NCBI GenBank assembly: GCA_029932385.1
Contig: JAOZQE010000005.1
Span: 1-41,721, forward strand
DNA: 41,721 bases
Direction of reading: 5' to 3'
From: a bacterium
GTDB taxonomy: Bacteria > Desulfobacterota > Anaeroferrophillalia > Anaeroferrophillales > Tharpellaceae
The position numbers and the translations under genes are program-made. This document shows positions 1 to 41,721 of the stretch, in pieces. Each line of letters starts with the position of its first letter. Position 1 is the first letter of the stretch. Below the pieces are notes generated by a model. It did not search any database. It was not told the origin of the DNA and worked only from the letters and a program-made list of their open reading frames with translations.

Positions 1-1
1 A

Positions 2-1351
2 AAGGGCGTCGACCTGACCCTCTTCGGGAGCAACAGATTCATCCCGACCTACTGTTACAACATGAATGACTTTGACAGCGACAAGGAAGACTTTGTAACC
101 CTGGATGAAGGCGGCTGGGGCGCGGGTTTCTTCGTCCGCAATGAACTCCGTCTCGGATTCTCCGGTAAAGGTGAGAACTTCGGTTTCCGCGTTATTCTTG
201 AGAATGACATCCACTACAGCAAAAACAACGGTGACCGTAATACCTACGGTACCTGGGGTAACACGAGTACTGACTTTGGCGCAGAGTTCGGCGTTGAACG
301 TTCAAAATTCTGGTATGACTTCGGTCCGATTCGTCTGACTACAGGTTGGGACGTAACCTGGGCTGATATCAAAACTGGTGGTCTCCTCTATGGTGATGAC
401 CATCCTTTCATTATGCTCTCCGGTAAAGTTGACAAAGTCATGGATTGGCAGGTCAACATGCTCATCATCGAAGATGCAGACGATCTTAACGGTAACTTCA
501 CCGGCAAATATCGTGATTCAGATTGGTATGCCTACATCGGCAAAATGAATTTCAAAGTTGCCGGCCTCACCCTCAGCCCGTTTGTATGTTTCAGTGACAT
601 GCGTAAAGGCTCCCAGGGTATCGGCAACTCCCAGGCTTATTATGGCGGTTTTGAAGCTTACGGCAAACTCGGCATCTTTCAGCCGAGTTTTGAAGCGGTC
701 TACGTTGGTGGTACGATCAACGATGCCTATAAGAACGGTAGCACTGATCAGGACGACTATGATATCAGCTCCTATGCTGCATATGCTTCTTTGAAGATTG
801 CTCTGATGCCTCAATTCCAGCCTTATATTGGTGGTTTCTACGTCGCTGGTGATGATGATAATACTGACAATGATGCTGAAGGTTTCGTTGGTATTACCAA
901 TATTACCCGTTATACCCCGACTTTCGGGATGGAAGGCGCTTACATGTATGAGCACATCTTTGGTCTTGGTTCACCGCTTTACGCTCTGACTCCTGAGCGT
1001 ATGGGTGGAACCGCTGCTCGTTACGGCGGTATCAGCGGAGCCGGTACTGGTGACAACCCCGGCCTCATCCATGTTGGTATGGGCGCCACCGGTAAAATCA
1101 GTGATATCTCCTACAAGGTTCAGACCTGCTACCTGTGGTTTGCCGAAGATCCTTATGCTGGCACCGCAAGAGAAGTTAGCGACGATGAGATTGGCCTGAC
1201 TATTGATGCCCAGGCTAAATATGCTCTCTCCCCGAATTTCTCGATCACCGGTACCATCAGTGGACTGCTCCCTGGTGACGGCGTTGAAGAGTTGATGGGC
1301 GAAGATGACATGGCTTGGATTACCCGTTGCGAATTCGTTTGGAAATGGTAA
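2..1351 (+). CDS. Outer-membrane beta-barrel porin-like protein (5' truncated)
   Basis: The reading frame is open from the window edge, so the N-terminus and signal peptide lie outside; 449 residues are visible. The first ATG inside the window (62) is internal, because the same frame runs in from upstream. The protein is rich in Gly, Tyr, Phe, Asp and Asn with alternating hydrophobic/polar strands and acidic loops (for example G-D-D-D-N-T-D-N-D). It ends in W-K-W, the terminal aromatic typical of outer-membrane barrels recognised by BamA. There are no haem motifs. It resembles the large porin-like proteins of deltaproteobacteria with unknown substrate. A terminator follows at once, so it is the last gene of its transcript. 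The barrel class is fairly sure; the transported solute cannot be told. Confidence 0.75.
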   Translation, partial: KGVDLTLFGSNRFIPTYCYNMNDFDSDKEDFVTLDEGGWGAGFFVRNELRLGFSGKGENFGFRVILENDIHYSKNNGDRNTYGTWGNTSTDFGAEFGVERSKFWYDFGPIRLTTGWDVTWADIKTGGLLYGDDHPFIMLSGKVDKVMDWQVNMLIIEDADDLNGNFTGKYRDSDWYAYIGKMNFKVAGLTLSPFVCFSDMRKGSQGIGNSQAYYGGFEAYGKLGIFQPSFEAVYVGGTINDAYKNGSTDQDDYDISSYAAYASLKIALMPQFQPYIGGFYVAGDDDNTDNDAEGFVGITNITRYTPTFGMEGAYMYEHIFGLGSPLYALTPERMGGTAARYGGISGAGTGDNPGLIHVGMGATGKISDISYKVQTCYLWFAEDPYAGTAREVSDDEIGLTIDAQAKYALSPNFSITGTISGLLPGDGVEELMGEDDMAWITRCEFVWKW

Positions 1352-1390
1352 TCAGCTTGTTAAGAACTTAAAGTTCTGAAGAATAATTAA

Positions 1391-1420
1391 AGGCCCGGCC
1401 AATTGGTCGGGCCTTTTTTG
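1391..1420 (+). terminator. Rho-independent terminator after the porin gene
   Basis: A 10-bp stem (1391-1400 with 1405-1414, one G-U pair) closes an AATT loop and is followed by a run of T. It sits 40 nt after the porin stop. Confidence 0.9.
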
Positions 1421-1449
1421 TTGACACACTACCCGTAATGTATTACATT
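1421..1449 (+). promoter_or_regulatory. Promoter of the RHH/PIN toxin-antitoxin pair
   Basis: TTGACA (1421-1426), a 17-bp spacer and TACATT (1444-1449) form a good sigma-70-type promoter. The -35 directly abuts the T-run of the porin terminator. The first base of the antitoxin ATG is 22 nt after the -10. Confidence 0.7.
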
Positions 1450-1450
1450 A
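1436..1450. promoter_or_regulatory. Palindromic operator over the -10 box
   Basis: TAATGTA-T-TACATTA is a perfect 7-1-7 inverted repeat that covers the -10 element. RHH antitoxins usually repress their own operon by binding short palindromes, so this is the likely autoregulatory site (inference). Confidence 0.55.
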
Positions 1451-1470
1451 TGCAATACGGAGGTGCAGAG

Positions 1471-1713
1471 ATGCTCACATTAAGACTTGATCCCACACTT
1501 GAACAAAATATAAATATAACTGCCAAAAGTCTCGGGTTATCCAAATCAGAATTAATCCGCAAAAGTATTCTCAGTTACCTTGAAAAGGTTGAACCCGTAA
1601 ATGCATGGGAAACCGGCAATGATCTGTTTGGAAAACATTCAAGTGGCCTCGGCAATCTATCAGCAGATCGAAAAAAATTAATCAAAACTAAAATTCAGGC
1701 AAAGAACCAATGA
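1471..1713 (+). CDS. Ribbon-helix-helix antitoxin (VapB/CopG-like)
   Basis: This 80-residue protein begins M-L-T-L-R-L-D-P, followed by a helix and S-L-G-L-S-K-S-E-L-I-R-K-S. That is the beta-strand plus two-helix layout of the Arc/MetJ/CopG DNA-binding fold. The start at 1471 is preferred over an in-frame ATG at 1438 because GGAGGT (1459-1464) lies 6 nt before it and 1438 falls inside the promoter. The C-terminal half, rich in Lys and Asn, would be the toxin-binding tail. Its stop overlaps the PIN gene start by four bases (ATGA), implying coupled translation. Expected role: neutralise the PIN RNase and repress the operon. The pair is more AT-rich than its neighbours, which suggests acquisition by transfer. 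Confidence 0.8.
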   Translation: MLTLRLDPTLEQNINITAKSLGLSKSELIRKSILSYLEKVEPVNAWETGNDLFGKHSSGLGNLSADRKKLIKTKIQAKNQ

Positions 1714-2135
1714 AAAAGATTCTCATTGATTCCGGCCCGTTAATAGCGTTGTTTGATGCTTCAGACAGATACCACCAAAAATCAATTGAGTTTATCAAAA
1801 ATAACAAATATCCTTTGCTTACAACTATCGCCTCGATAACCGAAACCCTGCATTTGTTGGATTTCAACCGGCAAGCACAAATCGACTTTTTGGAATGGAT
1901 AGATCGTGGAGCAATCGAAATTCACAATATTGAAATTAATGCCTTTCGCAGAATTAAGGAGTTAACCGAAAAATACCACGACCTGCCAATGGACTTTGCC
2001 GATTCGTGCCTGGTTTATTTAGCTGAGCAACTGAAACTTAATACGATTGCTACAATTGACCGGGACTTCACTGTTTACCGTATAGACGGGAGAAAAAAAT
2101 TCCATGTTGTTCTCTCTTTAACGGAAAAGCTATAA
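1710..2135 (+). CDS. PIN-domain RNase toxin (VapC-like)
   Basis: This is a 141-residue single-domain PIN protein. The expected acidic metal ligands are visible: D7 in I-D-S-G-P, E45 in T-E-T-L, D95/D98 in M-D-F-A-D-S and D117/D119 in T-I-D-R-D-F. PIN toxins of this type are Mg-dependent endoribonucleases that cut tRNA or rRNA. The ATGA overlap with the RHH gene and the shared promoter make it the toxin half of a type II pair. The length is normal for the family and nothing looks damaged. The RNA target cannot be predicted from the sequence. Confidence 0.82.
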   Translation: MKKILIDSGPLIALFDASDRYHQKSIEFIKNNKYPLLTTIASITETLHLLDFNRQAQIDFLEWIDRGAIEIHNIEINAFRRIKELTEKYHDLPMDFADSCLVYLAEQLKLNTIATIDRDFTVYRIDGRKKFHVVLSLTEKL

Positions 2136-2139
2136 ACCC

Positions 2140-2168
2140 TTGACAAGTAATACTCTTACCGGTAATAC
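2140..2168 (+). promoter_or_regulatory. Possible promoter upstream of the exported FG-GAP-like gene
   Basis: TTGACA (2140-2145), a 17-bp spacer and a weak -10, TAATAC (2163-2168). A GTAATAC direct repeat (2147-2153 and 2162-2168) lies within it. The rest of the 115-bp gap up to 2250 is AT-rich and shows nothing else. Confidence 0.35.
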
Positions 2169-2250
2169 GCTCTAACAATCCAATAAACTATACATAAGAT
2201 CTAAATCAAATTTACTCACCTTAAACCATCAAATTCAATAAATACTATAT

Positions 2251-4041
2251 ATGACTAAATTTAAGCATCCTTTAATCGCGGTTATAATTTTACTCATTGC
2301 CTCCTTTTCACTAGCCGGCACTAAACTTCGTGCTGCGACTGACCCCTGGCAACCCCTGACCCAGACTATACAGAGCCATCTCAATCCCGGCAATCAGGCA
2401 GTGGGCAGGATCTCCCTGGTTCAGGGGACAACTGCGATCATTGCTTTGCATAACCCGCAGGTCAATATCGGCATGACCCTGGCGGTCAAAGGCAACAGCC
2501 TGCCCGGAGTCGCCCTGCCGCTACAGAATAACATTGCCCAAATTAAAATAACCCAGATTAATGGCAATCAGGGCCGCGGCATAATTCTGCCCGGCTCGGA
2601 GAAGATTCCCGCTGGCGCCCCGCTTTTTCCTCTGGCTCATAACCGGGTCTATCTCTACTCAAACTTAACCTCCCCCCGGAGCCTGCAACCGTATCAGGAT
2701 TTAACCCGGGCCCTGCAAGCGAATCGCATTCCTTTTGCAATCAAGACCTGGGAGCAGATCGCCGCCGGGGATACCCCGGGAATTCGCCCTCTGATTATCG
2801 CTTTTGAAGCTACCAACAACCTGATCTCCTGCCGCCTGACCGACCGCGAGCAAAGTCTCTTCTGGCAGAACAGTTTCAACTTGAATTTTGCCCCGCGGGT
2901 TACCCGCCGGGCCGGTGCCAGCTGGTCCCAACCTGCATATTTTGCAGCTTCATCAGCAAATTCAAACCGTAAAAACAGATCATTCACCAAAGCCTCAGGC
3001 CCGGCTCCGGGAAGTACGGCGGCCGGCAAAATTAAACTTAAAACCCCATATAAACGCCTTGTTTTCGCTGAATGTGATCAGAAACCGGGCCAGGAATTAG
3101 TCCTGCTCAATGATAAATGGCTTGAGGCTTATCACCTTAAAAACCTTAAACTTGTACCGGTTGGCCGCTATCGGTTGCCGCATAATGATATTATCCCGCT
3201 TAATCTACATGCCGGAGATTTCAACCATAACGGCCGCGATGAACTTTACCTGACGCTCGGCCGACCGGTCCTGGATATGGATAGAAATGACACCATTTTA
3301 ACCTCAATGATTGTTGAATTTACCGGCAAAATCCCCAAGCTTCTGGGTAAAGAGTACCCCTACTACTTTCGCGTCATAGAACAGCGCGACGGAAATAAAG
3401 TCCTGATGACCCAGGAGATGGATGAATATGATCAATATCTAGACCCAATCCGCTGGGGTGGATTTTATAACGGAAAGTTTGTCGTCAAAAAAGAGTATAA
3501 ACAGAGTCGCGATGTCTTCTCTCTCTACAACTTCAATTTCAGTCCCTTCGATAAAAATCATATCCTGGTCATCGATGAAGCCGGCAATGTTGCCGGATTT
3601 AATGCCCGGAATTCAGAACATTTAATTACCGCCGACAGTCAGTATGGAGTTTTTGACGAAACACCTTATATGCAAAAGCTTGAAGAAGAGATATATGAAG
3701 GTGGTTTTACGATTAAAACAACTGCTGTAACCCGGAATACGGCCCGCCGTTTTGTCAAACGCAAAAGTTACGGCAACCAGATCTTTCTCATCAAAAAACG
3801 CCGCACCATTAACCCCGAACTGCTCGATAAGGGGCTTGAACTGGTCACTGAAGAGGTGGTTAAATACGATCAAATCATCGGCCTGCAGTGGCGTAACGAT
3901 GAAATCCGCGAAACCTGGAGATCACCTAAATTTCCGCGCGATATCGTTGATTTTGCCTTTACCAAAGAGAACGGCAAAGAGATAATGGTCGTTCTGACCC
4001 GTAATAAAGATGGCAAATATGCGCTGGAATTGCTGCATTAA
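2251..4041 (+). CDS. Exported protein with FG-GAP/VCBS-like motif, function unknown
   Basis: A 596-residue protein with a signal peptide: K-F-K-H, a hydrophobic core of about 18 residues and a likely cut near residue 29 (A-A-T). Residues about 45-130 form a small beta-rich domain. Near residue 330 lies G-D-F-N-H-N-G-R-D-E-L, a Ca-binding-like D-x-N-x-N-G-x-D-E motif typical of FG-GAP/VCBS propeller blades; later blades are degenerate. A basic Ser/Ala/Gly-rich linker (about 225-270) separates the two parts. No enzyme signature is seen. The ATG has no Shine-Dalgarno sequence in front of it, so the start is uncertain. Probably periplasmic or surface located; role not recognised. Confidence 0.7.
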   Translation: MTKFKHPLIAVIILLIASFSLAGTKLRAATDPWQPLTQTIQSHLNPGNQAVGRISLVQGTTAIIALHNPQVNIGMTLAVKGNSLPGVALPLQNNIAQIKITQINGNQGRGIILPGSEKIPAGAPLFPLAHNRVYLYSNLTSPRSLQPYQDLTRALQANRIPFAIKTWEQIAAGDTPGIRPLIIAFEATNNLISCRLTDREQSLFWQNSFNLNFAPRVTRRAGASWSQPAYFAASSANSNRKNRSFTKASGPAPGSTAAGKIKLKTPYKRLVFAECDQKPGQELVLLNDKWLEAYHLKNLKLVPVGRYRLPHNDIIPLNLHAGDFNHNGRDELYLTLGRPVLDMDRNDTILTSMIVEFTGKIPKLLGKEYPYYFRVIEQRDGNKVLMTQEMDEYDQYLDPIRWGGFYNGKFVVKKEYKQSRDVFSLYNFNFSPFDKNHILVIDEAGNVAGFNARNSEHLITADSQYGVFDETPYMQKLEEEIYEGGFTIKTTAVTRNTARRFVKRKSYGNQIFLIKKRRTINPELLDKGLELVTEEVVKYDQIIGLQWRNDEIRETWRSPKFPRDIVDFAFTKENGKEIMVVLTRNKDGKYALELLH

Positions 4042-4131
4042 CGCAGGGGAATCCATAAGTAAACGCACCTGCAAAGACACGGGATTGGGGAAAAAGGCAA
4101 TTTTTCAAGGTACCCTAGAGACTTTACCTTC

Positions 4132-4500
4132 ATGAACAATCAAACAGTAAACCGCCCCTGGGGTTCATATCGCTCGCTTTTACAAGCTGATAATCATCAG
4201 GTAAAAAAGCTTGTGGTTGAACCCGGCCAGCGTTTAAGCCTGCAGTCACATGAACGACGCTGTGAACACTGGGTTGTCACTCATGGCCCGGCCCTGGTCA
4301 CCGTGGGTGATAAGGAACAGATATTTAATACCGGCGAACATATATTTATCCCGCTTAAGGCCCGCCACCGCCTCGCCAACCCGGGAGATGATCCGATTAT
4401 AATTATTGAGGTTCAGCTCGGCGATTACCTGGGAGAAGATGATATAATAAGATACGCAGACGATTACCAGCGTGATCTCAAAAAGAGGGACTTAAAATAG
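4132..4500 (+). CDS. Mannose-6-phosphate isomerase, type II cupin domain
   Basis: A 122-residue single cupin. It opens with R-P-W-G-S-Y, the classic N-terminal motif of type II phosphomannose isomerase domains. Candidate metal ligands are Q38, H40 (S-L-Q-S-H), E45 (C-E-H-W) and H79 (K-A-R-H-R-L). In most bacteria this domain is fused to the C-terminus of ManC; here it is a separate protein placed just before the transferase gene. It would convert fructose-6-phosphate to mannose-6-phosphate for GDP-mannose synthesis. The next gene starts 1 nt after its stop. A short inverted repeat, AAGGTA/TACCTT (4107-4130), sits directly before the ATG where a ribosome-binding site would be expected. Confidence 0.82.
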   Translation: MNNQTVNRPWGSYRSLLQADNHQVKKLVVEPGQRLSLQSHERRCEHWVVTHGPALVTVGDKEQIFNTGEHIFIPLKARHRLANPGDDPIIIIEVQLGDYLGEDDIIRYADDYQRDLKKRDLK

Positions 4501-4501
4501 T

Positions 4502-5578
4502 ATGCAAAAGATTTTTGGCGTAATTCTCGCCGGGGGCTCCGGCACCCGCTTCTGGCCTTTGAGCCGGCACAAAAAACCGAAACAGTTAATTCCGTTACTG
4601 ACCGGCCGCACCACCCTTGAAATTACGGTTGAGCGGCTGCTGCCTTATATTCCGGCGGCAAACCTGCTGGTAGTAACCAATCGGGAACAGTACGCTGATG
4701 TGGTCGCTAATTTAAGTCCATATCTGGAGGCGCAGCAGATTATCGCCGAACCTAGAGGACGTAACACCGCGCCGGCGATCGCTCTGGCGGCCCAGATTCT
4801 GATAGATAAAGCAGGTCCAGATGCAATCATGATGGTTTTTCCTGCAGATCACTATATCGGTGACCAGGAACGCTTTCACGCGCACCTTAAGAGGGCGGCG
4901 GAATGTGCTGCGGAAAACTCTCTTGTAACTCTGGGCATTAAACCGAATCGACCCGAAACCGGCTACGGCTATATTCAGGCAGGTGAACCCCTCGCCTCCA
5001 ATTCAGAGACAAACCTGGCGGCCTTTACGGTCAAACGTTTTGTTGAAAAACCCGACTACCGCACGGCCGCGATCTATTTAATGAATGGTGATTATTTCTG
5101 GAACAGCGGGATTTTCATCTGGAAAACCGGGGTTATTCTGGAAGAGATCAATAAAATTACACCTGATCTTGGTAAATCACTGGCATCTTTTGCCCGAAAA
5201 AACGACTCCGAAGAGGCCCAAGCCGCCCTTGAGCAACTCTACGATGAGGTTGAGTCGATCTCAATTGATGTCGGCATTATGGAACAATCACAACGAGTTA
5301 CGGTTGTACCGGCCGATTTTTCGTGGAGTGACCTCGGCAGTTGGGACTCTCTGGACGAGCTCGAACTTTCGCCCTTTTCCGACCAGCCGCCGGTAATCAA
5401 TATCGGAGCCACCGACAATACCATCTACAGTCGCAAACTCACCGCCCTGATTGATGTTGAGAACCTGCTTGTAGTTGAGAGTGATGACTCTCTTTTAATC
5501 TGCCGCAAAGGCAGTACGCAACAGGTCAAAGAGGTCGTTGCCGAACTCGACCGGAAAAACCTGAAACAGTACCTTTAA
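4502..5578 (+). CDS. manC: Mannose-1-phosphate guanylyltransferase (GDP-mannose pyrophosphorylase)
   Basis: A 358-residue nucleotidyltransferase. The N-terminal signature L-A-G-G-S-G-T-R-F-W-P-L-S-R followed by P-K-Q is that of sugar-nucleotide pyrophosphorylases of the ManC class. Further family motifs are V-F-P-A-D-H-Y-I, F-V-E-K-P, W-N-S-G-I-F and D-F-S-W-S-D-L-G-S-W. It makes GDP-mannose from mannose-1-phosphate and GTP. It is the short form lacking the fused isomerase cupin, which is encoded just upstream; the 1-nt spacing suggests coupled translation. No phosphomannomutase is in the window. GDP-mannose would serve lipopolysaccharide or protein glycosylation; a DPM1-like transferase at 38.3-39.1 kb is a candidate user. 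Confidence 0.92.
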   Translation: MQKIFGVILAGGSGTRFWPLSRHKKPKQLIPLLTGRTTLEITVERLLPYIPAANLLVVTNREQYADVVANLSPYLEAQQIIAEPRGRNTAPAIALAAQILIDKAGPDAIMMVFPADHYIGDQERFHAHLKRAAECAAENSLVTLGIKPNRPETGYGYIQAGEPLASNSETNLAAFTVKRFVEKPDYRTAAIYLMNGDYFWNSGIFIWKTGVILEEINKITPDLGKSLASFARKNDSEEAQAALEQLYDEVESISIDVGIMEQSQRVTVVPADFSWSDLGSWDSLDELELSPFSDQPPVINIGATDNTIYSRKLTALIDVENLLVVESDDSLLICRKGSTQQVKEVVAELDRKNLKQYL

Positions 5579-5756
5579 AACCGGCTGAAAGAATCTTGCG
5601 GAAAAATAAATTGAAAAATAATCTAAACTATGCGATAGCTTAAACTGTTTTAGAAAATGCTACTATCATGAAGCTCAGAGGTTTCCGTTGACAGCCTCCG
5701 GGCTTTATTAAAATTCAGGTTTTATTTTTACCTTTATATCTTTAGGAGAAAAGAAG

Positions 5757-6965
5757 ATGAGTCGAAAGATTTTACTGTTAAGCATTGTCATGGCTTTTTT
5801 AATCAGCGGCTGTGGCTGGCATATCCCGTTTTTTGGCAGCGATAAAGTTGAAGAAGACACACCCCTGGTACAAGACGCCGCTCAGGTGGATGAAGATCCG
5901 CAATACAGCGGCCAGCTTCAGGCTCCGGAACCGGATCCGAACCAGTACCAACAGCCGGCAAACCAGGCCCAATACGCTCAGCCGGCTGCGGCTTACGGGC
6001 AGAATCCGGGTACGGCTGCAGGCGGGGCTTTTCAGGCGGGTCAGCCCTATAATCCCAATACCAATTACGCCCTTAATGCCGGCTCCGGCTACGGCGCTCC
6101 TGCCGGTCAGCCGCAGCCTTACTATGGTGCGGGTGGCAACGGTATGCAACCGGCAGCAGCCCCTTACGGAAGCAACTTTAACGGCGGCCTGGGACAGAAC
6201 AATCCTGCTGCGAGCAGCGGCACAGCTTTCGGTACGCCCCAAAATGACAGCCTGGCTTTCAGCGGGATCAAGCGTAAAGTCCTCTATATTATCAGCTACC
6301 CGCAACGCGGCCTGACCCCAACCCCGCAGGATCAATTCAGCCAGAAAATTTATCAGCATCTGGCCCAGTCTCCGGGAATCAACCTGATCCCGAAAGAGGC
6401 GGTTGAGCGTTATAACGACGCCCACAACTCCCTCTCTTCGTCAATTGATGCCCACTCCCGGCTCAGTAAAATGGGACAGGGTCTCGGAGCTCAGGCCATC
6501 ATTCTGGAAAAAATCCAGTTTACTGCTAATTTCAACGATGGCGGAGCCTATGCGCCCCCGACCCAGCAGACTGAGATGCAGCTGATTGACACAGCGACCG
6601 GTTATCCGGTCAAAAGCTACAGCCTGAATCCCAGCACTCCGGGTGCGGCTCAGGTAATTGACGGTTTGGTAAACCATGTTCGGATGATCGACTGGAACGC
6701 TCGGGTCATCAAGGTTGAAAAGAAGCGAATTTTAATCAATGCCGGTCGTTTCAGCGGTCTCCAGGCCGGGCAGAACCTGCGGGTCTATGCCAAAGGCAGT
6801 GAGATAAAAGATCCGAAAAGTAAACTCTCTCTCGGTCAGGCTCAGGGGATTCTCAAGGGAACCGTCAAAGTAATTGACTTTTTCGGTCTCGACGGTGCCA
6901 TCTGCGAACCTCTGGCAGCAGCCGGCAAGTTCAAACAGGGTGACATGGTCAAAGCCGCAGAGTAA
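5757..6965 (+). CDS. Lipoprotein with disordered linker and FlgT/CsgG-like C-terminus
   Basis: A 402-residue lipoprotein with the lipobox L-I-S-G-C (C19). Residues about 45-165 are low complexity, rich in Pro, Gln, Asn, Ala, Gly and Tyr, probably a flexible tether. Residues about 170-290 form a globular domain (K-R-K-V-L-Y-I-I-S-Y-P onward). The last 100 residues contain I-N-A-G-R-F-S-G-L-Q-A-G-Q and I-K-D-P-K-S-K, resembling the C-terminal beta-barrel of FlgT-type proteins. AGGAG lies about 9 nt before the ATG. The next gene, 11 nt downstream, encodes a second lipoprotein with the same C-terminal motif. Likely a membrane-associated assembly protein; exact role unknown. Confidence 0.7.
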   Translation: MSRKILLLSIVMAFLISGCGWHIPFFGSDKVEEDTPLVQDAAQVDEDPQYSGQLQAPEPDPNQYQQPANQAQYAQPAAAYGQNPGTAAGGAFQAGQPYNPNTNYALNAGSGYGAPAGQPQPYYGAGGNGMQPAAAPYGSNFNGGLGQNNPAASSGTAFGTPQNDSLAFSGIKRKVLYIISYPQRGLTPTPQDQFSQKIYQHLAQSPGINLIPKEAVERYNDAHNSLSSSIDAHSRLSKMGQGLGAQAIILEKIQFTANFNDGGAYAPPTQQTEMQLIDTATGYPVKSYSLNPSTPGAAQVIDGLVNHVRMIDWNARVIKVEKKRILINAGRFSGLQAGQNLRVYAKGSEIKDPKSKLSLGQAQGILKGTVKVIDFFGLDGAICEPLAAAGKFKQGDMVKAAE

Positions 6966-6976
6966 ATAGAACCATT

Positions 6977-8146
6977 ATGAATTATAAGGCACAGAGGCAG
7001 CTGACAGGCCTTGCACTTTCACTGATTATTGCAAGCCTGCTGCTCCTGGCAGGCTGTAATATCCCCTTTTTACCACGGCAAGAAATCGACTCATTCCCTA
7101 TGGATAATGAGCTGATTGAAACCATGGAAGTCACAGGAATCCTTTACACCTTGGTTGTCAACCCGCAGGCGGCCGGCGATCCGGACGCGCCCGCAGCAAT
7201 CTGGGTTCCGAGCTCGGCCTATCAGCGCGGCAGCTATGAAGTCTATACGGAGTATCTGCCCAAACCTGAAGAGAACCTTGAAGTTGCGAGGGCCGAACCT
7301 GCGACAGATGAAATCCCGACATCTGCTGCTCCTGGCGAAATCAGCCAGGATGAGATCACTGCCGCAGTTTTAGACCGTGAAGAAGAGCTCAAGGATAACC
7401 TTAAAGTCAACCTTAAGCTTCGGCGGCGGGCGCTGCTCTTTCCTTCCCGTATCTCAATCATCCGGCCCGAGATTGTAACTCTTTTGAGTCTTGAGCTTGA
7501 AGATAAATTACCTCTACGGGTTGATGAAACCCGGGATCCTAAACTCCTGCAACAGGGCCGCCTGCTGCTCAACCGTTCGGAAATTACGCATAAAGCCCAA
7601 AAATGGTTGCAAAATCAAGAAATTCCCACACCGTTTCAGTTTATTATCTTCCTTGACAGCAGTCCCGGCCGTAATTGCCAATTTTATACCTGTACCTGGA
7701 TTGACGCCCAGACCGGTAACCGGGTTGCCACATTCACCTTTCGCGCCAACCTTGAAGGCAAACTTTTAAGACCTCTGGTACCAGAGAATCCGGTACCCTT
7801 ACAAAATCTTATCAATTCAACTTCATGGTGGTGTAAAATCAGAAGCCGGCAAGAGGCTGATAACTATCTGCTGGAGGCCGGTCACCGCAGTGACCTTGAT
7901 TACGGCAGAGAACTTACGGTTTTCCGCAAAGCTGTGCCGATCAAAGATCCCAAAAGCCGCGACCGCCTCGGCTTTCTCTTTCGGGAAGCACTCGGTGTGG
8001 TTAACGTAGTCGACTTTTTTGCCGCAGATTCCAGCCTGGCTCAAGCTCAACTTCCTCTTAACGACAGCTTTAAGAGTGCCTGGGCCGTGGCAATGCCCAC
8101 TGAAGAGAGCGAAAAATCCCCAGCAGCCGTAATTCCGGCTGAGTGA
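6977..8146 (+). CDS. Second lipoprotein, paralogue of the upstream gene at its C-terminus
   Basis: A 389-residue lipoprotein with the lipobox L-L-A-G-C (C27). The mature start, C-N-I-P-F-L-P, echoes C-G-W-H-I-P-F-F-G of the upstream gene. The C-terminal part has I-K-D-P-K-S-R-D-R-L-G and V-V-N-V-V-D-F-F-A, matching I-K-D-P-K-S-K and V-K-V-I-D-F-F-G upstream. The disordered linker is missing; a charged Glu/Lys/Arg-rich stretch (about 95-150) takes its place. The 11-nt gap to the upstream gene indicates one transcript, and the products may form a hetero-oligomer. No enzymatic motif was found. Function not recognised. Confidence 0.68.
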   Translation: MNYKAQRQLTGLALSLIIASLLLLAGCNIPFLPRQEIDSFPMDNELIETMEVTGILYTLVVNPQAAGDPDAPAAIWVPSSAYQRGSYEVYTEYLPKPEENLEVARAEPATDEIPTSAAPGEISQDEITAAVLDREEELKDNLKVNLKLRRRALLFPSRISIIRPEIVTLLSLELEDKLPLRVDETRDPKLLQQGRLLLNRSEITHKAQKWLQNQEIPTPFQFIIFLDSSPGRNCQFYTCTWIDAQTGNRVATFTFRANLEGKLLRPLVPENPVPLQNLINSTSWWCKIRSRQEADNYLLEAGHRSDLDYGRELTVFRKAVPIKDPKSRDRLGFLFREALGVVNVVDFFAADSSLAQAQLPLNDSFKSAWAVAMPTEESEKSPAAVIPAE

Positions 8147-8191
8147 CGCTTACTTACGAGTTTGTTTAATCATTTTCAAAAAGAGGTATGT

Positions 8192-9856
8192 ATGCGTTCA
8201 GACCTGATGACCAAAGGTATTGAGCGGGCACCGCACCGATCTCTCTTAAAAGCTATCGGTTATACTGACAGTGAATTAAAACGCCCGTTAATCGGTATCG
8301 CCCAGTCCGCCAATGAGGTAATTCCCGGCCATGTCCATCTGGACCGGGTCTGCCAGGCCGTAAAAGACGGTATCCGGATGGCCGGCGGCACACCGATGGA
8401 GTTTTCAACCATCGGTATCTGCGACGGTATCGCCATGGGCCATCAGGGCATGAAATACTCCCTGGCCTCACGTGAGCTGATCGCGGATTCGGTTGAAAGC
8501 ATGGCTCAGGCCTACCCTTTTGACGGCCTGGTACTACTGCCCAACTGCGATAAAATTGTTCCCGGAATGATCATGGCCGGCGCCCGGCTAGACCTGCCGA
8601 CGATTGTCATCAGCGGCGGCCCGATGCGAACCGGGGTCTGCAACGGCCGGGAGATTGATCTGATTACGGTTTTTGAAGGCATGGGAAAATTCAAGGTCGG
8701 CGATCTCAGTGAATCTGAACTTACCGAGATTGAGAATGCCGCCTGTCCCGGAGCCGGCTCCTGCAGCGGCATGTTCACTGCCAACTCAATGAACTGCCTG
8801 ACCGAGGCTTTGGGCATCGCCCTGCCCGGCAACGGCACCATTCTGGCAGTTGATGCGGCCCGGATCCGGCTCGCCAAAGAGAGTGGCGAAGCCTTGATGA
8901 ATCTGGTTGCAAAAAACATCACCATGCGCCAGATTTTAACCCGGGAGGCCTTTCATAACGCCCTCGCAGTTGATATGGCCTTCGGCGGCTCCACCAACAC
9001 TTCACTCCATCTTCCGGCAATCGCGCATGAGGCCGGGATCGAGCTGCCGCTGGCGGAATTTAACCGGGTCAGTGAAAAGACTCCGCATATCTGCAATATG
9101 TCACCCGGCGGCCCGGATCACATGGAAGATCTGCATCAGGCCGGCGGGGTCTCCGCAATCATGAAAACCCTGGCCCGACATAACCTCTTAAATGAAGAGA
9201 CCCTAAGTGTTACCGGTGAGACCCTTAAGGAAGTGCTTGCAGATCCCCGGGTAATGGTCCTAAATAATGAAACCATTCGCCCGCTGGACAACCCTTACCA
9301 TCCGACCGGCGGACTCGCGATCTTATCCGGCAATCTCGCCCCGGACGGTGCCGTAGTCAAGCAGTCGGCTGTAGCTCCTGAAATGCTTGAACATCAGGGC
9401 CCGGCTCGGGTTTTTGACTCCGAAGAGGCGGCCTTCTCGGCTATTATTAATCAGCAGATAAAACCTGGCGATGTGATTGTGATTCGTTATGAAGGCCCGC
9501 GAGGGGGCCCCGGCATGCGGGAGATGCTTTCACCGACTGCGGCTCTGGCCGGAATCGGGCTCGATAAAGAGGTTGCCCTGCTCACCGACGGCCGTTTCTC
9601 AGGCGGAACCCGGGGGGCGGCTATCGGCCATATTTCACCTGAAGCTGCCGCCGGAGGTCTTCTAGGTTTGGTGGCGGAGGGAGATCTGATCAAAATTGAT
9701 ATTCCCGGACGTAACCTGGAGCTCCTTGTTGATACAGACGAGCTTGAAAAACGCAACGCCGCCTGGCAGCCGCCGGCCGCCAAGATCAAGAAAGGTTACC
9801 TGGCCCGTTATGCCCGCCAGGTCGGTTCTGCCGCCAAAGGTGCGGTACTTGAGTAG
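8192..9856 (+). CDS. ilvD: Dihydroxy-acid dehydratase
   Basis: A 554-residue enzyme of the IlvD/Edd family. It dehydrates 2,3-dihydroxy-isovalerate and its methylvalerate analogue in branched-chain amino-acid synthesis. Visible signatures are [11 protein letters not shown] (C119), [10 protein letters not shown] (C191), C-D-G-I-A-M-G-H and T-D-G-R-F-S-G-G. The N-terminal cluster motif is I-P-G-H-V-H-L, the P-G-H form seen in E. coli-type [4Fe-4S] enzymes rather than the Cys form of [2Fe-2S] enzymes. The start at 8192 has AAGAGG 5 nt upstream; an extended frame from a TTG at 8162 lacks support. It is not beside other ilv genes here. Confidence 0.95.
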
Positions 9857-9909
9857 ATTAAGATAATTTTTCAAGACACCCTTATAGTACTTTATCAGAA
9901 GGAGATACA

Positions 9910-10248
9910 ATGATGCCGGATTGTCTTTTTTGTAAAATTATCAACGGGGAGATTCCCTCGGATAAGGTCTATGAAGATGATATCATCTATGCTTTTAAGG
10001 ATATCAACCCCAAAGCTCCAGTTCATCTTTTGATTATCCCGAAAAAACACTACCCGACCCTTAATGACATTCCCGATGATGAGATGGGAATTATTGCCGA
10101 GATTCATAATGTGATAAAAAAACTGGCGCTTGAATTCGGCGTCGCTGAAAGCGGCTACCGAGTGCTTAGCAACGTCAATCGGGAGGGCGGCCAGGTTGTC
10201 TTCCATGTCCATTATCATCTCATCGGCGGCCGCCAGCTCCCCACCTGA
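9910..10248 (+). CDS. HIT-family nucleotide hydrolase (HINT-like)
   Basis: A 112-residue protein with the histidine triad H-V-H-Y-H (H99, H101, H103) preceded by G-Q-V-V-F. C5 and C8 in C-L-F-C-K-I-I are the zinc-site cysteines common in HINT proteins. HINT enzymes hydrolyse nucleoside phosphoramidates and adenylyl conjugates. The length and C-terminus are standard. GGAG at 9901-9904 sits 5 nt before the ATG at 9910; a second ATG follows directly. It lies 53 nt after ilvD and could be co-transcribed with it, though no functional link is known. Confidence 0.92.
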   Translation: MMPDCLFCKIINGEIPSDKVYEDDIIYAFKDINPKAPVHLLIIPKKHYPTLNDIPDDEMGIIAEIHNVIKKLALEFGVAESGYRVLSNVNREGGQVVFHVHYHLIGGRQLPT

Positions 10249-10315
10249 GTAGCAAGCTAATTACAACCCGGGACATTGGGTAATTTTCTTCCACTTCTTG
10301 CGCATAATTTTTCAT

Positions 10316-11311
10316 ATGATGCCGAAGCTTAATCTGACTCATGATTATTATACCGGTGAATATCCGAGTCTGCTTTGGGAGATGACAATCTGTCAGAGCT
10401 TAGGAGACGGTCACGGAACGTTCGCCAAGGCTCTGGAGAAACCAGCAGCCTATGGGGCTCTGGTCGCTGGATTTCTACTGGCGGAAACCTCTCTCTCATC
10501 TGACTGCCGGAGAGTAATTGAGATTGGCGGTGGCTACGGAACCCTGATGGCGGCCCTGCTGACGATTTTACAGCCGCAGCAGATCGATATGATTGATATC
10601 TCGCCGGCACTGCTGCAAAAACAGCAGGAACGGCTTAGTCAATTACCAATATCATTTCACTGCAGCGACCTTTTCAAATGGCTTCCGACCCTGAAACAGG
10701 AGAGCGTTGATCTGCTGATTATAAATGAGATTATCGGTGATTTTCCGACAATAACCGGGCTCACCAAAGCGGCTCTGGCGGAGGCTCTTAAACCACCACC
10801 GGCGGCACCGGATTCGAGCTTGAACCCGGCAACCCTAAATGATAATGACTTACTGCGAGAGGCCGGCCGCCTGATTAAGACTTACAATCTAAATCTTGAT
10901 GATCTACCCGAAACCTTCAATCTGAATTACGGCACCCTGCTCTTTATCGAACGTCTGGCAGAAACCGGAATTAAGCGAACCTTTATCACTGAACACGGCT
11001 GCGATACATATCTTCCCTATCCCTTCTCCCTCTTTCCCGCAATCCAGCCGCCAACCGACCGGAACCCGCGCCAGATTAAACTTAAAGATCACGATGAGTA
11101 CAACATCCGTTTTGACTATCTGGAGCAGGTTGCGAAAAAATTATCTTTTAAGGTCAAACGTTTCCACCTGATGGATCTGCTTAAAGTAAGATTTGACGAC
11201 GAGATCAACTATCTTTTGAGCTCGCAAAAGCCGGTGAGTGAAGAGCAGGAGATTTTCTTGGAATTTTATGAACATGTGGCTGAATATCAAGGGATTATTT
11301 TAGAACAATAA
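10316..11311 (+). CDS. SAM-dependent methyltransferase, MidA/NDUFAF7-like
   Basis: About 331 residues. Motif I is V-I-E-I-G-G-G-Y-G-T-L, followed by an acidic strand end (I-D-I-S-P-A-L-L) and N-E-I-I-G-D-F-P-T. These parallel the glycine loop, the S-P-x-L segment and the N-E-x-x-D-x-x-P motif of MidA/NDUFAF7-type class I methyltransferases. That family methylates an arginine of a complex I subunit in eukaryotes; the bacterial role is poorly known. The C-terminal half is rich in charged residues and diverged. The frame opens with a TTG at 10298, but the tandem ATGs at 10316 and 10319 are likelier starts; no clear ribosome-binding site is seen for either. It ends just before a large inverted repeat shared with a convergent gene. 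Confidence 0.68.
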   Translation: MMPKLNLTHDYYTGEYPSLLWEMTICQSLGDGHGTFAKALEKPAAYGALVAGFLLAETSLSSDCRRVIEIGGGYGTLMAALLTILQPQQIDMIDISPALLQKQQERLSQLPISFHCSDLFKWLPTLKQESVDLLIINEIIGDFPTITGLTKAALAEALKPPPAAPDSSLNPATLNDNDLLREAGRLIKTYNLNLDDLPETFNLNYGTLLFIERLAETGIKRTFITEHGCDTYLPYPFSLFPAIQPPTDRNPRQIKLKDHDEYNIRFDYLEQVAKKLSFKVKRFHLMDLLKVRFDDEINYLLSSQKPVSEEQEIFLEFYEHVAEYQGIILEQ

Positions 11312-11314
11312 AAA

Positions 11315-11386
11315 AGCTATAAGCTATAAGCCGTAAGCTTTAAGGCTTACCAACTTACAACTTATAGCTTATGACTTACAGCTTAC
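11315..11386. repeat. Inverted array of 7-nt AGCTATA-type units
   Basis: The left arm has consecutive heptamers AGCTATA, AGCTATA, AGCCGTA and AGCTTTA (11315-11342). The right arm (11343-11386) reads as the same kind of units on the other strand: AGCTGTA, AGTCATA, AGCTATA, AGTTGTA. RNA from either strand can fold into a long imperfect hairpin. It lies between two convergent genes, so it may act as a bidirectional terminator, but it has no T-run on the + side. It ends 13 nt from the stop of the minus-strand gene. Confidence 0.75.
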
Positions 11387-11398
11387 TTCCGCTTAAAA

Positions 11399-13306
11399 CT
11401 ACTTGCGCGCTGTCCCGTAACCGATCTTGACCACAACCTCTTTGATTTCATCTAAAACCGTAGGGTCGTCAATGGTTGACGGCATCCGATAATCTTCATT
11501 ATCAGCGATTTTGCGCATGGTACCCCGAAGAATTTTGCCGGAGCGGGTTTTAGGCAGGCGCGGCACTTCGGCCGCAACCTTGAAACTGGCCACCGGCCCA
11601 ATCTGATCGCGCACCATCTGGACACACTCTTTGGCGATATCTTCAGAAGATTTTGTGACCCCGGCCTTAAGCACAAAGAAACCGACCGGAACCTGACCTT
11701 TAAGATTATCTTCGACCCCTAAAACAGCGCATTCGGCGACATCCGGATGAGTCGCAACGATCTCCTCCATACCGCCGGTTGAAAGACGATGACCGGCAAC
11801 GTTGATAACATCATCAACCCGGCCCATAATATAGATGTAACCATCTTCATCGATGTATCCGCCGTCACCGGTAAAGTAGTAACCGGGATAAACGCTGACA
11901 TAGGATTCAACATAACGTTGATCCTGCTCCCACAAGGTCGGTAGACAACCCGGCGGCAGGGGCAGTTTAATCGTCACAATCCCCTCTTCGTTCGGACCCA
12001 TCTCTTTGCCGTCATTATCAAGGATCTTGACATCAAAACCCGGCACGGCTTTAGTTGGCGAACCCGGTTTAATCGGAAATGGCTCAATACCTAAACAGTT
12101 TGCAGCAATCGCCCAACCGGTTTCGGTCTGCCACCAGTGATCGATAACCGGAATGCCCAAAAGATCCGAGGCCCAATGGTAGGTATCGGGATCAAGACGC
12201 TCACCCGCTAAAAAGAGATACTTAAAACAGGAAACATCATATTTTTTGAGGAATTCACCATTGGGGTCCTCTTTTTTGATCGCCCGGAACGCAGTCGGGG
12301 CGGTAAAAAGAACCTTGACCTGATGTTCGGAGATTACCCGCCAGAAGGCCCCGGCATCGGGAGTACCGACCGGTTTGCCTTCATATAATATTGTGGTGCA
12401 GCCTAAAAAGAGAGGGGCGTAAACGATATAGGAGTGTCCTACGACCCAACCGACATCCGATGCCGCCCAATAGACATCACCCGGTTCAACATTATAAACC
12501 TGGCGCATGCTCTGCTTTAAAGCAACCACATGACCGCCGTTATCACGCACGACTCCTTTGGGAATCCCGGTGGTTCCTGAAGTGTAGAGAATATAGAGAG
12601 GATCAGTGGCGGCCACGGTCGTACAGCCGACCGGTTCGGCCGCATCATAAAGTTCCATCCAGTCAAAATCACGACCAGCAATCAACTCGGACTTAACCTG
12701 TGGGCGCTGGTAGATAATACATTTTTCAGGTTTTACCTCGGCCAGTTCAATCGCCTTGTCGAGCAGTGGTTTGTAAGGCAGAACCTTGGTTGCCCCTTCC
12801 AGGCCGCAGGAGGCCGAGATCATCAATTTCGGTTTTGCATCATTAATCCTGACCGCCAGTTCATTCGGGGCAAAACCACCGAAAACAACTGAATGCACCG
12901 CCCCGATCCGGGCGCAGGCGAGCATTGCAATCGCGGTTTCGGGAATCATCGGCATATAAATAATCGCCGTATCCCCTTTGCCAAGACCCTGGCCAACCAG
13001 AACCCCGGCAAACCGGGAGACCTGATCTAAAAGTTCGTTATAAGTTATCTTGCGTACCGTATTGGTCTGCGGGCTATCATAGATAATCGCGACCTGGTCG
13101 GCACGACCGTTTTCAACATGATAATCGATCGCATTGTAACAGGTATTGAGTTCGCCGCCGGTAAACCAACTATAAAAATTGGGGGCCCGGGAATCATCAA
13201 GGACTTTATCCCACTTTTTAACCCACTGCACATCTTCTGCTGCAGCCGCCCAATACTCATCCGGAGATTCCATTGACTGTTGATACAGATCTTCATACTT
13301 TCCCAT
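11399..13306 (-). CDS. prpE: Propionyl-/short-chain acyl-CoA synthetase (PrpE/ACSS3-like)
   Basis: A 635-residue AMP-forming synthetase that activates a short-chain acid to its acyl-CoA via the acyl-adenylate. Visible motifs are the P-loop Y-T-S-G-T-T-G-I-P-K-G (241-251), W-W-Q-T-E-T-G-W, the hinge region G-R-V-D-D-V-I-N-V-A-G-H-R and the catalytic-lysine motif R-S-G-K-I-L-R-G (K591). The K-I-L-R-G-T-M-R-K-I tail and C-terminal P-S-T-I-D-D-P point to the PrpE/ACSS3 branch rather than Acs. Substrate preference (propionate or acetate) is inferred from that branch. AGGGGGAAG lies about 5 nt before the ATG. It is divergent from acs across a 590-bp control region. Confidence 0.88.
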   Translation of the reverse strand: MGKYEDLYQQSMESPDEYWAAAAEDVQWVKKWDKVLDDSRAPNFYSWFTGGELNTCYNAIDYHVENGRADQVAIIYDSPQTNTVRKITYNELLDQVSRFAGVLVGQGLGKGDTAIIYMPMIPETAIAMLACARIGAVHSVVFGGFAPNELAVRINDAKPKLMISASCGLEGATKVLPYKPLLDKAIELAEVKPEKCIIYQRPQVKSELIAGRDFDWMELYDAAEPVGCTTVAATDPLYILYTSGTTGIPKGVVRDNGGHVVALKQSMRQVYNVEPGDVYWAASDVGWVVGHSYIVYAPLFLGCTTILYEGKPVGTPDAGAFWRVISEHQVKVLFTAPTAFRAIKKEDPNGEFLKKYDVSCFKYLFLAGERLDPDTYHWASDLLGIPVIDHWWQTETGWAIAANCLGIEPFPIKPGSPTKAVPGFDVKILDNDGKEMGPNEEGIVTIKLPLPPGCLPTLWEQDQRYVESYVSVYPGYYFTGDGGYIDEDGYIYIMGRVDDVINVAGHRLSTGGMEEIVATHPDVAECAVLGVEDNLKGQVPVGFFVLKAGVTKSSEDIAKECVQMVRDQIGPVASFKVAAEVPRLPKTRSGKILRGTMRKIADNEDYRMPSTIDDPTVLDEIKEVVVKIGYGTARK

Positions 13307-13896
13307 CTAACTTCCCCCTTATGATACAGTTATTATCACCCATTCAGAGAACCTAAAACAGCTCACTCAACACCACGAAAAGCGAGCTATAAGCCAACCA
13401 TGCCTATTTGCGAAAAATAGCGCATAGTCGAGCCGAATAAAATAACGGTTTACAACTAAACTATAAGGAAAAAGAAGTCAAGAGCAATTTGTATACAATA
13501 TCGTATGGCAGCGGCCGTATACAGCCCCGCTATTAACCCTCTTTCTCTGTTTACGTTAACTGGCAATAAACTTTCAAAGAGCAATTCAGATAAAAATTCC
13601 TACCTTAAAAAAATCACTTTTAAACACCGAAACAGACCCTGAAAAAGATCCTCAATATTCTCCGTAACACTTTTTTCTTGACATTTTTATAACGCTCTTA
13701 TAAGGTCATGGTTCTTGCATAACAAGCATATACATCGACTTATAGGAACGGTTGGGATCCGGACTTTGGTCGACTATATTTTGTATGCACTTTGTAGTCG
13801 CAACCTTTCTCCAGCTTGATCTTAAGCTTGTTGCTGAGATAAGAGAGAGATAAGGTTACAAACCTTAAACCATTCATTTCGCAGGAGGATTTTTCA
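13307..13896. promoter_or_regulatory. Divergent control region between prpE-like gene and acs
   Basis: A 590-bp region without a gene. For acs (+): TTGACA at 13678-13683, with TATAAG at 13699-13704 after a short 15-bp spacer. This predicts a leader of nearly 190 nt that contains AAGGTT/AACCTT (13852-13866) close to the start. For the prpE-like gene (-): a TTGACT box reads 13481 to 13476 with a weak -10 near 13453. A bulged hairpin (ATGCCTATTT at 13400-13409 with 13415-13425) would lie in the prpE-like leader. The rest is AT-rich without recognised features. Confidence 0.45.
13489..13523. promoter_or_regulatory. Candidate operator pair in the acs/prpE control region
   Basis: TTGTATACAA (13489-13498) is a perfect 10-bp palindrome, and a second GTATACA lies at 13517-13523, so TGTATAC and GTATACA face each other 27 bp apart. 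GntR/FadR-family repressors of carbon-acid catabolism often bind T-x-G-T-x-x-x-A-C-x-A palindromes. The first site lies 8 bp upstream of the putative prpE-like -35. The regulator class is inference. Confidence 0.35.
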
Positions 13897-15873
<1,977 letters not shown>

Positions 15874-15912
15874 TTTCTAAATTAGCAGTTGACCTGCAAA
15901 CCGCTTCAAGCT

Positions 15913-15951
15913 AAAAGGGGCGAGCCTGAAAAAAGGTTCGCCCCTTTTTTT
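15913..15951 (+). terminator. Rho-independent terminator after acs
   Basis: The 15-bp stem AAAAGGGGCGAGCCT/AGGTTCGCCCCTTTT (one G-U pair) has a GAAAAA loop and is followed by T-rich sequence. It lies 40 nt after the acs stop. Confidence 0.92.
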
Positions 15952-16063
15952 ATTGACTGTTTTTTTATTGACTGGAAGATGAATCCTGGAGCAGGACAAG
16001 ATAAGCTCCAACAGCAAACTTTATGGCTCTCACCTAAAGCCGCAAACCACCAAGGTTCTGAAA

Positions 16064-17038
16064 ATGAAAATCGGCATCACTTCAACAATTCCGGTCGAGA
16101 TTGTTTATGCCGCAGGACATACTCCCTGCGACCTTAACAATATTTTCATCTCGGCCAACAATCCTGAACAGCTTATCCGCCGAGCTGAAAATGCCGGTTT
16201 CCCGCGGACGACCTGTGCCTGGATCAAAGGAATTTACGGAGTTCTTTTAGAAGAGAAAATTGACACAGTAATCATCGTCAGTGGCGGTGATTGTAGCAAC
16301 TCGATCGCTTTGGGAGAAGTTTTAGTCGATGATGGCAAGCACATCATTCCCTTCAGCTACCCTCTGCAACCGGATGTTGCCGAGATGGAGATGGCCATAA
16401 CAAAACTCACGCAGGAACTCGGCGCTGACCCCAGCCGGACCTACAACTGCAAAGAGCAACTTGATCCCATCCGCACAAAACTTGCGGAACTTGACCGGCT
16501 CACCTGGCAGGAGAACCGGGTCACCGGTGCTGAAAATCTGCTGTATCTGGTAAGCTCAAGTGATTTCAATGGTAATCCGAAACAATTTTCCCAGCAACTT
16601 AATCAATTTATCGATCAGGCTTCGGCGAGAGAACCCCTGCAGCGGAAAATCCGCCTCGGCCTGGCCGGAGTTCCACCGATTTTAAGTAATATTTTCAACG
16701 TCATTGATAATCTTGATGCAACCGTCGTTTTTAATGAAGTACCGCGTCAGTTTGCCCTGCCCTGGGCCGCCAGAAGCTCACTTGCGGAACAGTATACTCG
16801 CTACACCTATCCCTATCAGGTCGAGCGCCGCCTCGAAGACATTGAAAAAGCCTGTAAAGAGCGACAGCTTGATGGCCTGATCCACTACACCCAGTCCTTC
16901 TGCTTCCGCCAGATAGAGGATATTCTCTTTAAGCGCAGGCTTAAAATTCCGACCCTGACCCTTGAAGCGGACCAGCCCGGATTAGTCGACGGCCGCACCC
17001 TGACCCGGATTGAGACCTTCATTGAAATGCTGGCCTAG
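16064..17038 (+). CDS. Stand-alone 2-hydroxyacyl-CoA dehydratase D-component-like protein (HgdB/BcrB family)
   Basis: A 324-residue protein of the family that includes 2-hydroxyglutaryl-CoA dehydratase and benzoyl-CoA reductase subunits. Family features: A-A-G-H-T-P-C near residue 20, C51 in T-T-C-A-W-I-K-G, C77 in S-G-G-D-C-S-N and C280 in S-F-C-F-R-Q-I-E, followed by I-P-T-L-T-L-E-A-D. These cysteines are positioned like the [4Fe-4S] ligands. C22, C129 and C264 are also present. No second subunit and no ATP-dependent activator (HgdC type) is adjacent, so it is probably not a classical dehydratase; lone members may do reductive or sulfur-related chemistry. The ATG has only a weak ribosome-binding site. 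Family assignment is firm; the reaction is unknown. Confidence 0.78.
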   Translation: MKIGITSTIPVEIVYAAGHTPCDLNNIFISANNPEQLIRRAENAGFPRTTCAWIKGIYGVLLEEKIDTVIIVSGGDCSNSIALGEVLVDDGKHIIPFSYPLQPDVAEMEMAITKLTQELGADPSRTYNCKEQLDPIRTKLAELDRLTWQENRVTGAENLLYLVSSSDFNGNPKQFSQQLNQFIDQASAREPLQRKIRLGLAGVPPILSNIFNVIDNLDATVVFNEVPRQFALPWAARSSLAEQYTRYTYPYQVERRLEDIEKACKERQLDGLIHYTQSFCFRQIEDILFKRRLKIPTLTLEADQPGLVDGRTLTRIETFIEMLA

Positions 17039-17177
17039 AGCTTATATTATGCCTCATTATTAGAGATTGTTTTCAATCCCGGCCTATGTTAATTTAAATT
17101 GTATAAGGGTAATTTTCTTCTACATTAACATAAATCCACAGCCGTCAGTCTCCGAACCACAAAAAAAGGTATTCCAG

Positions 17178-17867
17178 TTGGCGAAGTCAAAAAATGTCAG
17201 TACCAAAAAAAAGCAACCGGCAAAGAAGAAGAGCAGCCGGAAAAAACAACCTCAATCCCTGCTCCCGGCCCTGCTTTTTCTGGGGCTGGCCGCCGGCTTG
17301 ATTGCCGTATTATATCTCTTTTTCGGCCACTGCCCGCCGCCAGAAAAACCGACTTATCAGAAAAAAATATCCTCACAATCTGGCGCAAAAAAACTGACTC
17401 CAAAAAAACCGGTTGCTGGAATCAAGAAAAAATCAAGCCCCGATTCAACCGCTCCAACCACAACCGAGTCGTCACATTTAACAATCTATCGACTATCACC
17501 TGATTTCAGCCAAACTTTAAGCACTACCATACCCTGCAATCCTGATTTAACCAGAACCGAAAAAGCCCGCCGGATCATCCATTATCTGACTCTGCCGGGA
17601 GAACGTGATCAACCACCGCTACCCCGGGCAACCCGGTTGCGGACAGCTTCATTCAAGGCTCCGCTTATAACCATAGATCTCTCCGGCGATGTGCGCAAAG
17701 ACCTGATTAATTCAGGAGCCAATGACGAAATGCTGACCGTTGCCTGCCTGACCCACAGCCTGCTGGCAAGCTTTCCCGGATTTAATACTCTCCAGATTTT
17801 AATTGACGGAGAAAAACAGAAAACCCTTGCCGGACATATTGATATTTCAAGCCCTTTAGGATATTAA
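17178..17867 (+). CDS. GerMN-domain membrane-anchored protein
   Basis: About 229 residues. The start is taken as a TTG at 17178 (A-K-S-K-N-V follows) because AAAGG lies about 8 nt upstream; the frame itself is open from a TTG at 17067. A Lys-rich cytoplasmic tail (residues 2-25) precedes one membrane helix (L-L-P-A-L-L-F-L-G-L), then a basic Ser/Thr/Lys-rich linker. The C-terminal 130 residues are a GerMN domain with L-I-T-I-D-L-S-G-D-V, a conserved helix and L-Q-I-L-I-D-G. GerMN domains occur in spore germination proteins and in lipoproteins or anchors of Gram-negative bacteria. The role is probably structural in the cell envelope. The upstream gap (17039-17177) is AT-rich with no clear promoter. 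Confidence 0.72.
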   Translation: MAKSKNVSTKKKQPAKKKSSRKKQPQSLLPALLFLGLAAGLIAVLYLFFGHCPPPEKPTYQKKISSQSGAKKLTPKKPVAGIKKKSSPDSTAPTTTESSHLTIYRLSPDFSQTLSTTIPCNPDLTRTEKARRIIHYLTLPGERDQPPLPRATRLRTASFKAPLITIDLSGDVRKDLINSGANDEMLTVACLTHSLLASFPGFNTLQILIDGEKQKTLAGHIDISSPLGY

Positions 17868-17931
17868 CTGCCGAGTAGACCAACTAAATCAACCCCTTAA
17901 AACAACGCTTAATTTTTGATTTAAAAATAAA

Positions 17932-17971
17932 AAAGGTGACTCACTACCGTTTTTCATAATGAGTCACCTTT
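17932..17971. terminator. Bidirectional terminator between convergent genes
   Basis: A perfect 12-bp stem, AAAGGTGACTCA (17932-17943) with TGAGTCACCTTT (17960-17971), and a 16-nt loop. On the minus strand it is followed by a T-run (the A-rich stretch at 17920-17934). The + side ends in TTT and a later T-run at 17981-17987. Confidence 0.85.
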
Positions 17972-17997
17972 ATGCTGCTATTTTTTTACCGCGGCTT

Positions 17998-18699
17998 CTA
18001 CTTCTTCAATACCCGCCATGAACGTCGGCCTGATTTTGCCTCATAAATCCAGAAATTACCACTCGCCGTCCACAATTGCCGCAGCAATAACTCAGGCTGA
18101 CTCTGATTACTGCTACCTCTGGTTATTTCAACCAGGTAGAGATTAGCTGATGCGGACAAACCAGGCTGTAAATCAGGCCGAATCATACCTTCAGAGACAG
18201 CCTCGCTCCGGCTTATCTGGCGATCCTGAATAGTCAGATAAGACGCAAAACGGGCCGTGCCGACCTGCTCATAAGTAACAAATTCACGTTTTGTAGTTCC
18301 ATATACGAATGGCAGCGGCCGATTGAGCCAATCGCCAGGGATAATCGTATCGCTTAAAAGTACCGGCTTAGCCGAATCATACTGATTGGCACTACAAATT
18401 TCCTCATCATTAACCCAACGAAAACAGTCGGCCTGCTCCAAAGCCCAAACCGGGCTGAAATAGAACTCGGCCCGACAACCAACCTTCTGATCGCGATCCT
18501 CAACCGCAAATAAAAACCCATCCGCCCCGAGATTTTGCTGATTAAACCGCCAATGCACATTATTAACGGAACGACCCGGAACCAGGCTCTGATACTCAGA
18601 AACAATCGCATAGGAAAATTCGTTTTCGGCTTTTACAGCGGTAACATGCAATAATGGTATCAGCAATAAAATAAACAGAAAATAAAAATATCGCTTCAT
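17998..18699 (-). CDS. Exported protein of unknown function, last gene of the Sec-cytochrome operon
   Basis: A 233-residue protein with a signal peptide (K-R-Y-F-Y, a hydrophobic run, likely cut after V-K-A). The mature part is a beta-rich single domain with four cysteines (C75, C92, C102 near the middle; no C-x-x-C-H). The C-terminus contains L-R-Q-L-W-T-A-S-G and ends in a basic patch, S-G-R-R-S-W-R. I do not recognise the family. Its ATG follows the stop of the selenocytochrome gene with no gap (TAAATG), so translation is almost surely coupled and the product may act with that protein in the periplasm. A bidirectional terminator follows. Confidence 0.72.
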   Translation of the reverse strand: MKRYFYFLFILLLIPLLHVTAVKAENEFSYAIVSEYQSLVPGRSVNNVHWRFNQQNLGADGFLFAVEDRDQKVGCRAEFYFSPVWALEQADCFRWVNDEEICSANQYDSAKPVLLSDTIIPGDWLNRPLPFVYGTTKREFVTYEQVGTARFASYLTIQDRQISRSEAVSEGMIRPDLQPGLSASANLYLVEITRGSSNQSQPELLLRQLWTASGNFWIYEAKSGRRSWRVLKK

Positions 18700-20097
18700 T
18701 TATTTACTCTTCCCCGGCAAATCTTTACCGTGATTGACAATGGTCAAATCATGCTGATATGAAAAATCAGGATCGGTATCGTGGTTATGGCAATTGCGGC
18801 AACCCTTTTCGCTGACCGGAGTCATTCTCACCTCAGATGGAGCCTGGGCATGCTTACCTCCGGGACCATGGCACACTTCACACTGCACATTGGCCATCTT
18901 TGCGTTAACCTCCATCGAGACAAAGCCACCGACTGCATTCCTGTTAACCATTCCCGTAACATGACACACCAAACACTCAGGGTCATTTGCCTTGTTCTTT
19001 TTCTCAAGTGTATTAATGGCTCTGGCATGACGGGTTTTCTGCCAATTTTCAACAATTGACTGATGACAACTACCACACCAGTTACTGCCTAAATAGATAT
19101 TCACAGGCTTACGATTTTTCATGATTTTACGTTCTCGACGTTCACGCTTGGCCTTAATAATATCACGACGTTCTTTCCCATATTTCTCCACCAGAGCTTC
19201 CACCTGAGGGTCAGGTGTAACCTTTTCAGACACAACCCGGGTCAATACGGGTTGATCTACACTGAAACCTGCATCCTGACCGGCTCTTACGATATCAATA
19301 TAGGTAATATATTTGCCGCCAAAATTGCTGACAACAACTGGCTTGCCGGCAATAATTCTGGTTTTATTGTCGACCTTACCGGTCTCCCCATCGATAATCA
19401 GATCAGCATCCTTACCACAACCCGTGATAATTTCATGAATACGTTCGCCCTGGGCATGAACAATCAGAATAAAAATATCGTGTTTTATATTATTTTTAAT
19501 TCTGTTTACAGCTTTGATCGGGTCAGAAGCAACCACATCTTTAACCTCGAATAGATCCAGTAATTGTGGATCAATCACTGAAGTAACCAGGACCTTAAGT
19601 TTTCCGGAGTCTTTATTAAAACGTAGAAAAGGGACAAAATCTTCAACATTGGCACAAACCAGATCAGTTGCCGCCCGGTCAGCTACTTTATGAACCGTAT
19701 GCATATCCAACTTTGCATCCCAAGCTCCAAAACCGATAAGATCAAATTTATTGTAATCCATTGCGGCCATAATATACTTGAAATCAGTCTTGGCTAAAAA
19801 AGAATTATAATTCGCAATATTCCCGGCATTGATCATTATCGTCCGATCGAGGTCAGATTGTTGTAAAACTTGGCTAATAACCGTTGTACAGCGGGATAGA
19901 CCTCCCGCCTGATTACCGTGTCAACCACAGGGGGCGATATTGCCCTTGATGCCCCCGTAATAGAGAACTCGTAGCACACCATCGTCAGCCAACGGAGCAA
20001 CATTTGTCTTAAAAGCGGCACTGGCAATGGTTACTGACAGCAACAGAAAACAGCCTACCACTGCGATCTTGAAAAATCTCCATCCACATTTATTCAT
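18700..20097 (-). CDS. Selenocysteine-containing UshA-like/tetrahaem c-type cytochrome fusion
   Basis: One frame runs from the ATG at 20097 to the TAA at 18700, broken only by a TGA at 19921-19923 read here as Sec59; the product is then 465 residues. A signal peptide (cut near A-S-A) is followed by V-L-Y-Y-G-G, then G-N-I-A-P-C-G-U and A-G-G-L-S-R. I recall relatives that read P-C-G-C and G-G-L-A-R-R there. Residues about 40-290 look like a UshA-type metallophosphoesterase fold, but the usual D-x-H, G-D-x-x-D and G-N-H-E metal motifs are degenerate. A basic linker leads to four haem sites: C-G-S-C-H (341-345), C-L-V-C-H (375-379), C-E-V-C-H-G-P-G (from 406) and C-R-N-C-H (433-437), a cytochrome c554-like pattern. 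GGAGA lies 8 nt before the ATG. A standard ORF caller would report only the part after the TGA, from 19836. Confidence 0.88.
19891..19923 (-). promoter_or_regulatory. Bacterial SECIS element with the Sec UGA codon
   Basis: On the minus strand, after TGA (19923-19921), 12 nt lead into a perfect 6-bp stem, GCGGGA/TCCCGC (19908-19903 with 19896-19891), with the loop GGTCTA. From memory, the E. coli fdhF SECIS also starts UGACACGG and carries GGUCU in its apical loop 18 nt after the UGA; both features and the spacing match here. The bulged U of fdhF is not evident. Such elements bind SelB to insert selenocysteine. Confidence 0.85.
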
Positions 20098-20148
20098 AAG
20101 CTAAGTCTCCGAACTATTTTCAAATTATAAAATTGTATCAAAAATTAT

Positions 20149-22575
20149 CTACCAACAGATGGCTGAAATCCTACTGGCTCCGTACATCGTTCCCAATATA
20201 GCCATGGCTGAAACATTTTCAGCCTGTTCAAGGTGCAGGGATCCTACTCCTTGAGCCATGGTTTCAGAACTGAACAAGGCCCCTACAGCATCACAGTATT
20301 TGGCCTGCGAACCAAGCTTGAGAATAACCTCTTCCAGCTCTTTACCATCAACCGCATAAGCCGTCAGTTTTATTTTCTGTTCAGTTTCGGCCCGATTGAT
20401 AAAAATCATGCCGGTCCACCAATAACTGTCACTTGCTATCTGAGGTAAATGTCGGGATGTTTCACTATGCATGGCTAAGAGCGGCAATGAGGCCGCGGAA
20501 TCACCCCCAAACTGGTAGGTCATAAAACCGGCAAACTCAGAGTCTGCGTGCAGACTCAACCAGGCCAAATTGATCTCCTCTTCACTGATTCCCCAGAGAG
20601 AACCATTCAGATCCAGTTCCACATGAGCAAAAGGTGCCAGATTAACAATATAATCTGCAAGTCCGGATACCTCAGAGTGACAGCGTAAAGTAACCACCAA
20701 ATCCTTCTCTGTAGGATTATAAAGTGAAAGTGTTGTACGCCAGCCGCTGCCGACCGCTGGATGAGGCAGTAACCACTCCTGAGCCAACTCAAGCAACGGC
20801 AATTGATCTTTAAGATAGTTCCCGGCACTCCGCAGAACCGCCCCGTCCAAACCGTTCCGCTCAGCATTAACCAGAGCCCAGCCGTTAACACTTATATTAT
20901 CAGGATAATCACCTTTTTCATATCGTACTATTTGCTCTCCGACCAGATTAACTTCCTGTTGCCGGTAAAATGTACCATCATCTTTATAATATCCTATGCT
21001 GACCTTATTCTCTTGATCATCAAGCTGAGCAAGATAGAGATCACTGCGAAACCGGGAATTGTAACGGCTGGTGAGCCAGGGGATGATCAGTCGTTTCGCC
21101 TGATTAACAGAACTTCTGGTAGAGCCGAAAAAGCGAGTCTCATCACCGACAAAGGTCAACCCGCACAAGGGTTCAGAGCTACTTACTTTCACGGCCAGCG
21201 GCTGATTTCCGAAACTGTAGTAATCTGTGACAATCGAGGTTGAGAGAACCGTTAAAAGTTGTTCATCCGCAGCCACATCTGCAAGTTTTCCCTCGCCATA
21301 AGGTAACCCTTTACTGCCAACCACTTCAATCCCGATCTTACCCTGATTCTCGATACTGGCCGCATTTCCCAACCAGTAACGACTGGTCGGAAAACCGTAA
21401 AACCAGTGCTGAAAAACCGCATCATAACTGGCGTAAAGCTGAACAGCATAACCGGTTTTATTCTCTTCATCCGGCTTCAACGTAAGCCGGTAAGTATCTT
21501 CAGCACTGTTTCCGGTAAGCGTAATTTCGTAAAGATTACGGTCAAGTTCCCGATCGACAACAACTTCTCCATCACGTTCGAGAATTACCCGCGCATGATT
21601 ACCGGCAACCTTCTGCCGATCGTAGGCAACCTTCAGTTTGATCGTTTCTCCATCCTGCAAATTTATAAAGAATACACGCGGGACAAGCGGTTGGAGCATT
21701 AACAGGTGATGCCCTGGTTTTAGTCGACTACCATAATACTCATCGTCGTGACTTAAGGCCATCTCCTTGACCACGTCATAATCTATAAACAGACGTTCGG
21801 GCCGCCGGGCAATCGGCACCCAGACAATATCAGGGTGATCCGCCATAGAAGCTCCGAGCCAGGAACCTCGACCTTTAATATAGTTGCCAGCTGCATCCTT
21901 ATCCAGTTTATAGGAGTAGTTTTTTTCAACTTCAACCGTTCCTTCATAGTCAGGAGGAATACCCTGATCGTTTGCGTGCCTGATTCGACATTGCACCTGA
22001 TCAGCATCGGCCCCGCGAACAATGGTCATCTCATAACTGTAGATGGGATAGGACCAGAATTCGTCGGAAATATCAAGATCAGCCGCAATTGCCTGGCCCT
22101 GTTCGCCGATATAGTTCAAGAGGTAACGGTGAAACGGTTCAGGGAAATAACAGTTTTCCCATAAAATTTCATCTTCCGCATGAATGGCCGAGAGAAGCCC
22201 TTTCTTATCTCCAACATTAAGGAAAATCTGGCGGGTTGCGGCCGGCTTAAAGTCCTGATGCTCAAGGATGGCGGCATTGGCCCAACCGTGACAGATTCCC
22301 CACCAATATGGAACATCGGGATCATGCCATGCTTCTTTTGCACTCTGGGTTGCGGCCGCCGGATAGTAACCACGGGTATAGAGATCATATTTTTCTATGG
22401 GCGAGGGGTGGCCATTGTAACCGTAGACAAGTTCACCCGACTGCAAAGGCCACCAGTATCCTGACCAGGGTTTGTGCGCGGCCTGGCCGCTCAAGGTTTC
22501 ACCATAAAGGGGCAATGCCAGAAACAGAACACTCACCAGAACCAATACGGCCCATATTCCGAATTTATTAATCAT
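20149..22575 (-). CDS. Exported transglutaminase-elicitor-like protein with C-terminal beta modules
   Basis: An 808-residue protein with a signal peptide. Residues about 35-330 match the transglutaminase-elicitor (TGE) pattern known from Phytophthora GP42 and bacterial relatives: K-P-W-S-G-Y-W-W-P, S-P-I-E-K-Y-D, and W-W-G-I-C-H-G-W-A with the presumed catalytic Cys95. TGE enzymes cross-link Gln to Lys. The C-terminal 250 residues hold at least two beta modules with G-W-R-T-T-L-S-L-Y-N-P and W-W-T-G-M-I-F-I-N, also found in two other genes here. The ATG at 22575 overlaps the upstream stop (TGATG); a GTG at 22578 is the alternative. Probably secreted, perhaps via the T2SS (inference). Confidence 0.8.
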   Translation of the reverse strand: MINKFGIWAVLVLVSVLFLALPLYGETLSGQAAHKPWSGYWWPLQSGELVYGYNGHPSPIEKYDLYTRGYYPAAATQSAKEAWHDPDVPYWWGICHGWANAAILEHQDFKPAATRQIFLNVGDKKGLLSAIHAEDEILWENCYFPEPFHRYLLNYIGEQGQAIAADLDISDEFWSYPIYSYEMTIVRGADADQVQCRIRHANDQGIPPDYEGTVEVEKNYSYKLDKDAAGNYIKGRGSWLGASMADHPDIVWVPIARRPERLFIDYDVVKEMALSHDDEYYGSRLKPGHHLLMLQPLVPRVFFINLQDGETIKLKVAYDRQKVAGNHARVILERDGEVVVDRELDRNLYEITLTGNSAEDTYRLTLKPDEENKTGYAVQLYASYDAVFQHWFYGFPTSRYWLGNAASIENQGKIGIEVVGSKGLPYGEGKLADVAADEQLLTVLSTSIVTDYYSFGNQPLAVKVSSSEPLCGLTFVGDETRFFGSTRSSVNQAKRLIIPWLTSRYNSRFRSDLYLAQLDDQENKVSIGYYKDDGTFYRQQEVNLVGEQIVRYEKGDYPDNISVNGWALVNAERNGLDGAVLRSAGNYLKDQLPLLELAQEWLLPHPAVGSGWRTTLSLYNPTEKDLVVTLRCHSEVSGLADYIVNLAPFAHVELDLNGSLWGISEEEINLAWLSLHADSEFAGFMTYQFGGDSAASLPLLAMHSETSRHLPQIASDSYWWTGMIFINRAETEQKIKLTAYAVDGKELEEVILKLGSQAKYCDAVGALFSSETMAQGVGSLHLEQAENVSAMAILGTMYGASRISAICW

Positions 22576-23036
22576 CACTTCTCTTTAATTTTATCAGTAT
22601 CAGATTTCCCGGAGACATCTGATTTTTTCTTCACAAACGGATTAATTGCAGATGCAGACGGCTTAATATACCAGTTATCAGTTTTCCAGACCCAGTTCAA
22701 CAGCAACGGCACTTTATTAAAAGTAAAACCCATCGCATTAATTTTATTCTCTATTTTAGTCTCTGCCTGCAAGCCGTCATCAGCAATCTTGATTGCGATA
22801 ATGGTGCTCTCTTTGACAACAATATTACCCCTTTTTACTCTTTCAGGTTCAAGATAAAGCTGGCGCAGCTGACCCAAATCATTTTTTTTACGGGCCTCAA
22901 TGTAGTTGTCAAGACGCTGTTTAAGAAGAATATTTTTATCAACCGGTTTCCCTCCAAGGCCGTTGCAGGCTGTAAATAAAAACGCCCCCAGTAAAATAAC
23001 GCAAAACCAGGTAACCCTCTTCTGATATATTTTCAT
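22575..23036 (-). CDS. Small lipoprotein, possibly NTF2/SnoaL-like
   Basis: A 153-residue lipoprotein with the lipobox F-T-A-C (C24). A helix (L-D-N-Y-I-E-A-R-K-K-N-D-L) followed by curved strands and W-V-W-K-T-D-N-W-Y resembles the NTF2-like cone fold, which is common in small periplasmic lipoproteins. The C-terminus is a basic, probably disordered tail. GAGG lies about 10 nt before the ATG, and a good promoter is 43 nt upstream. It is the first gene of the operon that continues to 17998. Its stop overlaps the start of the TGE-like gene. The ligand is unknown; it may help stabilise or localise the other exported products. Confidence 0.7.
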   Translation of the reverse strand: MKIYQKRVTWFCVILLGAFLFTACNGLGGKPVDKNILLKQRLDNYIEARKKNDLGQLRQLYLEPERVKRGNIVVKESTIIAIKIADDGLQAETKIENKINAMGFTFNKVPLLLNWVWKTDNWYIKPSASAINPFVKKKSDVSGKSDTDKIKEK

Positions 23037-23078
23037 CTTTAGTTTTCCTCATTATCGGTATAATTAATTACGGCATCA

Positions 23079-23107
23079 ACATTAAACCATAGTATTTTTC
23101 CAGTCAA
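23079..23107 (-). promoter_or_regulatory. Promoter of the lipoprotein/TGE/selenocytochrome operon
   Basis: On the minus strand, TTGACT (23107-23102), a 17-bp spacer and TAATGT (23084-23079), lying 43 nt upstream of the lipoprotein ATG. The remaining gap to 23220 is very AT-rich and shows nothing else. Confidence 0.6.
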
Positions 23108-23220
23108 TTAAAATATTGTTAATTAAATTAATTATACATTCCTGATATCAGTAAATTTAAACTCGACAGCTATCTGTTTCTGATCTCTATCTATAAATGG
23201 ATATTTCCTGACGTTGGCAC

Positions 23221-23256
23221 AAAAAAGGAGAGGCCTTATGGCCTCTCCTTTTTTTT
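23221..23256 (-). terminator. Terminator after the Cys-rich secreted protein gene
   Basis: A perfect 15-bp stem (23221-23235 with 23240-23254), A-rich and T-rich at its ends, with a 4-nt loop. On the minus strand the A-run becomes a T-run. It lies about 55 nt after the stop at 23312. Its symmetry could also stop + strand transcripts. Confidence 0.88.
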
Positions 23257-23311
23257 AATTTCAAGGATATCTTTTAACCAGAATTATCCTTTAAGTACTT
23301 CTATGGGATGA

Positions 23312-24562
23312 CTACGGCTTAGGACAATAGCCACGTATTTTACTAACACCACAACCCTCGCATGCACCCTTTGGAACCAGGTAGCCCTGAGCTAATTCGA
23401 GACCGTAACCAATAGTTACATATCCCTGAAGCCCTTGGTCAGCTACGATCTTAGCATACATCGGCGCATCAGCCGGCAGAGCCAACTCAGACAGAATATC
23501 TCCGACATTCACAGCTTCGACACTCTTCGCATCAATCTCAAGAGTCTTGCTTGCACTCTCACCGTCAGCATAAAAAGTGATCGTTGCGGTTGTGCTTGTG
23601 GCATTAGCATTTGTCAGCGCAAGACCAGTCCACCAGCCTTCACCAAACGCCATATACGGCAGACACATATAACAATCACTTGTGAAGCATTCAGAGAACA
23701 CACCGATTTCAACCAGACATTCACACAGAATCTTACAAGCGCCGGCACAGATATCGTCATTGTCAGGCATCTCAACGATCTCAACCTTGATCTTAACGGC
23801 TACGCCGAGTTGAATATCTGCTTCATTCGGATCATAGACCAGAGTCGGAATGTCGATCAGAAGGATAGACTGCAGATTCGTCATCAGATTCGTGTAGCAG
23901 GTCTGAACTGCGGTCACCCGGTTATCGTCGCAGGTAAAACAGCAGTCATCATCATTATCGTCAATATCAAACAGAGTCTGACCTGCAGTCATCGAGTAAT
24001 AATCAAGGGCGATCTTGGTAGCATCATCATCACAAGGATCAAGACAGAAATCACCACCGGTTAAACTCGGATCTTCGAATGTACCAACCCGAATCGGATC
24101 ATCAGCAAGAGGGGCAGCATCGGGACAATCAATATTACTAGCATCATCATAGCAATCCATATCATCACGGGCGACGTTGGAATTAGTCCAGTAGACACCA
24201 CCGGCAGGTTCCATAATAGTCAGACGGATCGCGTAAGATCCAGAAGTAGTAAATTCATCGATCTTTTCACAATCACAGAGCTTGAAAATGATGCCTCTGA
24301 CATTATGCTCGTCACAATAATTACCACCATCATAGTTGCTACCAAGTTCGTAATCAAACGTCGGGCACGGGCATTTAGAACCCTGAACCGGTGCACATGC
24401 CTTCAATTCGATCTGCTGGCCATAAGTCCAGGGAGCCTTAGCATTTTTGTCACATACAGCCTGAACACAAGGTTCACCGATTATGTCCGCACTAAAACCA
24501 GCAGCCACGGTCGTCAAAACGAATGCCATGGCCAGCAACAAAATTAAACTACTTTTTCTCAT
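23312..24562 (-). CDS. Cys-rich acidic secreted protein with a G-W-W-T-G-L beta module
   Basis: A 416-residue protein with a signal peptide (cut near F-S-A). It has about 26 cysteines, many in C-x-C, C-C or C-x-x-C pairs, and Asp-rich segments such as D-I-D-D-N-D-D-D-C-C, but no C-x-x-C-H haem site. Residues about 300-400 form a beta module starting G-E-G-W-W-T-G-L-A-L-T-N, the same kind as in the TGE-like protein and in the gene at the right edge. The C-terminus is again Cys-rich (C-E-G-C-G-V-S). GGAGG lies 6 nt before the ATG. It has its own promoter and a leader of about 300 nt. Likely an extracellular, disulfide- or metal-rich protein; function unknown. Confidence 0.75.
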   Translation of the reverse strand: MRKSSLILLLAMAFVLTTVAAGFSADIIGEPCVQAVCDKNAKAPWTYGQQIELKACAPVQGSKCPCPTFDYELGSNYDGGNYCDEHNVRGIIFKLCDCEKIDEFTTSGSYAIRLTIMEPAGGVYWTNSNVARDDMDCYDDASNIDCPDAAPLADDPIRVGTFEDPSLTGGDFCLDPCDDDATKIALDYYSMTAGQTLFDIDDNDDDCCFTCDDNRVTAVQTCYTNLMTNLQSILLIDIPTLVYDPNEADIQLGVAVKIKVEIVEMPDNDDICAGACKILCECLVEIGVFSECFTSDCYMCLPYMAFGEGWWTGLALTNANATSTTATITFYADGESASKTLEIDAKSVEAVNVGDILSELALPADAPMYAKIVADQGLQGYVTIGYGLELAQGYLVPKGACEGCGVSKIRGYCPKP

Positions 24563-24859
24563 CTGTTTCCTCCATTGTTTGTTAGCGATCTCCCTAAAAA
24601 GAGGGTAGATCTTTAAAAAAACTACAATTAAAAATAAAACACTTACACTTAAAATTTAGACCAAAACATTATTGGGGTAAGCTCTTACCCCGCGACACTA
24701 ACCTTCAGATTATCCTAACCTCAACCCCACCTCCTTTTTTGATCCCTCAAGCTACGCATCCTCTTAATAAATGCTGGAGTTAACGGCTCGGAGGGTCTTC
24801 GGGTCAGCCAGCGGGTCGTTTGGCATTACCCTGCTACCGACTATTAAACGATTCTAGAA
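24563..24859 (-). promoter_or_regulatory. Long structured 5' leader of the Cys-rich protein gene
   Basis: About 297 nt lie between the predicted start of transcription and the ATG. Read on the minus strand, TTAATA and TATTAA can close a domain of about 75 nt. Inside it are GCTGG/CCAGC (5 bp) and three GACCC/ACCC repeats facing one AGGGTAAT. Further on is an 8-bp hairpin, GGGGTAAG/CTTACCCC (24674-24691). The order and GC content suggest a cis-acting RNA; it fits no riboswitch consensus I know. Confidence 0.4.
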
Positions 24860-24865
24860 CGCCAT

Positions 24866-24893
24866 ACTATACGAGTCGCAATTTATTTGTCAA
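24866..24893 (-). promoter_or_regulatory. Strong promoter of the Cys-rich protein gene
   Basis: On the minus strand, TTGACA (24893-24888), a 16-bp spacer and TATAGT (24871-24866). It sits 300 nt upstream of the ATG at 24562. Confidence 0.75.
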
Positions 24894-25088
24894 GCTATTT
24901 TTCTCAATTTTATTAGGAAAAATTAAGTAAACCAACTTTTTTTTCAAAAAATCTCTTTTTTTATGGGTAGGCCCCGCACTCCAAGGGTCGGATACGTCAC
25001 CAAAGATAAAACCCGGGGTCAACATCCTATATCCTAATAATAATTATGCAAAAACTAATCCAGAGGATAAATTTTTAACCAGATTAAA
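24894..25088. other. Gene-free stretch downstream of gspD
   Basis: AT-rich, with T-runs and A-runs (24938-24962). It holds one GC-rich island (24964-25020) in which GGCCCCG (24967-24973) can pair with CGGGGTC (25014-25020). This could be the gspD terminator on the minus strand, but no clean T-run follows the stem. No coding frame was seen. Confidence 0.4.
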
Positions 25089-27323
25089 CTACTGATACGT
25101 CTTTTTGACCTCTTCAAGACGGTTAAGGAAAGGACGGCTGACAAACAGCGAGTCCTCTTCCTGGAGAACAACGTGCGGCGTGATAAAGAACATCAACTCA
25201 ACCGAGTGAAACTCATTACCCTCATAACCAACCAGATAGCGCAAGCCGGGAATCCGGCCGAGCCAGGGTACGCCGCTGTAGCCGTTACTCCGGCTCTGCT
25301 GGATGAGGCCACCGATAACAATCGTCTGGCCGTCGGCAACCGAAAGTACGGTCTCGGCCACCCGCTGCGAGAAGATCGGTGAATTGATCCCTTCGATAGT
25401 TTTATTTGAGAGCTGGCTGACCTCCTGATTAATCTCCATCCGCACCATACCGTTATCATTTATATGGGGGGTGACATTCAGGATAATCCCGACGTTACGA
25501 TATTGAATCGTGGTATCGGTGGTCTGAGCGGTCGAACCTGAATCGGTTGTCCGGTAACTTGAGGTTACGGTCGGAACATCCTCACCGACGTCAATTTTGG
25601 CGGTCTCACCATCGGAGGCCAGAATCTGCGGTGCCGAAAGGATATTGACCTTGTTATCCTCAGCCAGGGCCCGGACTATCGCCTTGAATCGAGTTGAATT
25701 ACTGACCAGAAAACTTAAACCGGAACCGACCAAGCTTTTTCCGCTGCCATCGATCAGGCCGAGACCGGAGTCAACCCCGATCAGACCGTTGGCATTGCCG
25801 CCGCCAAGGCCCTTCATCAGATAACTCCACTCGATGCCAAGCTTATTGGTTTCATCAAGCTTGACTTCGGCGATCGTTACTTCAATCAGAACCTGTTTCG
25901 GATAGATATCAAGTTTCTCAATAACCGGTTTGATCTTGCGATAATCATTGCCGGTGGCCCGGACCAGGATCGAGTTGGTTGTATCATCGACGACAAAAGT
26001 AACATCGCCCTCCAGGGTACCACTGACCGCGGCCCCGGGCCGGGCTTTGCGTTTATCTGCGGTGATCCGATTCTGGCGCTGATTATCCAGAATCTGCCGG
26101 CCGAGTGGTCTCGATTTATCTTTATCATCATCTTGAGTTTTTTTCTTCTCGTCGCCCGTGAAAAGACCTTCGAGAACCGCAACAATATCTTTCGCCACAC
26201 CATTTTGAATATAGTGGACAAAGATATCTTCACCCTGAGAATCCTGAGCCAGAATCGGAACCTCGCGATCGAGTTCACCAACCCACTCATCTACCAAAGA
26301 CAAAGATTCGAGATCACGGGAAAGGACAAGAATCATATTGATCCGCGGCAGAGCGAGAAAAGTCAACGAAGAGTTGGGATTACTCCCCTTACCGGCCGCC
26401 AGTCCGTAGGTTCCGGTCAGTTTCTCTAATTCCTTGACCATATCCTCGGCGTTGACATACTTTAAGAGGTAGACCCGTTGCTCAAGTCCGGCAAGCACGC
26501 TGGTATCAAAAAGCAGAAGCAGGCGTGCGACCTTACCTAGAACATGACTATAATCACTGACCAAAAGAATACCGCTTGCCTCATGGACATAGACCTGGGC
26601 TCCCTTACTTAAGTAAGGTTTAATAATGTTAACAAACTGGTCTCCGGGAAGATAACGCAGGCGATAAGCCCGAATAACCCGGCCCCGACTTTTTACCGAC
26701 TCACCCGGCAACAGGAGTTCACCCGCTTCCGCCGCCGCCGGGAGTGAAGCCTGGGGCATGATCTCCCACAACGGGCCGCGTTTAACCATGGCCACGCCGT
26801 TCATGCGTAAAACCCCATTCAATAGGGCCGAGATCTCTTCCCGGTTAAGCTCGGCATTAACCTCTAAGGTAACCTTGCCGCCAACCCCCTGATAGATTGT
26901 ATAGTTCTCTTGCAGAATATCCATAAAGAGACGTATAACTTCTACAAGGTCAGCATCGTCAAAATTCAGGGTAACCATCTCCCGACCCTTGATCTCACCC
27001 TTGATGTGATGGGTTTCCATCCCGGGAGCGGGACTTACCGCCCCGGTGGTAAAGCGTTTCAAACGCTGGTTCAGATCTTGTTCACGAACCTCAAGTTTTT
27101 CAAGCAGGTCATTTTTTTCCGTATCTTCATCTGCAACCTGATCCGATTCTTCCGTTTTCGCCGCGTTGTTCACCTGCGTCGGCGAAGGACGGTCCTTTAA
27201 AAGCCCGCCGGGAGGTAGTGCGTAGTCACTGGCCGTAGGTCGGAGAAAAGTACACGAGGTCAGCAGCAGACCGCTCATCAGAATAAGTAGTAATTGGAAA
27301 AATAATTTATGGTTTGTTCGCAT
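25089..27323 (-). CDS. gspD: T2SS secretin GspD (lipoprotein form)
   Basis: A 744-residue outer-membrane secretin forming the T2SS exit channel. The N-terminus carries a lipobox, L-L-T-S-C (C24), so this secretin is probably lipid-anchored itself. Residues about 115-190 are the N0 domain, then N1 (about 215-290), N2 (about 295-370) and an N3 with an inserted Asp/Lys-rich loop (about 385-490). The secretin core runs from about 500 to 730 and includes V-P-T-V-T-S-S, G-L-I-Q-Q and V-P-W-L-G-R-I-P-G-L. It is the last gene of the gsp operon, 52 nt after the GspC-like gene. No separate pilotin gene is seen. Confidence 0.95.
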   Translation of the reverse strand: MRTNHKLFFQLLLILMSGLLLTSCTFLRPTASDYALPPGGLLKDRPSPTQVNNAAKTEESDQVADEDTEKNDLLEKLEVREQDLNQRLKRFTTGAVSPAPGMETHHIKGEIKGREMVTLNFDDADLVEVIRLFMDILQENYTIYQGVGGKVTLEVNAELNREEISALLNGVLRMNGVAMVKRGPLWEIMPQASLPAAAEAGELLLPGESVKSRGRVIRAYRLRYLPGDQFVNIIKPYLSKGAQVYVHEASGILLVSDYSHVLGKVARLLLLFDTSVLAGLEQRVYLLKYVNAEDMVKELEKLTGTYGLAAGKGSNPNSSLTFLALPRINMILVLSRDLESLSLVDEWVGELDREVPILAQDSQGEDIFVHYIQNGVAKDIVAVLEGLFTGDEKKKTQDDDKDKSRPLGRQILDNQRQNRITADKRKARPGAAVSGTLEGDVTFVVDDTTNSILVRATGNDYRKIKPVIEKLDIYPKQVLIEVTIAEVKLDETNKLGIEWSYLMKGLGGGNANGLIGVDSGLGLIDGSGKSLVGSGLSFLVSNSTRFKAIVRALAEDNKVNILSAPQILASDGETAKIDVGEDVPTVTSSYRTTDSGSTAQTTDTTIQYRNVGIILNVTPHINDNGMVRMEINQEVSQLSNKTIEGINSPIFSQRVAETVLSVADGQTIVIGGLIQQSRSNGYSGVPWLGRIPGLRYLVGYEGNEFHSVELMFFITPHVVLQEEDSLFVSRPFLNRLEEVKKTYQ

Positions 27324-27375
27324 GCAATATCTCCATTCCGCGATTTATTACCAACGCATCAAGGTCAATCATATT

Positions 27376-28230
27376 CTACTTTCGCAACCGCTGATAGACC
27401 GGACCGAAAGGAGTGTTATGTTTTTTTAAGGTTCCCTTATTAACCATAGCTTCTTTTTCTTCAACTGAAAGTTTGCGGATCTGGCGCGAAGTCAAGCCCG
27501 AGGTTTCACTCTTTTTCCCGGCGGATACTCCGGGGGCTGAAACCTTAGCCGTTGAAGTTATAATCTTTGCCGACTTTTGCGGGACGGCCGATTTATCAAC
27601 TCTAATGTTCTTCTTATTGACGGTTTTAACCGGACGGCGGCTCTTATTATCATAGAGATTTACCGTAAACTCCTGGCCCCGTTCATCTTTTATCGTAACT
27701 TTCCGGGCTTCGACCTTAAGTACTTTATAGCTCGGCAGGTTGCGCCGAGGCAGATTGCCGCTATTTTTATCCTGAGCTTCTTCACCTTCAGCAACCAGCA
27801 TCTGCCCTTTTCGAAAACGCTTGAAATGGAGCATTGCTTTTCGGGTCTTACCGGAGATATAGGTTCCATAGAGAACCACATCCCGCCGGGTCGGGGCCGC
27901 AACCGGATCCTGAAACTCAGCTTTTTCCTCGCCCGCTACCGGTCTCGGGGCAGGAGCCTGCCAGGCTTTGCGATCGCTAGAAAAAAGATTTCTATCCGCG
28001 GTTACGGCGTAGCGTGAAACCTCGACTTTCGGCTTATCAAGTTTTGCGGTCAACTCTTTAATAGTCGCCTGAACCGTGGTTCCGGCCACTGCCGCCCCAT
28101 GCTTCTGTGAGGCAACAATCTCGATACCGGAATAACGCTTATATGTATGGCGGTCAAAAACCAGCACCAGTAGCGCTAAAACCAGAAAAAAAAGTGAGAG
28201 TCCGGCCCGGGAGGGAGCCCATTTAATCAT
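27376..28230 (-). CDS. gspC: GspC-like inner-membrane T2SS component
   Basis: A 284-residue protein with a short cytoplasmic N-terminus, one membrane helix (L-S-L-F-F-L-V-L-A-L) and a periplasmic part. Residues about 75-190 hold the homology-region pattern of GspC: D-R-N-L-F-S-S-D, then V-V-L-Y-G-T-Y and a strand pair V-L-K-V-E-A-R-K-V-T-I. This domain contacts secretin N0 in other T2SS. The C-terminal 90 residues are basic and look disordered; no PDZ domain is visible. The position between gspM and gspD supports the assignment. Equivalent proteins in other systems are named GspN/XcpP-like or PilP-like. Confidence 0.7.
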   Translation of the reverse strand: MIKWAPSRAGLSLFFLVLALLVLVFDRHTYKRYSGIEIVASQKHGAAVAGTTVQATIKELTAKLDKPKVEVSRYAVTADRNLFSSDRKAWQAPAPRPVAGEEKAEFQDPVAAPTRRDVVLYGTYISGKTRKAMLHFKRFRKGQMLVAEGEEAQDKNSGNLPRRNLPSYKVLKVEARKVTIKDERGQEFTVNLYDNKSRRPVKTVNKKNIRVDKSAVPQKSAKIITSTAKVSAPGVSAGKKSETSGLTSRQIRKLSVEEKEAMVNKGTLKKHNTPFGPVYQRLRK

Positions 28231-28255
28231 GCTCTTCCTCTAATACCCTTAGAGA

Positions 28256-28822
28256 TTACACGGTAAAAGCGGTAATCACTGCGTTAAAATAGTAAAACCG
28301 CTTCTCCCGGCGGCTGATGGTCTTAACCTCAACCTCATGGAGAAAGATAAATTTTTCATTGTTATTAATCTTAATCAGAAAATCTTTTATCGCTCCGATT
28401 TCAGCCCGACAGCTTAAACGCAGACGCAACATAGTTACCCCCGCCTTTTTGACGGCCGGTAAAAGCTTGGTGGTGCGCACATCGATAGAACTTTCCGAAG
28501 CCAGCTTCTGCAGCAGGTTCTGAAATTCAACCTCAGTTAAAGTCGGGGTCTCTCCTTGAATAAGTTTACGGCTTTTCACCTCCTGGTCGAATTTCTGCAA
28601 AGCCTTATCGAGGGCGGCAAACTCCTGCTGCCGAGCCACCAAGCGGCTGAATTTCGCAAACTGCAGCTCTTTTAAGGCAATATCATCATCTAAAGCCTGA
28701 CTCCGGGACTGATAAAACCCCAATCCGGCCCGGCCGATGACCAGAACCAGCAGAACTCCGACCACCGCCAGCAGAATCTCACGCCGTTTAAACAACTCGA
28801 TATAATAGTCTAATTTTTTCAT
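28256..28822 (-). CDS. gspM: T2SS inner-membrane protein GspM (PilO-like)
   Basis: A 188-residue bitopic protein: a short cytoplasmic start, a membrane helix at about 15-37 (L-L-A-V-V-G-V-L-L-V-L-V-I), a coiled coil at about 40-80 and a ferredoxin-like periplasmic domain ending Y-Y-F-N-A-V-I-T-A-F. That is the GspM/PilO layout. It pairs with GspL in the inner-membrane platform. It lies 65 nt after gspL and 25 nt before the gspC-like gene. Sequence conservation in this family is low, so gene order carries much of the weight. Confidence 0.82.
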   Translation of the reverse strand: MKKLDYYIELFKRREILLAVVGVLLVLVIGRAGLGFYQSRSQALDDDIALKELQFAKFSRLVARQQEFAALDKALQKFDQEVKSRKLIQGETPTLTEVEFQNLLQKLASESSIDVRTTKLLPAVKKAGVTMLRLRLSCRAEIGAIKDFLIKINNNEKFIFLHEVEVKTISRREKRFYYFNAVITAFTV

Positions 28823-28887
28823 TTCACAAAAGAAATTAAAAGATTCTCAATGGCTTGCCGGCTTAAGCCGGCAGCTTCTTACCCGGG

Positions 28888-30171
28888 TTATTCAAGATCA
28901 ACAATAATCTTGAAGGTTTCGCGATCCCCTTTTTTCACCACCGGCGAATCGAAATGAACTTCCTTGAAAAGGGGTGAGTCTTCCAGAGCTTTTACCACGG
29001 TTGTCGCTGAAGAGGAAGTTCCGCTTAAATGAACCTTACGCCCTCTGATAGCTAATGAACGTAACCAGGTATCCTGCGGGATTAACTCAGTCAACTCTTT
29101 CAAGAGATCGATCGTCACAGATTGTTCATGCACCTGCTCCGAAAGGTTTTCAAAGTGTTCGATAAGCGCTTGATTCTGTTTCCTGATGCCGCTTAGTTTC
29201 TCCGCCTCCTGCCGCACAACCGCAAGTTTTTTCTCAAGCTTGTGCAGATGCCGCTGTTTACCGACAATCACGGCCAGAGGCTGCCCGATGATGGCCGCCA
29301 CCAGAAAGATAGCGGCCGCCACTTCCAACTTGAACCAGAGCCGCCGGCGCCGCAGAACATCCGGTGAGATCAGATCAATACTATAGGGAAAAGCACTCCA
29401 TTCGAGACGGAGATTTTCAGGTAACTGATCAAGTTCACTCAGTTCCAGGGCTGGACGTAGCTCCTGCAGACCGGCCCGCAGATCCCCCGCCATCGACCAG
29501 AGAAAAGCCTGCTTGAAACTTAGACCTCGATTCTCGGCCAAGGGTAAATTGTGAGCCAGAAAACTGCTGCTCTCACTCTCTTCAACAACGCCTTCACGGG
29601 CTTTAAAGGTCACGGTCTGGCCATCAAATAGAACCATCTCCCGATGGCCCGCATCACCGCCAAGATAGAGTCCCGGCACGTGCACCATCCAGGCGACAAA
29701 AAAGAGACCGGGGAAAACCGCAGAAAGATTGAAACCGGCTGCGGTAAAAATAGCAATATACTCATCAATCCGGGTTTTCGGCGCTAACGTGACCCTGACC
29801 GCCAGACGGCCATCCTCCTCTTGGCAACGATAACGCCAGTGAAGTCCTTTAATATCATGGGGGACATGGCGCATCAGTTCATAGCCGACGGCATCTTCAA
29901 GATTCTCCGCCGCCGCCAGGGGCAGAGTAAAATGAACTACGGTAAAAATATCAAGCGGCAGCCCTAAAAGCAACAGGTCATCAAGCTGCGGCGGACAATC
30001 ATTTTTAAAGGCCGCCACCGCATGCTTAAACTCTTTCGGAGTAGTGTACGCATACTCTTTGCGCTCAAATACCTTGTCCCGGCCATTCAACCCGCGCCGC
30101 AACCGGAGAAAGAGCAGACGCTCTCTTTCCACCAGCAAAAGCTTAGTTTCCGGTAACCAGGGTAGATTCAT
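28888..30171 (-). CDS. gspL: T2SS inner-membrane protein GspL
   Basis: A 427-residue protein. Residues 1-255 form the cytoplasmic actin-like (PilM-type) domain that recruits GspE. A membrane helix lies at about 280-302 (A-A-A-I-F-L-V-A-A-I-I-G), then a coiled coil and a PilN/GspL-type periplasmic domain with L-I-P-Q-D-T-W-L-R-S-L. The domain order is normal. GspL links ATPase action to the pseudopilus platform. The ATG is 117 nt after the gspK stop, the largest gap in the gsp operon; I saw no convincing promoter or terminator in it. Confidence 0.88.
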   Translation of the reverse strand: MNLPWLPETKLLLVERERLLFLRLRRGLNGRDKVFERKEYAYTTPKEFKHAVAAFKNDCPPQLDDLLLLGLPLDIFTVVHFTLPLAAAENLEDAVGYELMRHVPHDIKGLHWRYRCQEEDGRLAVRVTLAPKTRIDEYIAIFTAAGFNLSAVFPGLFFVAWMVHVPGLYLGGDAGHREMVLFDGQTVTFKAREGVVEESESSSFLAHNLPLAENRGLSFKQAFLWSMAGDLRAGLQELRPALELSELDQLPENLRLEWSAFPYSIDLISPDVLRRRRLWFKLEVAAAIFLVAAIIGQPLAVIVGKQRHLHKLEKKLAVVRQEAEKLSGIRKQNQALIEHFENLSEQVHEQSVTIDLLKELTELIPQDTWLRSLAIRGRKVHLSGTSSSATTVVKALEDSPLFKEVHFDSPVVKKGDRETFKIIVDLE

Positions 30172-30288
30172 AAAAAAACAGGCCCTTCCTGTGCGTTATA
30201 TTAATGATAGTAGTTTACTGAAAATTCGGGGCCTGACCTGTGACTTGCAAGCATCAGACCGCAACCGACAACAAACAGAGTCAAAAAT

Positions 30289-31227
30289 CTATTTTTTCTT
30301 ATTGACTGCGAAAACCTGCCGGTACCAGCTGCCGCCGGCACCGATCGTTCCCGCCTCACTCGCACTGATAGTTACATAATCAGTATCGACCACGGTAAAA
30401 TATTGATTCAAGAGACTGAAAGATTCGGGTGCTATCAACTCACTTAATTCAGCTAATTTAAATATCGGCTTTGCAGCCCGATAAGTGACAACTTCGCTTA
30501 TCACCTCTGGAGGAAGATCATCAATCAGGGTCAACGCCTGCGGGGCGCAACTGTTGATATCCAAGCGTTTCTCCTCCCCGTAGGGTGAAAGCAGATCCAC
30601 CAGACCGGGCCGACTCCCGCTACCAACATAGATATCGTAGGTTATCCCTTTAATCAACAGCAGTTCGTTTACTACATCAATCTTCCGGTTCTTGCAACCA
30701 TAATCAAGGCCCTGCTCTTCGTAATAGTCAGCCTCAGCCCCATTCAGCCGGTGTAAAGAATCTTTATCCGTCCAATCCAGAACCGAATCAATGATACCAT
30801 CACGGGCCTCCTCATCAACCACACCGCAGACCGTGACAATTTTTCGCCAACGGTCGATTTTCAGCTCATCAAGCCTGAATTTACCGGCCTCCGTGGCAAT
30901 TTTAATCTTGACTTTTACGCCTTCGATCTCCCACTCCCAGGGCTCGTAGCGAGGATACCAGAGCTCCAATGGAGCCCCGGAAAGCTCTTCAATCTCATCC
31001 TTTTTTGCCAGCAGGGAACGGTTCGCCCGGTATTTCAGGTACTCATGATATCCCTTGGCAACAGCGGACTGCAAAAGATAGTCGCGCTCAGCCCCGAGGC
31101 GGCGATTGCGAGCCGCCTCGGCATTAAGCCGGGCCGTGGTCGCGTAATTCAGCGCCAGAATACCTAACAGCAGGGATATCCAGAATACCGCCAGCAGGGC
31201 AAAACCCCGATTATTGTCTGACACCAT
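30289..31227 (-). CDS. gspK: Minor pseudopilin GspK
   Basis: A 312-residue minor pseudopilin. The prepilin site is N-N-R-G^F-A-L-L-A-V-F-W after an 8-residue leader; like other GspK proteins it lacks the Glu at +5. The large alpha domain of GspK is evident, with D-W-T-D-K-D-S-L-H-R-L-N-G-A-E and V-V-N-E-L-L-L-I-K-G-I, then a helix-hairpin-helix-like L-D-I-N-S-C-A-P-Q-A-L-T-L-I. GspK caps the pseudopilus tip with GspI and GspJ. Start and stop overlap with gspJ (TAATG). Confidence 0.92.
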   Translation of the reverse strand: MVSDNNRGFALLAVFWISLLLGILALNYATTARLNAEAARNRRLGAERDYLLQSAVAKGYHEYLKYRANRSLLAKKDEIEELSGAPLELWYPRYEPWEWEIEGVKVKIKIATEAGKFRLDELKIDRWRKIVTVCGVVDEEARDGIIDSVLDWTDKDSLHRLNGAEADYYEEQGLDYGCKNRKIDVVNELLLIKGITYDIYVGSGSRPGLVDLLSPYGEEKRLDINSCAPQALTLIDDLPPEVISEVVTYRAAKPIFKLAELSELIAPESFSLLNQYFTVVDTDYVTISASEAGTIGAGGSWYRQVFAVNKKK

Positions 31228-32003
31228 TACTCTTTCTTTTTTTCATTTTTATTTTTTTCCTTTTTCTGGGGCAATTCGGGCGGAGGTTCCAGATTAAGCA
31301 GCAGGTTGCGTTGCTTGCCCGTCGTATTGCGATAACGGAAAAGGATGTTTCGGGGAAGATTTTTACGGCTGTAATTGCGGATATTATCCCCTTCGACCAA
31401 GGCCTCTTCGGCGATTTCACCCTCCGGCAAATTCAATCTTTCAGGATCGGCAACCACTGCAAAGGAAGCTTCGCCCAAACCATCCATGACCAGCAGCGAG
31501 GCTTCACTAATCTCGGAACCAAGCGCCAGCTCTTTTTCCGGACTCTTGATAAAATCCCATAAAGCTTCAACCAGAATTTTTTTCGGGCCCATCTCTTTTA
31601 CGAGATAGAGAGCCAGCCCCTCCTTATCTTCACTCTCCTTAAGATAGCAACAGGCAAAATAGAGCCCTTCGGCCCGGCGCTGACGCGCTCCGTAACCGGA
31701 GGTTGTCGCATAAAAAAGGACTCGCGGCCCTAAAGCGAAGAAAAAACCCTCGCCTTTCTCCCAGCTGAAACTGTAAGGCACGAGATGCTGCAGATCATCA
31801 TGCAGTAATCGGGTCAACGCAACTTCATGCTCACCCTGTCCGCCTTTGACCTGCTGCTTTGACCATATTCTCCCGGCGCTGGAAAAAGCCAGGTAGAGAA
31901 CCGTAACCACCAGCGCCAGAATTGTCATCGCAATGATCATCTCGATCAAAGTGAAGCCAGCGTTGTCATTACGTCTCGGCAAGATGTTTTTCTTTAAAAT
32001 CAT
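31227..32003 (-). CDS. gspJ: Minor pseudopilin GspJ
   Basis: A 258-residue minor pseudopilin. The prepilin motif is D-N-A-G^F-T-L-I-E-M with Glu at +5, then a hydrophobic helix (A-M-T-I-L-A-L-V-V-T-V). The head domain is beta-rich, and the C-terminus has a Lys/Glu-rich extension (K-K-E-K-N-K-N-E-K-K). The size and position between gspI and gspK fit GspJ. It overlaps gspI by 35 nt. Confidence 0.9.
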   Translation of the reverse strand: MILKKNILPRRNDNAGFTLIEMIIAMTILALVVTVLYLAFSSAGRIWSKQQVKGGQGEHEVALTRLLHDDLQHLVPYSFSWEKGEGFFFALGPRVLFYATTSGYGARQRRAEGLYFACCYLKESEDKEGLALYLVKEMGPKKILVEALWDFIKSPEKELALGSEISEASLLVMDGLGEASFAVVADPERLNLPEGEIAEEALVEGDNIRNYSRKNLPRNILFRYRNTTGKQRNLLLNLEPPPELPQKKEKNKNEKKKE

Positions 32004-32430
32004 CGGTGAAATATCCGGGGTTTAGCTGACGATAGGAAACCAGGCGCAAATGCCGGCCGGGACGATTTTTATCCTGGATGGTGAAAACCAGACGATAGAG
32101 CTCACTCGTCCAACGCAGAGCGACATCTTCATCATCCGCTTCGGCATCGGCTTCGGGCTTTACATCAACCGCTTCCAGCTGCAATTCCCAGGAAAACGCT
32201 TCAATCTCACCCGACCAGGGGAATTCATCTTTACGCAGATCCCGAACCAGAAGCTCGGCAAAGGTCTGCCGGCCGACGACAATCACTTCATCAAAACCCC
32301 GGCCCCGCTGCTCAAGCCGCAGGCTGGCTCCGAAGAGCTGGAAGAAAGTAGTTACCGTGAGGCCGACAACCAGCACCGCAACCATCATCTCCAGCAGAGT
32401 AAAACCGGAATTGTTACTGGATACTCGCAT
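31969..32430 (-). CDS. gspI: Minor pseudopilin GspI
   Basis: About 153 residues, starting at the ATG at 32430 (M-R-V-S-S-N); a TTG at 32436 would add two residues. The prepilin site is N-S-G^F-T-L-L-E-M-M-V-A with Glu at +5. The small head domain ends with T-D-D-F-K-E-K. GspI nucleates the pseudopilus tip together with GspJ and GspK. It overlaps gspH upstream and gspJ downstream. Confidence 0.88.
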   Translation of the reverse strand: MRVSSNNSGFTLLEMMVAVLVVGLTVTTFFQLFGASLRLEQRGRGFDEVIVVGRQTFAELLVRDLRKDEFPWSGEIEAFSWELQLEAVDVKPEADAEADDEDVALRWTSELYRLVFTIQDKNRPGRHLRLVSYRQLNPGYFTDDFKEKHLAET

Positions 32431-32968
32431 CGGCAACCTGTTCGGTTAATTTTATTCCACCGGTTAAAGAATCGACCTCTAAAACAGCTTGACGGCGGCC
32501 ACTTTTTAGCAATAAAGGTTCACCGGAAGCACCGCCATCGGCATAAAATGTAAAGAGAATAATCTGGGGTGCGGGTTTAGTCTCATCATCTTCCGCCACT
32601 TCCAACTCGTGCTCCGCTGCGGCCAACGCCGTCGCTTGCGCTGCGGAGAGCACCAGTTCCGCCGGAGCCGTCAGAATCATTTGTCGGCCGCGCAACTCCT
32701 CACTGAACTGTTTTTTTTTCGGATTAAAGCGGCAGATATTCGTCCGCCGCTCTAAAATTGCATAGCTTCGCGCAACCTTCAAAAAAACATGGAGCTCGCG
32801 CAGATTCGTACGCCAGCGGAAAGCCTCCCGCTGACGATAGTTAATACCTAAAAACAGGCTTAACCCCATTCCCATAACGGCGACCACAACAATCAGCTCC
32901 ACCAGGGTAAAAGCCCGGGAGTCGGAAACAGCATCGGAATTGTGCGGACAATGAGGTCGGATTCGCAT
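32414..32968 (-). CDS. gspH: Minor pseudopilin GspH
   Basis: A 184-residue protein with the leader M-R-I-R-P-H-C and the motif D-S-R-A^F-T-L-V-E-L-I-V-V-V. The residue before the cleavage point is Ala where Gly is usual; Glu at +5 is kept. The head has alternating strands and an Ala-rich acidic loop (A-L-A-A-A-E-H-E). The order G-H-I-J-K supports GspH. It lies 14 nt after gspG. The Ala at -1 may slow prepilin-peptidase cleavage. Confidence 0.85.
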   Translation of the reverse strand: MRIRPHCPHNSDAVSDSRAFTLVELIVVVAVMGMGLSLFLGINYRQREAFRWRTNLRELHVFLKVARSYAILERRTNICRFNPKKKQFSEELRGRQMILTAPAELVLSAAQATALAAAEHELEVAEDDETKPAPQIILFTFYADGGASGEPLLLKSGRRQAVLEVDSLTGGIKLTEQVADASIQ

Positions 32969-32982
32969 TAATTATCTTTACT

Positions 32983-33411
32983 TCAATTTTCCCAGCTGTT
33001 GACATCGGCCTGATCGCCATCACCACCGGACTGACCTCCAACACCGTATGAACTTAAATCATAGTCCCCGTGATCGCCCGGACTCTTATAATCATATTTG
33101 TTGCCCCAGGGATCATTAGGAATCGGTTTCGGCATGTAGGGACCATCCCAGTTTTTTGTTCCTTCAGGTTTAACCCGCAGGGCCTCAAGGCCCTGAGCGG
33201 TAGTCGGATAAAGATCGTTGTCAAGCCGGTAGGAGTCAAGGGCGGTACCTAAAAGCTCGATCTGAGCCCGGGCGGTTTTACGTTTAGCCCCGGCCACTTT
33301 CTTGAACATTGTGGGGGCCACCAGGGAGGCCAGCAAACCGATAATTACCATAACAATCAACAGTTCAATCAAGGTAAAACCTTGATTTTTAAGTTTTTTT
33401 CGTTCGCGCAT
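32983..33411 (-). CDS. gspG: Major pseudopilin GspG
   Basis: A 142-residue major pseudopilin. The start at 33411 (M-R-E-R-K-K) is chosen because AAGGAG lies 6 nt upstream; the longer frame from 33456 would run into gspF. The site N-Q-G^F-T-L-I-E-L-L has Glu at +5. The mature protein shows the GspG-specific Y-P-T-T-A-Q-G-L-E-A-L and N-D-P-W-G-N-K-Y. Next come G-D-H-G-D-Y-D-L-S-S-Y-G and an Asp/Gly-rich calcium-binding tail. It polymerises into the pseudopilus piston. Confidence 0.96.
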   Translation of the reverse strand: MRERKKLKNQGFTLIELLIVMVIIGLLASLVAPTMFKKVAGAKRKTARAQIELLGTALDSYRLDNDLYPTTAQGLEALRVKPEGTKNWDGPYMPKPIPNDPWGNKYDYKSPGDHGDYDLSSYGVGGQSGGDGDQADVNSWEN

Positions 33412-33439
33412 TTTTATCTCCTTAAAATTTATTGCCACT

Positions 33440-34738
33440 TTAACCGCCCAGTTCATTAACGCTGAAGATTGCCATCAGCATCGAAACCACGATGGCGCCG
33501 ATGACCAGCCCCATAAAGAGGATAACCAGAGGTTCAAACAGAGAGGTTAAAGCTTTAATTGTAACTTTTAATTCACGGTCGTACATTTCGGCCAGTTTTT
33601 CAAGCATCTCATCGAGATTACCGGTCTCTTCACCAACCCCGATCATATGCACTGCCAATGAAGGGAAAATCGGATCAGCGGCGAGGACCTGAGAGATAAT
33701 CGCGCCCTGCCGCAACTCATTCTGAAGATGGGCCACTTTCTGTTCCAGAATCTGATTATTGATAACTCCGCCAACCACCTGCAGAGCTTCAAGGATAGGT
33801 ACGCCGCTGGCCAGCATGGCCCCTAACGTCCTGAAAAAACGGGCCAGATCCATCTTGATAAAAATGCTGCCGAAGAGCGGCAGACGCAGCTTGAAACGGT
33901 CGATCAACAGACGCCCCTGCGAACTGCGATAAAATTGACGGTAGCCCCAGATTGCGAAGATAACCCCCAACCCTAAAGCCCACCACCAGCTCTGCATAAA
34001 ATTACCGCAACTAAGCATCAGACGGGTGGCGGTCGGCAGGGCCACGCCCATATCGGAGAAAATCGCCGCAAATTTAGGTAAAACAAATGCCAGCAGGAGA
34101 ATAATTGAGGCTCCAGTTGTCAGCGTCAGAACCAGAGGATAGATCATCGCTCCGATCAGAAACTCTTTCAACTCCCGAATACCATTCAGATAGAGAGCAA
34201 GCCGGCCCAGAGCCGTATCCAGAATCCCGCCGCTCTCTCCGGCCCGGACCATGCCGATAAAAACCGGAGGGAATATCTGGGGATGGCTGCCCAGAGCCTC
34301 CCAGAAAGTGCTCCCCTCTTTAACCTGCTCACGCAGACTCTCCATAACCCGGCTGAAAAGTGGTTTTTCCACCAGTTCAACCAGAATTACCAGGGCCCGG
34401 TTCAGCGGAACTCCAGCTTTAAGGAGAAGGCCCAGATCTTCCGCAAAGCCAGCCAGTTCCTTGACTCCGGGACGGCGCCAGGGCATCTTATCGAGCCATT
34501 CGGAAAATTCCGGCATTGATCTGCCGGAGATTTTAAACCGCTGTGGCTTAGCTCTGGCAGGAGTATATGCGGCTCCCGGTACAACTTCTGCGGAGCTGTT
34601 GTCCGCAGCGGCAATCCGCAACGGAATCAGGCCCTGACGTTGCAACTGAGAGGCCGCCTGACGCTCGTCCGGTGCATGCAAACGACCGGAACTGACTTCG
34701 CCTCCGGGACTTGCCGCCTTATAACTGAACTCCGGCAT
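33440..34738 (-). CDS. gspF: T2SS inner-membrane platform protein GspF
   Basis: A 432-residue polytopic protein starting M-P-E-F-S-Y-K-A. Two T2SSF domains are seen (about 100-225 and 305-425), with L-L-K-A-G-V-P-L-N and M-L-A-S-G-V-P-I-L as the paired repeats, and three membrane helices (about 195-220, 250-265 and the C-terminal helix). The Ala/Gly-rich end I-F-S-V-N-E-L is typical. It lies 2 nt after gspE. It couples the GspE ATPase to pseudopilus assembly. Confidence 0.94.
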   Translation of the reverse strand: MPEFSYKAASPGGEVSSGRLHAPDERQAASQLQRQGLIPLRIAAADNSSAEVVPGAAYTPARAKPQRFKISGRSMPEFSEWLDKMPWRRPGVKELAGFAEDLGLLLKAGVPLNRALVILVELVEKPLFSRVMESLREQVKEGSTFWEALGSHPQIFPPVFIGMVRAGESGGILDTALGRLALYLNGIRELKEFLIGAMIYPLVLTLTTGASIILLLAFVLPKFAAIFSDMGVALPTATRLMLSCGNFMQSWWWALGLGVIFAIWGYRQFYRSSQGRLLIDRFKLRLPLFGSIFIKMDLARFFRTLGAMLASGVPILEALQVVGGVINNQILEQKVAHLQNELRQGAIISQVLAADPIFPSLAVHMIGVGEETGNLDEMLEKLAEMYDRELKVTIKALTSLFEPLVILFMGLVIGAIVVSMLMAIFSVNELGG

Positions 34739-34740
34739 CG

Positions 34741-36420
34741 CTAAGCCCCGCTCACACGTACAACCTCTTCAAGCGAGGTTATGCCGGCCTTAACTTTGGC
34801 CCAACCGTCATCACGAAGCAGGGTCATACCATTTGCTACCGCATGCTTACGCAAAACCAGGGAGCTTTGGCTATCAAGAATCAGAGAACGCACCGCGTCG
34901 GTTACCGGCAGCAACTCAAAAATTCCGACCCGCCCGCGGAAACCGGAAAAGGAACACTCCTTACATCCTTTAGGACGATAGACCGGTTCACTTTCACTTA
35001 CGGCAAAGGGCAATTTAAGCCGCTGCAAAACTGCGGCATCAGGCACAAAAGCCTCCTTGCACGCGGGACAGAGCACCCGAACCAGGCGCTGAGCCATAAT
35101 CGCCACCAGTGAGGAGGAGAGCAGATAATCTTCAACGCCGATCTCAACCAGCCGGGTTATGGCCCCGGCAGCATCATTTGTATGCAGGGTGGAAAAGACC
35201 AGGTGTCCGGTCAAAGCTGATTGAATCGCAATGTCAGCGGTCTCCCGGTCGCGAATTTCACCGATCAGAATAACATCCGGATCCTGACGGACAATTGAAC
35301 GCAGACCATTGGCAAAACCTAAGCCCGCCTTGCTGTTGACTTGAACCTGGTTAATCCCGTCAAGTTCATACTCGACCGGATCTTCAATCGTAATAATCTT
35401 CTTATCAATCGCATTAATCGTATTGAGAGCGGCATAGAGAGTGGTTGTCTTGCCGGAACCGGTCGGCCCGGTAACCAGAATAATCCCGTAGGGCAGACGG
35501 ATCATCTCTTCGAAAGCCTGGCGTTCGGCCTCAGGAAAACCCAGGCTACCGAGACTGAATGAGATATTTGTACGGTCGAGAATACGCATGACCACGCTCT
35601 CACCGTAGACCGTCGGCAGACAAGAGACCCGGAGATCGATATCCTTACCGGAAATTTTTATACGGATCCGGCCGTCCTGGGGCAGACGGCGCTCAGCAAT
35701 ATCCATCCGCGCCATAATCTTGATCCGGGAGATAATTGAGGACTGGATATGTTTCGGTGGAGTCGCATGCTCCCTTAAGACCCCGTCAACCCGGAAACGA
35801 ACCTGAAGATTCTCGGCCAGAGGCTCAATGTGAATATCACTGGCCCCCTCCTCCACCGCCTTAGTCAAAAACTGATTGACCAGTTTAATAATCGGCGCTT
35901 CGGAAGCAAGATCCCGCAGATGATCGACATCATCACCCAGGCCGACAACTCCATCAAGCTCGGACGAATCGTCTGTTCCGGTACTCTCGGCATCGCTTTC
36001 AGCCCCGATAAAACTGGCTTTAATCCAGGCGCCAATCTTCTCTTCACGAGCCAGAATAAGCTCTATCCGCCGGCCCGGAAAAAGCTGCCGGAAGGTTTCT
36101 AAGACCAGATGATCATAGGGATCATTGACGGCTACCACCAGGGCTGGGTCACCGCCCAAAGGAAAACAGCGATGCTCTTCTAAAAAGAGCGGCGAGATAT
36201 CGGCAAAGGGGGCAATATCATAATCTGCAGGCAGTTCACTTATCTGCCGCAGATTAAGCTCTTCTGCTACCAGAGTCAGAAAATCCTCTTCCGAAACCAG
36301 ACCGAGACGAATGGCAAGCCGGTGCAAAGCTTCGCGTTCACGACCGCTGGGCTTGATTTTTTTTAAGTCCGTCGCGGAGATCAATCCCCGCTCGACCATT
36401 ACTTCGATAATGCCGGCCAT
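34741..36420 (-). CDS. gspE: T2SS assembly ATPase GspE
   Basis: A 559-residue ATPase. Residues 1-135 form a T2SSE_N/MshEN-type domain with R-L-G-L-V-S-E-E-D-F. The catalytic part has the Walker A G-P-T-G-S-G-K-T-T (318-326), T-I-E-D-P-V-E, the Walker B L-I-G-E-I-R-D (385-391) and a His box (T-L-H-T-N-D). The zinc-binding four-cysteine motif is complete (C451, C454, C486, C489). It powers the pseudopilus. Its start overlaps the end of the O-antigen-ligase-type gene by 22 nt, tying the secretion genes to the glycosylation genes. Confidence 0.96.
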   Translation of the reverse strand: MAGIIEVMVERGLISATDLKKIKPSGREREALHRLAIRLGLVSEEDFLTLVAEELNLRQISELPADYDIAPFADISPLFLEEHRCFPLGGDPALVVAVNDPYDHLVLETFRQLFPGRRIELILAREEKIGAWIKASFIGAESDAESTGTDDSSELDGVVGLGDDVDHLRDLASEAPIIKLVNQFLTKAVEEGASDIHIEPLAENLQVRFRVDGVLREHATPPKHIQSSIISRIKIMARMDIAERRLPQDGRIRIKISGKDIDLRVSCLPTVYGESVVMRILDRTNISFSLGSLGFPEAERQAFEEMIRLPYGIILVTGPTGSGKTTTLYAALNTINAIDKKIITIEDPVEYELDGINQVQVNSKAGLGFANGLRSIVRQDPDVILIGEIRDRETADIAIQSALTGHLVFSTLHTNDAAGAITRLVEIGVEDYLLSSSLVAIMAQRLVRVLCPACKEAFVPDAAVLQRLKLPFAVSESEPVYRPKGCKECSFSGFRGRVGIFELLPVTDAVRSLILDSQSSLVLRKHAVANGMTLLRDDGWAKVKAGITSLEEVVRVSGA

Positions 36421-37823
36421 GCCCGAGCCTCCCCTAAAGCCAGCAGAAAGAAACAGAACATACGGCTGTAAGCCATCTGCATGGGAAATGAGAAAAACAT
36501 AATCACCGAAAATGCGGTCAGCGAAGCTAATATCGGCAAACGCCAGTCTTCGCCATCATCATCCGCCCTGGTTGAATATCGCAAAAGATAAAATTGCCGC
36601 CCCCAGAGCAACAGAAAGAGCAATAGGGCGGGGATACCACATTCTGCCGCCAGTTGCAAATAGTCATTATGAGCTTTACGAACCTGCATCTTATAACTAT
36701 AGAGCGGGTCATAAGCAAAACTCTTGAAATAGAGCGGATAATTATAAGACCAGTTACCGAGGCCGACCCCTAAAAACGGATGATCTTTGATCATCATCAA
36801 AGAGTTACCCCAGTGATAATAACGACATTCAAGCAGACGCGCAATACCTCCCCGTTGAAATTTATTAAAACTCCTCTTAACCCGTTTACGACTGTTGGGA
36901 AAAACCATAATCAGGCTGGCGATAACTATCAACATAAGCAAGCTGATCACCAGTAAACGCCCACCTCTTCGCACCTGACTTACTGATTCTTTAACCTCTT
37001 TTTTACGGCTCATAAACCAAAACAGAGGCACCACCAAAGCTTCTAACATCAGTGCCAAAATTGCCACCCGAGAATAATTCATAAAGAGCAGAATCAGAGC
37101 TGCAGACCCTAAAAATAGAAAAGCTATAAAAAAGATTAATTGAGGAACTCTTTTTGAGCTTCGCCACAGATGCCAATGACGCCCAGCTGCAAAAAGAACA
37201 AAAGGAATTACCAGAGCAATAAAATGGGCCGCTGGATTACGATAACCGAAGGTTGAAGCGGGACCCAGAATTGTCATCAAAAAAGGAAATTTATAACCTG
37301 TCGATTGAATCAAACCTAAACCTGAAAAGATCAACAAGCTCGTCAATAAAGCGTAAACTGCAACCCAGCGTAATCGGTTCTGCTGAAACAGATGAGCCAG
37401 TATAAATCCCAGAATCACCAATAGGATGTAATTTACCAAGAAATAAAGACCCGCCTTTACCACCAAACTTCCGGAAAGCGAAAAAGCCATCACCATCAGG
37501 AGCAGAAGAAAGATTTTTACCCCTAGATTTCGGCGCATAAAATTGATACAGGATTCCAGCTGAGAGACTTTGCGATAAATGTAAATACAGTAAAATAAAC
37601 CCAGTAAAGGTATAAAAGCAGAAATATAGATAATCTTGGGAAGATCATAAACAGTACACAAAATCCGGCCTTCAGGAGTATACCCTGAGATAAAAATAAG
37701 TGGCGTACTCACAAAAAAGACTATTAGCAACCAAGGCCATACTGTTCGCGACCAAAAATCAAAAACTATTACAGGTTCCGAAGCTACAGATTTTTTTCGG
37801 GAGGTTTTGATCTTCGCTTTCAC
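36399..37823 (-). CDS. O-antigen ligase/O-oligosaccharyltransferase-type membrane protein (Wzy_C)
   Basis: A 474-residue polytopic protein with about 11-12 membrane helices. The large periplasmic loop contains C-R-Y-Y-H-W-G-N-S-L-M-M-I and L-G-V-G-L-G-N-W. It is followed by R-K-A-H-N-D-Y-L-Q-L-A-A-E-C-G, the histidine-containing Wzy_C signature shared by WaaL, Wzy and PglL-type enzymes. It would transfer a lipid-linked glycan to lipid A core or to protein. The GTG start overlaps the upstream stop by 4 nt. A lone ligase placed directly before gspE rather than in an O-antigen cluster favours a protein-glycosylation role (inference). Confidence 0.82.
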   Translation of the reverse strand: MKAKIKTSRKKSVASEPVIVFDFWSRTVWPWLLIVFFVSTPLIFISGYTPEGRILCTVYDLPKIIYISAFIPLLGLFYCIYIYRKVSQLESCINFMRRNLGVKIFLLLLMVMAFSLSGSLVVKAGLYFLVNYILLVILGFILAHLFQQNRLRWVAVYALLTSLLIFSGLGLIQSTGYKFPFLMTILGPASTFGYRNPAAHFIALVIPFVLFAAGRHWHLWRSSKRVPQLIFFIAFLFLGSAALILLFMNYSRVAILALMLEALVVPLFWFMSRKKEVKESVSQVRRGGRLLVISLLMLIVIASLIMVFPNSRKRVKRSFNKFQRGGIARLLECRYYHWGNSLMMIKDHPFLGVGLGNWSYNYPLYFKSFAYDPLYSYKMQVRKAHNDYLQLAAECGIPALLLFLLLWGRQFYLLRYSTRADDDGEDWRLPILASLTAFSVIMFFSFPMQMAYSRMFCFFLLALGEARAWPALSK

Positions 37824-38332
37824 TTGGCGCTCCGTGTTACTCGCTGATTTTCACGTTCCAATTCTACCCAAACCGGGAGCAGAGATTTTTTAAGAGGATA
37901 AATTGAACGGCTTTTCTGTAAAACTGTAAAAGCTTTTTTATTTTCTCCAAGACGGTAAGCGCAACTTCCTATAGATGTCAGGAACAAGATTGAAAGCGGA
38001 TCACCTGATAATCCCTCCTCATAACACTTCAGAGCCGCACGAAGCCGGCCTGACTGTTGATAACTATTACCGGCAGTCAAATAAGCTCTACAGATACGCG
38101 GGTAGTAACCACTATATTGAGCTCCTTTCTGCCAGGCTTGTACAGCTCTCCGGTAATCGTATCCGGCTTCCAGCAGTCGGCCCTGACGTAAGGCTGCTTC
38201 AGCAGCTTTGAATCGAGCTTCCATATGAACTATCTGTAGCCGTCGGCTAACGGTACTGATCCCAAACCAGCTCAAACCCAGAAAGACCAGGAAAAAAAGA
38301 GCCGCAACGATTAATACAGATTTTCGTTTCAT
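37820..38332 (-). CDS. Membrane-anchored TPR protein
   Basis: A 170-residue protein with an N-terminal hydrophobic helix (L-I-V-A-A-L-F-F-L-V-F-L-G) likely acting as an uncleaved anchor. Behind it are three TPR-like helix pairs: A-E-A-A-L-R-Q-G-R-L-L-E-A, A-G-N-S-Y-Q-Q-S-G-R-L-R-A-A and G-S-C-A-Y-R-L-G-E-N-K-K-A. TPRs are protein-interaction scaffolds; the gene is wedged by 4-nt overlaps between the glycosyltransferase and the ligase. Probably an adaptor for the ligase or secretion platform. Confidence 0.78.
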   Translation of the reverse strand: MKRKSVLIVAALFFLVFLGLSWFGISTVSRRLQIVHMEARFKAAEAALRQGRLLEAGYDYRRAVQAWQKGAQYSGYYPRICRAYLTAGNSYQQSGRLRAALKCYEEGLSGDPLSILFLTSIGSCAYRLGENKKAFTVLQKSRSIYPLKKSLLPVWVELERENQRVTRSAK

Positions 38333-39075
38333 CTCTTAAATAACCACGAAGACCACAACTGCCAGCGATGTAAACGAAACAGAACTCCCATCGCCAGACA
38401 TCCGCAACCATACTTCAGGCTCCGCCTGAAATTGATTGATGAAGCTTCAGGAAAATATTTAGTCGGACAACTTACTTCACCGATAATATAACCTAAATTA
38501 TGAATCTGCACCAGAATCTGATTGTCAAAAATAAAATCATCGGAGTTACGATGCAGCGGCAGCTGCCGCAGAAGAGAGGCTGAATAGGCTCGATAACCTG
38601 TATGAAATTCAGAAAGTTTCGTACCCAGGAGAATATTTTCCAACAATGTCAGAATCCGGTTAGCTAGATATTTCCACCAAGGCATACCTCCAGCCCGAGC
38701 CCGTCCACCCAGAATCCGCGAGGCCAGAACACAGTCATAGAGACCACTACCGATCATGGCTGCCATCACAGGAATCAACAGCGGTGTATACTGGTAGTCA
38801 GGATGCACCATGATCACAATATCGGCACCTGCCTTAAGGGCCCGCCGATAACAACTTTTCTGGTTGGCACCATAGCCTAAATTACACTGATGCCGTACAA
38901 GTTCTGACTTGGGTAGTTCGGCGGCAATCTTGGCGGTCGCATCAGAACTATAGTCATCGACAATTACAACCTGATCGACGATCTTCTGTGCCATGACCTC
39001 ATTGTAGGTTTTCACCAGAGTCGATTCTGCATTATAGGCCGGCATGACTACGACCACTTTTTTATCTCGATACAC
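38329..39075 (-). CDS. DPM1-like family 2 glycosyltransferase
   Basis: A 248-residue GT-A fold enzyme: V-V-V-V-M-P-A-Y-N-A-E, V-D-D-Y-S-S-D, N-L-G-Y-G-A-N and V-H-P-D-Y-Q-Y-T-P as the nucleotide-sugar and metal region, then F-H-T-G-Y-R-A-Y. This matches the DPM1-like subfamily that moves a hexose (often mannose from GDP-mannose) onto polyprenyl phosphate. The C-terminus has a short hydrophobic, Trp-rich segment but no clear membrane helix pair. The GTG start at 39075 is 6 nt after the previous gene. It may supply the polyprenyl-sugar donor for the GT-C gene before it. Confidence 0.86.
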   Translation of the reverse strand: MYRDKKVVVVMPAYNAESTLVKTYNEVMAQKIVDQVVIVDDYSSDATAKIAAELPKSELVRHQCNLGYGANQKSCYRRALKAGADIVIMVHPDYQYTPLLIPVMAAMIGSGLYDCVLASRILGGRARAGGMPWWKYLANRILTLLENILLGTKLSEFHTGYRAYSASLLRQLPLHRNSDDFIFDNQILVQIHNLGYIIGEVSCPTKYFPEASSINFRRSLKYGCGCLAMGVLFRLHRWQLWSSWLFKR

Positions 39076-39081
39076 GCCGCA

Positions 39082-40899
39082 TTACCCCCCTGAACCGACT
39101 TTTTTAGCCTGCAGACGCTTGAGCTGCATAAGATTGTATTGGGCCTGCTTATTACCCGGATCCAGCTGCAAGGCATAAGATAACTGCCGGGAAGCTGCCG
39201 TTAACTGACCCTGATGCGCCAGGGCGATGCCTAAATTGATATGGGTTTTTACATGATAGGGTCTAAGCTTAAGAGCTTTATTAAACAACGGCACCGACTC
39301 CTCGGTCTGACCTTTATGCAGTAAAATAGTAGCCAGATTATAATTAACTGCGGACGAGGCGGGGGCAAACGACAGAGCCTGGCGGAGAATTTTCTCAGCA
39401 TCATCAAGGCGATGTTCTTTTTTTCGCATTAACGCAAAGGCAACAAAAGCATCAATTTCTCTAATCTCCGGCTGCATCGCTTTCCGGTAGACTTCCTCGG
39501 CCTCCTGATTACGACCCTGCTCCTGCAAAGCATTGCCCCAATTAAGCAGAGCCTGACCAAAACGTGAATTCAGCTGCATAGCCCGGGAAAAAATTGGATC
39601 TGTTTCCGACCAGCGTTTTTCCTTCGCCAGGGCCTGACCCAGCAGATTGTAGGCGACCGGATTATTTTTATCCATTTTAACGGCCCGCTGAAAAAGAGTT
39701 ACGGTATCATGCCAGTAATGGGTCTGCTGCCAACTTAAGATCAGATAAAAAAATGCGGCCGCAATCACGGCCCCCGTAACCCAGCGCCGCGACCTTGCCG
39801 GAGACACTGCCGCCCCGAACCAGACCAGTGCCAGCCAAAATCCAATTGCTGGAATATAGGTATAACGATCAGCCCAGGCTTGGCCACCGACTTGCACCAG
39901 ACCAATCACCGGCACCAACGTCCCGACAAACCAGCACCAGCCTACGAGAAGAAAAGGGTAGCGCTTACGCTCACGAAAGACAAAGTAGAAAATGCCGCAA
40001 AAACCAATGCCGGAAATCACGATCCGCAACCAGGAATAATCAATCCGGTAACGATAAAGAACGGCCAGATTCTGAGGCCAGAACTGCAGCTTTACATATT
40101 CGCCGTAAGCCACCAATGCATTAACCACACGCGGCCCAATCCCAAGCTCAGCGGCGGAACTAACCGCACCAGCCTGACGTTGAGCTATAAATGTCAATAT
40201 CGCAGAAAATAAGATAAGAATAAAAAAGGGAAATTTTTCCAGAACCAACCGTTTAATTCCGGTTTTGGGATAACGTTGCAGAGGCCAGTAATCCAACAAG
40301 AACAGAAGAAACGGCAGGGTTACAGCCATAGGCTTGGCCATTAAGGCGCAGGCGGCACTGAACAGAGTCAGCAGGTAATATTGCCAACTCATCCGCTTTG
40401 CGTAGAAAGTATAGAGGATCAACGTCAACAGCCAGAAAAAAGCACAAAGCAGATCTTTGCGTTCCGCAATCCAGGCAACAGATTCGACTCGTAAGGGGTG
40501 CCAGGCAAACAACACCGTCACCAAAATGCTGCGCCAGAGTCCGCCGCGCCAACAACGGTTCAAGAGAAAAAAAAGCAAGCTCACATTGGCAAGATGCCAG
40601 GCAACTGAAGCAAGATGATGAGAGCCGCTCTTTAAGCCAAAAGCACTGACATCAACCATATGGGAAATCCAGGCCAGAGGATGCCAGTTAGCGGCATAGA
40701 AGGCTGTAAAAGACCATTTCACAGCCGCCCAGCTCAGACCATTGTTAACAACAGGATTATTAACTATATATTCAGCATCATCAAAACCGACAAAGGCAAA
40801 ATCATGCACCTGCCAGTAGGCCGCAAGGAGACCGGATAAAATTATCAATAGAGCCGGAAACGGTCTTAGTTCTCCATTTTTGATAATAAAGCCAGGCAC
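39082..40899 (-). CDS. TMTC-like GT-C membrane protein with C-terminal TPRs
   Basis: A 605-residue protein. Residues about 15-385 span roughly 10 membrane helices and carry the TMTC-type pattern F-D-D-A-E-Y-I, N-P-V-V, N-W-H-P-L-A-W-I-S-H-M and H-P-L-R-V-E-S-V-A-W-I-A-E-R-K-D. They end in L-L-D-Y-W-P-L. The D-D near residue 39 sits in the first loop, as in GT-C transferases. Residues about 400-595 hold five or so TPRs. Eukaryotic TMTCs transfer mannose from dolichyl-phosphate to proteins; the bacterial role is unproven. The GTG start has GAAGGG about 7 nt upstream. It is the first gene of the T2SS-containing operon. Confidence 0.82.
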   Translation of the reverse strand: MPGFIIKNGELRPFPALLIILSGLLAAYWQVHDFAFVGFDDAEYIVNNPVVNNGLSWAAVKWSFTAFYAANWHPLAWISHMVDVSAFGLKSGSHHLASVAWHLANVSLLFFLLNRCWRGGLWRSILVTVLFAWHPLRVESVAWIAERKDLLCAFFWLLTLILYTFYAKRMSWQYYLLTLFSAACALMAKPMAVTLPFLLFLLDYWPLQRYPKTGIKRLVLEKFPFFILILFSAILTFIAQRQAGAVSSAAELGIGPRVVNALVAYGEYVKLQFWPQNLAVLYRYRIDYSWLRIVISGIGFCGIFYFVFRERKRYPFLLVGWCWFVGTLVPVIGLVQVGGQAWADRYTYIPAIGFWLALVWFGAAVSPARSRRWVTGAVIAAAFFYLILSWQQTHYWHDTVTLFQRAVKMDKNNPVAYNLLGQALAKEKRWSETDPIFSRAMQLNSRFGQALLNWGNALQEQGRNQEAEEVYRKAMQPEIREIDAFVAFALMRKKEHRLDDAEKILRQALSFAPASSAVNYNLATILLHKGQTEESVPLFNKALKLRPYHVKTHINLGIALAHQGQLTAASRQLSYALQLDPGNKQAQYNLMQLKRLQAKKVGSGG

Positions 40900-40919
40900 A
40901 AATTTCCCTTCTGCAAAAA

Positions 40920-40925
40920 ATTATA
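40920..40925 (-). promoter_or_regulatory. -10 box for the glycosylation/T2SS operon
   Basis: A perfect TATAAT on the minus strand, 20 nt before the GTG at 40899. No good -35 lies 16-18 bp upstream, so it may need an activator or another sigma factor. Confidence 0.4.
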
Positions 40926-40965
40926 CTTTATTCAAGCTGAATTGAAAGAGTATAGCAAACAAAAA

Positions 40966-41007
40966 AAAATATCACCATAAAAAACTGTTTTTTTATGGTG
41001 ATATTTT
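40966..41007 (-). terminator. Terminator after the right-edge secreted protein gene
   Basis: A hairpin of about 19 bp, AAAATATCACCATAAAAAA with its complement, and a very short loop. On the minus strand a run of about nine T follows. It separates the right-edge gene from the T2SS operon. Confidence 0.9.
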
Positions 41008-41078
41008 CCTAATAACATTCCAGCTTAAACAAGAAGATAATTCTTCTCAGCCGACAAAACAAATTGACTTAAAATAAC

Positions 41079-41721
41079 TTACTCAAGGCCAACGACGAGA
41101 GGTGCAGACAAAGGCGGCAAGGCCTCCAGCTCCTCCATAGGATAGCCGTCATCTTCATAGTTACGCCCATTGAAAATGACTCCGACGATATCATGCTCAG
41201 CCGTAAAACTGATCGAGGCCGCCATTTTGATATCTTTGCCTTCAAACAAAGCGTTTATTTCACTGAGCAACTGTCCGTTAGCAGGAATGTCTCTGCTGAT
41301 TTCGGCCAGTTCCTTCCCGGCAGCATCATAAGCAGTCAATGTAACTGTATTCTTAACCGTACCGGGATTATTCAACAACAGCCCACTCCAGCCCCCTTCC
41401 TCACTTGAACGCAGAGGAGAAAAGAGACCGCTACGACTCCGCAAAGCTCCGGTTGAAACTGAGGCCAGCTGCCGATAATCAGATGTTCCGAAAAACTCCA
41501 TTCCGGCAATTGGCGTATCCGCCTGCACCTGCAACCAGCCAACACCATCAGGCACAAGGTCGTGAGATGCGATACTTTGGCTTTGCAATTCACCCAGCGA
41601 GAGCCCGGGAAGCGTAAGTGCTACCGGATTCTTATCACCTATATAACCGGTTAAAGTTATATTGTTGGCCTCAGCTTGAGGATTATAAAAAGCAAGGCCG
41701 CCCCACCAGCCGGAACCGTCC
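41079..41721 (-). CDS. Secreted repeat protein with G-W-W-x-G-L beta modules (5' truncated)
   Basis: The frame is open to the window edge, so only the C-terminal 213 residues or so are seen. Two tandem modules are visible: G-S-G-W-W-G-G-L-A-F-Y-N-P near the edge and G-G-W-S-G-L-L-L-N-N-P further on. Each is followed by strands such as N-T-V-T-L-T-A-Y-D-A-A-G-K and by A-G-M-E-F-F-G or V-G-V-I-F-N-G. The same type of module occurs in the TGE-like and Cys-rich proteins. They look like Ig-like extracellular beta sandwiches. The catalytic or binding part, if any, lies beyond the window. Confidence 0.72.
   Translation of the reverse strand, partial: DGSGWWGGLAFYNPQAEANNITLTGYIGDKNPVALTLPGLSLGELQSQSIASHDLVPDGVGWLQVQADTPIAGMEFFGTSDYRQLASVSTGALRSRSGLFSPLRSSEEGGWSGLLLNNPGTVKNTVTLTAYDAAGKELAEISRDIPANGQLLSEINALFEGKDIKMAASISFTAEHDIVGVIFNGRNYEDDGYPMEELEALPPLSAPLVVGLE

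Follow-up and report, generated by a model that had tools for sequence, protein, structure and literature searches.

UshA-like selenoproteins with a CxU motif form a family that is already known. "UshA-like protein, CxU" has stood on lists of selenoprotein families since 2008, the designation "UshA-like, COG0737, CxU" is used in published lists (PMC2398784, PMC9312934, PMC13188914), and NCBIfam holds a model for the family, NF041198 (UshA_like_PCGU, "UshA-like (seleno)protein"); an initial annotation of the locus described here had hinted that the family was absent from the standard lists, which is not the case. We found no assigned function for the family. The protein studied here is a divergent relative, encoded on a 41,721-nucleotide stretch of DNA (the window) from the uncultured lineage Candidatus Tharpella. 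It shares with NF041198 proteins the domain order, the PCGU motif, the GGLxR segment and four CxxCH motifs, and NF041198 is its best family match, yet it scores 185.4 bits against a cut-off of 275, with the best-matching stretch in the C-terminal half. Since 185 bits falls short of the cut-off, curated annotation would not name this protein, and we therefore file it under the broad UshA-like CxU kind, outside the NF041198 equivalog. That placement agrees with its UshA/COG0737-type domain, the in-frame UGA giving C-x-U, the aligned Cys homologues, the bSECIS element and the selenocysteine (Sec) machinery described below. Two other described families are more distant. UshA-like selenoprotein family 2 (NF049981) also combines a UshA-like domain with Sec, but the window protein reaches only 22.5 bits against 140 and carries CxU rather than the listed CxxU, and ExtKL (NF040886), likewise a multihaem cytochrome and selenoprotein, is matched at 19 bits against 250.

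The gene is a 465-codon frame on the minus strand (18703–20097), running from an ATG at 20097 to a TAA at 18702–18700, in which codon 59 is the sole in-frame TGA (Table 1). Reading the sequence confirmed the elements that had been described for it: a single frame with an ATG and a ribosome-binding site, a leader, P-C-G followed by TGA (19921–19923), G-G-L-S-R and four CxxCH motifs. The context of the TGA is YYGGIKGNIAPCG-U-HGNQAGGLSR, that is, P-C-G-U and then H-G-N-Q-A-G-G-L-S-R. Standard table-11 gene calling shortens the protein; table 11 yields just a 378-aa ORF (18700–19836), which lacks the leader as well as the PCGU site, and the curated model NF041198 misses the subfamily. Orthologues in other genomes of the genus are 74, 72 and 57% identical and keep both the frame and the TGA. 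Because the TGA recurs in these genomes, it is neither a chance event nor the sequencing error that the initial annotation had asked about. In the comparison of orthologues, 27/58 of codons 1–58 differ at position 3 and 6/58 at position 2; after the TGA the corresponding figures are 180/406 and 49/406. Since third codon positions hold most of the differences on both sides of the TGA, both halves are under protein-level selection.

Table 1. Features of the selenoprotein gene and its conserved neighbours, in window coordinates.
Feature	Position	Strand	Description
Cys-rich exported protein, 416 aa	23312..24562	-	Conserved cluster member by synteny; no Pfam match
Likely lipoprotein, 153 aa	22575..23036	-	LFTAC lipobox by eye; conserved cluster member by synteny
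Exported protein, 809 aa	20149..22578	-	TGase_elicitor (transglutaminase-like, PF16683) match; conserved upstream partner (Pfam, synteny)
Likely ribosome-binding site GGAG	20107..20110	-	9 nt 5' of the ATG; read in sequence
Selenoprotein gene	18700..20097	-	465 aa, then TAA; leader, C57-G-Sec59 within a UshA-like domain, then a tetrahaem (c554-type) domain at the C terminus
Signal peptide, residues 1 to about 27	20017..20097	-	Hydrophobic leader MNKCGWRFFKIAVVGCFLLLSVTIASA by sequence; helix 3-26 in the model
UshA-like (metallophosphoesterase-fold) domain, residues ~40-325	19123..19980	-	Foldseek to 3ivd, 2ush and CD73; profile match to 5'-nucleotidases and SoxB; most metal ligands lost
Cys57, invariant partner of Sec59	19927..19929	-	Alignment of 42 sequences
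In-frame TGA, codon 59, predicted selenocysteine	19921..19923	-	TGA in 76 relatives, Cys in ~47
bSECIS-like hairpin	19890..19909	-	7-bp stem GGCGGGA/TCCCGCT; apical loop GGTCTA at 19897-19902; 18 nt past the TGA
Haem motif 1, C341-xx-C344-H345	19063..19077	-	Residues 341-345; invariant in 42 sequences
Haem motif 2, C375-xx-C378-H379	18961..18975	-	Residues 375-379; invariant in 42 sequences
Haem motif 3, C406-xx-C409-H410	18868..18882	-	Residues 406-410; invariant in 42 sequences
Haem motif 4, C433-xx-C436-H437	18787..18801	-	Residues 433-437; invariant in 42 sequences
Protein with leader, 233 aa	17998..18699	-	Follows the Sec gene directly; partner conserved at genus, family and order level (synteny); no Pfam match

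Querying genome contigs with an alignment recovered more than 500 relatives; a scan of the contigs with the single protein found none. Among relatives that contain the whole fusion, residue 59 is encoded by TGA in 77 (the window gene counted) and by TGC or TGT in about 47, in a collection that was chosen by its CG[C/U] motif and so favours Sec or Cys at the site. When patterns left residue 59 free, the haem-bearing frames showed only TGA, TGC and TGT. Sec forms occur in Desulfobacterota, Krumholzibacteriota, Eiseniibacteriota, Gemmatimonadota, Acidobacteriota and others, and Cys forms in Nitrospinota, Nitrospirota, Planctomycetota and Gammaproteobacteria. The family tree needs at least five changes between Sec and Cys, two of them forced by well-supported branches; one apparent Cys row (L140) was a chance motif match and was kept out of the tree. 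Comparison thus supports the original proposal that the TGA takes the place of a conserved Cys, the sign of a selenoprotein: relatives have Cys or TGA at residue 59, the machinery is present and the TGA is not a read error. Judged from the sequences, UGA59 is almost certainly read as selenocysteine.

The N-terminal domain was compared with known structures by model and by profile. The AlphaFold2 model of the window protein (mean pLDDT 89) retrieved 5'-nucleotidases in Foldseek (E values down to 4e-21), showing a fold shared with UshA and CD73. In the PDB, a profile of 42 relatives matched SoxB, cytochrome c554 and 5'-nucleotidases, the last with E values down to 1e-31; the window protein alone, searched against the same database, hit just haem proteins and, weakly, thioredoxins. 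The fold is also that of the thiosulfohydrolase SoxB, to which the profile match is weak (E 4.7e-9), and with the SoxB model TIGR04486, whose cut-off is 550 bits, the protein scores 35. As alignment reference we used the E. coli UshA sequence with ligands that we take to be D41, H43, D84, N116, H117, H217, H252 and Q254. The window protein has G, K, N, A, W, H, E and G at these positions, so that 7 of the 8 checked residues of the dimetal site are replaced and only H217 is kept. Across the family N116 and H117 are gone almost throughout, and D41, D84, H217 or H252 are kept by some relatives. The residues invariant in 42 sequences are instead C57, residue 59 (Sec or Cys), G65-G66, all haem Cys and His, H357 and H416, with C57 and Sec59 located in a loop just past the first lost UshA ligands. 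Unlike UshA and CD73, the window protein has lost most metal ligands and gained a CGU motif, and a cytochrome replaces the C-terminal nucleotidase domain. To the known family the present analysis adds this almost complete loss of the UshA ligands, set against an invariant C57/Sec59, together with the UshA-like fold and a cluster of exported proteins conserved at the level of the order.

These results suggest that the protein is probably an exported, periplasmic selenoprotein in which a bSECIS-directed Sec59 lies in a UshA fold stripped of its phosphatase site and forms a CxU redox centre served by four-haem electron transfer. By comparison, UGA59 is decoded as Sec through the downstream bSECIS hairpin by SelA, SelB, SelD and tRNA-Sec, and the protein would be exported to the periplasm (or otherwise exported). 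There Cys57 and Sec59 would form a working redox centre of the dithiol/selenenylsulfide type, a CxU as listed for the family, that may reduce or oxidise a small periplasmic substrate or a disulfide, and the four haems would shuttle electrons to or from this centre, with the respiratory chain or an external acceptor at the other end. In its most likely role the protein would be a thiol/selenol redox enzyme of the periplasm that trades electrons with its own four haems. The initial annotation had left open whether C57 and Sec59 act as a redox pair or as a metal ligand beside the cytochrome; redox chemistry is the likelier of the two, and a metal-binding role is possible. Under the latter, the UshA pocket would have been rebuilt as a soft-metal site (e.g. 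for Fe, Zn, Cu or Hg) with Sec59 and Cys57 as ligands. This agrees with the position of the CGU motif at the old metal site and with the retention of H217 in the window protein and most relatives, and of D41, D84 or H252 in many relatives. However, no invariant His or Asp accompanies C57 and Sec59 in the UshA domain, and exchange between Sec and Cys is typical of redox sites, so we regard a metal site as unlikely. Less likely again is an active phosphoesterase, either a nucleotidase or a SoxB-like hydrolase, to which Sec would be accessory: the clear similarity in fold and profile to UshA, CD73 and SoxB, and the weak match to the SoxB model, would fit such an enzyme, but the replacement of 7 of the 8 active-site residues in the window protein and the loss of N116 and H117 almost family-wide argue against it.

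The cytochrome that would serve the Cys57-Sec59 redox centre matches the cytochrome c554 domain of Pfam (PF13435) at 58.8 bits, against a gathering cut-off of 20.8. Like Nitrosomonas cytochrome c554 (1bvb) it is tetrahaem, but here the domain is fused behind a UshA-like domain and belongs to a selenoprotein. The Pfam and NF041198 matches, the PDB profile search and Foldseek all bear out the fusion architecture first proposed for the gene. The invariant H357 and H416 are probably distal haem ligands. Two single-domain relatives, one with Sec (CGU, L031) and one with Cys (CGC, L033), have no haems. Because such haem-free forms exist, the cytochrome part is an optional module and the redox centre would not need a fused cytochrome; in all probability the CxU domain is able to work with different electron partners as well.

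We next consider the signal for Sec insertion. The published bSECIS model specifies a loop of 3–9 nt, a stem of 4–16 bp, a G in the first two loop positions, a spacing of 16–37 nt and a minimum free energy (MFE) of at most -7.5 (PMC13188914). The window hairpin, with a 6-nt loop starting GG and an MFE of about -15 kcal/mol, falls within these constraints. In E. coli fdhF (from the E. coli collection), GGUCU lies at the same distance from the UGA as in the window gene, and the five bases that directly follow the UGA, CACGG, are also identical. When codons were redrawn synonymously from each gene in 300 rounds, GGTCT appeared in a mean of 11.5 and a maximum of 19 genes, against 57 of the 76 Sec genes observed. 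Stem pairing in the same 76 genes averaged 5.63 of 7 pairs, against 3.92 in the shuffles (maximum 4.16 of 300), and the stem changes in pairs, with G-C/T-A at one pair and C-G/A-T at another. At the equivalent place the Cys genes averaged 3.3 stem pairs, and GGTCT was found in 0 of 48, a set that includes the chance match L140. Taken alone, the window hairpin has a folding energy only 2 standard deviations below its own synonymous null. On these comparisons, the SECIS signal is a family-wide one, its GGTCT loop and stem being conserved well beyond synonymous-codon expectation.

The genome that holds the window (G000; 2.35 Mb, 90% complete) encodes SelA (588 bits), SelB (401 bits) and SelD (373 bits), each above its curated cut-off, as well as a tRNA-Sec with anticodon UCA; the complete Sec machinery, for which the initial annotation had proposed a search, is therefore present. 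The SelD gene (G000:C99, L205:1255-2436, minus strand) has a TGA at the active-site Cys/Sec position (...AAAGUAAKIGP...) and a second TGA as its normal stop; because of the first, SelD itself is a selenoprotein. That TGA59 is a real stop, either in a decayed gene or between two products, the second starting from the ATG at 19836, is highly improbable. The 378-aa ORF does remain open downstream of the TGA, but its product would have no signal peptide, which is required for haem c attachment, and the identical TGA in 76 relatives, the synonymous-biased divergence on both sides and the SECIS constraint all oppose it. Genome-wide reassignment of TGA, e.g. to Trp or Gly, has a negligible probability: nothing but the in-frame TGA itself points to it, the genome has tRNA-Sec and the full machinery, the SelD gene and that of a paralogue (C52) terminate at TGA, and relatives carry Cys at this site, not Trp or Gly. 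A real stop, a pseudogene, a sequencing error and genome-wide reassignment were thus all rejected on the strength of the TGA in orthologues, the codon bias, the SECIS element and the machinery.

The same genome encodes three UshA-like tetrahaem CxU paralogues that belong to different subfamilies, and each of the three sets is found again elsewhere in the genus and order. Besides the window protein, there is one with LCGU (G000:C52:17340-18677, L002; 191 bits to NF041198) and one with PCGU (G000:C78:128-1591, L003) that passes NF041198 at 357 bits; in the tree, the window protein and the C52 paralogue represent subfamilies that branch separately. A further genome of the genus (G010) has two window-type copies (G010:C207 and G010:C339; L060 and L100), both 72% identical to the window protein. 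The family thus reaches up to three copies per genome and displays a clear active-site swap, with the phosphatase ligands out and C-x-U in. In the description of Candidatus Tharpella (Tharpellota), which used Prodigal gene calls and a CxxCH screen, neither sulfate reduction nor a common terminal reductase was reported (PMC9213671). It is a guess, and a rather doubtful one, that the three sets of tetrahaem CxU selenoproteins in Candidatus Tharpella and its order, all truncated by standard gene calling, might be the missing periplasmic terminal reductase or a part of it, with a thiol/selenol catalytic site that sits in a defunct phosphatase pocket and is connected to the protein's own haems. They are overlooked and testable candidates for filling this gap.

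Around the window gene, a five-gene cluster (encoding the 416-aa, 153-aa, 809-aa, Sec and 233-aa proteins; Table 1) is kept throughout the genus, and parts of it also at family and order level. Neighbourhoods across the wider family were also compared and had no common partner gene and none hinting at a substrate; they contained only lineage-specific housekeeping or envelope genes (S41 protease, LptD, O-antigen ligase, signal peptidase, UvrA and SecA). By eye, the 416-aa protein resembles, in its C-terminal part, a stretch of the 809-aa protein (WWTGxxxxN...), perhaps a common surface module. Upstream of the cluster and on the same strand lie type II secretion genes for GspD, GspM, a PilN/GspL-like protein and GspK (25089–31227), and a GspD gene also adjoins the cluster in two more genomes of the genus (L108 and L110). 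Elsewhere in the window, positions 16064–17038 encode a protein resembling the 2-hydroxyglutaryl-CoA dehydratase D-component or a double-cubane reductase.
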